Positions 1 through 37,658 of a DNA stretch of 37,658 bases are shown piece by piece. Origin of the DNA: Bacillota bacterium. GTDB lineage: Bacteria; Bacillota; UBA4882; UBA8346. Both the position numbers and the translations under genes were made by a program. The stretch lies in the NCBI GenBank assembly GCA_012728785.1, contig JAAYEK010000281.1, forward strand, positions 1 through 37,658, written 5' to 3'. Below the pieces are notes generated by a model. That model had not been told where the DNA came from. It did not search any database and worked only from the letters and a program-made list of their open reading frames with translations. The stretch's first letter is position 1. Each line of letters opens with the position of its first letter.

Positions 1-294
1 CACCACTAATATCGGGGTATGAAAGACATATACCCCAAAAGCATTTTCGGAAAGGAACCTACTAAGCTTACCTTGGGTGTTATACTTTTCCCGGAATAAC
101 ACTAGTAATCCCAGGCAAACCCCAACACAGAAGAAAGACTCCCAAAAGGCGTAGGCTGCGCTTTGCCAGTAAAGCCCGCCGTTATATGGCGCCATACTCT
201 CCGTAGCGCCGCCTCCCAGCATCATTACCATCCAAAATGGTATTCCCAGCAGTAAAGCGATTCTAAACCATGCTTTATTACTATAATGGTTTTC
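1..294 (-). pseudogene. Acyltransferase-3 family membrane protein, N-terminally truncated remnant (continues past window edge)
   Basis: On the minus strand one frame stays open from just after an in-frame TAG (295-297) to the window edge. It reads as hydrophobic helices separated by polar turns and ends with a stretch containing SRFLSENAFGVYVFHTPI, which I recognise as typical of membrane acyltransferase 3 / OafA-like proteins near their last helices. The first codons after the stop give no initiator; the first Met is about 16 codons in, without a ribosome-binding site. Only about 90 bp separate it from the next gene upstream, so the family's N-terminal helices and catalytic His are absent. 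I infer a 5'-truncated gene remnant. The 3' part lies outside the window, so its state there is unknown. Confidence 0.6.
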
Positions 295-382
295 CTATTA
301 AGGTGGCAATAGTAATTTTGTACTATTTTTAATATAAATGGCGGCTGTTTAATTGTTGAGCGGCATCAGTTAACGTAACCAC

Positions 383-1045
383 TTACCCCATCCTAGCTGG
401 GGAAACAACCTGCTTCTTCATCATCTTAACCGTATGATAGCTCAATACCGCAATCCACAGATCAGCCCCGTAAATGAAGATCCTTTGGAGCAGGCCGATA
501 TAACCGGTGAGCAATAAGCCGGAAAAAGCTCCTAGGCAGATGAGATAGATCACTCCAAAGAAGATTTGAGTCAACCAAGTAAATGGGAGTAAGGCTTTCC
601 AATCCGGATCTTTTTTTATCCGCAAGCCTATAGCCAGTGGCGAAATAATAATGGCGGTGATGCCAAGAAAACTAACTAAAGTATGGATTATCCCGGAGAA
701 AGTTTCGGATGCTCCCGCAGGATCCATGGGAAAGATACTGGAACCGATCGAATCCAGTAGGCCATAGAGGGCAATAAGTAAGGGACCCAACCAATAGGCC
801 CGTCCGGATTTGGAGATTGAACGGTTCAAACCAATGGCGAATAAAACCAGAAGTAGGCCGAAACAGATCCACCAAACCGATACGATAACCGAGGTCATAC
901 CCGGAATGATACCGAACTCGCTGACATACTGCTGGATGCTGTTATAACCGGGGGTGACGGTGTCTAGGAGTATGATCAACGATGTATTGACAATAGCCGC
1001 CAACATACCGGAAAGCCCTAGGCAAAGGTTTGTTTTGTTACTCAT
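383..1045 (-). CDS. DUF998 family integral membrane protein
   Basis: A 220-residue, highly hydrophobic protein with about six membrane segments. The N-terminal part carries the YVSEFG motif after the first helix, a mid-protein FPMDP follows, and then SGIIHTLVSF. These are hallmarks I associate with DUF998 (PF06197), whose biochemical role is unknown. The start at 1045 is supported by an AGGAGG six bases upstream on the minus strand, and a TATAAT-like box lies at 1097-1102. The C terminus is short and basic (KMMKKQ). It stands alone between the acyltransferase remnant and a divergently oriented region, so the context does not suggest a job. The family call is fairly safe; the function is not known. 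Confidence 0.8.
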   Translation of the reverse strand: MSNKTNLCLGLSGMLAAIVNTSLIILLDTVTPGYNSIQQYVSEFGIIPGMTSVIVSVWWICFGLLLVLFAIGLNRSISKSGRAYWLGPLLIALYGLLDSIGSSIFPMDPAGASETFSGIIHTLVSFLGITAIIISPLAIGLRIKKDPDWKALLPFTWLTQIFFGVIYLICLGAFSGLLLTGYIGLLQRIFIYGADLWIAVLSYHTVKMMKKQVVSPARMG

Positions 1046-1234
1046 TTTTAACCTCCTAAAATCGGATTGACTAACACCAATTGTTTACATAGGAAGATTA
1101 TATCATATTACATTGATTGATAAACGCTTTATCCCGGCCGTTTTTTTTGATGATAGATGATTAAATTGAAGGGGTAAAAGCTGTATAGTAAGAAAAAGAT
1201 GATATGACGACTACATAAGATAAGGGGTTATAGT

Positions 1235-1383
1235 ATGCTTAAATGGTGGGGCGGACTTAACCGGGTAAGATCGGAACTAGTTTGGGATTGTGTAACGGCG
1301 CTAATAATATTGCCTATATCATTGGCTGTGCCCTAATTTGGCTATTGATCGGCTGTTGGAAGATGGAGTATAGAAAATTTTAA
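1235..1383 (+). pseudogene. Possible frameshifted small membrane protein remnant
   Basis: An ATG at 1235 has a good AAGGGG site eight bases upstream and opens MLKWWGGLNRVRSE, but this frame stops at 1334-1336 after 33 residues. The adjacent frame, open up to the TAA at 1381-1383, reads NGANNIAYIIGCALIWLLIG, a plausible membrane helix with a charged tail. Joining the two would need one frameshift around 1260-1300. I do not recognise the family. It may be a remnant or simply chance hydrophobic coding in an otherwise empty 520-bp gap (1046-1565). Confidence 0.25.
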
Positions 1384-1502
1384 CGATGGAATCAATAAGC
1401 TTGATTTTTGTCTGTATCGGTTACGAATATGCCGAACATACTATAGGGCTTGAGAAGAATCTTGCCATTGGCCATTACGGTCGCGAAAGAAAATACACCA
1501 TA

Positions 1503-1531
1503 TTTAAAATCCGATCAATAACCGATATAAT
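1503..1531 (+). promoter_or_regulatory. Sigma-A-type promoter for the 1566 gene
   Basis: TTTAAA at 1503-1508, a 17-base spacer, and a perfect TATAAT at 1526-1531. It lies 35 bases before the ATG at 1566, so transcription would begin near 1538. This argues against translation starting upstream at 1386. Confidence 0.5.
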
Positions 1532-1565
1532 ATATATAGAAATATTTTTTAGGAGGTCGAATAAC

Positions 1566-2198
1566 ATGGATGTTATGAAGACTGCAAAACTTGATATCTC
1601 TTACCGGAATATTAAGTCCAAAGTCACGGAAGCCAAATTGGACAACCAGCAAGGAAAAGGAATTCAAAAACGTCTCCAAATTCATCAACAAGAGGACATT
1701 TACGAATCTATCACGTTAGAGCAGAAAGTAACCTATGACAAACCCAAGGTGGATCAAAAAACGGTCCAACAGTTATGGGATGAAAGTGAAAAAGCCCACG
1801 CTCAGTTAAAACAGATAGTCGCAGCGTTGTTAAAACGGCAGGGACTGGAGTTTCAAGACATTAAAGAAATTGTTCCGGAAGAGCTGGATGAAGTAACTAT
1901 CGATGAAATAGCCCAAAAAGAGACCCAGGCTATGCTTGAGGAAGGCGGGGAATTGAGCGCCGCGAAGGTTAGTGACAGAATTGTCGATTTTGCCAAAGCA
2001 ATTTCAGGTGGCGATAAGACAAAATATGACCTCTTGAAGGCGGCAATCGATGATGGTTTCGAAGCGGCCGGGATCGAATTCGGCGAAGAATTACCGGAGA
2101 TCTGTAATGAGACCTATCAGCTAACCATGGAAAAACTAGATGCCTGGGCCAAAGAGGATGAGACGGCGGAAAATGTTCTGGTAGAGGAAACCCTTTGA
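1566..2198 (+). CDS. Conserved hypothetical helical acidic protein (C-terminal domain often found in Firmicutes)
   Basis: A 210-residue soluble acidic protein. The start at 1566 is chosen because AGGAGG lies at 1551-1556 and the promoter sits just upstream; an in-frame extension to 1386 would cross that promoter. The N-terminal 70 residues are polar and may be disordered (LDNQQGKGIQKR). Residues about 75-205 are predominantly helical, with a conserved-looking SDRIVDFAKAISGGDKTKYD followed by AAIDDGFEAAGIEFG and LPEICNETY. That pattern recalls DUF5610-like domains in motility-associated hypothetical proteins, but I am not sure of the match. There is no signal peptide or membrane helix. It is monocistronic, with its own promoter and terminator. 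Function unknown. Confidence 0.65.
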   Translation: MDVMKTAKLDISYRNIKSKVTEAKLDNQQGKGIQKRLQIHQQEDIYESITLEQKVTYDKPKVDQKTVQQLWDESEKAHAQLKQIVAALLKRQGLEFQDIKEIVPEELDEVTIDEIAQKETQAMLEEGGELSAAKVSDRIVDFAKAISGGDKTKYDLLKAAIDDGFEAAGIEFGEELPEICNETYQLTMEKLDAWAKEDETAENVLVEETL

Positions 2199-2233
2199 TA
2201 ACAGCTTAGTGACTTGAACCGAAGAAAAAATTA

Positions 2234-2258
2234 AAAGAGCCGAAAGGCTCTTTTTTTA
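2234..2258 (+). terminator. Rho-independent terminator after the 1566 gene
   Basis: AAAGAGCC (2234-2241), loop GAAA, GGCTCTTT (2246-2253), then a T run. It is a perfect 8-bp stem about 35 bases after the stop codon. Confidence 0.85.
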
Positions 2259-2400
2259 TGTCCATTACTTTTTTATTATCGTTGCAAATATTGCCGGTTT
2301 ATGGTATTTTATTATGCAATACAATTAACTGGTATATTTCTATTTATATTATTGCAAAGCCGGTAAGAATGGCAACTATTTTACGAAAAGAGGCTACATC

Positions 2401-3348
2401 TTGATTAATAGCGGGTTACTACGAAGAGTGGGCGTAAAAATCGGGCATTATACGAATGGGAAAGATTTAACCGGGGTGACGGTTTTTATTGCGGAAAGCG
2501 GCGCAGAAATTGGCATTGATATTAGGGGTTCAGGAACTGGGACCCTTAATACCCCGACCTTTGATCCCAAATCTGCCGGTAAAATTGTCCATGCCGTAGT
2601 TTTAACCGGGGGAAGCATTTTCGGCTTGGAATCGGCTTTTGGTGTACTGGAGTATTTAGAGGTACATGGTATTGGTAACCGGCGTAGCGGCAGATTGGTT
2701 CCGGGAATAACCGGAGCGGTGATTCACGACTTGGCGGTAGGTAACGACAAAAGGCCTACTAAAGAAAATGGAGTGGAAGCCGCCCAAAACAATTCCTATG
2801 AGAATACAATCCAAGGCAATATCGGTGTCGGTACCGGGGCGACAATCGGGAAATGGTTTAAAGGTGAAAAACGAAAAGGTGGTTTTGGTATAGCCGCCAA
2901 AATGTTGGTGGAAGATATAATTGTGGTTGCTTTTGTAGTCACAAATGCAATCGGTAATGTAATAGCTAGCGATTCATCCAATCCGACAGGACGGCAAGAA
3001 TTATATGATAATAGCAATCCGGAAGAATTGAAAAGACTGTCGGGATTGATGGATTTTTCAGGCAAAAATACTACTTTGGGCGTAATCGCCACTAATGTGA
3101 AACTGAATAAAATTCAGCTGATGAAGATTGCTGAGCTTGCTCACGACGGGATGGCCCGGTCGATTTATCCGGTACATACCAGTTTGGATGGGGACATAGT
3201 CTTCGCCCTATCATCTTTGGACGGCGAGCGAATCGATCCACCCCTGCCCGATACCGTATTGGTGGACTTGGTTGGTTTGGCTGCCGCCGATGCTTTAGAA
3301 GAAGCGATTCGCAACAGTGTACGGGGATACAGAAAAATTATATTTTAA
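2401..3348 (+). CDS. P1 family (S58, DmpA-like) peptidase
   Basis: A 315-residue protein of the Ntn-hydrolase-like P1/DmpA aminopeptidase family, which matures by self-cleavage to expose an N-terminal Ser/Thr nucleophile. The diagnostic pieces are visible: VHAVVLTGGSIFGLESAFGV near residue 65-85; IGVGTGATIGKW at 140-151; the processing site FSGKNTTLGVIATN near 219-232, where one of the two Thr residues would become the nucleophile; and AHDGMARSIYPVHT followed by DGDIVFALSS. The start is TTG at 2401, with AAAAGAGG upstream; no better start precedes it. Substrates could be short peptides, beta-peptides or cyclic amides, and the sequence does not decide. It stands just upstream of coaBC in the same direction, with an 85-bp gap and no visible terminator. 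Confidence 0.88.
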   Translation: MINSGLLRRVGVKIGHYTNGKDLTGVTVFIAESGAEIGIDIRGSGTGTLNTPTFDPKSAGKIVHAVVLTGGSIFGLESAFGVLEYLEVHGIGNRRSGRLVPGITGAVIHDLAVGNDKRPTKENGVEAAQNNSYENTIQGNIGVGTGATIGKWFKGEKRKGGFGIAAKMLVEDIIVVAFVVTNAIGNVIASDSSNPTGRQELYDNSNPEELKRLSGLMDFSGKNTTLGVIATNVKLNKIQLMKIAELAHDGMARSIYPVHTSLDGDIVFALSSLDGERIDPPLPDTVLVDLVGLAAADALEEAIRNSVRGYRKIIF

Positions 3349-3442
3349 AAGATTTATTAGCGTCAATTCGCGTGTATTAACGGTTAAATAGTTTAATCGG
3401 CATTTAGGATGTACATTTCTGATATGGAAAGATGTGATAACG

Positions 3443-4639
3443 ATGGTTCAAAATAAGAACGTAGTACTGGGAATAACCGGCGGGATTGCTGCCTATAAGG
3501 CATGCGATATTGTAAGCGACCTTAAGAAACTTAACGCCAACGTCGATGTGATCATGACCAAAGCAGCGACGGAATTTATTACGCCCCTGACCTTGCAAAG
3601 CATCAGCCAAAATAAAGTAGCGGTCGATATGTTTCAAACTCTCGGAAACTGGGAAATTGGACATATTTCTCTGGCAAAAAAAGCCGATTTATTAGTTATC
3701 GCTCCAGCAACCGCCGACATTATCGGTAAACTAGCCAATGGAATCGCCGACGATCTGCTTTCCACCACCGTAATGGCTACCAAGGCCCCGGTTTTAATAG
3801 CTCCGGCGATGAACAGCAATATGTATACCAATTCAATTGTCCAAGCGAATATTGAAAAATTGAAAAACAACGGTTTCTGGTTTATTACACCGGAAATCGG
3901 CAGGTTGGCCTGTGGGGATATTGGTGAGGGTAAACTGGCGTCGGTTGAAACGATTGTAAATCAGATAACCAAATTGCTAACCCGGGCTAAAGATTTTTCC
4001 GGGAGAAAGATCCTGATTACAGCAGGTCCGACTCAAGAGGCCATCGATCCGGTACGTTTCATTTCCAATCGCTCTTCCGGCAAAATGGGCTACGCACTGG
4101 CCGAAGCAGCAGTAGAACGTGGCGCCGATGTGACCCTAATTTCCGGACCGGTCGCTTTAACAAGACCTAATGGGTTGGATTCGTTTATCCCGGTCGAATC
4201 CGCTATCGAGATGCGCCAAGCGGTCATGGATTGTTTTCAGGAGATGGAGATCATCATTATGACTGCGGCGGTAGGTGATTTTAAACCCAAACGAAAGTCG
4301 GCTGAAAAAATAAAAAAGAATGACAGCGGTTTAACGATTGAGTTGGAGAAAACCCCCGATATCCTGGCGGAACTTGGGAAACTAAAGGGAGATCGCATTT
4401 TAGTCGGCTTCGCCGCCGAAACTCAAAATCTTTTGGAATATGCCGGTGAAAAGCTAGTCCAAAAGAATCTAGACTTCATTGTAGCCAATGATCTGACCCA
4501 GGAGGGCGCGGGTTTCGGCGTATCAACCAATATTGTTAAGATCATTGACTGCTCAGGCAATGTAGAGGAGTTTCCTTTAATGAGCAAATTGGAGTTGGGC
4601 AAAATAATTCTTGATCGGATCAAGGGTTTATTAATATGA
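3443..4639 (+). CDS. coaBC: Bifunctional phosphopantothenoylcysteine decarboxylase / phosphopantothenate-cysteine ligase
   Basis: Catalyses two consecutive steps of coenzyme A synthesis: joining cysteine to 4'-phosphopantothenate (CoaB) and decarboxylating the product to phosphopantetheine (CoaC, FMN-dependent). CoaC occupies about residues 1-185: the opening VLGITGGIAAYKACD, the active-site His in WEIGHISLAKKADL, PAMNSNMY, and the reactive Cys in RLACGDIGEGKLA. CoaB follows from about 187, with ILITAGPTQEAIDPVRFISN, then RSSGKMG, AAVGDFKP and the KIKK lysines. The 398-residue length is normal. I chose ATG 3443 over GTG 3434 because the protein then begins MVQNKNVVLG as the family does and leaves room for the GGAAAG site at 3426-3431. 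A type II pantothenate kinase encoded at 23.3-24.2 kb would supply the preceding step. Confidence 0.96.
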   Translation: MVQNKNVVLGITGGIAAYKACDIVSDLKKLNANVDVIMTKAATEFITPLTLQSISQNKVAVDMFQTLGNWEIGHISLAKKADLLVIAPATADIIGKLANGIADDLLSTTVMATKAPVLIAPAMNSNMYTNSIVQANIEKLKNNGFWFITPEIGRLACGDIGEGKLASVETIVNQITKLLTRAKDFSGRKILITAGPTQEAIDPVRFISNRSSGKMGYALAEAAVERGADVTLISGPVALTRPNGLDSFIPVESAIEMRQAVMDCFQEMEIIIMTAAVGDFKPKRKSAEKIKKNDSGLTIELEKTPDILAELGKLKGDRILVGFAAETQNLLEYAGEKLVQKNLDFIVANDLTQEGAGFGVSTNIVKIIDCSGNVEEFPLMSKLELGKIILDRIKGLLI

Positions 4640-4766
4640 GCTTATTGTTCCGGATAATCAATAATAAGGTTATGAATCCGAGTTCAATATTTTTATGTTA
4701 ACTAAATTATCTTCATAATCCTCCGGTTTACTTGATGATGCTCTTTGATAATGGTGTATCCTCAGG

Positions 4767-4795
4767 TGGACAGATTGAAAAACCCCTGGTATAAT
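4767..4795 (+). promoter_or_regulatory. Sigma-A-type promoter for the LysM/SleB hydrolase gene
   Basis: TGGACA (4767-4772), exactly 17 bases, then a perfect TATAAT (4790-4795). It implies a leader of about 85 bases before the ATG at 4889. The rest of the 4640-4888 gap shows a weak A/T-rich hairpin after coaBC and nothing else I recognise. No sigma-F/G/K-type element was evident, so vegetative expression is as likely as sporulation control. Confidence 0.6.
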
Positions 4796-4888
4796 CCATA
4801 AAGCGCTACAGCCCCTCATGGATCGATATCCCAACCGGCTCCGCGAAAAGCATTGGGTAAGATACCGAGAACAGAAAGGGGAAATGTA

Positions 4889-5512
4889 ATGAATTTAAAA
4901 AATAGGATTATTGCAGGAGTTGTTACGTTAACCGTATTATGCGCCGGAGTGATGCCTTACGCTATGCCGGCCATGGCCTGGACGTACCGGATAGAAAGTG
5001 GGGATTCGCTTTATAAGTTATCAAAGGAGTTCGGTCCGAAAGTAAATACTCTACAGAAAGCTAATGGATTAAAATCCGATTTAATTATATCCGGTAAAAC
5101 TCTTTGGATACCGGATACGAATACCGAAGTCAAACCAATGCAAAATTCGCGGGGCCAAAACGACCTTTATCTGCTGGCGAGATTAATCAGCGGCGAGGCG
5201 CGGGGTGAATCTTATCAGGGACAGGTGGCCGTCGGCGCGGTGATCATGAATCGGATCAATAGTAAGGGTTTTCCAAACACCATTGCCGGTAACGTCTATA
5301 AAAAAGGCGAGTTTGAATCCATTTCCAATGGACAAATCTGGGGGTCGGTGACACCGTCGGCACTGAAAGCGGCCAAGGCTGCAATTTCCGGCGAGGACCC
5401 AACCGGAGGCGCGCTATATTTTTATAATCCGGCTAAGGTTCACTCCAAAGACAACTGGATTTGGAGTCGCCAGGTAACCGGCAGGATTGGTTTGCATGTT
5501 TTCGCCATTTGA
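4889..5512 (+). CDS. Secreted LysM cell wall hydrolase, SleB-like (Hydrolase_2)
   Basis: A 207-residue exported peptidoglycan hydrolase. Residues 1-30 form a signal peptide (basic MNLKNR, hydrophobic core, AMA cleavage motif). A LysM domain spans about 32-76 (YRIESGDSLYKLSKEFG ... WIPDTN), binding glycan strands. Residues about 95-206 are a SleB/Hydrolase_2 domain, with the proposed catalytic Glu103 in LISGEARGE, then VAVGAVIMNRI, and C-terminal GALYFYNPAK. ATG 4889 is selected by the AAAGGGG site eight bases upstream and because it places the signal peptide at the N terminus; an in-frame TTG at 4853 would add 12 polar residues. SleB enzymes act on spore cortex muramic lactam, but shorter paralogues (CwlJ-like and LysM types) act in growing cells, so the substrate is inferred. 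Confidence 0.9.
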   Translation: MNLKNRIIAGVVTLTVLCAGVMPYAMPAMAWTYRIESGDSLYKLSKEFGPKVNTLQKANGLKSDLIISGKTLWIPDTNTEVKPMQNSRGQNDLYLLARLISGEARGESYQGQVAVGAVIMNRINSKGFPNTIAGNVYKKGEFESISNGQIWGSVTPSALKAAKAAISGEDPTGGALYFYNPAKVHSKDNWIWSRQVTGRIGLHVFAI

Positions 5513-5518
5513 AATCTG

Positions 5519-5553
5519 GGAGGTTGACCCGAAAGGGCGCCTCCTCTTTTTGA
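5519..5553 (+). terminator. Rho-independent terminator after the SleB-like gene
   Basis: GGGAGG and CCC on the 5' side pair with GGG and CCTCC on the 3' side around a GAAA loop (with a small internal bulge), followed by CTTTTTG. It begins about six bases after the stop codon. Confidence 0.7.
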
Positions 5554-5694
5554 TTAATAGATCCAATTATGAAACCTTTGGTAGGAAAGATTTGAAGAAA
5601 ACAGGCCTAAGAATTACAAGAAAAAGCAGGAATTCTTATTGTCAGCTAGAATCCTTTCAAAAAAATCAACTTTAACTAGGCTTTGATTTACAGA

Positions 5695-5734
5695 GAAGCC
5701 GATGGGGAAGTTTTCTTCAACGACTTCTTTTTCA
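5695..5734 (+). terminator. Hairpin with T run upstream of the Na/Pi cotransporter gene (possible attenuator)
   Basis: GAAG and CG on the left pair with CG and CTTC on the right around an inner GAAG-TTTT-CTTC hairpin; T residues follow immediately. It ends about 30 bases before the ATG at 5763. It could be a second terminator for the upstream transcript or a leader attenuator. No alternative antiterminator stem was obvious. Confidence 0.35.
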
Positions 5735-5762
5735 TTTACATTCGAAATAAGGTAGGTTAAGA

Positions 5763-7376
5763 ATGGGTTCATTAAGGATATTAATTGGTTTGGCCGGAGG
5801 ATTAGGCCTTTTTAGTTTTGGAATGCAGATGAGTTCCGAAGGGTTAAAGAAGATGGCGGCCCGTCGCCTCAAACAACTTATTAAAACCCTCACTTCCAAT
5901 CCGGTCTTTGCTTTGTTTGTCGGGGCCATTGTGACCATTGGCTTTCAGAGTAGCAGCGCTACCTCCGCATTGGTGGTCGGTTTTGTAAGCGCGAAGATGA
6001 TGGCCCTCTCACAAGCCCTGGGGGTACTGCTGGGATCGGCGATTGGAGCTTCCTTTACTGCTCAGTTGATTGCCTTTAAAACCACTGATTTGGCCTTGGT
6101 GCTTCTTTTTTGTGGGGCTTATCTTTATATTTTTGCGAAACGGTCTAACCGACGGAGTCTAGGTCAAACAATAATCGGTTTTGGATTGATTTTTTACGGA
6201 ATGTCAGTCATGTCGGCTTCAATGGCGCCGATACGGGATTATCCAATTGTACCCCAAACCTTGATCCGGTTGGAACAGTATCCGCTCTTTGAGTTTTTGG
6301 TTGCCTTATTGATTACGGCGCTGATCCAGTCAAGTCCGGCATTTTTAGCATTGTTAATGAGTTTGGCCAGCCAAAATTTGATTGGCCCTTTGGCGGTGGT
6401 GCCTTTTGTCTTAGGGGCTCATTTGGGCGGGACTATTACTGGCATCCTTTCCAGCATTGGCGCCCCGGGAATAGATGCTAAGCGGGCCGCTTTGGCGAAC
6501 TTTTTTTATAAACTCCTTAATGGACTGATCTTTCTTCCTTTTTATCGTCCCCTTACCGGTTTGATGCTTGGCAGTTCTCCCGATCTAAATAGACAAATAG
6601 CTAACTGCCACACTTTTTTTTCCTTAGCGATGGCCGTTGGATTTTTACCCTTTACCCACCCTGTATCGGAACTGATTAAAAAGTTACTTCCCGATCGGAA
6701 AGATGGGTTGAGTCAAGCGATCTATTTGGACCAGAATTTATTAACCGTACCTGAAGTAGCTCTTGATCAAGCCCACCGTCAGACTTTGGAAATGGGCGGA
6801 ATCGTTGTGGAAGAAATGTTGAATCGGGTGGTTCCGCTTCTCAAATATGACAATGATCAGATTCTTGACCGGATTACCGAGGTGGAAAGAGCCATTGATT
6901 CCCTTTATAAGCAGATCAGCAAGTATGTGGCCAGCCTCGGTAATAGTAATCTTCAAGAAGATTTAATGACCAAAAGTATTCAAATCTTGTATGTAGCTAA
7001 CGATCTGGAACACATTGGCGATATTGTCACGAACATTGGCTTAATCGCCAGGAAATTAAGTATTGAAGATTTAGAGTTTTCCGATGAAGGTTTGAAAGAG
7101 ATTGACGATATTTTTAAACAAACTTTTAATAACTTTAAATTAGCGCTTAAAGCATTTGAAACAATGGACCCGGAAATAGCGATGACTGTGATCAAAGAGC
7201 ATCCCTTGATTCAGCGGTTGGAGAAAACGCTTCGTTACAATCATTTTGACCGGATGCAGGGTGGAAACATAAAAACAGTGGCTACTACTTCGATTCATTT
7301 GGAAATGATCGAAAACATTCTGAGAATTGAGACCCATACGATGAACATTGCCCATTGTGTAATAGGGATTGTTTAA
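5763..7376 (+). CDS. Na/Pi cotransporter family protein with C-terminal PhoU-like domain (NptA/YjbB type)
   Basis: A 537-residue membrane protein. Two inverted Na_Pi_cotrans repeats occupy about residues 5-310, each with the QSS signature: GFQSSSATSALVVGFVSAK near 62-80 and IQSSPAFLALLMS near 191-203, plus GAHLGGTITGILSSIGA. The last 190 residues are soluble and helical with PhoU-like features (ERAIDSLYKQISKY, NDLEHIGDIVTNIG). Relatives move phosphate with sodium; the E. coli homologue YjbB exports phosphate, so the direction here is undecided. The start at 5763 has a GGTAGG site upstream. The downstream gene begins 58 bases later and encodes a stand-alone PhoU, which supports a phosphate-homeostasis unit. 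Confidence 0.92.
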   Translation: MGSLRILIGLAGGLGLFSFGMQMSSEGLKKMAARRLKQLIKTLTSNPVFALFVGAIVTIGFQSSSATSALVVGFVSAKMMALSQALGVLLGSAIGASFTAQLIAFKTTDLALVLLFCGAYLYIFAKRSNRRSLGQTIIGFGLIFYGMSVMSASMAPIRDYPIVPQTLIRLEQYPLFEFLVALLITALIQSSPAFLALLMSLASQNLIGPLAVVPFVLGAHLGGTITGILSSIGAPGIDAKRAALANFFYKLLNGLIFLPFYRPLTGLMLGSSPDLNRQIANCHTFFSLAMAVGFLPFTHPVSELIKKLLPDRKDGLSQAIYLDQNLLTVPEVALDQAHRQTLEMGGIVVEEMLNRVVPLLKYDNDQILDRITEVERAIDSLYKQISKYVASLGNSNLQEDLMTKSIQILYVANDLEHIGDIVTNIGLIARKLSIEDLEFSDEGLKEIDDIFKQTFNNFKLALKAFETMDPEIAMTVIKEHPLIQRLEKTLRYNHFDRMQGGNIKTVATTSIHLEMIENILRIETHTMNIAHCVIGIV

Positions 7377-7434
7377 TTTGCAACTGAGAAAAGTCTATGG
7401 AGAAGAAAGCAGGGGTCGGAAAGGAGTTGTAGGA

Positions 7435-8094
7435 ATGGCGAGGCGTCTAAATTCTTATGATCGGGCGTTACAACGGATTAACACTAAATTAGAGCAAATG
7501 AGCAATTTGACTGAAAAACAACTGGTTGAAGCTGTTAATTCCTTTGTTAAACTTGATAATCAAATGGCCGATGAAGTGCTGGCCGGGGATGATGAAATTG
7601 ATAACTTGAATGAGGTAATCGAGTTGGAATCGATCAATTTGATCTCCCTGCAACAGCCGGTTGATTATGATTTACGGTTTTTAATAGCGGCGATGAGGTT
7701 CAGCCGGGAATTGGAACGGATCAGTGATTATGCCTGCGACATTGCGGAAGCGACTTTACGGCTGCAGGGAAAGGGTACTGCTTTTGAACTTCCCAATAAC
7801 CTACCCAAGTTAGTCGACCTGGTCCTGAAAATGTTGGCTAAAAGTTTGAAAGCCCATTTTGAAAAGGATTTAGCGGTTGCGCGCCAAATGGATGGCGACG
7901 ATAATGAAGTTGATAGCCTTTTTCAGTTGTTATCCCAAGAATTGTTGGAGTGGATGAAGAAAAATCCGGAATATGTGGAACCGGCCAGCATGATTCTATT
8001 AATCATCAGATATCTGGAGCGAATTGGAGATCATATCGTCAATATTTCGGAGATGACAATTTTCATGGAAACCGGTGAACGTCACCCATTTTGA
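7435..8094 (+). CDS. phoU: PhoU family phosphate regulatory protein
   Basis: A 219-residue all-helical protein with two PhoU three-helix repeats. Each repeat carries the acidic metal-binding pattern: DDEIDNLNEVIE with FSRELERISDYACDIAE in the first half, and DDNEVDSLFQLL with RYLERIGDHIVNISE in the second. PhoU links phosphate uptake to PhoR signalling and limits Pi import. ATG 7435 is chosen because GGAAAGGAG lies upstream and the protein then starts at the first PhoU helix; an upstream frame reaching 7369 overlaps the preceding gene. No pstSCAB genes are in view, so here it probably works with the neighbouring NptA-like transporter, which itself carries a PhoU-like tail. Confidence 0.9.
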   Translation: MARRLNSYDRALQRINTKLEQMSNLTEKQLVEAVNSFVKLDNQMADEVLAGDDEIDNLNEVIELESINLISLQQPVDYDLRFLIAAMRFSRELERISDYACDIAEATLRLQGKGTAFELPNNLPKLVDLVLKMLAKSLKAHFEKDLAVARQMDGDDNEVDSLFQLLSQELLEWMKKNPEYVEPASMILLIIRYLERIGDHIVNISEMTIFMETGERHPF

Positions 8095-8156
8095 ATTAGC
8101 TCTTTGGGCATAATTAAGAGTGGATTAGTAAAGACCTATTACTCTTCGATATGAGA

Positions 8157-8185
8157 AAGACCCCGGCTTTGTCGGGGTCTTCGGT
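8157..8185. terminator. Bidirectional terminator between phoU and the cold-shock gene
   Basis: AAGACCCCG (8157-8165), 7-base loop, CGGGGTCTT (8173-8181): a perfect 9-bp GC-rich stem between two converging genes. T-rich sequence follows on the plus strand only weakly. Confidence 0.7.
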
Positions 8186-8197
8186 TTGATTCGAAAT

Positions 8198-8395
8198 TTA
8201 TGCTTTTGTAACGTTCGCGGCTTGTGGGCCTCGATCGCCTTGAACAATGTCGAATTCAACCATTTGACCTTCTTCTAGGGATTTGTAACCGTCCATCTGG
8301 ATAGCAGAAAAGTGTACGAACACATCGTCGCCGCCATCTCTTTCGATGAAACCAAAACCTTTGTCCGAGTTAAACCATTTGACCTTACCTTGCAT
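8198..8395 (-). CDS. Cold-shock domain protein
   Basis: A 65-residue CspA-type OB-fold protein that binds single-stranded RNA and DNA. Both RNA-binding motifs are present, KGFGFI (RNP1) and VFVHFSAI (RNP2), starting [15 protein letters not shown] and ending [10 protein letters not shown], the usual length for the family. The start at 8395 follows TTAGGAGGAA; a longer in-frame version to 8446 would run into the leader hairpin and is rejected. A strong promoter lies at 8456-8484, giving a leader of about 55 bases that holds a 7-bp inverted repeat. Such proteins act as RNA chaperones in cold or general stress. Confidence 0.97.
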
Positions 8396-8418
8396 ATGTA
8401 TTCCTCCTAACAAAATCC

Positions 8419-8446
8419 GTGACTGCAGTGATTTGTTCCCAGTCAC
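8419..8446 (-). other. Inverted repeat in the cold-shock gene leader
   Basis: GTGACTG (8419-8425) and CAGTCAC (8440-8446) are perfect complements 14 bases apart, in the 5' leader just upstream of the ribosome-binding site. An overlapping ACTGCAGT palindrome offers an alternative fold. Cold-shock mRNAs often have thermo-responsive leaders, so a structural switch is possible but unproven. Confidence 0.45.
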
Positions 8447-8455
8447 ATGAAATGA

Positions 8456-8484
8456 ATTATAACATAGTATTGTAGAACCGTCAA
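8456..8484 (-). promoter_or_regulatory. Strong sigma-A promoter of the cold-shock gene
   Basis: On the minus strand TTGACG (8479-8484), 17 bases, perfect TATAAT (8456-8461). It is the closest match to consensus in the window, as expected for a highly expressed csp gene. Confidence 0.85.
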
Positions 8485-8559
8485 ACCAAAAAATCTAGTT
8501 AAACTAACAAAATTTTCAAAATGATATTTGAGTTGGAAATAGATCCCAACATTGATCAT

Positions 8560-8994
8560 TCAGTTTTGAAGTAGTTTGATTAGATTGCTTTCAAATAACC
8601 GATCATCATCCTTACTATGTCTGGATGGGCCTTTGGTATGACCGCCTGAGTTACGGTATTTGGCTAAGAGATTTCTCTCCTCCAACAGGAGATCAATCGA
8701 ATCTGCCGAATAGATTCGTCCCCGAGGGGAGATAGCCCGGGCTTTTTTACCTAAGACTAAGGCCGCCAAACCCCAGTCTTGGGTGATAATAATATCGCCG
8801 GGTTGGGTTAAATTGACTACTGCGATATCGGTAGCCTGTGATTCATCACCGACAATCAGGTGTTTATCGTTGGCAATCAGGTGGTTGAAGGAAGCCACCG
8901 TGATTAATTCACAATTGAATTTATCAGCCTGTTTTTTGGCGATTAACAAACTACTTTTGGGGCAAGCGTCAGCATCAATTATTATGCGAGAGAT
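8560..8994 (-). CDS. yqxD: DUF188 / YaiI-YqxD family protein (PIN-like fold), no canonical start codon in frame
   Basis: The frame gives about 144 residues. It carries the family's opening RIIIDADACP with conserved Asp residues, then VGDESQATDIAVVN, PGDIIITQDWGLAALVLGK, ARAISPRGRIY and C-terminal GGHTKGPSRHSKDDD, all typical of DUF188 proteins, which have a PIN-like nuclease-type fold but no settled function. The parC stop (9010-9012) lies directly upstream, and between it and the motif there is no ATG, GTG, TTG or CTG in frame. The best-placed initiator is ATC at 8992-8994 (reading (M)SRIIIDADACP), ten bases after AAAGGA. The first TTG, at 8947-8949, would delete the DADACP motif. So either a non-canonical ATC/ATA/ATT start is used, or a base error changed ATG to ATC. 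Confidence 0.8.
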   Translation of the reverse strand: MSRIIIDADACPKSSLLIAKKQADKFNCELITVASFNHLIANDKHLIVGDESQATDIAVVNLTQPGDIIITQDWGLAALVLGKKARAISPRGRIYSADSIDLLLEERNLLAKYRNSGGHTKGPSRHSKDDDRLFESNLIKLLQN

Positions 8995-9009
8995 GGAGCA
9001 ACAATCCTT

Positions 9010-11199
9010 TCAAATATCCAACCCTAGGGCCGCCTGTTTTTCTTGACGGTCCTCATCTTTCAGATAACAGCCGATGGCGGGGATGTTTTTAGTGCGATAG
9101 TAATCCAAATCACCGAATTTTACTGCATCGATTTCCTTAAGAGCGGACATCCGGCTACCCTTTTTGGCGGACAAGACCTGTACACCTTGGGAATTACGGG
9201 TAGTCTTGGGATTAATATTGGAGGTGTTAAAGATCAACACTTTATTAATATTGCTAAAGGCTACAAATTCCCGGTCCGTTTCTAAATAGGCCATGTGAAC
9301 CAGTTTTGACAAATCAGAATAGGCGTTGGCTAGTTTACGGCGATTGGTTTTGGTGGCATAACCGGCTAAGTCGATTTTAGCCATTTTACCGTTTTCAAAG
9401 GCAAAAAGCAAATGACCTTGATAATCGTCGGTAGCTACCAGATAAATTATTTTTTCATCCGGCTCCAGTTCCAGCAGGTTGGTAAGATATTCTCCCAAAG
9501 TACTGGCTTTACAATCGTTAATATCATAGATTTTTAATTTATAGACGGTTTGTTTATCGGAGAAAAGCAATAAATCTGCTTTGTTATGGGTTTCTACTTC
9601 TTGAATAATCTTGTCGTCCTCTTTTAATTTGTGTTCCGGATTGGCCCGTAAAGAGACCAAGGGTACTTTTTTCAGGTAATTTTGTTCGGTGAGAAATAAC
9701 TTTAGGTTATAATCTTCAATCAAATGTTCCGTGGTAATTTCTTCAATATGGTCAGCATGAATCAACTCGGTCCGCCGCGGCTGGCCAAAGCGTTTGGCCA
9801 CATCACTCAATTCTTCGGTGATTACCAGTTTGATCTTGGCTTCATTTTGGTAGAGATCTTTAAGGGCGGCGATCTCCTGTTGCAAGTTTTCCACTTCGGC
9901 GACGCGGTTGATAATATATTCTTGGTTTAAATTTCGTAATTTTATTTCAGCGATAAATTCCGCTTGTTCCTGGTCGATCTTAAACCCTTGCATTAGATTG
10001 GGAATAACCTGGTGATCCTGTTTGGTATCACGGACAATTTTAATAGCCTTATCGATGTCGAGTAGTATCTTTTTTAAGCCTAACAACAAATGGAGCTTTT
10101 TGGTCTTTTGATCAATGTCATATTGGGTCTGGCGTTTGATACAATTGATCCTGAAGTAAAGCCATTCTTGGAGTATTTCCCGGACCCCCATTACCCGTGG
10201 GCGGCCGTTTATTAAAAGGTTAAAGTTACAGCTAAAGCTGTCCTGAAGAGAGGTGAATTTATAAAGCCGGTTCATTAAGGCATCCGGATCGGAGTTTTTG
10301 CGAAGGTCCAAAGTGATTTTTAAACCATCCAAATCGGTTTCATCCCGGACATCGGTAATATCTTTTACTTTACCGGCTTTGATCAAATCGATAATCGAGT
10401 CGATAATCGCTTCTATAGTGGTGGTATATGGGATCTCGTAAATTTCAATACAATTATTTTGAGGATCATATTTATACTTAGCCCGGACTTTAAAACTACC
10501 CCGGCCTGAGTTATAAATGTTTTGAACTTCATTTTGGTCGTAAATAAGTTGTCCTCCCGTAGAAAAATCCGGAGCTTTCAGTGTCTGGGTCAAATCCAGG
10601 TCCTGGTTTTGAATTAGTCCGATGGTAGTCTCGCAAACCTCTTTTAAATTGAAACTACAAAGATTGCTGGCCATACCAACGGCAATTCCCTGGTTGGCAT
10701 TGACCAGGATGTTTGGGAAGGTGGTTGGTAGGAGGGTGGGTTCTTTCATGGTGCCATCATAGTTATCGATAAAATCAACGGTGTTTTTATCCAAATTTTT
10801 AAAGATTTCTTCGCAGATCTTGTCCAATTTGGCCTCGGTATAACGGGGGGCGGCGAATTGCATCTCTTTGGAATAGTGTTTACCAAAATTCCCTTTGGAA
10901 TCAACGAACGGATGAAGTAGGGAGTTATTACCCCGGGCCAGGCGGACCATGGTTTCATAGATGGCCATATCCCCATGGGGATTTAACTTCATCGTTTGAC
11001 CAACTACATTAGCAGATTTGGTCCGGGTGCCGGAGAGTAGACCCATTTTATACATGGTATAAAGCAGTTTACGGTGAGAAGGTTTAAAACCGTCGATCTC
11101 CGGGATCGCCCGTGAAACGATGACGCTCATGGCATAGGGCATATAGTTTTGTTCCAGGGTAGCGACGATTTTTTGAGGTATTGAATTTGGGACCGACAT
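9010..11199 (-). CDS. parC: Type IIA topoisomerase subunit A (ParC/GyrA-like, divergent short form)
   Basis: The 729-residue DNA-cleavage subunit of a gyrase or topo IV. The winged-helix/tower region is clear: YAMSVIVSRAIPEIDGFKPS near residues 22-41, NVVGQTMKLNPHGD at 64-77, and the catalytic Tyr120 in FAAPRYTEAKL. PTLLPTTFPNILVN and QGIAVGMAS follow. The C-terminal part is only about 240 residues and lacks the GyrA-box QRRGGKG, so relaxation or decatenation is more likely than supercoiling. At the usual quinolone-contact positions it has Met78 (Ser83 in E. coli GyrA) and Glu82 (Asp87). AGGAGG precedes the ATG. It follows the B subunit gene by 211 bp in the same direction. This pair is divergent from standard GyrAB, so a separate gyrA/gyrB is expected elsewhere in the genome. 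Confidence 0.92.
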   Translation of the reverse strand: MSVPNSIPQKIVATLEQNYMPYAMSVIVSRAIPEIDGFKPSHRKLLYTMYKMGLLSGTRTKSANVVGQTMKLNPHGDMAIYETMVRLARGNNSLLHPFVDSKGNFGKHYSKEMQFAAPRYTEAKLDKICEEIFKNLDKNTVDFIDNYDGTMKEPTLLPTTFPNILVNANQGIAVGMASNLCSFNLKEVCETTIGLIQNQDLDLTQTLKAPDFSTGGQLIYDQNEVQNIYNSGRGSFKVRAKYKYDPQNNCIEIYEIPYTTTIEAIIDSIIDLIKAGKVKDITDVRDETDLDGLKITLDLRKNSDPDALMNRLYKFTSLQDSFSCNFNLLINGRPRVMGVREILQEWLYFRINCIKRQTQYDIDQKTKKLHLLLGLKKILLDIDKAIKIVRDTKQDHQVIPNLMQGFKIDQEQAEFIAEIKLRNLNQEYIINRVAEVENLQQEIAALKDLYQNEAKIKLVITEELSDVAKRFGQPRRTELIHADHIEEITTEHLIEDYNLKLFLTEQNYLKKVPLVSLRANPEHKLKEDDKIIQEVETHNKADLLLFSDKQTVYKLKIYDINDCKASTLGEYLTNLLELEPDEKIIYLVATDDYQGHLLFAFENGKMAKIDLAGYATKTNRRKLANAYSDLSKLVHMAYLETDREFVAFSNINKVLIFNTSNINPKTTRNSQGVQVLSAKKGSRMSALKEIDAVKFGDLDYYRTKNIPAIGCYLKDEDRQEKQAALGLDI

Positions 11200-11276
11200 G
11201 TAATCCTCCTTGGTTGCTCGAACATCTATTTTTATTTGGTGTTTGTTATTGGGTCAAAGGCGATTAAATCGGGTCA

Positions 11277-11300
11277 AGGGGCGATTCATGAATCGCCCCT
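11277..11300. repeat. Perfect 24-bp palindrome (REP-like) between parE and parC
   Basis: AGGGGCGATTCA is followed directly by its exact reverse complement TGAATCGCCCCT. Just upstream, a related string (GGGTCAAAGGCGATT at 11251-11265) recurs at 11271-11285 as GGGTCAAGGGGCGATT with an extra G. I recall near-identical GGGGCGATTCATGAATCGCCCC units as dispersed repeats in many unrelated bacterial genomes, but cannot check this here. Confidence 0.8.
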
Positions 11301-11329
11301 ACGATGCGTTTTCTTTGATTCTTCTTTCA

Positions 11330-11415
11330 AAAACACTGCCTTCTTTCTTCTATCTTCTGCCTTCTGTCTCCTGTCTCCTAACTCCTAACTCCTATCTCCC
11401 GACTCCTATCTCAAC
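11330..11415 (-). repeat. Polypurine tract of imperfect GGAGTTA/GGAGACA heptamers upstream of parC
   Basis: On the minus (coding) strand this is almost all purine, built from short units such as TAGGAGT, TAGGAGA, CAGGAGA and CAGAAG repeated at 7-8 base steps. It begins inside the last codons of parE and fills much of the gap to parC. It contains many AGGAG ribosome-binding-like strings without a start codon after them. Confidence 0.75.
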
Positions 11416-13390
11416 TCACATCCAACAAATCCAAATATTTGGAACCGTTTTCTTCGATGAATTCCTTGCGGCCTTGGAGGTTGTCGCCTAAGAGTAAGTT
11501 GAAGTAGTATTCGGTCTTCTCCAGGTCATCGGGGACTACTTGTATTAATCTGCGACTGGCCGGGTTCATGGTGGTTTCCCACATCATCTCCGGTTCGTTT
11601 TCACCCAAGCCTTTAGAGCGTTGAATGGTATATTTGCCGTTAATTCTAGCTAGAATCTCATTCTTTTCCTTGTCGGTATAGGCAAAGTGAGTCTTATCTT
11701 TGGTAGTTATCTCGTAAAGCGGTGTCTCTGCGATGAAGACTTTGCCGGAAGAGATCAGAGTCGGAACAAGTCGATAAAGCATGGCCAGGATCAGAGTGCG
11801 AATCTGAAAACCGTCCACATCGGCATCGGTGCAAATAATAATTTTGTCCCAGCGGAGATTATGGATATCAAAGGTATTTAAGTCCTTGTTGTGTTTGGAT
11901 TGAATCTCCACGCCGCAACCTAAGACCTTAAGGAGATCAACGATGATCTCGCTTTTGAAGATGCTATCATATTCCGCTTTTAAGCAATTAAGAATCTTGC
12001 CCCGGACCGGCATAATTCCTTGAAACTCAGCGTCACGTCCCATCTTACAGGAACCCAGGGCCGAATCCCCTTCCACAATGTATAATTCTCGTTTATTGAT
12101 GTCTTTGGTCCGGCAATCGACGAATTTTTTGACCCGGTTGGAAATATCAATATTACCGCTGAGTTTTTTCTTAATATTGACCCTAGTCCGTTCGGCAGTC
12201 TCGCGGCTACGTTTATTAACCAAAACTTGTTCCAGGATTTTTTCGCTTTCCAGCTTGTTTTCGATGAAATAGATCTCCAATTGTTCCTTGAGAAAGTCAG
12301 TCATCGCTTCTTGGATGAATTTATTGGTGATCGATTTTTTGGTCTGATTTTCATAGCTGGTCTCGGTGGAGAAAGAGTTGACTATTAGGATCAGGCTATC
12401 TTCAATATCGGCGAAGGTTACTTTGGCTTCGTCCTTGTTATATTTATTTCGGTTTTTAAGAGCTTTGTCAATTTCATATACAAAGGCGTTCTTCACCGCT
12501 TTATCGGGAGCGCCGCCATGTTCCAAGAAACTTGAGTTGTGATAGTATTCTAAGAGATTTATTTCATTGTTAAAACAGAAGGCAATCTGCATTTTAACCC
12601 GGTATTCGGGCTTGTCTTCCCGATCCTTACCCTTGGCGGCGGTTTCATAAAATTGAATCTCTGAGAAGCCTTTCTCTTGATTTATTTCCTTTAGATAATC
12701 TTGAATCCCGTTTTGATAGAGATATTCAAAAGATTGACCGCTGGCTTCATCAACGAACTTAAAGGTGAGGCCGGCGTTGACCACAGCTTGCTTTTTTAAG
12801 ATGGTTTGGTAATATTCCAAGGGGATGTTATTATCGGTGAATACGGCCAAATCCGGACGCCAGGTAATAATGGTCCCAGTCTGTTCGTATTTGCATTTCT
12901 CTTTCTTCAACCCGCCAATATTTTGGCCTTTTTCGAAATGAAGGTCGAACCGGTGACCGTCACGGTAAACTATAACGTCCATATATTCGGAACTGTATTG
13001 GGTAGCGCAACTACCGAGACCGTTCAAGCCTAAACTGAACTCATAGTTTAATCCGGTATTATTTTTATATTTGCCCCCGGCATACAGTTCACAAAAGACC
13101 AGTTCCCAGTTGAAACGGTTTTCTTTAGAGTTAAAGTCAAGGGGAATCCCCCGGCCTTGGTCTTTGACTGTAATCGAACGGTCGCTATGGCGAGTTACCT
13201 CGATTAGACTACCGAAACCTTCACGGGCTTCATCAATGGAATTAGATAATATTTCAAAAATGGAATGTTGACAACCTTCGAGACCGTCGGAGCCGAAGAT
13301 CACACCCGGACGAAGCCGGACTCGATCGGCACCTTTGAGGGCGCTGATACTATGATTACCGTAAGATTCGTTTTGATGAGACTTGGCCAT
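11411..13390 (-). CDS. parE: Type IIA topoisomerase subunit B (ParE/GyrB-like, divergent)
   Basis: The 659-residue ATPase subunit partnering the adjacent A subunit. A GHKL ATPase domain fills about residues 15-215 (RPGVIFGSDGLEG, catalytic Glu46 and Mg-binding Asn50 in FEILSNSIDEA, DQGRGIPLD, GLNGLGSCATQYSS). A transducer domain follows, then a Toprim domain with YIVEGDSALGSCKMGRD and the metal-binding ICTDADVDGFQIRTL. Standard GyrB/ParE has EGDSAGGSAKQGRD and DADVDGAHIRTL, so both Toprim motifs deviate but keep the Glu and Asp residues. ATG 13390 follows AAAGGAAGG. It is the first gene of the parE-parC-DUF188 transcription unit. Which of gyrase or topo IV it is cannot be decided from sequence alone; the truncated C-terminal partner favours topo IV. 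Confidence 0.92.
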   Translation of the reverse strand: MAKSHQNESYGNHSISALKGADRVRLRPGVIFGSDGLEGCQHSIFEILSNSIDEAREGFGSLIEVTRHSDRSITVKDQGRGIPLDFNSKENRFNWELVFCELYAGGKYKNNTGLNYEFSLGLNGLGSCATQYSSEYMDVIVYRDGHRFDLHFEKGQNIGGLKKEKCKYEQTGTIITWRPDLAVFTDNNIPLEYYQTILKKQAVVNAGLTFKFVDEASGQSFEYLYQNGIQDYLKEINQEKGFSEIQFYETAAKGKDREDKPEYRVKMQIAFCFNNEINLLEYYHNSSFLEHGGAPDKAVKNAFVYEIDKALKNRNKYNKDEAKVTFADIEDSLILIVNSFSTETSYENQTKKSITNKFIQEAMTDFLKEQLEIYFIENKLESEKILEQVLVNKRSRETAERTRVNIKKKLSGNIDISNRVKKFVDCRTKDINKRELYIVEGDSALGSCKMGRDAEFQGIMPVRGKILNCLKAEYDSIFKSEIIVDLLKVLGCGVEIQSKHNKDLNTFDIHNLRWDKIIICTDADVDGFQIRTLILAMLYRLVPTLISSGKVFIAETPLYEITTKDKTHFAYTDKEKNEILARINGKYTIQRSKGLGENEPEMMWETTMNPASRRLIQVVPDDLEKTEYYFNLLLGDNLQGRKEFIEENGSKYLDLLDVS

Positions 13391-13534
13391 GATTAAACCT
13401 TCCTTTACGAAGCTAAAATAATAGACGATAGGCTAGTGCTACTCAGAAAATACTTTAAAACCTATCTTCATTCTTTAATGTGCCCCGACAAGACGGGGTT
13501 GGTGACTATCTGATAATATCACATTCGTTAATAC

Positions 13535-13561
13535 AGTATAACAAACAGATGTTCGTGTCAA
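13535..13561 (-). promoter_or_regulatory. Probable parE promoter and long leader; otherwise empty 13391-13751 gap
   Basis: On the minus strand a perfect TTGACA (13556-13561) is followed 15 bases later by TATACT (13535-13540), or 17 bases later by TACTGT. It implies a leader of about 135 bases that includes a CCCCG/CGGGG hairpin at 13483-13498. The rest of the 361-bp gap is AT-rich with the DegV ribosome-binding site at its right end and no other recognisable feature. Confidence 0.45.
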
Positions 13562-13751
13562 GAGAGTATGTAGCTATTATATCATAAAGAAACAGGGGCA
13601 AGTAAAGCATTAGGTGAAGGTCAGAGGAGAATATTATTTTTAAATGATATCCGTAAGATTTTTACAGAGGAATAACTAGCAGTTATATCGAATGTCTGTT
13701 TATAAAAAAATCATATGATAAAACAAAATCTGATACTAAGAGGAATGATAA

Positions 13752-14615
13752 ATGCAAATTGTAACCGACAGCTCGGCAGATTTAACCCCGGAACAGAAAG
13801 CTGGATTAGAGATTCACTATGTCCCGCTTACCTTTACCTTGGATGGTAAAACTTATCGTTGCGGAGAGGACATTCAACCGGAAGAATTTTACCGTTTACT
13901 GGAGTCAACCAAAAGTTTCCCTAATACTTCCCAACCTTCAGCCGGGGAGTTTGCCGAAGTTTATCACAAGTTGGCCGCGAATGATCCCGAGATACTCTCC
14001 TTTCATATCTCTTCCGGTTTGAGCGGTACGATCAACTCCGCCCGGATTGGCGCAGGAACAGTCCCGGAAGCAAAAGTCACTTTGGTAGATACTAAAACCT
14101 TATCCGGCGCCCAAGGGTGGCAAATTGAAGCTGCCGCAAAAGCTATTAAAGTGGGTTGGCCTAAGGAAAAAATTTTAACTTTAGTAAAGCAGATCAGCGA
14201 TGCCACTGATACTCTTTATACCTTGCCTTCATTAAAATATTTAATTCATGGCGGACGGATCAATCATTTGAAAGGGTTACTCGCTTCACTCTTAAATATA
14301 CTACCGATAATTGGTGTGGAAAAGATAGGCGGAACTTATGTCCAACACGGCAAGGTTCGGACTATGACTGCAGCGCTCAACAAAATAGTGGAACTGGTTT
14401 TGGAAAAACATCCTCCCGGAAGCCTACTGCGTCTCCAAATTTTACACGGTAACAATCTGGATGGGGTTAAGTTTTTAAAACAGAAATTAGAAGAGGTTTT
14501 CAAGTGCAAATGGCTGCCATCGAGCTTAATTGCGCCAGCATTAGGAGCCCATACCGGCCCCGGATTGGTGGGAGTGGTTTTTGCGCCTGAATCCGTTTTT
14601 CCGGCTCTGGCTTGA
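13752..14615 (+). CDS. DegV family fatty-acid-binding protein (FakB-like)
   Basis: A 287-residue two-domain DegV protein. Members bind a fatty acid in a deep pocket and, as FakB, present it to the kinase FakA for phosphorylation and entry into phospholipid synthesis. Family signatures seen in order: IVTDSSADLT at 3-12, NTSQPSAGEF near 57-66, HISSGLSGTINSARIG with the acyl-carboxylate-binding Ser/Thr, LKYLIHGGRIN near 160-170, and the C-terminal LGAHTGPGLVGV. ATG 13752 has AGAGGA seven bases upstream. The gene is single, divergent from parE and followed by a strong terminator; no FakA is nearby. Lipid specificity cannot be read from the sequence. Confidence 0.93.
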   Translation: MQIVTDSSADLTPEQKAGLEIHYVPLTFTLDGKTYRCGEDIQPEEFYRLLESTKSFPNTSQPSAGEFAEVYHKLAANDPEILSFHISSGLSGTINSARIGAGTVPEAKVTLVDTKTLSGAQGWQIEAAAKAIKVGWPKEKILTLVKQISDATDTLYTLPSLKYLIHGGRINHLKGLLASLLNILPIIGVEKIGGTYVQHGKVRTMTAALNKIVELVLEKHPPGSLLRLQILHGNNLDGVKFLKQKLEEVFKCKWLPSSLIAPALGAHTGPGLVGVVFAPESVFPALA

Positions 14616-14642
14616 CTTTAAAATATGATTTTGATTTTAAAG

Positions 14643-14678
14643 AATAAGACCATCTATGAGTGATGGTCTTATTTTTAA
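14643..14678 (+). terminator. Rho-independent terminator after degV-family gene
   Basis: AATAAGACCATC (14643-14654), short loop, GATGGTCTTATT (14662-14673), T run. It is a perfect 12-bp stem. Confidence 0.9.
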
Positions 14679-14728
14679 AGGATTACGATCACTATGGTAT
14701 TATCTGATCTCAACTGAGAGGTGCTACT

Positions 14729-15742
14729 ATGGAGAACCATTCCGTCTTTATTAAAAATATCGTCTTACATATCTTGGATACCAGTGTCGGCGCTCCGGTA
14801 TTATCTAATCAAGAAATTGACTCGGAACAAGAAGGCTACGAGTTTATTGAAAACTTGCTTCAAAAGATGTTAGCTGACGATAATCTCAAAGATGCCGAGT
14901 TTGTGGAGGGGCCGAACCGGGTCCGGCAACTATGCGAAGATTTGCAATCGGGCGAAGATTTTATCGCTATCAGTCAAGAAATTGCCCGGATGCTGTATGA
15001 GATAATTTCCCCTCAACCTACTATCCCGGCTGCGGATTTGGTTTGCTGCCGGATCCTAATTGATGATCTCCCGTTTCTAGGCCTGCTGAAACTGAATTAC
15101 CGGACCAATTACATTCATCATGTTGAGTACCAGGGTGAAACCAACATTAATTTACTTGTCAAACAACGGACAGTCTTGCCGGGGGAGAATCAGAAACCGG
15201 AGGAGGGTATCTTGATTAACCTCACTGATTTCAGCATCCGTTTAATAGAGAAGGAATATGAAATCGATGGTAATAAGGAGTATTATTTATCGAAGAAGTT
15301 TTTAAAATGTAGCGACAAATTGTCCAGGGCCGCCAAAGCTAAAATTATTAGTCAAGTCGCAGAAAGGCTTGGTAAAAAGTATAATAATGAGAAATTTGAT
15401 AGCATAGCCAAGTTGCGTAAAAAAGTTACTGAAAATATGGAGGAGTTCAATTCGATAGAGGTTCAAAGCGTAGCCCGGGAGATTTTCAAGGATAACCCTG
15501 CTGCTCAAAAGGAATATCTGGCTGAGATTAAAGAAGCTGGAATCAAGGAGGAACGGATTGAACTTACGCCGAAGTTGGCGGAACAGAAATTCGGGAGCCA
15601 TAAGATCAAAACCGATACCGGGATTGAAATAAATTTCCCTGCAACTTATTATAATAATAAAGAGATGATTGAGTTTATCAATCATCCCAATGGCACAGTT
15701 TCGATTTTAATCAAGAACGTAGGAAAAATTTCTAATAAATGA
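14729..15742 (+). CDS. Nucleoid-associated protein, NdpA/YejK family
   Basis: A 337-residue protein matching the 37-kDa nucleoid-associated family (PF04245). It opens with an IVLHILDTSVGAPVLSNQEI-type segment, has a helical middle (YEFIENLLQKML), a central beta-rich part with LVCCRILIDDLPFLGLLKLN, EGILINLTDFSIRLIEKEY, and a C-terminal helix-rich region (REIFKDNPAAQKEYLAEIKE). E. coli YejK associates with the nucleoid; the molecular role is unsettled, and relatives appear in mobile elements and phages. GAGAGGTG precedes ATG 14729. The M32 peptidase gene begins 35 bases after the stop, so the two may be co-transcribed, though no functional link is known. Confidence 0.8.
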   Translation: MENHSVFIKNIVLHILDTSVGAPVLSNQEIDSEQEGYEFIENLLQKMLADDNLKDAEFVEGPNRVRQLCEDLQSGEDFIAISQEIARMLYEIISPQPTIPAADLVCCRILIDDLPFLGLLKLNYRTNYIHHVEYQGETNINLLVKQRTVLPGENQKPEEGILINLTDFSIRLIEKEYEIDGNKEYYLSKKFLKCSDKLSRAAKAKIISQVAERLGKKYNNEKFDSIAKLRKKVTENMEEFNSIEVQSVAREIFKDNPAAQKEYLAEIKEAGIKEERIELTPKLAEQKFGSHKIKTDTGIEINFPATYYNNKEMIEFINHPNGTVSILIKNVGKISNK

Positions 15743-15777
15743 CGGGTAGTAGGATTATGTCATAAGGAGAGTTGGCA

Positions 15778-17283
15778 ATGGATTCCAAATTGAAGAAATT
15801 GAAAGAATATTTATCCGAGATTAACGATTTAAAAGCGGCGTTGGCGGTTTTATCTTGGGATCAGATGACTTTCATGCCAACTGGCGGGGCAGAGTCCCGG
15901 GGCAGACAAGTGGCGACCTTGGAGCGGTTGGCCCATGAGAAATTCATTGCCCCAGCGATGGGAAAGCTTTTAGATGATCTCCAGCCATTACTTTCTAAGT
16001 TTCCTCCGGAATCGGAAGATGCCGCTTTAATTAGAGCGACTACCCGCGATTATCATCAAGCAATAAAGATACCGCCGTCCTTTGCTGCGGAATTCTCCGA
16101 ACATACCTCAAAAACATACGAGGCTTGGACCCGGGCTAGACAGGAACATAACTTCAAAATAGTTGAGGCTCTGCTTGAAAAAACCCTGGAATACAGTAGG
16201 CGAATGGCGGACTTTTATCCCGGTTATCAACATATCGCCGATCCCTTAATCGATCAGTTGGATCAGGGAATGACCGTTGCCATTATTCGGCCTATCTTTG
16301 CAAAACTTCGGGCGGAACTAGTGCCCTTGGTTAAAGCAGTCACTTCCCAAACTAAGACCGATGATTCCTGCTTAAGGCAGCAATTTTCCGAGGCCGGGCA
16401 GTTGGAGTTCGGCTTAGAGGTGGCTCAAAGCCTTGGCTATGACTTCAAAAGAGGCCGTCAGGACAAAAGTCCACACCCATTCACGACTAGCTTTGGAATT
16501 AATGATGTTCGGATCACAACCCGGGTCAAAGAGAATTATTTGGCCGAGGCTTTGTTCAGCACCATTCATGAAACCGGCCATGCCCTTTACGAGCAAGGGA
16601 TAAATCCCAAATTTGACGGAACCCCTTTAGCTGACGGCGCTTCAATGGCGGTCCATGAAAGTCAGTCCCGGTTATGGGAGAATATTGTGGGCCGTGGCCG
16701 TTACTTCTGGGAGTACTTTTATCCAAGGCTTCAAGTTTCATTTCCCCAACAGTTAAAAGGAGTTTCTTTGGATGCTTTTTACCGGGCCATCAATAAAGTG
16801 GAATGTTCATTGATTCGGACCGACGCCGATGAAGTCACTTATAACCTACATGTAATGATCAGGTTTGACCTGGAGACGGCATTATTAGAGGGAAAACTGG
16901 CTGTTAAGGATTTACCCGAAGTTTGGAATGAAAGGTATCGTATAGATTTGGGAGTAGTCCCACCCGATGACACCTTGGGGGTCCTTCAGGATATGCATTG
17001 GTATAGCGGGACCATTGGCGGGTATTTTCAGAGTTATACTTTGGGCAATATCTTGAGCGCTCAGTTTTACGAGGCGGCGATAGAAGCCCATCCCCATATT
17101 CCGGCTGAGATTGCGGCAGGGAATTTCGGCAGCCTGCATGGTTGGCTGAAGGAGAACATTTACCGTTACGGCCGTCAGTATTCAGCGGCGGAAATCATTA
17201 AAAAAGCTACCGGTAGGGATTTGGAGATCGGGCCTTATATAAAATATTTGAAGAAGAAATATGGGGAGCTTTATCAAATCTAA
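15778..17283 (+). CDS. M32 family metallocarboxypeptidase
   Basis: A 501-residue zinc carboxypeptidase of family M32 (thermostable carboxypeptidase 1, Taq/Pfu type), which removes most C-terminal residues except Pro. The metal site is HETGH at 264-268 (STIHETGHALYEQG), with the third ligand Glu294 in MAVHESQSRLWEN. Other family blocks: LSWDQMTFMP near 26-35, HPFTTSFGINDVRITTR at 233-249, ADEVTYNLHVMIRFDLE and GYFQSYTLGNILSAQ. ATG 15778 sits eight bases after AAGGAG, better placed than the in-frame TTG at 15772. No signal peptide is seen, so it is cytoplasmic and likely recycles peptides. Confidence 0.96.
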   Translation: MDSKLKKLKEYLSEINDLKAALAVLSWDQMTFMPTGGAESRGRQVATLERLAHEKFIAPAMGKLLDDLQPLLSKFPPESEDAALIRATTRDYHQAIKIPPSFAAEFSEHTSKTYEAWTRARQEHNFKIVEALLEKTLEYSRRMADFYPGYQHIADPLIDQLDQGMTVAIIRPIFAKLRAELVPLVKAVTSQTKTDDSCLRQQFSEAGQLEFGLEVAQSLGYDFKRGRQDKSPHPFTTSFGINDVRITTRVKENYLAEALFSTIHETGHALYEQGINPKFDGTPLADGASMAVHESQSRLWENIVGRGRYFWEYFYPRLQVSFPQQLKGVSLDAFYRAINKVECSLIRTDADEVTYNLHVMIRFDLETALLEGKLAVKDLPEVWNERYRIDLGVVPPDDTLGVLQDMHWYSGTIGGYFQSYTLGNILSAQFYEAAIEAHPHIPAEIAAGNFGSLHGWLKENIYRYGRQYSAAEIIKKATGRDLEIGPYIKYLKKKYGELYQI

Positions 17284-17323
17284 ATTTTGATGCAACTGTA
17301 AGAACTTAAATTTTTCCTCCGGC

Positions 17324-17415
17324 CTTCGTGTTCTTCATGGTAAAATACAGCTTAAGTTAGCCTAAAAACTAGCCTAAAAACCATTTTCACCACGAAGGGC
17401 ACGAAGAACACGAAG
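17324..17415. repeat. 13-bp perfect inverted repeat enclosing a 12-bp tandem duplication
   Basis: CTTCGTGTTCTTC (17324-17336) is the exact reverse complement of GAAGAACACGAAG (17403-17415), which a T run follows. Between them TAGCCTAAAAAC occurs twice in tandem (17358-17381). The right arm, with CACCACGAAGGGCACGAAG, resembles a dispersed repeat I associate with several bacterial genomes. It may also terminate the M32 or htpG-side transcripts. Confidence 0.7.
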
Positions 17416-17423
17416 TTTTTTTA

Positions 17424-17564
17424 TTAGCTCAAACTTTTGACATAGGAAATCAGTTCATTGATATTTTTTTCAGCGGTAAAATCCAACGGATGCTCAAAAG
17501 CGTCCAGCATGCCTGCAACCTTAACTTTGGAAGCCTCTCGAACCTCGGCGCCTCCGGTTTTCAA
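17424..17564 (-). CDS. Small ORF (46 aa) coupled to htpG, possible C-terminal gene remnant
   Basis: The frame starts with TTG one base after the htpG stop, with GAGGAA just upstream inside the htpG end, and runs 46 codons to TAA. The product is polar and helical: KTGGAEVREASKVKVAGMLD then FEHPLDFTAEKNINELISYV, ending KSLS. The composition looks like real protein, and the ending resembles the last helix of small cytochrome-like or CxxCH proteins, but no CxxCH or other motif is present. It could be a translationally coupled small protein or the tail of a degraded gene. I do not recognise it. Confidence 0.4.
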   Translation of the reverse strand: MKTGGAEVREASKVKVAGMLDAFEHPLDFTAEKNINELISYVKSLS

Positions 17565-17565
17565 A

Positions 17566-19527
17566 TTATTCCTCTGCCGCAACCATCAATCCGGCTACTT
17601 TGTTAGCGAAGGCTTGCGGGTCTTCAACAGCCAAACCTTCAATTAATAATGCCTGCCCATAAAGGAGGTCGATGTAATCCTTGAACTTTTCGCTATCGGG
17701 ACCAGCTTCAAATAGCTTTTTCAAGGTTACGAAGAGTGGATGGTTCGGATTCAGCTCCAGGATTCGGGAGGCCCGCATCATCTTTTGGTCCATTTCAGCT
17801 AAGATTTGCTCCATTTGCAGGCTAATTCCATGTTCGGAGCTGACCAGGCAGACCGCACTTGATTTCAACCGATTACTCAATTTTACATCGGTCACTTTTT
17901 CAGTCAGATGTTCTTTGACGGCTTTTAGCAGATCTTCGTTCTCTTTGCTCAATTCTTCAGTGGCTTTCTTGGACTCCTGCTCTTTTTCACCGGTCAGATT
18001 AAGATCACCCCGGCTGATGGATTTGAATAGTTTCTCTTGATATTTATGGAGGCTATCAATGGTAAATTCATCGACCCGATCAAAGAGGTAGAGGACTTCA
18101 TATCCTTTTTCCCGTAAGATCTCCATTTGGGGCAATCGTTCCACTGCGTTCCGGTCTTTACCTGCCGCATAATAGATTTCATTTTGTTCAGCAGGCATCC
18201 GTTTAAGATATTCAGCCAAAGTGGTTAGGCCTTCATCCTTGGTATGAGAGGAAGAAAAGAGGAGTAGATCTTGGAGTTTTTCCTTGGATTGAAAGTCCAT
18301 ATAAATACCGGCTTTGATGGCTTTGCCAAATTCCTTCCAGAATGACTCATATTTGGAACGTTCTTTATTTAAAAGATTCTCCAAGTTTTTTAATACGGTT
18401 TTTTCAAGGTTTTTACCAATTAACTTTAGCTGACGGTTCTGCTGGAGAATCTCCCTGGAAATGTTGAGGGAGAAGTCGGCAGAATCGACCAGGCCCCGGA
18501 CAAATCCCAAATAATCAGGGAGCAGTTCCTGGCAGTTGTCCATGATAAAAACGTTTCTGGAAAAAAGTTTGATACCTGATTTAAAATCTCTGGTATAGTA
18601 GTCAAAAGGCGCGTGGGAGGGAATAAAGAGTAACGCCGTATATTCGACGACTCCTTCCGCCTTGGTATGAATCACTTCTAAGGGATCGTTCCAATCATGA
18701 AAAACATTCTGATAGAATTCATGGTATTCTTCGGGCTTAATTTCAGATTTATTCTTTACCCAAAGAGGGGTCATTGAGTTTAGCGTCCGGGTCTCAACGG
18801 AAAAAACCGGGGCAGCATCTTTGATCTCGTTACCCTCCTTATCGGTGGGTTTTTCTTCTTTGGTGAAGTCCATCTTTACGGGATAACGGATATAGTTTGA
18901 ATATTTTTTGATTAGATTTTCGATGGTATATTGGTTTAAGAAGTTTTCCTCGGATTTTTCGGAATTACGATATTCTTCATTAAGTTTCATAATAACTGAG
19001 GTCCCGCGTTTTTCGCGGTCAATCTCTTCGATAGTATATTCCCCGTCACCGGTTGATTGCCACTTGACGCCTTTGGCTGCACCTGGGGCTTTGGTGATTA
19101 TAGTTACTTGATCAGCAACCATAAAAGCGGAATAAAACCCGACGCCGAATTGACCGATTAGTTCGGCTGGATCTTGGTTCTGTCCTGTAGTTTGCATTTT
19201 TTCTAAAAAGGCTCTGGTCCCGGATTTGGCGATAGTCCCAATGTTTTCAACTACTTCATCGTAGGTCATGCCGATTCCGTTATCGGAAACGGTTAAAGTA
19301 TGATCGGCCTCATCGACGGCTAAACGGATTTCAAACTCGGAGTCGTCTTCAAGTAGATCAAGATTGGTCAGGGATTGAAACCTGATTTTATCGATTGCGT
19401 CGGAAGCATTGGAGATTAATTCTCTCAAAAAAATCTCGCGGTTGGTATAGATCGAGTGGATCATCAGATCCAATAGCTGTTTGGTTTCAGCCTGAAATTG
19501 TTTGGTTTGTTTTTTCAGATCATCCAT
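17566..19527 (-). CDS. htpG: Molecular chaperone HtpG (Hsp90)
   Basis: A 653-residue Hsp90. The N-terminal GHKL ATPase domain has TKQLLDLMIHSIYTNREIFL, RELISNASDAIDKIRF, DNGIGMTYDE and the ATP-lid FGVGFYSAFMVAD. The middle domain carries NMTPLW-type contacts (here LNSMTPLWVK) and FNLNISRE-like SADFSLNISREILQQ, with the catalytic Arg context. The C-terminal dimerisation part ends NPNHPLFVTLKKL. The start at 19527 follows GGAGG and yields the standard MDDLKKQTKQFQAET; an in-frame extension to 19599 would cover the promoter. The length is slightly above the E. coli protein (624), normal for Firmicutes. A 46-codon frame follows with a one-base gap. No CIRCE element was seen upstream. Confidence 0.97.
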   Translation of the reverse strand: MDDLKKQTKQFQAETKQLLDLMIHSIYTNREIFLRELISNASDAIDKIRFQSLTNLDLLEDDSEFEIRLAVDEADHTLTVSDNGIGMTYDEVVENIGTIAKSGTRAFLEKMQTTGQNQDPAELIGQFGVGFYSAFMVADQVTIITKAPGAAKGVKWQSTGDGEYTIEEIDREKRGTSVIMKLNEEYRNSEKSEENFLNQYTIENLIKKYSNYIRYPVKMDFTKEEKPTDKEGNEIKDAAPVFSVETRTLNSMTPLWVKNKSEIKPEEYHEFYQNVFHDWNDPLEVIHTKAEGVVEYTALLFIPSHAPFDYYTRDFKSGIKLFSRNVFIMDNCQELLPDYLGFVRGLVDSADFSLNISREILQQNRQLKLIGKNLEKTVLKNLENLLNKERSKYESFWKEFGKAIKAGIYMDFQSKEKLQDLLLFSSSHTKDEGLTTLAEYLKRMPAEQNEIYYAAGKDRNAVERLPQMEILREKGYEVLYLFDRVDEFTIDSLHKYQEKLFKSISRGDLNLTGEKEQESKKATEELSKENEDLLKAVKEHLTEKVTDVKLSNRLKSSAVCLVSSEHGISLQMEQILAEMDQKMMRASRILELNPNHPLFVTLKKLFEAGPDSEKFKDYIDLLYGQALLIEGLAVEDPQAFANKVAGLMVAAEE

Positions 19528-19570
19528 CTTAAAGAACCTCCATACAGTAATTTTTTCTTTTTCAAAGTGT

Positions 19571-19599
19571 ATTCTAACAATTTTTATCATTTTGTTCAA
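19571..19599 (-). promoter_or_regulatory. htpG promoter
   Basis: On the minus strand TTGAAC (19594-19599), 17 bases, TAGAAT (19571-19576), about 45 bases before the ATG. It is sigma-A-like rather than a heat-shock-sigma type. Confidence 0.6.
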
Positions 19600-19764
19600 G
19601 TCTATCTAAAGAAAATTGACAACCTAGAGTTAATGTTTGATTACGCTATTGAGTTTGCAGGATAAATATTCGAAGATTATGTTATAATTAGACGGCTGAG
19701 GGTAACAATAATTTAGTTAAGCCGATTTTTTAAAGCTTATCCATTAATGGAATAAGGAGGGCTA

Positions 19765-20562
19765 ATGGTTAACAACATTTCGATCTTTTGGATGATCTTT
19801 TCTGGAATGGTTGCAATAATGCTTCCGATTGGTTTGGCGGTATACTTCTATAAACGTTATCAAATCTCTCTAAAAGTGTCATTAGTAGGGGCGTTGGTTT
19901 TCTTTGTGTTTCAGATAGTTCTCAGAATACCGATTTTAAGCTGGTTGGCGCAGATGGACTGGTATAAAAATTTGATCGGGGGAGATTCGTTCTTTAATTA
20001 TTTGTTTCTGACTCTTTTCTTAGCTGTCACCGCTGGTATTTTTGAAGAAACCGGCCGGTTTTTAGGTTACAAATATTTACTCCGTAACGAGCTTGAGTGG
20101 AAGAACGGTTTGGCCTTCGGCACAGGACACGGCGGGATCGAATCAATATTATTAGTTGGTATGTCGATGATCAATAATATCACTTTTAGTATACTTATTA
20201 ATACCGGAAAATTCGAAAGCCAGATTGGGTCCAAAATTCCGGCAAGTGTCGCCCAAAACATAAAAGACTCTCTAATTAACACCCCATCGTGGTTATTTGC
20301 TTTTGGCGGTCTGGAAAGGATCTTGGCGCTCATTATCCAGATAGGTTTATCTCTATTAGTATTACATGGTGTTATGACAAAACGTTACCGGTATCTGGTT
20401 TATGCTATCTTACTTCATACTATGGTTGATGTTCCCGCCGGGCTTTACCAAACCAAACTAATAAACGTTGTGACGGCGGAGGTTATTGTAGCGGTTTTCG
20501 CGGGGGTAGCCTTGTTTTGGATTATTAGATCGAAGAATACTTTCAAAACAGAGTTAAAGTGA
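19765..20562 (+). CDS. YhfC family intramembrane metalloprotease
   Basis: A 265-residue membrane protein with about seven hydrophobic segments. Within the membrane helices it has GIFEETGRFLGYKYLL (Glu94-Glu95), FGTGHGGIESILL (His122) and LLHTMVDVPAG (His near 217). This is the EExxR...H...H arrangement of YhfC/CAAX-protease-like (ABI) enzymes, thought to bind zinc and cleave within or near the membrane. TTG/ATG ambiguity is absent: AAGGAGGGCTA precedes ATG 19765. The substrate is unknown; relatives affect membrane and antimicrobial-peptide responses. It is a single gene that ends at a convergent hairpin. Confidence 0.85.
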   Translation: MVNNISIFWMIFSGMVAIMLPIGLAVYFYKRYQISLKVSLVGALVFFVFQIVLRIPILSWLAQMDWYKNLIGGDSFFNYLFLTLFLAVTAGIFEETGRFLGYKYLLRNELEWKNGLAFGTGHGGIESILLVGMSMINNITFSILINTGKFESQIGSKIPASVAQNIKDSLINTPSWLFAFGGLERILALIIQIGLSLLVLHGVMTKRYRYLVYAILLHTMVDVPAGLYQTKLINVVTAEVIVAVFAGVALFWIIRSKNTFKTELK

Positions 20563-20598
20563 CGCAGTAGCCGGTAGGCTGTGGATACTGTTAAAATG

Positions 20599-20643
20599 CC
20601 AAAGGGCTGGAACAAAATTTTGTATTTTGCAATAGCCCCTTGG
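20599..20643. terminator. Convergent hairpin between YhfC and nitronate monooxygenase genes
   Basis: CCAAAGGGCT (20599-20608) pairs with AGCCCCTTGG (20634-20643) with one mismatch; an ACAAAATTTTGT palindrome sits in the loop. The strong T run usual for a terminator is missing on both strands, so its efficiency is uncertain. Confidence 0.45.
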
Positions 20644-20658
20644 TCTACGAATCTACAG

Positions 20659-21741
20659 TTAATTACATAGTTGATATTCTTGGGTTAAGGTTTCGATTAG
20701 TTTCTTAACCGGAATAATTTCTTTAGCGCGATAGGCGTTGGCGCCGGAAAAAGCAAATCCTCGCCTTAAGTTGCCCCGTTGGGCGTTGATTAGAGCCAGG
20801 GCGATACAGTAAGGGCTTTTTTGATAGTTGCAAGTTTTAATACAGTGAAACGGGCATTTGAAAGGCTTCTTTTTTCCTTTAGCAACATCGCCGATGAATG
20901 AGTTTTTAATCGCTCGTCCCAACATGCCTACCGGGCTTTTAATAATTACCAGATCTTCTTCGTTGGAGTTAAGATAAGCCTTTTTAAACTCGATGGAAGC
21001 GTCGCATTCGTCCGTAGTCACAAAGCGGGTCGCCATCTGTACTCCGGAAGCGCCTAATTTTATAAACTTACGAATGTCGGCGCCGCTGTATATTCCACCT
21101 GCGGCGATAACCGGGACTGGTTTTTGATATTTTTCTTCGTACTTCTTTATTTCCTCAACAACCTTTGGAATAATGTTTTCTAAGTTGTAGTCGGTATTTT
21201 GGAGTTGTTGCTCGTTAAAGCCTAAATGGCCGCCGGCTAAAGGCCCTTCTACCACAATAGCGTCGGGAACATAATCAAATTTCTCAACCCAACGTTTGAT
21301 TAAAATTCCGGCTGCTCTGGGGGAGGAAACAATTGGAACCAGCTTGGTCCGATCGGTTTTCTTCAAAAACTGAGGCAGGTTTAGGGGCAGGCCGGCTCCG
21401 GAAAAAATAATATCAATCCCTTCATCGATTGCCGTTTTAACCATATCCGCGAAATTGGTAAGGGCAACCATAATATTGACACCCAAAACGCCCTTAGTCA
21501 TCTGACGGGCTTTACGGATTTCTTTTCTTAACGCAACAATGTTTGATTTTACGAAATCAGAGGTAAAATTGGGTTCAAACATTCCGATCGAAGCTGCCGC
21601 AATAACTCCAACTCCGCCTTCATTAGCAACTGCCGACGCTAAACCTGATAATGAAATTCCGACTCCCATACCACCTTGGATGATTGGGAGATTTATGGAG
21701 AGACCTCCAATATTAAGCGTTTTAAAATTAGTATTGATCAT
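20659..21741 (-). CDS. Nitronate monooxygenase / FabK-like flavoenzyme
   Basis: A 360-residue FMN-dependent TIM-barrel protein. It shows LPIIQGGMGVGISLSGLASA at 19-38, GVLGVNIMVAL near 83-93, FSGAGLPLNLP, EGPLAGGHLGF with the active-site His region, PVIAAGGIYSGADIRKFI and GASGVQMATRFVTTDE for phosphate and flavin binding. The last 90 residues hold a Cys-rich stretch (FKCPFHCIKTCNYQKSPYC) that could bind a metal or form a structural site; this tail is characteristic of a clostridial subgroup annotated as nitronate monooxygenase. Relatives either oxidise alkyl nitronates or reduce enoyl-ACP (FabK); in an anaerobe a reductase role is equally possible. The gene is alone on the minus strand. Confidence 0.85.
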   Translation of the reverse strand: MINTNFKTLNIGGLSINLPIIQGGMGVGISLSGLASAVANEGGVGVIAAASIGMFEPNFTSDFVKSNIVALRKEIRKARQMTKGVLGVNIMVALTNFADMVKTAIDEGIDIIFSGAGLPLNLPQFLKKTDRTKLVPIVSSPRAAGILIKRWVEKFDYVPDAIVVEGPLAGGHLGFNEQQLQNTDYNLENIIPKVVEEIKKYEEKYQKPVPVIAAGGIYSGADIRKFIKLGASGVQMATRFVTTDECDASIEFKKAYLNSNEEDLVIIKSPVGMLGRAIKNSFIGDVAKGKKKPFKCPFHCIKTCNYQKSPYCIALALINAQRGNLRRGFAFSGANAYRAKEIIPVKKLIETLTQEYQLCN

Positions 21742-21782
21742 CGAATTCTCCTTTATAGATTTGTCAGGTTAGGTTTAAAAAA

Positions 21783-21807
21783 AGTCCCTTCACGTGATGA
21801 AGGGGCT
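21783..21807 (-). terminator. Rho-independent terminator of the zinc-ribbon gene
   Basis: Read on the minus strand: AGCCCCTTCA, loop TCACG, TGAAGGGACT, then seven or more T. One mismatch in a 10-bp stem. It lies between the zinc-ribbon gene and the nitronate monooxygenase gene. Confidence 0.85.
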
Positions 21808-21840
21808 TTTGAAATTTTAACTTTCGATTTACGTGTTCAA

Positions 21841-22149
21841 TTAATAGCGACTGTTTTTACTTGAATAGCAATCACTACAGTATACGGGCCGGTCACCGCT
21901 GGGTCTAAAAGGAACTTGGGTTGATTTGCCACAGGTGGCGCAAGTAGCGTCATGCATTTCCCTAGGTCCGGAACGGAAACCTTGTCTTGAATTGCCACCA
22001 CCATTGCGTTGTTTACGGACTGCTCTGCAATCGGGGCAACGGCTAGGCTCGTTAGTAAAACCTTTCTCAGCGTAAAATTCTTGTTCAGAGGCGGTAAATA
22101 CAAAATTGCCTCCACAATCACGGCACTCTAAAGTCTTGTCTTGAGTCAT
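21841..22149 (-). CDS. Zinc-ribbon domain protein
   Basis: A 102-residue basic protein with two zinc ribbons. The N-terminal one has LECRDCGGNFVFTASEQEFY and SRCPDCRAVRK (CxxC...CxxC), matching the probable zinc-ribbon family (zf-trcl type). The C-terminal one has ATCATCGKSTQVPFRP and VYCSDCYSSK. A Gly/Arg-rich linker (RNGGGNSRQGFRSGP) joins them, suggesting nucleic-acid contact. AGGAGGG precedes ATG 22149. It is common in anaerobes and Chloroflexi; function not established. A single-gene unit with its own terminator. Confidence 0.85.
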   Translation of the reverse strand: MTQDKTLECRDCGGNFVFTASEQEFYAEKGFTNEPSRCPDCRAVRKQRNGGGNSRQGFRSGPREMHDATCATCGKSTQVPFRPSGDRPVYCSDCYSSKNSRY

Positions 22150-22366
22150 TATAAAACCCTCCTAAAAAAGTTTGCCCAAAATAGGATGAAGATTGCGATT
22201 ATTTCCCCCTCAACTTGAGGCGATTATTGCATTAAAAGGGTTAAATAATAGATCTCACCGTACTATTACTTGAACTAGTCAATTATAACATTGAATAAAT
22301 GAAAAGTAAAGCAAAAGTATTTTTTTTGAAAAGGCACTAACTATTGACTGTTAACTATATGAGCGT

Positions 22367-22472
22367 GTTTCATAATTACCTTTAGTAAGATTATAATACA
22401 ATATATAGTGTCTAACCCAGATTAGTCTATCAATATATTGTATTATAATGATAAATTTTGGAATTATGAAAC
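22367..22472. repeat. 106-bp near-symmetric palindromic element (MITE-like)
   Basis: Outer arms GTTTCATAATT (22367-22377) and AATTATGAAAC (22462-22472) are perfect complements. Inner arms of 17 bp (22390-22406 and 22433-22449, ATTATAATACAATATAT and its complement) are also perfect. The two unpaired segments between outer and inner arms are 12 bases each, so the element is symmetric around a 26-base loop. It lies in the 517-bp gap 22150-22666 and has no coding capacity. Flanks show no clear target duplication by eye. Confidence 0.75.
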
Positions 22473-22666
22473 CGCCTAATTTAATTAAAAGCTTTGTTTT
22501 TAGCCTAAAAATCATCATAGAAGCCGAAATAGCCAACCGCCAGTAGCACTTATGTTTTTTAATTAATTATCACCAATTCTCTTAATCGGACATAGGCTAT
22601 TGGTATAATGCCGTCAATTTTATAGAAAAAAGACGAGTTGTGAGTATAAATTAAGGAGGGGATTTG

Positions 22667-23257
22667 ATGGGTTCAGCTAATATAAGTCTTCAAGCGTTAT
22701 TGAAACAGGCAGGGACGACTTATCCGAAAACGGTAAATCTATCGAGTAAAGTGCGAAGCAAGATTAATTCAGCTATTAAAAAGGTTGCTTTTGCCGCTAT
22801 TCCTGATTATGACCCGGGGACCAGCGTCAGTGAAGCTGTTAGCAATTACAAGACAACTGTTAATATGAAAGGGGTCTTGAGTCTTCGGTTTGAGGATTAT
22901 TTTTATCCGGAAATGGCTGCCCATGGGGTAACTGGAGTCAGTTCGACAACACTCAATCTTAAAACCGGACATGAATATAAGTTTGATCAACTTTTTCAAA
23001 AAGGCTCCAATTATCAGGCGGTCATTAATCAAATAATCCAAGCCCAAATTGTCGCCGAACAGATTCCGTTGCTTAAGCCTTTTACAGGGGTAGGGCCGGA
23101 TGAAGATTATTACCTTACCCCAGACAGTTTGGTCATTTACTATCAGCCCTATGAGTATACTCCGGGGGCATATGGAGTCTTGGAGTTTAAAATACCATAT
23201 GCCCAGATTGCGGGCATTATCGACCCTGATGGACCCATTAGGAAGATATTGGGTTAA
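22667..23257 (+). CDS. DUF3298/RsiV-like domain protein without signal peptide
   Basis: A 196-residue protein. Residues about 95-190 match the DUF3298 (RsiV C-terminal-like) fold: TLNLKTGHEYKFDQLFQKG, then DEDYYLTPDSLVIYYQPYE and YTPGAYGVLEFKIPYAQI. Residues 40-90 look like the accompanying DUF4163-type strand pattern. Most relatives are secreted or tethered, but this one begins MGSANISLQALLKQAG with no signal peptide or membrane helix, so it appears cytoplasmic or is exported another way. AAGGAGGGG precedes ATG 22667, and an extended -10 (TGGTATAAT, core 22604-22609) lies upstream. RsiV binds lysozyme; nothing shows that role here. Confidence 0.7.
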   Translation: MGSANISLQALLKQAGTTYPKTVNLSSKVRSKINSAIKKVAFAAIPDYDPGTSVSEAVSNYKTTVNMKGVLSLRFEDYFYPEMAAHGVTGVSSTTLNLKTGHEYKFDQLFQKGSNYQAVINQIIQAQIVAEQIPLLKPFTGVGPDEDYYLTPDSLVIYYQPYEYTPGAYGVLEFKIPYAQIAGIIDPDGPIRKILG

Positions 23258-23338
23258 TCGAAAAAGGATTTGAAAAAGGTTGCGATATTGAAAAGACGAT
23301 TACGAGTAATGCTTCGCTGAACACGATTACGATATGGG

Positions 23339-24184
23339 TTAGACCGGAATCTCAGTAAAAGGGATGCCCTGGACAAAAGAAATTGCCGCGCCGGTAGCGG
23401 TTGCAAACTCGGCATTGGGCGGAGTCACAAAATTGACATTATACAACTGGTTAAGCTGAGTAAATATCTCTCCGGCTTGCGGCACATTAGTAAGGTTTCC
23501 GGTCAGCACTATATCTCGGGTATGGTCGATTCTGGTAGCGAACACCGCCAGCATTCCGATGGTTTGGAAAACAAGGTTGATTATTCCCAATGCTACATCA
23601 GCATTGGTTGCCAAATCACTCAATTTTCCAAAGTTTGAGGCGGTGGTCTCCGGTGGGAGGTTGACTAGAACGTCATGACTGATATCACTGATCGCCAGAT
23701 CAATATGGGCCAGGCTGCCACCTTGGGCAGTCCCAATCAAGTCGTTAAATTCTCTGACATTGAGCATTCGGTTGGAGAGACCGAGCAAAGTTCCGCCACC
23801 GATACCGGTACCCCCAATATGGCGGACCCCGGTCTGGTCCGCTTTGACAAAGGCTGTACCAGTGCCCATGCTTACAATAATGGCATTGGTCAGCCCACTG
23901 AGGAACAGTCCTCCGGCTCCAATGGACCGAAACTCATCAATTTTACCGGTGGGTATACCATAGAGCTTAGCTGTAATATAGGAAGAACCTACTCCAGTTA
24001 CCATGATCCGCTCAATATCCGATAGATCCAAATTATTGGCACTCAGGAATTTACCAAAAGCCCCGTAAACTGAGGCAATCGGATCAGTGGCTCGGACTAA
24101 TAAAGGGCTAAAGATATTCGAATTATCAAAGCCGATAATTTTGGTAATGCTTCCTCCAATATCAATTCCGATGATTTTACCCAT
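23339..24184 (-). CDS. coaW: Type II pantothenate kinase
   Basis: A 281-residue sugar-kinase/Hsp70-fold enzyme that phosphorylates pantothenate, the first step toward coenzyme A. The phosphate-1 loop is IGIDIGGSITKII at 4-16; the catalytic Glu region follows with VTGVGSSY; then SMGTGTAFVKAD (phosphate-2), RHIGGTGIGGGTLLGLS near 121-137, and the adenosine motif IVLTGNLTN near 225-233. This is the Staphylococcus/eukaryotic-like type II form, usually insensitive to CoA feedback. ATG 24184 is preceded by GGAGG placed within the last codons of the transporter gene, which ends one base upstream, so the two are translationally coupled. With coaBC at 3.4 kb it covers adjacent steps of the pathway. 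Confidence 0.92.
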   Translation of the reverse strand: MGKIIGIDIGGSITKIIGFDNSNIFSPLLVRATDPIASVYGAFGKFLSANNLDLSDIERIMVTGVGSSYITAKLYGIPTGKIDEFRSIGAGGLFLSGLTNAIIVSMGTGTAFVKADQTGVRHIGGTGIGGGTLLGLSNRMLNVREFNDLIGTAQGGSLAHIDLAISDISHDVLVNLPPETTASNFGKLSDLATNADVALGIINLVFQTIGMLAVFATRIDHTRDIVLTGNLTNVPQAGEIFTQLNQLYNVNFVTPPNAEFATATGAAISFVQGIPFTEIPV

Positions 24185-24185
24185 T

Positions 24186-25841
24186 TCAACCTCCGGTAAT
24201 CATTTTGAAAATAGCGATGCCGACTCCAGTGATGCCTTCGCCGCCCAACAATCCTGAAGCAGCAATATTTCCGTTTCCTGCTGAGTTCGGACGGAGCCGG
24301 TCTGTGATAAATCTAATCGCACCGCCGAGAAACATTGGGGCTGATATTTCAAAAGGCAAATAAATCCCGATTCCTAGGGTCATAACAGGAACTTTAAGTA
24401 GATATAACAAAGCCCCGATTGCCACGGCAATTCCAAAAACCACCGGAGCCCCGACACCGTTAATCATTTGGCTGACCATAAATGCTTGGCCTGCCGGCAA
24501 GCCTTTGTCCGGGCCGACGCCGCCGAATTGCCCAACCACTGCGAACATTGCCAGAGCAGCGACTACGGCTCCGGCCAAACCGCCGACTATTTGTGAGATC
24601 ATCTGGGCTACCGGATTGGTCCCCAACATCCTTCCGGCTTTATAGTCAAAGAGCATATCTCCGGAGTAGCCGCAGGCGACAGCGACGGCGGCAGCGACCA
24701 TAAAGGAAGTGAAGGCGTCGACCGGCACGATCAAACGGACAGCGAGTAAGACAATGATCCCGAAGATTTCCATGGGGTTGATTCCGGTCTCGCCGCTGAT
24801 GATTGCGGCCATTGCCGAAGCAAGTAGGACTCCGAGCATTAACAGAAAAGAGGGGAGAGGGCCGATCCCGCAAGCGACCGTGATAACGAAGGCAACGGCT
24901 GTGCCAAGCAAGGCCCAAACCCTTACCTTTTTCTTATTAGCTTTGGGAACATCCACCAACGCCTCGTTTTTAACAACCGTGTTATTTTTCTTTTTTAATA
25001 ATGAAACGAAATAGGCCAGTAGAACACCGATACCGGTCCCAACCATCAAGCCAATGCCCAGGGTGTTTTTGAAACTGACCGCCTCTTGGACGGTGGGGAA
25101 TAAGTTTAAGGCGGTTCCCAGCGGAATTATTATCACATATGAAAGTAAAGCCCCAATAAACCAGACTCCGGTATAGAGGGTTCCAATGATATATCCGATT
25201 CCGACAGCCATGGGCGACATCCAGAAGCCCAGTTGAAAATTTTTGGCATAGAGCCATTTGGAGCTGATTGCCGCTGGAATCCAGCCCAAATTGTCCCGTA
25301 AGAAAGTGAAGATCGCCGAAAGACCCATTGTTCCAAAGAGTAGTGCTGATTTTTTACCGCCGGCGTCGCCGACAACGATTGTATCGGCAGCCGCTTTGCC
25401 AATGGGGAACGGTAAAGCTTCATGGTCGATAAAACGTTGGCGGAGAAACCAAGTTAGGACACTTCCTAAGATTACGCCGGCCAAAGCGATGCCGATAACC
25501 TGCCAGAGCCTGCCGGTGGTATATGCCTGGCCTTCCCAAATGCCATTAATCCAAAGACCGGGCAAGGTGAAAGCCAAACCTCCGGCAACCATGGCCCCGG
25601 CCGACATTGCGGTCTGGGTGATATTGATTTCATTCAAGGTTGTTTTACCGAGAGCTTTTAAAAGCGCCATTGACAGTACAGCCACAAAAATGGTGGGCCA
25701 GGGGAGTGCGCTCATCCGAAGCGCTACATACATTGAACTGGCGGTGATTAAGATTGAGCCGAGGGCCCCAAAGATAAGGCTGCGTAATGATAATTGCATA
25801 ATTCCAAATAAACTGCGTTCTTGATTAGTTTGATCCGACAT
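24186..25841 (-). CDS. OPT family transporter
   Basis: A 551-residue polytopic membrane protein with about 14 helices, matching the oligopeptide transporter superfamily (PF03169). Recognisable parts: LRSLIFGALGSILITASSMY near 18-37, TQTAMSAGAMVAGGLAFTLP, HEALPFPIGKAAADTI near 146-161, GETGINPMEIFGI near 350-362, CGYSGDMLFDYKAG and AAMFLGG-like SAPMFLGGAIRF. Members move peptides, or metal-chelate complexes in the YSL branch; the substrate here is open. The gene is first in a two-gene operon with type II pantothenate kinase, behind a 184-base leader that contains a terminator and a competing stem. Its -35/-10 promoter starts the leader precisely at the first stem. Confidence 0.9.
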   Translation of the reverse strand: MSDQTNQERSLFGIMQLSLRSLIFGALGSILITASSMYVALRMSALPWPTIFVAVLSMALLKALGKTTLNEINITQTAMSAGAMVAGGLAFTLPGLWINGIWEGQAYTTGRLWQVIGIALAGVILGSVLTWFLRQRFIDHEALPFPIGKAAADTIVVGDAGGKKSALLFGTMGLSAIFTFLRDNLGWIPAAISSKWLYAKNFQLGFWMSPMAVGIGYIIGTLYTGVWFIGALLSYVIIIPLGTALNLFPTVQEAVSFKNTLGIGLMVGTGIGVLLAYFVSLLKKKNNTVVKNEALVDVPKANKKKVRVWALLGTAVAFVITVACGIGPLPSFLLMLGVLLASAMAAIISGETGINPMEIFGIIVLLAVRLIVPVDAFTSFMVAAAVAVACGYSGDMLFDYKAGRMLGTNPVAQMISQIVGGLAGAVVAALAMFAVVGQFGGVGPDKGLPAGQAFMVSQMINGVGAPVVFGIAVAIGALLYLLKVPVMTLGIGIYLPFEISAPMFLGGAIRFITDRLRPNSAGNGNIAASGLLGGEGITGVGIAIFKMITGG

Positions 25842-25893
25842 TCAAATCCTCCTATCAAATTTTTCTTTTAATAGACTGGTAACGAAAAGGCGC

Positions 25894-25920
25894 AAAAAAA
25901 CCTTCCTGGAGACAGGAAGG
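25894..25920 (-). terminator. Leader terminator upstream of the OPT gene
   Basis: On the minus strand CCTTCCTG (25920-25913), loop TCTC, CAGGAAGG (25908-25901), then TTTTTTT (25900-25894). It is a perfect 8-bp stem lying between the promoter and the OPT ribosome-binding site, so it must be read through for expression. Confidence 0.9.
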
Positions 25921-26025
25921 CGTAATAATACTAAGCTATCCTCCGTCTCAGTCTAACGATCTAAGCGGTGTTTTACTGATCCGACAAACAATCGCGCGCT
26001 AGTGCGGCTCCGAGGATACCGCCTT
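25894..26025 (-). ncRNA. Candidate riboswitch/attenuator leader RNA of the OPT-pantothenate kinase operon
   Basis: Read on the minus strand, the RNA should start near 26025. AAGGCG (26025-26020) can pair with CGCCTT (25922-25917) to form a closing stem P1. Inside it TATCCTC pairs with GAGGATA (about 26017-26011 with 25942-25936), and a further hairpin is GCG/TGTTT against AAACA/CGC. The 3' strand of P1 overlaps by four bases the 5' arm of a perfect terminator (CCTTCCTG/CAGGAAGG plus seven T), so the two folds exclude each other. A second CGCCTT lies past the T run (25892-25887) as a further competitor. I compared it by eye with TPP, SAM, T-box, Mn, ydaO, guanidine, lysine, FMN and cobalamin motifs and saw no match. 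The class is unassigned. Confidence 0.6.
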
Positions 26026-26031
26026 GAAAAT

Positions 26032-26060
26032 ACTATAGCATTGGATGTTTATTTAGGCAA
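26032..26060 (-). promoter_or_regulatory. Promoter of the leader RNA and OPT-pantothenate kinase operon
   Basis: On the minus strand TTGCCT (26055-26060), 17 bases, TATAGT (26032-26037) with an upstream TG giving an extended -10. The predicted start falls exactly at the first base of stem P1. The -35 box overlaps the tail of a DUF4143 ATPase remnant. Confidence 0.65.
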
Positions 26061-26190
26061 GTTTTTTTTTGGAAATGTTACCTTTAGTTAACTTAACAAA
26101 TCTTTGAAAAGCGCTTAAAGCGGAGCTGTTTTTAATTAATCGAAGATCCCACTCAAGATAAGTTTGGATATAATATAGGATATCAATGTC
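26053..26190 (-). pseudogene. DUF4143-type AAA ATPase fragment
   Basis: A minus-strand frame reads MDIDILYYIQTYLEWDLRLI then LSAFQRFVKLTKGNISKK before a stop at 26053. The segment YIQTYLEWDLR...LSAFQRFVKL is a clear counterpart of the YVQTYLERDVR...LSAFQRFLRL block in DUF4143-containing ATPases. The family's upstream P-loop and downstream domain are missing on both sides, so about 45 residues of a 400-residue protein survive. I infer decay of an old gene; the OPT promoter now overlaps its end. Confidence 0.6.
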
Positions 26191-26233
26191 CATTTTGGAC
26201 AATTTGTCAATTGTATTTACAATATGTCCAAAT

Positions 26234-26300
26234 AAAATGAGACCCCATATTGGCAATCGTTTAGATAGTATATCCCGATTACCACATGAGGTCTCATTTT
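26234..26300. repeat. 67-bp long hairpin element downstream of the GH30 gene
   Basis: AAAATGAGACC (26234-26244) and GGTCTCATTTT (26290-26300) are perfect complements. Further in, CAT pairs with ATG, and TGGCAATCG pairs with CGATTACCA with one G-T wobble, leaving a loop of about 16 bases. Altogether about 23 of 25 positions pair. It follows the GH30 stop by about 35 bases and could act as its terminator, although a stem this long is more typical of a small repeat element. Confidence 0.7.
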
Positions 26301-26334
26301 TAGCTGGATTCCAGATCAATTTATCCTACGGGAG

Positions 26335-29064
26335 TTATTCGCCAACAACTTCCCGAATCACTACATTATCGACATAATACTCAACTTCCGGCCCCGGACC
26401 TTCGGTATATAACTGGAGCGCTTTCAGGGTACCGGTCACGTTAAGTTCGTAGATACCGCTAATACAGGTCCATTCTTCATCGGATATGGTTTTGGATTCT
26501 ACCCAGGAGTAATTGTCGCCCCGGTCATCGGTTCGCTTAATGCTGACCCGTCCGGCATCGCTGACTTTGTTCTTCAGTTTAATCCAGGCGGAAACTTCAT
26601 ATTTACCGGGTTTCATCACGGAGATAAGGTCCTGGGCGACACCCTGCCAAGTTTCAGTCCGGCCGGTGATCAGAACCGAGTTGGTCCCGGTATGGGAAGT
26701 TTCATCGGTGACCGTTATTTTGCTGGGGCCACCGAAGTTGAACCAACCGTCGGCTCCAGTCTCAAACCCCGGATTGACCAGTAATGAAGGCTCGCTGCCC
26801 CAACATAGATTACCATCGATATAACCGGCTACCCTTTGATAATCAACTAATCCTTCTTGCTCGGGATTGAAGGAGAAGTCGTTATCCTGGCGGTAAGCTC
26901 CGCTGGTGGAGATCTTCGCGCGAAGGTTCGCTTCTTGACCCGGTTCCAGTGTTCCGGCGCTATCGTTGAATCCGATTTCCAAGTAATAATTGGCTTGGGG
27001 CGTAACAGATTTCATTTTAACCAAAGCTCCGCTCATGGCCGAACTTGGGATGGAACCTATGCTAAACCCGAATTGTTGTCCAACTTGGGAATCAATCGTA
27101 TAGTAATAACGGATCTTAACTTTCTCCAGATTGACCGGAACGGTCCCGGTGTTGATAATTTTAAAGTGGGGGGTGATTTTATCGGTTTTGGCATCAATCG
27201 TCCCATTTTCCATTTGAAGCTTTATTTTACCCGCCGGGGGTTTGATGGGGGCCTTAAACTCCAACCAGTTCACCTTACAACTGGAGCCTTCATCCCAAGG
27301 GGTAAATACTAGATAAAAACCGTTAACGCCTCTAACCTTTTGCATAGGGATGGATACTGTTTCCCAAAGAGTATTCTTCCAGGGGGCGGGTTTTTTGGCC
27401 GCTGCCGTAAAAGAATGTCTCCCAATCACTGTGCCCAGGGTTGGGCTGCCCAGCTTCAGTTCCAGTTTGCCCCGACCGGAAACGGCGACTCTCAGGTCGC
27501 AGGTGGCGGGGCCGTTATAGAAGTTATAATTTTGATAGGAGGCGAAAGCGCCTTTGTTTATAAATACTGCTGTTGAACCGCCTTCAACGCAAGGTTCCAA
27601 TTTCACACCGGATTGTTCGCCAAAACTCTCGGCTTCAATGGGCGCGAGAAGTTCTTTGAAGCTTAGCTCTCCGGGAAGTTCATTTTCGGCTGCTACAAAG
27701 GTGGTGACGGTTTTTGGCATTAGCGTTACGTTGAATGAACCTTTAGAAACCGGGATTTTATTCAATTTGGACAGGTTTTCCTTATCCGAAGTCCGGTAGG
27801 GAATAACTGTTTTGACCTTTGAAAATTTATTCAGTTTAACAGCGACGGCCTGTTCTTTTGTACCGTTGTTAATAGCCACAATAGCGAATTTGCCACTGGC
27901 GTTATCTTTGTATGCCGTCACAAAAACATTGGGGGCCGGATTGGAGTCGGTATTGATCCGGAGATATCCCGGCCTGACGAAACGGCTGTAGTTTCCGATG
28001 GTATAAAGCCGTTTAAAGGTTTGAAAGGTATTAAAAGTCGTATCCAGGTGGACCAGGGTTTCCCCCGGCTTATAAGCGATCAGCCACCAGAAAAGCCAGG
28101 CGTTGACCTCGGTTACAGTCATGTGATCGTGAAGCAGTTTGGCGTATTTGAGGCCATCATCAATACTGCCGTCATTAAAACCGATATTGGAAACCTCGGT
28201 CTGCCAGATGGATTTGTTTTTGCTTTTGGCGACCGGAAACGGTTTTGCCTTAAAATCATAGGCGTGGGTCCCAATTATATCAACACCCTGGCTGGCTTGG
28301 TCATCGTTTAAGGTGTCAAGGGCATAATCTTCACTGAAGTTCATTTCTTCGGGGATGATCACTTTGGCAGTGGCATTATCCCGTTTTAAGGTCGGTGTGA
28401 GGTAGCCTTTGATGAAATCCCGGAACTGAAGGCTAGTCCAAAGGCAAGCAGAATAAGGCGCCGCAAAACCGGGTTCGTTGGCTAGGGAGATAGCATGGAT
28501 ATCGATATTGTGGTGTTCTTTGTAACCCCGGACATAGTTGGATAGGTAATCGGCATAGGCTTGATATTTGTCGGGGCGCAATTCGCCGCCTTTGATGACG
28601 CTGTTATTGGTTTTCATCCAGGCGGGAGGGGACCAGACGGTGCTGACAAACAGATCGCAGCCCCGTTTTTTGGCCTCGTTCATCAGCCAGATCTGGTCTT
28701 CGTCACCGGTCCAGTTCCAAACTCCTTCTTGAGGTTGGATACTGGGTGTGGGCCCGTCGATTTTGTTGCCCCAATCGCCGCCGTCACCGATGATATTACG
28801 GACGATACTTAACCCGATACCGTTGTCTTGGGAAAAGAGTAAATCAAGGATCTGGTCCCGTTCGGTCTCCGGGTATGCCATTAAATTGGCGGCTTGATGA
28901 AAAGCCCCGGAACCGCCGAAACCTTCAATAGTTTGTTTTTCGTTAGTCCAATCTATGTTGCAGACAGGTGGGGCATCCATTGAATGAATTGTCAATAGGG
29001 TTCCCGTGAATAACATTAAAACCAACAAGAAAATAACTTTACTTATAATTGGTTTGGTTTGCAT
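26335..29064 (-). CDS. Secreted multidomain GH30 glycoside hydrolase (xylanase-like) with three carbohydrate-binding modules
   Basis: A 909-residue exported enzyme. Residues 1-28 are a signal peptide. The GH30 catalytic barrel with its side beta-domain fills about 35-460: QTIEGFGGSGAFHQAANL, VSTVWSPPAWMKTN, the acid/base Glu197 in SLANEPGF and the nucleophile Glu290 in IWQTEVSN. The HAYD and WLFWWLI features fit GH30 glucuronoxylanases or related endo-xylanases. A CBM6-like module follows at about 474-605 (APIEAESFGEQSGV), a CBM3-like cellulose-binding module at 612-760 (KIKLQMENGT...IRYYYT), and a CBM4/9/22-like module at 760-905 (LLVNPGFETGADGW). AAGGAG precedes ATG 29064. It has its own promoter and inverted-repeat operator candidate. 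The organism probably degrades plant xylan. Exact substrate specificity is inferred. Confidence 0.92.
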   Translation of the reverse strand: MQTKPIISKVIFLLVLMLFTGTLLTIHSMDAPPVCNIDWTNEKQTIEGFGGSGAFHQAANLMAYPETERDQILDLLFSQDNGIGLSIVRNIIGDGGDWGNKIDGPTPSIQPQEGVWNWTGDEDQIWLMNEAKKRGCDLFVSTVWSPPAWMKTNNSVIKGGELRPDKYQAYADYLSNYVRGYKEHHNIDIHAISLANEPGFAAPYSACLWTSLQFRDFIKGYLTPTLKRDNATAKVIIPEEMNFSEDYALDTLNDDQASQGVDIIGTHAYDFKAKPFPVAKSKNKSIWQTEVSNIGFNDGSIDDGLKYAKLLHDHMTVTEVNAWLFWWLIAYKPGETLVHLDTTFNTFQTFKRLYTIGNYSRFVRPGYLRINTDSNPAPNVFVTAYKDNASGKFAIVAINNGTKEQAVAVKLNKFSKVKTVIPYRTSDKENLSKLNKIPVSKGSFNVTLMPKTVTTFVAAENELPGELSFKELLAPIEAESFGEQSGVKLEPCVEGGSTAVFINKGAFASYQNYNFYNGPATCDLRVAVSGRGKLELKLGSPTLGTVIGRHSFTAAAKKPAPWKNTLWETVSIPMQKVRGVNGFYLVFTPWDEGSSCKVNWLEFKAPIKPPAGKIKLQMENGTIDAKTDKITPHFKIINTGTVPVNLEKVKIRYYYTIDSQVGQQFGFSIGSIPSSAMSGALVKMKSVTPQANYYLEIGFNDSAGTLEPGQEANLRAKISTSGAYRQDNDFSFNPEQEGLVDYQRVAGYIDGNLCWGSEPSLLVNPGFETGADGWFNFGGPSKITVTDETSHTGTNSVLITGRTETWQGVAQDLISVMKPGKYEVSAWIKLKNKVSDAGRVSIKRTDDRGDNYSWVESKTISDEEWTCISGIYELNVTGTLKALQLYTEGPGPEVEYYVDNVVIREVVGE

Positions 29065-29087
29065 ATCTATCCACTCCTTTCCTTATG

Positions 29088-29117
29088 ATTATACTGTATG
29101 ATCGTAAATTATGGCAA
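29088..29117 (-). promoter_or_regulatory. Promoter of the GH30 gene
   Basis: On the minus strand TTGCCA (29112-29117), 18 bases, perfect TATAAT (29088-29093), giving a leader of about 20 bases before the ATG at 29064. Confidence 0.65.
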
Positions 29118-29141
29118 GGGTGATGACGGACTGCCCTTGCC
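29113..29141. promoter_or_regulatory. Candidate operator: 8-bp inverted repeat over the GH30 -35 box
   Basis: GGCAAGGG (29113-29120) and CCCTTGCC (29134-29141) are exact complements; half-site centres are 21 bp apart, two helical turns. The near half overlaps TTGCCA of the promoter, a position suited to repression. The regulator is not in the window. Confidence 0.45.
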
Positions 29142-29273
29142 TTCTTTTGGCACCACAGGCAGCATATTTACTATGCAAGAACCTATTATTTACTATGACA
29201 TGGACAGTCTCCGGAGAAAAACCTAAATTGTTTTGATCTTGCATCAACGGGAAAATAGCAAAAGGTTTTCTCC

Positions 29274-29380
29274 GATTCCCCCGACGATAGAGTGAATACC
29301 CGCGACAAAAGATACAATGCCCGCGAGAGGAGAGTGAATACCCGCGACAAAAGATACAATACCCCCGACGATTCCCCCGA
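29274..29380. repeat. 21-bp tandem minisatellite in the GH30 upstream region
   Basis: Units beginning (G/C)AATNCCC(G/C)CGA recur at 29294, 29315, 29336 and 29357 with an exact 21-base step, with partial units at 29274 and 29370. Two copies of a 30-base block (29289-29318 and 29331-29360) are identical. Because 21 is a multiple of three, several frames stay open and give heptapeptide repeats (GIVSFVA/GIHSPLA on minus, NTRDKRY/NARERRV on plus), which I regard as incidental. Downstream (29381-29590) a GC-rich stretch holds a CCTTCCC/GGGAAGG palindrome (29495-29512) and nothing recognised as a gene. Confidence 0.75.
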
Positions 29381-29637
29381 GTGGGAGAGTAACCAATGCC
29401 TTCGAGGGCCAGATGCTTTTTGGGATCGGAGGCTTAAGGTTACCTGTGTTCCAGGAGGGGACGAAGTTGCGGAGGACAGGAGGTCCGAGAGCAACCTTCC
29501 CACATGGGAAGGGCAAGGGTTAGGTAAAAATGTGGTAAAAAGCATTGTTATTCTGAATACTATGTATTTGACTCCGCACATCGTTTAAGAGGCGGAATAT
29601 GATATCATTAGTTGAAATTTATCGAAGGATGATTGGA

Positions 29638-29897
29638 ATGTCTCTTTTAGCATACCTCCGGGACCATTCGCGATTCTGGCAAACTTAATCGGGGTCGCTT
29701 TTACTCAGAATTTGAACTATGATCAACAAAATTCGTTGGATAATTTCCTTCAGTCGATTAGCCAATCCATGGAGACATTCTCGGCTCAACAGGAATTGCA
29801 ACAATCCCGGTCAGATAATCAACTGATGTATAATCAGATTCAATTGATAAAGGAGCAGTTAAAGTTCTTTGAGGAACGGATCAAAAATAGGTTATAA
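29638..29897 (+). CDS. Small hypothetical protein, start out of frame (possible pseudogene or non-canonical start)
   Basis: The frame that ends at 29897 is coding-like from about 29640: SFSIPPGPFAILANLIGVAF, then QQNSLDNFLQSISQSMETFS and a coiled-coil tail QQELQQSRSDNQLM. The pattern (IPPG hydrophobic helix, QNSLGNFL, then a Q/E-rich tail) matches small proteins I have seen in Firmicutes. An ATG at 29638 with AAGGA eight bases upstream is the expected start, but it lies two bases out of frame: it reads MSLLAYLRDHSRFWQT and stops. Removing one CT from TCTCTTTT at 29641-29648 would restore M-SFSIPPGP. The first in-frame start is TTG at 29712 (61 residues), which would lose the hydrophobic segment. 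Function unknown. Confidence 0.5.
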
Positions 29898-30064
29898 TTA
29901 ATATCCTTATCAAGCTGGAGGCGATATTGTCCCCCGGCTTTATTATTTGTAAAGTGTGCCCTACTTGGCCTCCGACATTGAGGCCATCTCTTCGCGGGAA
30001 TCGGCCAATTTTAGTTTGAGATAATTTGGAGGTTATTTTTTTTTCAAAAAAGGAAGAATATTTA

Positions 30065-30092
30065 TTGACATATGCCATAAACGAGATATAAT
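30065..30092 (+). promoter_or_regulatory. Promoter of the DUF5320-NifX operon
   Basis: A perfect TTGACA (30065-30070), 16 bases, perfect TATAAT (30087-30092). Consensus strength suggests it is held down by a repressor; the inverted repeat around it supports this. Confidence 0.85.
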
Positions 30093-30113
30093 AAGAATAG
30101 ATGGCATATGTCA
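30066..30113. promoter_or_regulatory. Bipartite operator bracketing the -10 of the NifX/MinD operon
   Basis: TGACATATGCCAT (30066-30078) and ATGGCATATGTCA (30101-30113) are perfect 13-bp complements separated by 22 bases that contain the -10. Each half holds a CATATG core, so each could also bind a dimer. The left half overlaps the -35 and the right half covers the start of transcription: ideal for repression by looping or cooperative binding. The DUF134 protein encoded by the second gene of the operon is the natural candidate regulator. Confidence 0.7.
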
Positions 30114-30136
30114 TAAACCATAAGGAGGCGAATAGT

Positions 30137-30415
30137 ATGCCAAGAATGGATGGAACCGGCCCAATGGGTGTTGGATCAATGACTGGAAGAGGTTTAGGAA
30201 TTTGCACAGGTGCTAATGGAGTAAAGTATGGAGCTGGTTTTGGAAGGGGATTAAGTCTTGGACTTGCTTGCAGACGCGGTTTTGGTCGGGGCTTTGGCAG
30301 AGGTTTTGCTATTAACCAGATCTCCCCAAAAACACAAGAGGAGCTGCTCCATGAAGAAAGAACCATGTTGCAAGATCGACTCGAAGTTATTGATAAGCAA
30401 TTAGAGGATCTATAA
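30137..30415 (+). CDS. DUF5320 family protein
   Basis: A 92-residue protein opening MPRMDGTGPMGVGSMTGRGL, the signature of DUF5320. A Gly/Arg/Phe-rich middle (FGRGLSLGLACRRGFGRGFG) is followed by a C-terminal coiled coil (TQEELLHEERTMLQDRLEVI). The single conserved CTG motif and the Gly-rich segment suggest binding of metal or a cluster. ATG 30137 is chosen from the AAGGAGG nearby; an in-frame ATG at 30101 lies inside the operator. It is the first gene of the operon. This family regularly accompanies DUF134, NifX and Mrp genes in anaerobes; its role is unknown. Confidence 0.88.
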   Translation: MPRMDGTGPMGVGSMTGRGLGICTGANGVKYGAGFGRGLSLGLACRRGFGRGFGRGFAINQISPKTQEELLHEERTMLQDRLEVIDKQLEDL

Positions 30416-30466
30416 CAACCGGGAGACGATCTGGTTTTTACTGATTTGAATGGAGCTGATCGATTT

Positions 30467-30844
30467 ATGGCCAGACCGATGAAGTGGAGAAAAGTTTGTT
30501 GTTTGCCCGAGAACAATAGATTCGGGCCTCTTAATTCATCCGCCGATGCCAAAAACCATGTAAACATGACCGTTGACGAGTATGAAACCATAAGGCTGAT
30601 TGATTTGGAAGGCTTTACACAAGAAGAGTGCGCCACCCAGATGAATGTGGCTCGTAGTACCGTTCAAGGCATTTATATCGAGGCCAGGAAAAAGCTGGCT
30701 GAATCATTAGTTAACGGAAAGGTGCTATCGATTGATGGTGGTGAATACCGGCTTTGTGATGGATTGGGGAATGGTTGTGGCCGTGGTTGTCATAAGCAGA
30801 GGCGTGGCCGGTGCTTTACCGGTGATCAGGATCGAGGCGGCTGA
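30467..30844 (+). CDS. DUF134 family putative DNA-binding regulator
   Basis: A 125-residue protein of the DUF134 family. It begins [20 protein letters not shown], as the family does, with the CC that may bind a metal or cluster. A sigma-70 region-4-like helix-turn-helix follows at about 42-85 ([40 protein letters not shown]). The C terminus is Cys/Gly/Arg-rich ([20 protein letters not shown]), a second possible metal site. ATG 30467 gives the family N terminus; an in-frame TTG at 30446 adds seven unrelated residues. I infer that it is the autoregulator of the operon through the inverted repeat upstream, sensing iron-sulphur or metal state through its cysteines. No experiment is known to me that proves this. 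Confidence 0.88.
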
Positions 30845-30909
30845 TTATAGATTTAAAAAAGTAATTGAACATTGACTATTTTTAAACCAAAATAAAACGG
30901 AGGATTCTT

Positions 30910-31278
30910 ATGAAAATAGCAATTCCAGTAGATGAAAAAACTTTGGAGTCGAACGTATGCCCATCCTTTGGACGTACTCCCAATTTCCTTATTTATGATA
31001 CCGAAACTAAAGAAAGTGTATTTATAGATAACAGCGCGGCAGCAAGTACCGGTGGCGCCGGGATTAAAGCGGCACAAACCATAGTGGATAATAAAGCAAA
31101 TGCTTTGTTGACACCCAGATGTGGACAAAACGCTGCCGACGTGATCAAAGCTGCCGACATCAAAATGTTTAAAACCACATTCGCTTCAGTCAAGGATAAT
31201 ATTGCTGCTTTTATCGATGGGAAACTACCTTTGCTGGATGAAATCCATGCCGGATTTCATGGGCGGGCCGGCAATTAA
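30910..31278 (+). CDS. NifX/NafY-type dinitrogenase iron-molybdenum cofactor family protein
   Basis: A 122-residue protein of the NifB C-terminal/NifX/orange-protein family (PF02579), a small fold that carries metal clusters. It opens KIAIPVDEKTLESNVCPSFG, then TPNFLIYD, GGAGIKAAQTIVDNKANALL and PRCGQNAADVIKAA, with Cys17 and Cys70-type residues that may hold a cluster. CGGAGG precedes ATG 30910. There are no nif structural genes here, so a nitrogenase role is unlikely; homologues in sulphate reducers bind a Mo-Cu cluster (the orange protein). The next gene begins one base after the stop. Confidence 0.88.
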   Translation: MKIAIPVDEKTLESNVCPSFGRTPNFLIYDTETKESVFIDNSAAASTGGAGIKAAQTIVDNKANALLTPRCGQNAADVIKAADIKMFKTTFASVKDNIAAFIDGKLPLLDEIHAGFHGRAGN

Positions 31279-31279
31279 G

Positions 31280-32137
31280 ATGAGAATCGCGATCCTAAGC
31301 GGTAAAGGCGGTACAGGAAAAACACTGGTATCGGTGAACTTAGCTGCGGTAGCGAAAAAATCAGCCTATATTGATTGTGATGTAGAAGAACCAAATGGGC
31401 ATCTCTTCTTTAAACCTGAAGATGTTCAGGAAGAAGAAATATTTGTAAAAATTCCAAAGGTCAACCATGAACTATGCAATGGGTGCCGAAAATGCGTTGA
31501 TTTTTGTAAATTCAACGCCCTTGCCTATATCAACAATAAACTGATTGTCTTTGACGAGGTCTGCCACTCCTGCGGCGGCTGTATTTTGGTTTGCCCTGAA
31601 AAGGCGCTAACAGAGAAAGAAAAGGTTATTGGGAAAGTTCAAAAAGGAATTTCCGGCGAGGTAAGGATATATACGGGAATATTAAACACCGGTGAAGCCA
31701 CGGGTATTCCCATCATAAAAAAGCTGCTTGAGAAAGATCCGGAAGTAAATGAACGGGCTTTGATTGACTGCCCTCCTGGAAGCGCTTGTATCGTAATGGA
31801 AAGCATCAAAGATGCGGATTATTGTATCTTAGTGGCTGAGCCAACATTGTTTGGCGTGCATAACCTCAATATGGTCTACGAACTGGTCAAGTTATTTAAT
31901 AGGCCATTCGGGGCGGTTCTCAACAAATGTTTAGAAGAAGAAAACCCGGCGGAGAAGTTTTGTTTAGAAAAAAAGATTAAGATTTTAGGCCGGATTCCAT
32001 TTGACAATGAATTGGGAAGATTGAATTCAAATGCAGAAATTACCGTAAATAAAAATGAAAAATACCGGTTACTCTTTTCTGCTCTGCTTGACACGGTGAC
32101 CAAGGAGGTGCGGCATGAAACAACTACTAATCCTTAG
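31280..32137 (+). CDS. MinD-superfamily P-loop ATPase with inserted [4Fe-4S] ferredoxin domain (first copy)
   Basis: A 285-residue soluble ATPase of the SIMIBI/MinD class. The deviant Walker A is ILSGKGGTGKTLVS at 5-18. A two-cluster ferredoxin insert lies at about 65-110 with CNGCRKCVDFCKFNAL and CHSCGGCILVCPEKAL, eight Cys in two CxxCxxCxxxC sets. Walker A' (DCDVEEPN) and the DCPPG switch follow. The start at 31280 is one base after the NifX stop, indicating translational coupling; a longer frame from 31202 merely overlaps NifX. Homologues form part of the ORP complex in sulphate reducers and are proposed to move iron-sulphur or Mo clusters. It overlaps the next gene by 23 bases. Confidence 0.92.
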   Translation: MRIAILSGKGGTGKTLVSVNLAAVAKKSAYIDCDVEEPNGHLFFKPEDVQEEEIFVKIPKVNHELCNGCRKCVDFCKFNALAYINNKLIVFDEVCHSCGGCILVCPEKALTEKEKVIGKVQKGISGEVRIYTGILNTGEATGIPIIKKLLEKDPEVNERALIDCPPGSACIVMESIKDADYCILVAEPTLFGVHNLNMVYELVKLFNRPFGAVLNKCLEEENPAEKFCLEKKIKILGRIPFDNELGRLNSNAEITVNKNEKYRLLFSALLDTVTKEVRHETTTNP

Positions 32138-32990
32138 TGGTAAAGGCGGCACCGGAAAGACAACCATGGCAAGCGCGTTTATAAAGCTCGCCGACGCTAA
32201 GGTATATGCGGATTGTGATGTGGATGCCCCTAACTTGCATCTTATCACCGGGTGGAATGCTGAACCGGAAAAAACCGACTATTATGGGTTGCCGAAAGCG
32301 GAGATAAACCCACAACTGTGCACCCAATGCGATCAGTGCAGGCAAAATTGCCGATTTGACGCTATTTCAATCGATGAAAAATATAAAGTAGATCCTTTTG
32401 CATGTGAAGGCTGCGGCGTTTGCACGTATGTTTGCCCGGTGGGAGCGGTAACTATGGTATCGGCAGTGGCTGGGGAATTAATGCTATATTCTGATGAAGA
32501 AAAACTATTTTCAACAGCTCAACTCAAAATGGGCAGCGGTACCTCAGGAAGGCTGGTCACCGAGGTTAAAAAACAAATGAAACCGGCAGCAGTCGATGCT
32601 GAGCTAGCCATCATTGACGGCTCTCCCGGAATAGGCTGTCCTGTTATCGCATCCCTGAGCGGCGTAGATATGGTTTTGATAGTCGCAGAACCTTCCATAT
32701 CAGGTATTAGCGATATGGAGCGCATCATAACTACAGCGGCGAAATTCGGGACTAAGACGGCGGTATGTATCAACAAATATGATACCAACATGGAAAACAC
32801 CACAAAGATTGAAGAGTTTTGTAAAAAACAAGGACTACCCTTTATCGGCAAGATACCCTTTGACTTGGGCGCAGTAAAAGCCATTAATAATGGCCAAACC
32901 ATTGTAGACATAGACTGCAGATCAGGGAGAGCGGTTAAAGAGGCCTACCACAAGACAATGAAGCTGCTTTTTGAAGAAGGTGGTGGCTAA
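32115..32990 (+). CDS. MinD-superfamily P-loop ATPase with inserted [4Fe-4S] ferredoxin domain (second copy)
   Basis: A 291-residue paralogue of the preceding protein. Walker A is ILSGKGGTGKTTMASAF at 6-22; DCDVDAPN follows; the ferredoxin insert has CTQCDQCRQNCRFDAI and CEGCGVCTYVCPVGAV; DGSPGIGCPVIASLSG is the switch region. ATG 32115 follows AAGGAGGTG and lies inside the end of the first copy. The two ATPases differ in sequence enough to be an old duplication, and may form a heterodimer as the ORP pair does. The MBL-fold gene begins five bases after the stop. Confidence 0.92.
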   Translation: MKQLLILSGKGGTGKTTMASAFIKLADAKVYADCDVDAPNLHLITGWNAEPEKTDYYGLPKAEINPQLCTQCDQCRQNCRFDAISIDEKYKVDPFACEGCGVCTYVCPVGAVTMVSAVAGELMLYSDEEKLFSTAQLKMGSGTSGRLVTEVKKQMKPAAVDAELAIIDGSPGIGCPVIASLSGVDMVLIVAEPSISGISDMERIITTAAKFGTKTAVCINKYDTNMENTTKIEEFCKKQGLPFIGKIPFDLGAVKAINNGQTIVDIDCRSGRAVKEAYHKTMKLLFEEGGG

Positions 32991-32995
32991 AAGTC

Positions 32996-33817
32996 ATGCT
33001 TATTAAAACTTTAGTGGAAAACACATCTATTTCAGAAGACTTCGGTAGCGAGCATGGCTTGAGCCTATATATAGAAACCACGAAACACCAAATATTGTTT
33101 GATGTGGGCGCAAGCGGGTTGTTTCTTCAAAATGCTGTAAAACTCGGAGTAAATATTGCTGATGTTGATTTTCTTGTAATTTCACACGGGCATAACGACC
33201 ATGGCGGAGGCTTAAAGGCATTCTTGGGGGAAAACGACAGAGCAAAAGTATACCTCCATCAACAGGCCTTTGATAAGCATTATGCATTACGTTCAACTGG
33301 TAAACCGGAACTGATCGGCCTAGATGAGGATCTGAAGCCGAATAGGCAAATCCGATTTACTTCAGATGGTTATTCCATTGACCAGGGGGTTTGGTTATTC
33401 TCAAATATCACGCCAAAAGAGCCCCGGCCAAAATCAAATAGTAATTTGTTAACTGAGCATAATGGGCAAACTACGGACGATGCCTTTGCTCATGAACAAT
33501 ACCTGGTGATCGAGGAAGATGGAAAGACCCTATTAGTAACAGGCTGCGCCCATAAGGGCATCATCAATATACTTGAGCAGTTTCAGGCACTTAAAGGGCG
33601 AATGCCCGACTATGTGATAGGCGGATTTCATCTTTCCAGCCGTTCCGGCGGCAATGAGGACCGTGATACCATAGATAGAATTGGCAAATACTTAATGGGT
33701 ACCAAAGCAAAGTATTATACCTGCCATTGTACAGGCATAGAAGCCTACAAAAGGCTGAAATCGATTATGGGTGATAACATTGGTTACCTATCGGCAGGCA
33801 GTATAATAAGAACCTAA
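32996..33817 (+). CDS. MBL-fold metallo-hydrolase
   Basis: A 273-residue metallo-beta-lactamase-fold protein. The metal site is SHGHNDHGGG near 63-72 (HxHxDH), with LVTGCAHKGIINI, GGFHLSSR and the C-terminal YYTCHCTGIEAYKRL. The order and the CHCTG motif place it in the group of cluster-associated MBL proteins annotated as 7,8-dihydropterin-6-methyl-aminobenzene-phosphate synthase-like, but the operon gives no link to methanopterin. It could be a hydrolase or an iron-containing sensor. It lacks any flavodoxin-like extension, so is not a flavo-diiron protein. It lies between the ATPases and the Mrp gene in the same transcription unit. Confidence 0.85.
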   Translation: MLIKTLVENTSISEDFGSEHGLSLYIETTKHQILFDVGASGLFLQNAVKLGVNIADVDFLVISHGHNDHGGGLKAFLGENDRAKVYLHQQAFDKHYALRSTGKPELIGLDEDLKPNRQIRFTSDGYSIDQGVWLFSNITPKEPRPKSNSNLLTEHNGQTTDDAFAHEQYLVIEEDGKTLLVTGCAHKGIINILEQFQALKGRMPDYVIGGFHLSSRSGGNEDRDTIDRIGKYLMGTKAKYYTCHCTGIEAYKRLKSIMGDNIGYLSAGSIIRT

Positions 33818-33832
33818 TAAAGGAGCAAGATT

Positions 33833-34672
33833 ATGAGCGAGAATTGTAATCAGAGCTGTGGCAGTTGTTCGGAGGACTGTGCCGAGCGAAAGGAAGAGAA
33901 AAATGATTTCTCCGAGAAACCACATGAAATGAGCAGTATTAAAAAGGTCATTGGTGTTGTTAGTGGCAAAGGTGGAGTTGGTAAGTCGCTGGTAACCTCG
34001 ATGCTTGCGGTTACTATGAAAAGAATGGGCTATCATACCGCCATTCTGGATGCGGACGTTACCGGGCCTTCGATCCCAAAAGCCTTTGGTGTCAAGGAGA
34101 AGGCCGCAGGCAGTGAATTCGGCCTATTTCCGGTTAAAACTAAGACCGGTATTGACATTATGTCAGTTAATTTGCTTTTAGAAAACGATACCGACCCGGT
34201 TGTCTGGAGAGGGCCGATTATTGCCGGTACCGTCAAGCAGTTTTGGACTGATGTCATCTGGAGCGGTGTGGATTATATGTTCATCGATATGCCGCCGGGA
34301 ACCGGCGATGTTCCCCTTACGGTATTTCAATCTATTGCTGTTGACGGGATTATCGTTGTGACCTCACCTCAGGAGCTGGTATCGATGATTGTATCTAAAG
34401 CGGTTAAGATGGCCAAGATGATGAATATCCCCATTATCGGCCTGGTGGAAAACATGTCTTATTTTAAATGCCCTGACAATGGCAAGGATTATCAGATATT
34501 TGGCGAAAGCCATATTGAAGAAATTGCTGATAAACATGATTTAAAGGTTCTTGCTAAACTACCGATTGACCCGAAGATTTCAGCCGCATGTGACAAGGGT
34601 ATGATCGAGCTTTTTGAAGGTAATTGGCTGGAGCCGGTTGCAAAAATAATAGAAAAAATAGAGGAAAACTAA
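33833..34672 (+). CDS. mrp: Mrp/NBP35-type iron-sulphur cluster carrier ATPase
   Basis: A 279-residue P-loop ATPase of the ApbC/Mrp/NBP35 class that binds and transfers [4Fe-4S] clusters. The N terminus has a Cys cluster (Cys5, Cys9, Cys12, Cys16 in SENCNQSCGSCSEDC) as in eukaryotic Nbp35. Walker A is IGVVSGKGGVGKSLVTSM near 40-57; DADVTGPSIPKAFG and FIDMPPGTGDVPLT follow; the C-terminal block is ENMSYFKCPDNGKDYQIFG. In most Mrp proteins this block has CPxC for the bridging cluster; here the second Cys is Asn (CPDN), so the bridging cluster may be absent or differently held. AAAGGAG precedes ATG 33833. Confidence 0.93.
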   Translation: MSENCNQSCGSCSEDCAERKEEKNDFSEKPHEMSSIKKVIGVVSGKGGVGKSLVTSMLAVTMKRMGYHTAILDADVTGPSIPKAFGVKEKAAGSEFGLFPVKTKTGIDIMSVNLLLENDTDPVVWRGPIIAGTVKQFWTDVIWSGVDYMFIDMPPGTGDVPLTVFQSIAVDGIIVVTSPQELVSMIVSKAVKMAKMMNIPIIGLVENMSYFKCPDNGKDYQIFGESHIEEIADKHDLKVLAKLPIDPKISAACDKGMIELFEGNWLEPVAKIIEKIEEN

Positions 34673-34673
34673 A

Positions 34674-35033
34674 ATGATGAAAATTGCTGTAGCAAGCGAT
34701 ATGGGAATGGTGACTGAGCACTTTGGACATTGCGAAGGGTTTATGATTTTTGACACCGAAAATAAGCAAATCCTCAAAAGTGAAACCATTGCCAATCCCG
34801 GACACAGACCTGGGTTTTTGCCCAATTTCTTAAATGACATGGGTGTTAAGGTAATTATTTCAGGTGGCATGGGTGGCGGAGCCATTGACATCTTCAATGA
34901 AAAAAACATTGAGGTTATTGTAGGAGCAAGAGGTAATGCCAAAGCAGCGGTAGAAGCGTACCTGCAGGGTTCCCTAAAATCAACTGGTTCCGTTTGCCAT
35001 GAACATCAGCATCATGGTGAATGTGGCGAATAG
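34674..35033 (+). CDS. Second NifX/NafY-type protein with His-rich tail
   Basis: A 119-residue member of the same NifX/orange-protein fold as the 30910 gene. It opens KIAVASDMGMVTEHFGHCEG (His and Cys near the cluster site), then FMIFDTENKQI, and VKVIISGGMGGGAIDIFNEK. It ends with VCHEHQHHGECGE, a His/Cys tail that suggests metal binding. ATG at 34674 or 34677 (adjacent Met codons) is one to four bases after the Mrp stop. It is the last gene of the operon; no clear terminator follows before the HicA remnant. Confidence 0.88.
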   Translation: MMKIAVASDMGMVTEHFGHCEGFMIFDTENKQILKSETIANPGHRPGFLPNFLNDMGVKVIISGGMGGGAIDIFNEKNIEVIVGARGNAKAAVEAYLQGSLKSTGSVCHEHQHHGECGE

Positions 35034-35037
35034 ATAT

Positions 35038-35319
35038 TTAGATTTTTCTTAGATAATTATTGAATTCGTCAAAGTTCTTAAAACCTAATTGTTTAATATA
35101 ACTATTAAAAGTACCGGTAGGAATATCGCGACCTCCGGCATGTTCATGAATACAAATAGTTATGGGGAGCTTATTAAGAGGGCTAACGCCTTTCCAGATA
35201 ACTCCCTTTTTACCTTGAGTAGCAGTAAATCCTAATGCTTGACAGACTTTAGCTAAATCCCTAATTATTTGTAATTGTGAAGGTCCAAAGAAAGACGATG
35301 GAGAATAGTTTGTTGATAA
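35038..35319 (-). pseudogene. HicA-like toxin remnant
   Basis: A minus-strand frame, open between stops, ends GGRDIPTGTFNSYIKQLGFK and NFDEFNNYLRKI, preceded by LPITICIHEHA and IWKGVSPLNK. This matches the C-terminal half of HicA/YcfA toxins (catalytic-region His and the DIPxGTxxSIxKQLG block). No ATG, GTG or TTG occurs in frame anywhere upstream before the stop, and there is no HicB antitoxin beside it. I infer an inactive fragment in the 308-bp gap between the NifX operon and the MTHFR gene. Confidence 0.6.
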
Positions 35320-35341
35320 TTAACTGGAACTAAGAGGTCAC

Positions 35342-36262
35342 ATGTTAAAAGAAAAGATAATCAATAAACAAGCCGGAATATTGACTTACGGAATAACACC
35401 GCCGAAACAAAACAACTCCGGCGAAAAAATCCGCGAGATTGCGGAGCGGCAAATAAATAGAATCCAAGGCACCAATATTGACGCTTTGATTTTATACGAT
35501 ATTCAAGAGGAATCGGACCGGATCAAGGAGGAAAGACCATTTTCCTTTTTGCCTACTTTAGATCCGGTTGATTATGAACAAAGGTATCTGAAGGATCTGG
35601 ATCTGCCTAAAATCATTTACCGTTGTGTCGGCAAGTATTCCCGGGAAGAATTCGCTCAATGGCTGGAATTAGATCCGAAAAAGGACCGATTCTCGGTTTT
35701 TGTGGGAGCGGCTTCTCATAAACAACCGGTCAAGCTTAGACTGACCGAAGCCTATCAATTAAGGAGAGAAATCGGCAACAACTTAATGTTAGGCGGTATT
35801 ACAATACCGGAAAGACATTTAAGACAACCAGACGAACATCTCCGAATCGTTCAAAAGACAGAGAATGGGTGCAAGTTCTTTGTTTCTCAGACCACCTATA
35901 ATGTAGAAGCTTCGAAGAACCTCATCTCCGATTACTACTATTATTGCCAGGCCCAAAATATTGAGATGGTTCCGATATTATTTACCCTGTCACCCTGCGG
36001 CTCTTTGAAAACCTTGGAATTTATGAAATGGTTGGGAATCAGTATTCCGAGATGGTTGGAAAACGAGTTGATAAATTCGGAAGATATTTTGGAAAAATCA
36101 ATCGCCTTAGAAAGACTGATTTTTCAAGAATTACTGGACTTCGCCTTGGAAAAACAAATCCCGATTGGCTGTAATATTGAGAGCGTATCGATCCGGAAAG
36201 CCGAAATCGAGGCATCGGTTGAATTGGTGAAGGAAATTAAATTGATGCTGATGAACGCTTAG
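35342..36262 (+). CDS. Methylenetetrahydrofolate reductase-like protein
   Basis: A 306-residue TIM-barrel protein of the MetF/MTHFR family, which reduces methylene-H4folate to methyl-H4folate. It begins ILTYGITPPKQNNSGEKI with the family's ITPP and later shows TNIDALILYDIQEESDR (normally the NxxDxI region), VFVGAASHKQPVKLRLTEAY, GGITIPERH and GCKFFVSQTTYNVEA. It is divergent from E. coli MetF, and the NADH site is not obvious. The C-terminal half has a Cys (LSPCGS) but no cluster motif. AAGAGGT precedes ATG 35342. It stands alone; no other one-carbon genes are in the window. An anaerobic ferredoxin-linked form is possible. Confidence 0.75.
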   Translation: MLKEKIINKQAGILTYGITPPKQNNSGEKIREIAERQINRIQGTNIDALILYDIQEESDRIKEERPFSFLPTLDPVDYEQRYLKDLDLPKIIYRCVGKYSREEFAQWLELDPKKDRFSVFVGAASHKQPVKLRLTEAYQLRREIGNNLMLGGITIPERHLRQPDEHLRIVQKTENGCKFFVSQTTYNVEASKNLISDYYYYCQAQNIEMVPILFTLSPCGSLKTLEFMKWLGISIPRWLENELINSEDILEKSIALERLIFQELLDFALEKQIPIGCNIESVSIRKAEIEASVELVKEIKLMLMNA

Positions 36263-36314
36263 ATTATGAATTATAGCAGTTCCTAATTCTACTGCAACAA
36301 CTCAATGAATATTC

Positions 36315-36343
36315 TTGATCAAATCTGGAATATGATATATAAT
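36315..36343 (+). promoter_or_regulatory. Promoter of the Fur/Zur-ZnuA unit
   Basis: TTGATC (36315-36320), 17 bases, perfect TATAAT (36338-36343), about 40 bases before the ATG at 36384. Confidence 0.75.
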
Positions 36344-36346
36344 ACA

Positions 36347-36365
36347 AACGCAACTAAATTGCATT
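36347..36365. promoter_or_regulatory. Zur/Fur-type 9-1-9 operator candidate
   Basis: AACGCAACT-A-AATTGCATT is a 9-1-9 dyad with 7 of 9 positions complementary, directly downstream of the -10 and near the transcription start. The geometry fits Fur-family boxes. The adjacent regulator gene and zinc transporter make zinc autoregulation the natural reading. Confidence 0.6.
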
Positions 36366-36383
36366 TAGAAAGTTGGGATCAAA

Positions 36384-36791
36384 ATGTCCGCTATTGTCCA
36401 AATCTTACATGACGCCGGTTTAAAACATACACCAGGCCGGGAGGCTTTACTTGATTTATTGATGAATAGTAGCGGTCCAATGACCCAGGAAGAGATTTCT
36501 TGGAGGTTAAGAGGTTTCGGATTAAACCGGGTCACTATTTATCGGGCTTTGGATTCCTTTACCAAGGCAGGGATCGTTCATCGGGTGGAAAATGGTGATC
36601 GGGTTTGGAAGTTCGCTTTTTGCGGATGCGGTAACCATGGTCATTGCCACCCCCATTTTATCTGCCGTAACTGCGGAAAGGTTGAATGTCTATCCGGAAT
36701 TAAACTGCCGGATATTCCCAAGCCCAAGTCCGGTTATATCGTGGAAGAACGGGAGTTTTATTTACGGGGATTATGCTGCCGATGCTCATAA
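36384..36791 (+). CDS. zur: Fur family regulator, probably Zur (zinc uptake)
   Basis: A 135-residue Fur-family repressor. The winged helix is at 14-75: PGREALLDLLMNSSGPMTQE, then RVTIYRALDSFTKAGIVHR. The structural zinc site is CRNC (Cys94, Cys97) with CCRC near the C terminus (Cys131-Cys134). His/Cys residues in CGCGNHGHCHPHF form the likely regulatory site. It is closest in style to Zur, although Fur and PerR cannot be excluded by eye. The zinc-type substrate-binding gene begins 45 bases later, which supports Zur. ATG 36384 has only a weak ribosome-binding site. Confidence 0.85.
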   Translation: MSAIVQILHDAGLKHTPGREALLDLLMNSSGPMTQEEISWRLRGFGLNRVTIYRALDSFTKAGIVHRVENGDRVWKFAFCGCGNHGHCHPHFICRNCGKVECLSGIKLPDIPKPKSGYIVEEREFYLRGLCCRCS

Positions 36792-36836
36792 AAGCGGCCT
36801 CAATAAGATTTTAAAACAACTAATTTGGGGATAAAG

Positions 36837-37658
36837 ATGAAAAGGACATATTATTTATTAGTTTTTCTATTGATTGTTGCCTTCGGTTTTGGTTGGTTTC
36901 TGTTTAATAAAGCGGATGTTGATGTTTCCAACAGTTCCAAACTGCAGGTGACCGTAAGCATACCCTTGCTCCGCAATTTGGTGGAAAAAATCGGCGGAGA
37001 AGAGGTGGCGGTTGATAGCATTGTCAACGGGCCTAATTGCAATCATGAATTCGAACCGGCCTCCGGCGACTTAATCAATGTATCCAAATCCGCCATTTAT
37101 GTCAAAGTAGGTCTGGGGTTTGACACTTGGGCGGATAATTTGGTTCAAAATGCCGGTGAAAAAGTTTTATTGATCGATGCTTCCCATGGTGTGACTGTCA
37201 TCAAAGACGAACATGATGAAGATCAACCTGAAGCAGATGAAGAGCGCGGAGACCATGAAGAACACAGCACAGAAGGGGATCATGTTGAAGCAGATCACCA
37301 TCATCATGAATTAGGCAACCCCCATTATTGGGGTGATCCCGAAAATGTCAAAATCATGGCTGGGAATATCTTAGAGGGATTGTGCCAAGCTTTTCCGGAA
37401 AAGAAAGATTCTTTTACCCGGAATTACCGGATTTATATGTCGGAAATCGAACGGACCGTAGGGGAATTGAAAGCCGAATTAAATAAGATTACGGATCAGC
37501 GGATTCTTAGTTATTCAGCGGCTTTCCCGTATTTTTACCGCTATTTCGGTTTGGATGTATTGGAAACGGTTGAAACCACTTGTGAACAAGAAGTCTCCCC
37601 GAAGCGTCTGGCCGAAGTGATTACCGCGGCCAAAGCCGGGCAAATCAAAGTCGTTGTC
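36837..37658 (+). CDS. znuA: Metal ABC transporter substrate-binding protein, ZnuA-like (cut by window end)
   Basis: The first 274 codons of a periplasmic-type binding protein of the cluster A-I family that captures zinc or manganese. It starts MKRTYYLLVFLLIVAFGFGW, a membrane-spanning N terminus without a lipobox Cys, so it looks anchored rather than a lipoprotein. Mature motifs: VTVSIPLLRNLVEKIGGEEV, the metal-binding His in NCNHEFEPASGD, the His-rich loop around DHHHHELGNPHYWGDP, and EQEVSPKRLAEVI. The Asp/Glu/His-rich insert before it (DEHDEDQPEADEER) is typical of zinc-specific ZnuA. GGGG at 36827-36830 serves the ATG. The permease and ATPase genes should follow outside the window. Confidence 0.9.
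   Translation, partial: MKRTYYLLVFLLIVAFGFGWFLFNKADVDVSNSSKLQVTVSIPLLRNLVEKIGGEEVAVDSIVNGPNCNHEFEPASGDLINVSKSAIYVKVGLGFDTWADNLVQNAGEKVLLIDASHGVTVIKDEHDEDQPEADEERGDHEEHSTEGDHVEADHHHHELGNPHYWGDPENVKIMAGNILEGLCQAFPEKKDSFTRNYRIYMSEIERTVGELKAELNKITDQRILSYSAAFPYFYRYFGLDVLETVETTCEQEVSPKRLAEVITAAKAGQIKVVV

Follow-up and report, generated by a model that had tools for sequence, protein, structure and literature searches.

The segment at 25894-26060 on the reverse strand of the 37,658-nucleotide stretch of Bacillota DNA analysed here (the window) is the 5' leader of a two-gene OPT-coaW operon, and this leader is a clear copy of the known, ligand-orphan pan RNA, not a new RNA class. We consider it probable (about 0.72) that pan responds to a signal of the CoA pathway and switches this OPT-coaW salvage operon off through a terminator. 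The pan identity, the covariation, the terminator, the family-wide complementarity of tail and terminator and the repeated pan-OPT-coaW linkage were computed here.

Identification of the leader as a pan RNA

When all Rfam families were searched with Infernal, the leader matched RF01749 (pan) end to end (model positions 1-92 of 92) with 49.2 bits where the gathering score is 36.2, and this was the sole above-threshold Rfam match in the leader. An earlier note on this DNA had proposed this very search and had taken the leader for an unclassified RNA without a match to common classes; the search returned a known class, and the leader is therefore not new. The broader claim of a structured cis-regulatory leader with a terminator before OPT and coaW holds, and that leader is the pan RNA. 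The window copy is the only pan in a 99.4% complete genome, and a search for the leader in phages found none. Further Rfam matches near the leader, to a miRNA and to the 3' UTR of a pestivirus, were far below their gathering scores and were set aside as chance. The elements of the leader are listed below.

26060-26032, reverse strand: promoter-like site TTGCCT-N17-TATAGT with TG before the -10 (extended -10), 9 of 12 matches
25939-26025, reverse strand: full-length pan RNA motif (Rfam RF01749) with its tandem hairpins
26000-26025, reverse strand: pan hairpin 1, AAGGCGGUAUC-CUCG-GAGCCGCACUA, from the RF01749 alignment and covariation
25943-25968, reverse strand: pan hairpin 2, CCGCUUAGAUC-GUUA-GACUGAGACGG, from the RF01749 alignment and covariation
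25940-25944, reverse strand: pan 3' tail GGAGG, putative antiterminator, able to pair with CUUCC in the 5' arm of the terminator
25922-25917, reverse strand: 3' strand CGCCTT of a 6-bp stem, with the 5' strand AAGGCG at 26025-26020
25921-25900, reverse strand: intrinsic terminator, 9-bp stem and 4-nt loop, then a T run

Each window hairpin has a bulged A at both conserved places, four in all. In the pan passage of the 2010 description (PMC2864571), pan is presented as bulged-A hairpins with two such As each, mostly in tandem and in 5' UTRs, ahead of operons that contain panB, panC or an aspartate decarboxylase gene. The window leader shares the tandem hairpins, the two bulged As in each, the 5' UTR position and the pantothenate/CoA genes, but it precedes OPT and a type II pantothenate kinase and not one of the operons named in that passage; the reported association with panB/panC/panD operons is thus not found at the window locus. 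No report of a pan ligand was found in the literature searched, and CoA is named in a 2022 review as a cofactor that has no known riboswitch (PMC9971707).

The transcript start predicted from promoter spacing, about 26025, falls on the base at which the pan motif begins, which agrees with the earlier placement of a promoter and a start at the 6-bp stem. Promoter-like sites in the scan (6, compared with 5.5 in shuffles) were not above chance. L002 carries near-identical promoter hexamers at the same place, and comparable boxes occur in other pan-OPT leaders. Folding of the leader was only moderately better than that of shuffles (z -1.9, 6/200).

Between this promoter and the end of the upstream GH30/CBM gene (26335-29064, reverse strand), a long imperfect inverted repeat, AAAATGAGACC...GGTCTCATTTTT, at 26231-26302 is probably a terminator. 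Elsewhere in the window, an Rfam cspA thermoregulator match at 8153-8514 (reverse strand) lay barely above its cut-off (81 vs 78 bits), and overlapping open frames on both strands at 29186-29588 contain internal peptide repeats such as SRVFTLLSRALYLLSRVF, which suggests a short tandem repeat.

Covariation of the pan fold in leaders of OPT genes

We aligned 13 pan copies that precede OPT genes, ten of them above the Rfam cut-off (the window, L002, L003, L007, L008, L013, L014, L016, L267 and L268) and three found by pattern below it (L004, L018 and L022). Standard pairs made up 91.2% of the pan structure in the 13 leaders vs 27-46% for slid versions of it. Changes on both sides occurred in 9 of the 21 pan pairs, with a covariation of 0.377 vs 0.03-0.10 when slid, and double-change cells numbered 31 where 13.8 were expected from shuffles (0 of 500). 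All four bulged As were invariant in 13/13 leaders.

A different aptamer fold had been proposed in the earlier note, formed by the 6-bp stem and a 7-bp inner stem, with a leader alignment as its check. Both complements are present, the 6-bp one as listed and the 7-bp one as TATCCTC (26018-26012) with GAGGATA (25943-25937), but the fold they make is not conserved: 3 of its 13 pairs are broken in L002 and 3 of 13 in L008, and it is intact in the window only. It is the pan fold that covaries in the alignment of 13 OPT leaders, while the 6-bp and 7-bp stems lose pairs.

In eight copies (L003, L004, L007, L013, L014, L016, L018 and L022), hairpin 2 is a variant with A-A where window-type motifs have G-C, and this opposition is present in 8/8 copies of the clostridial variant. 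At L015 (3327-3440), the loop of pan hairpin 1 apparently carries an insert of ~80 nt, and no complete pan match was found there.

Small tandem hairpins are unusual for small-molecule aptamers. It is somewhat unlikely, in our estimate, that pan instead binds a protein, with a dimeric CoA- or pantothenate-sensor on the tandem hairpins setting termination of the salvage operon. The simplicity of the tandem bulged-A hairpins speaks for such a sensor, and a possible dimeric protein-binding motif was suggested by the discoverers in the pan passage of their paper (PMC2864571); however, there is no known candidate protein, 151 of the 398 genomes of our phylum sample carry the RNA, and four invariant As within an invariant core fit an aptamer equally. 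For the operon, protein binding would give the same result.

The OPT-coaW operon and its linkage to pan

The genes that bear on the operon are given below; those of the operon itself agree with what the earlier note had read there, an OPT transporter and a type II pantothenate kinase.

24186-25841, reverse strand: OPT family transporter, 551 aa (PF03169, 7.1e-49, 167.4 bits vs 25.8)
23339-24184, reverse strand: coaW, type II pantothenate kinase, 281 aa (NF009842, 259.7 bits, cut-off 234)
3434-4639, forward strand: coaBC (PF02441 and PF04127), a gene of the CoA pathway like coaW

coaW lies directly behind the OPT gene with a 1-nt gap, and its product matches PDB entries of type II pantothenate kinases such as 2ews and 4m7x. 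No sequence match of the OPT protein to a solved structure was found. With 126.6 bits against a trusted cut-off of 182.5 for TIGR00733, the transporter falls outside that named subfamily, and its relatives on plasmids are all below 60% identity.

Among the closest OPT relatives, coaW adjoins OPT at 19 loci, the window included, and the kinase neighbour is of type II at every locus that has one. The coaW-linked OPTs lie within one well-supported part of the OPT tree, and the pan-bearing OPTs that could be placed form a 14-row clade (99/93 support) in which all rows are coaW-linked. Pan stands upstream of OPT-coaW at the window, L002, L003, L004, L007, L008, L013, L014, L016, L018 and L022; at L267 and L268 it stands upstream of OPT, and the sequence read ends before any coaW position. 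In the genomes scanned, OPT relatives that lack coaW had no pan beside them. Close relatives carry this RNA before panB/panC, and four genomes (G001, G007, G012 and G449) have pan on both a panB/panC operon and OPT. OPT-coaW is thus apparently a new, undescribed pan target.

Annotations of OPT families name oligopeptides and metal-nicotianamine. That this OPT is a peptide or metal-chelate transporter which stands beside coaW by chance is nonetheless quite improbable, given that coaW adjacency is conserved at 19 loci and pan occurs at 13 OPT loci, in distant lineages of the tree.

Terminator, tail and switching

The terminator stem described in the earlier note was found, and its 6-bp stem does overlap it, by five bases and not by four. 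The terminator stem is retained in L002 (8/8 scored pairs) and L008 (7/8), and in pan leaders at large a terminator follows shortly after the motif in 115 of 148, at a median gap of 19 nt.

In the window, the first two Gs of the tail GGAGG form the base of hairpin 2. Given this overlap, pairing of the tail with the terminator arm excludes both a complete hairpin 2 and the terminator. The tail-arm pairing is kept in the window, L002 and L008, with a G-U to A-U change. We compared pan leaders with a control set of 331 other terminators from the same loci: CCTTC occurs in 43% of the terminator 5' arms of pan leaders vs 2.4% of controls, and pairing of at least 5 bp between the terminator arm and its own pan tail (GGAGG/GGAAG) occurs in 57% vs 8%. 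Permutation between loci of the hairpin-2 3' strand against the terminator arm gave a weak result (z about -2), because the complement is conserved in sequence; we replaced this test by the comparison with unrelated terminators from these loci, and its result is strong. Pairing of tail and terminator is therefore a candidate for the conserved antiterminator. Such complementarity does not appear in the pan passage of PMC2864571.

Pairing of hairpin 1 with the terminator was also considered as a family-wide antiterminator and was rejected (permutation z 0.3; 10% vs 10%). The 6-bp stem is a window-specific alternative in which the 5' strand of hairpin 1 pairs with the 5' arm of the terminator, and it thereby opposes both hairpin 1 and the terminator. 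The isolated pre-terminator RNA of the window is predicted to fold with the 6-bp and 7-bp stems, and in this predicted fold the hairpin-1 alternative reaches 0.38 vs 0.11 for the tail. On these models either the tail or the hairpin-1 5' strand may be the antiterminator of the window.

These results also bear on the ligand-ON switch of the earlier note, in which formation of P1 (the 6-bp stem) opposes termination in a new, unclassified riboswitch. The stems exist and the predicted fold of the isolated RNA contains them; against this stand the full-length Rfam match, the pairs lost in L002 and L008, a hairpin-1 to terminator pairing that is not enriched family-wide, and the finding of nothing equivalent in leaders without a nearby terminator. 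We regard this reading as highly improbable, and its ligand-ON logic finds no support in a stem that acts on pan hairpin 1 and terminator alike. The pan fold itself can coexist with the terminator, unlike the alternatives, so that the signal-bound state would be OFF. By computation, then, the expression platform and the conserved fold are mutually exclusive through the antiterminator, and pan fold, terminator and OFF would go together, the sign expected for feedback control.

In clostridial pan-OPT leaders (L003, L007, L013, L014, L016, L018 and L022), an ATG lies at Shine-Dalgarno distance after the tail GGAGG and opens a frame of 7-10 codons, such as MKNIKFISS*, MNNFYFVSS* and MNKFNSMSG*, well upstream of OPT. 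No terminator was found within 130 nt in the five of these that were scanned (L003, L007, L013, L014 and L016). Pan possibly controls translation of a leader peptide in these clostridial leaders.

The pan regulon in other genomes

For 145 of the pan loci, to which OPT loci had been added on purpose, up to 4 kb downstream was read. Genes of the panB/C/D/E type follow pan at 114 of the 145, a PanS-like carrier with panC at 6, an ECF S component with coaX at 8, an ECF S component at 3, coaX at 2, OPT with coaW at 5, and nothing recognised at 7. Pan thus stands before unrelated uptake-plus-kinase modules, ECF-S with CoaX and OPT with CoaW, which is our main reason to read OPT-CoaW as a salvage module for CoA precursors. 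A ligand in the form of a CoA-pathway compound, one of the guesses of the earlier note, is plausible on this regulon of panBCDE, PanS-like, ECF-S plus coaX and OPT plus coaW genes, and its other guess, a peptide or metal chelate, is unlikely.

The known vitamin B5 uptake systems are PanF, PanT/PanU (ECF) and PanS (PMC6593275, PMC11487621), and ECF-S and PanS-like carriers are also found behind pan elsewhere. The OPT differs from all of them in transporter family and in being paired with CoaW, not with CoaX or PanC.

At L131, L133, L137, L171 and L209, pan precedes a PanS-like carrier of the bile-acid:sodium symporter family and then panC; judged by gene content, these loci may be pantoate-salvage operons under pan control. 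At L144, L163, L166, L174, L207, L218, L245 and L262, it precedes an ECF S component and coaX, in operons that often also hold BioY or BirA, and dus. Such ECF S plus coaX salvage modules are pan targets absent from the pan passage of the 2010 description. L163 and L261 have an amidohydrolase directly after pan (215-1598 and 211-1609 past the pan start, respectively) with an N-terminal signal-like sequence, in L163 ahead of BirA/ECF-S/coaX; it could be a secreted precursor-releasing enzyme.

Which precursor the operon would salvage

Neither panB nor panC was found in the 99.4% complete window genome, which carries CoaX and CoaBC and gave only below-cut-off matches to PanF. A precursor usable in this genome is therefore pantothenate (vitamin B5) or its thiol form, pantetheine, and with CoaX present, CoaW is not its sole pantothenate kinase. 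Panels of such absences recur in the 19 OPT-coaW genomes: panB and panC are both missing from 10, CoaX from 5, and CoaB, present in 14/14 control genomes, from 9; in G008-G011 and G019, CoaB, CoaX, PanB and PanC are all missing. Since most OPT-coaW genomes are metagenome bins, apparent absences may be gaps; CoaB can also be divergent. PanC is absent from 11/19 OPT-coaW genomes and also from 151/398 (38%) of the phylum sample, so that auxotrophy alone is weak, suggestive evidence.

A cell without CoaB must enter the CoA pathway at pantetheine or later. In yeast, pantetheine enters as its disulfide with glutathione through the OPT-family protein Opt1, and pantetheine is phosphorylated by pantothenate kinases of type I/II and not of type III (PMC12406275). 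Of ~90 organisms predicted to be pantetheine auxotrophs, only 12% carry a B5 transporter of a known kind (PMC6593275), and bacterial pantetheine uptake is poorly understood (PMC12570885; PMC6593275). The window operon resembles the Opt1 route (PMC12406275) in that a carrier of the OPT superfamily would feed CoA precursors to a pantetheine-capable kinase. It differs in that the bacterial OPT is similar at the family level only, with a putative substrate; Opt1 is said to have no orthologues outside yeast, and the partner thiol in anaerobic Firmicutes need not be the glutathione of that route.

Taken together, the CoaB losses, the kinase-type specificity, Opt1 and the transporter-poor auxotrophs favour pantetheine or its mixed disulfide over pantothenate as the putative OPT substrate, at about 55:35 in our judgement. 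We hold it possible, tentatively, that free pantothenate (vitamin B5) enters through the OPT, which would stand in for PanT/PanF, with CoaW as an extra pantothenate kinase. Pan also precedes ECF-S plus coaX modules, and the window genome lacks panB/panC, yet its CoaX and CoaBC suffice for pantothenate use; in contrast, the kinase beside OPT, where there is one, is always type II, genomes without CoaB are unable to use pantothenate, and the fungal OPT carries the pantetheine disulfide.

A bolder proposal, which we consider unlikely, is that pan is the missing riboswitch of the CoA pathway, with a ligand past pantothenate (pantetheine, phosphopantetheine or CoA), and that OPT-CoaW is dedicated to pantetheine (disulfide) salvage. 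It draws on L003 (genome G002) and L007 (genome G006), which seem to lack PanB, PanC and CoaB and would never pass through pantothenate, which points to a ligand past it.

Proposed model for the OPT-coaW operon

We propose that OPT-CoaW is a feedback-controlled pantothenate/pantetheine salvage module; a small-molecule ligand, the OFF direction and the transport substrate are the parts of this model that we infer. With CoA precursors in ample supply, both bulged-A hairpins would be stabilised by a signal, which is most likely a small molecule from the pathway between pantothenate and CoA. The tail and the hairpin-1 5' strand would then be sequestered, the terminator at 25921-25900 would form and the operon would be off. 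At low signal, the GGAGG tail and/or the hairpin-1 5' strand would pair with the terminator 5' arm, and with the terminator blocked, RNA polymerase would read into OPT and coaW. The OPT would then bring in a precursor of CoA for CoaW to phosphorylate; this could be pantothenate, but pantetheine or a mixed disulfide of it is more likely.

The RNA itself is ordinary, and the interest lies in its target genes. Described in 2010, pan is still a candidate for which no ligand has been reported. The OPT-coaW target narrows the possible ligands, as it puts pan on a salvage pair even in genomes seemingly unable to make or use pantothenate. The pan-OPT leaders, including those of cultured Ruminiclostridium species, are well-defined test RNAs. 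The OPT clade is a concrete candidate for the poorly understood uptake of pantetheine in bacteria, and if this is true, OPT-CoaW would supply the uptake route described as missing from pantetheine auxotrophs.
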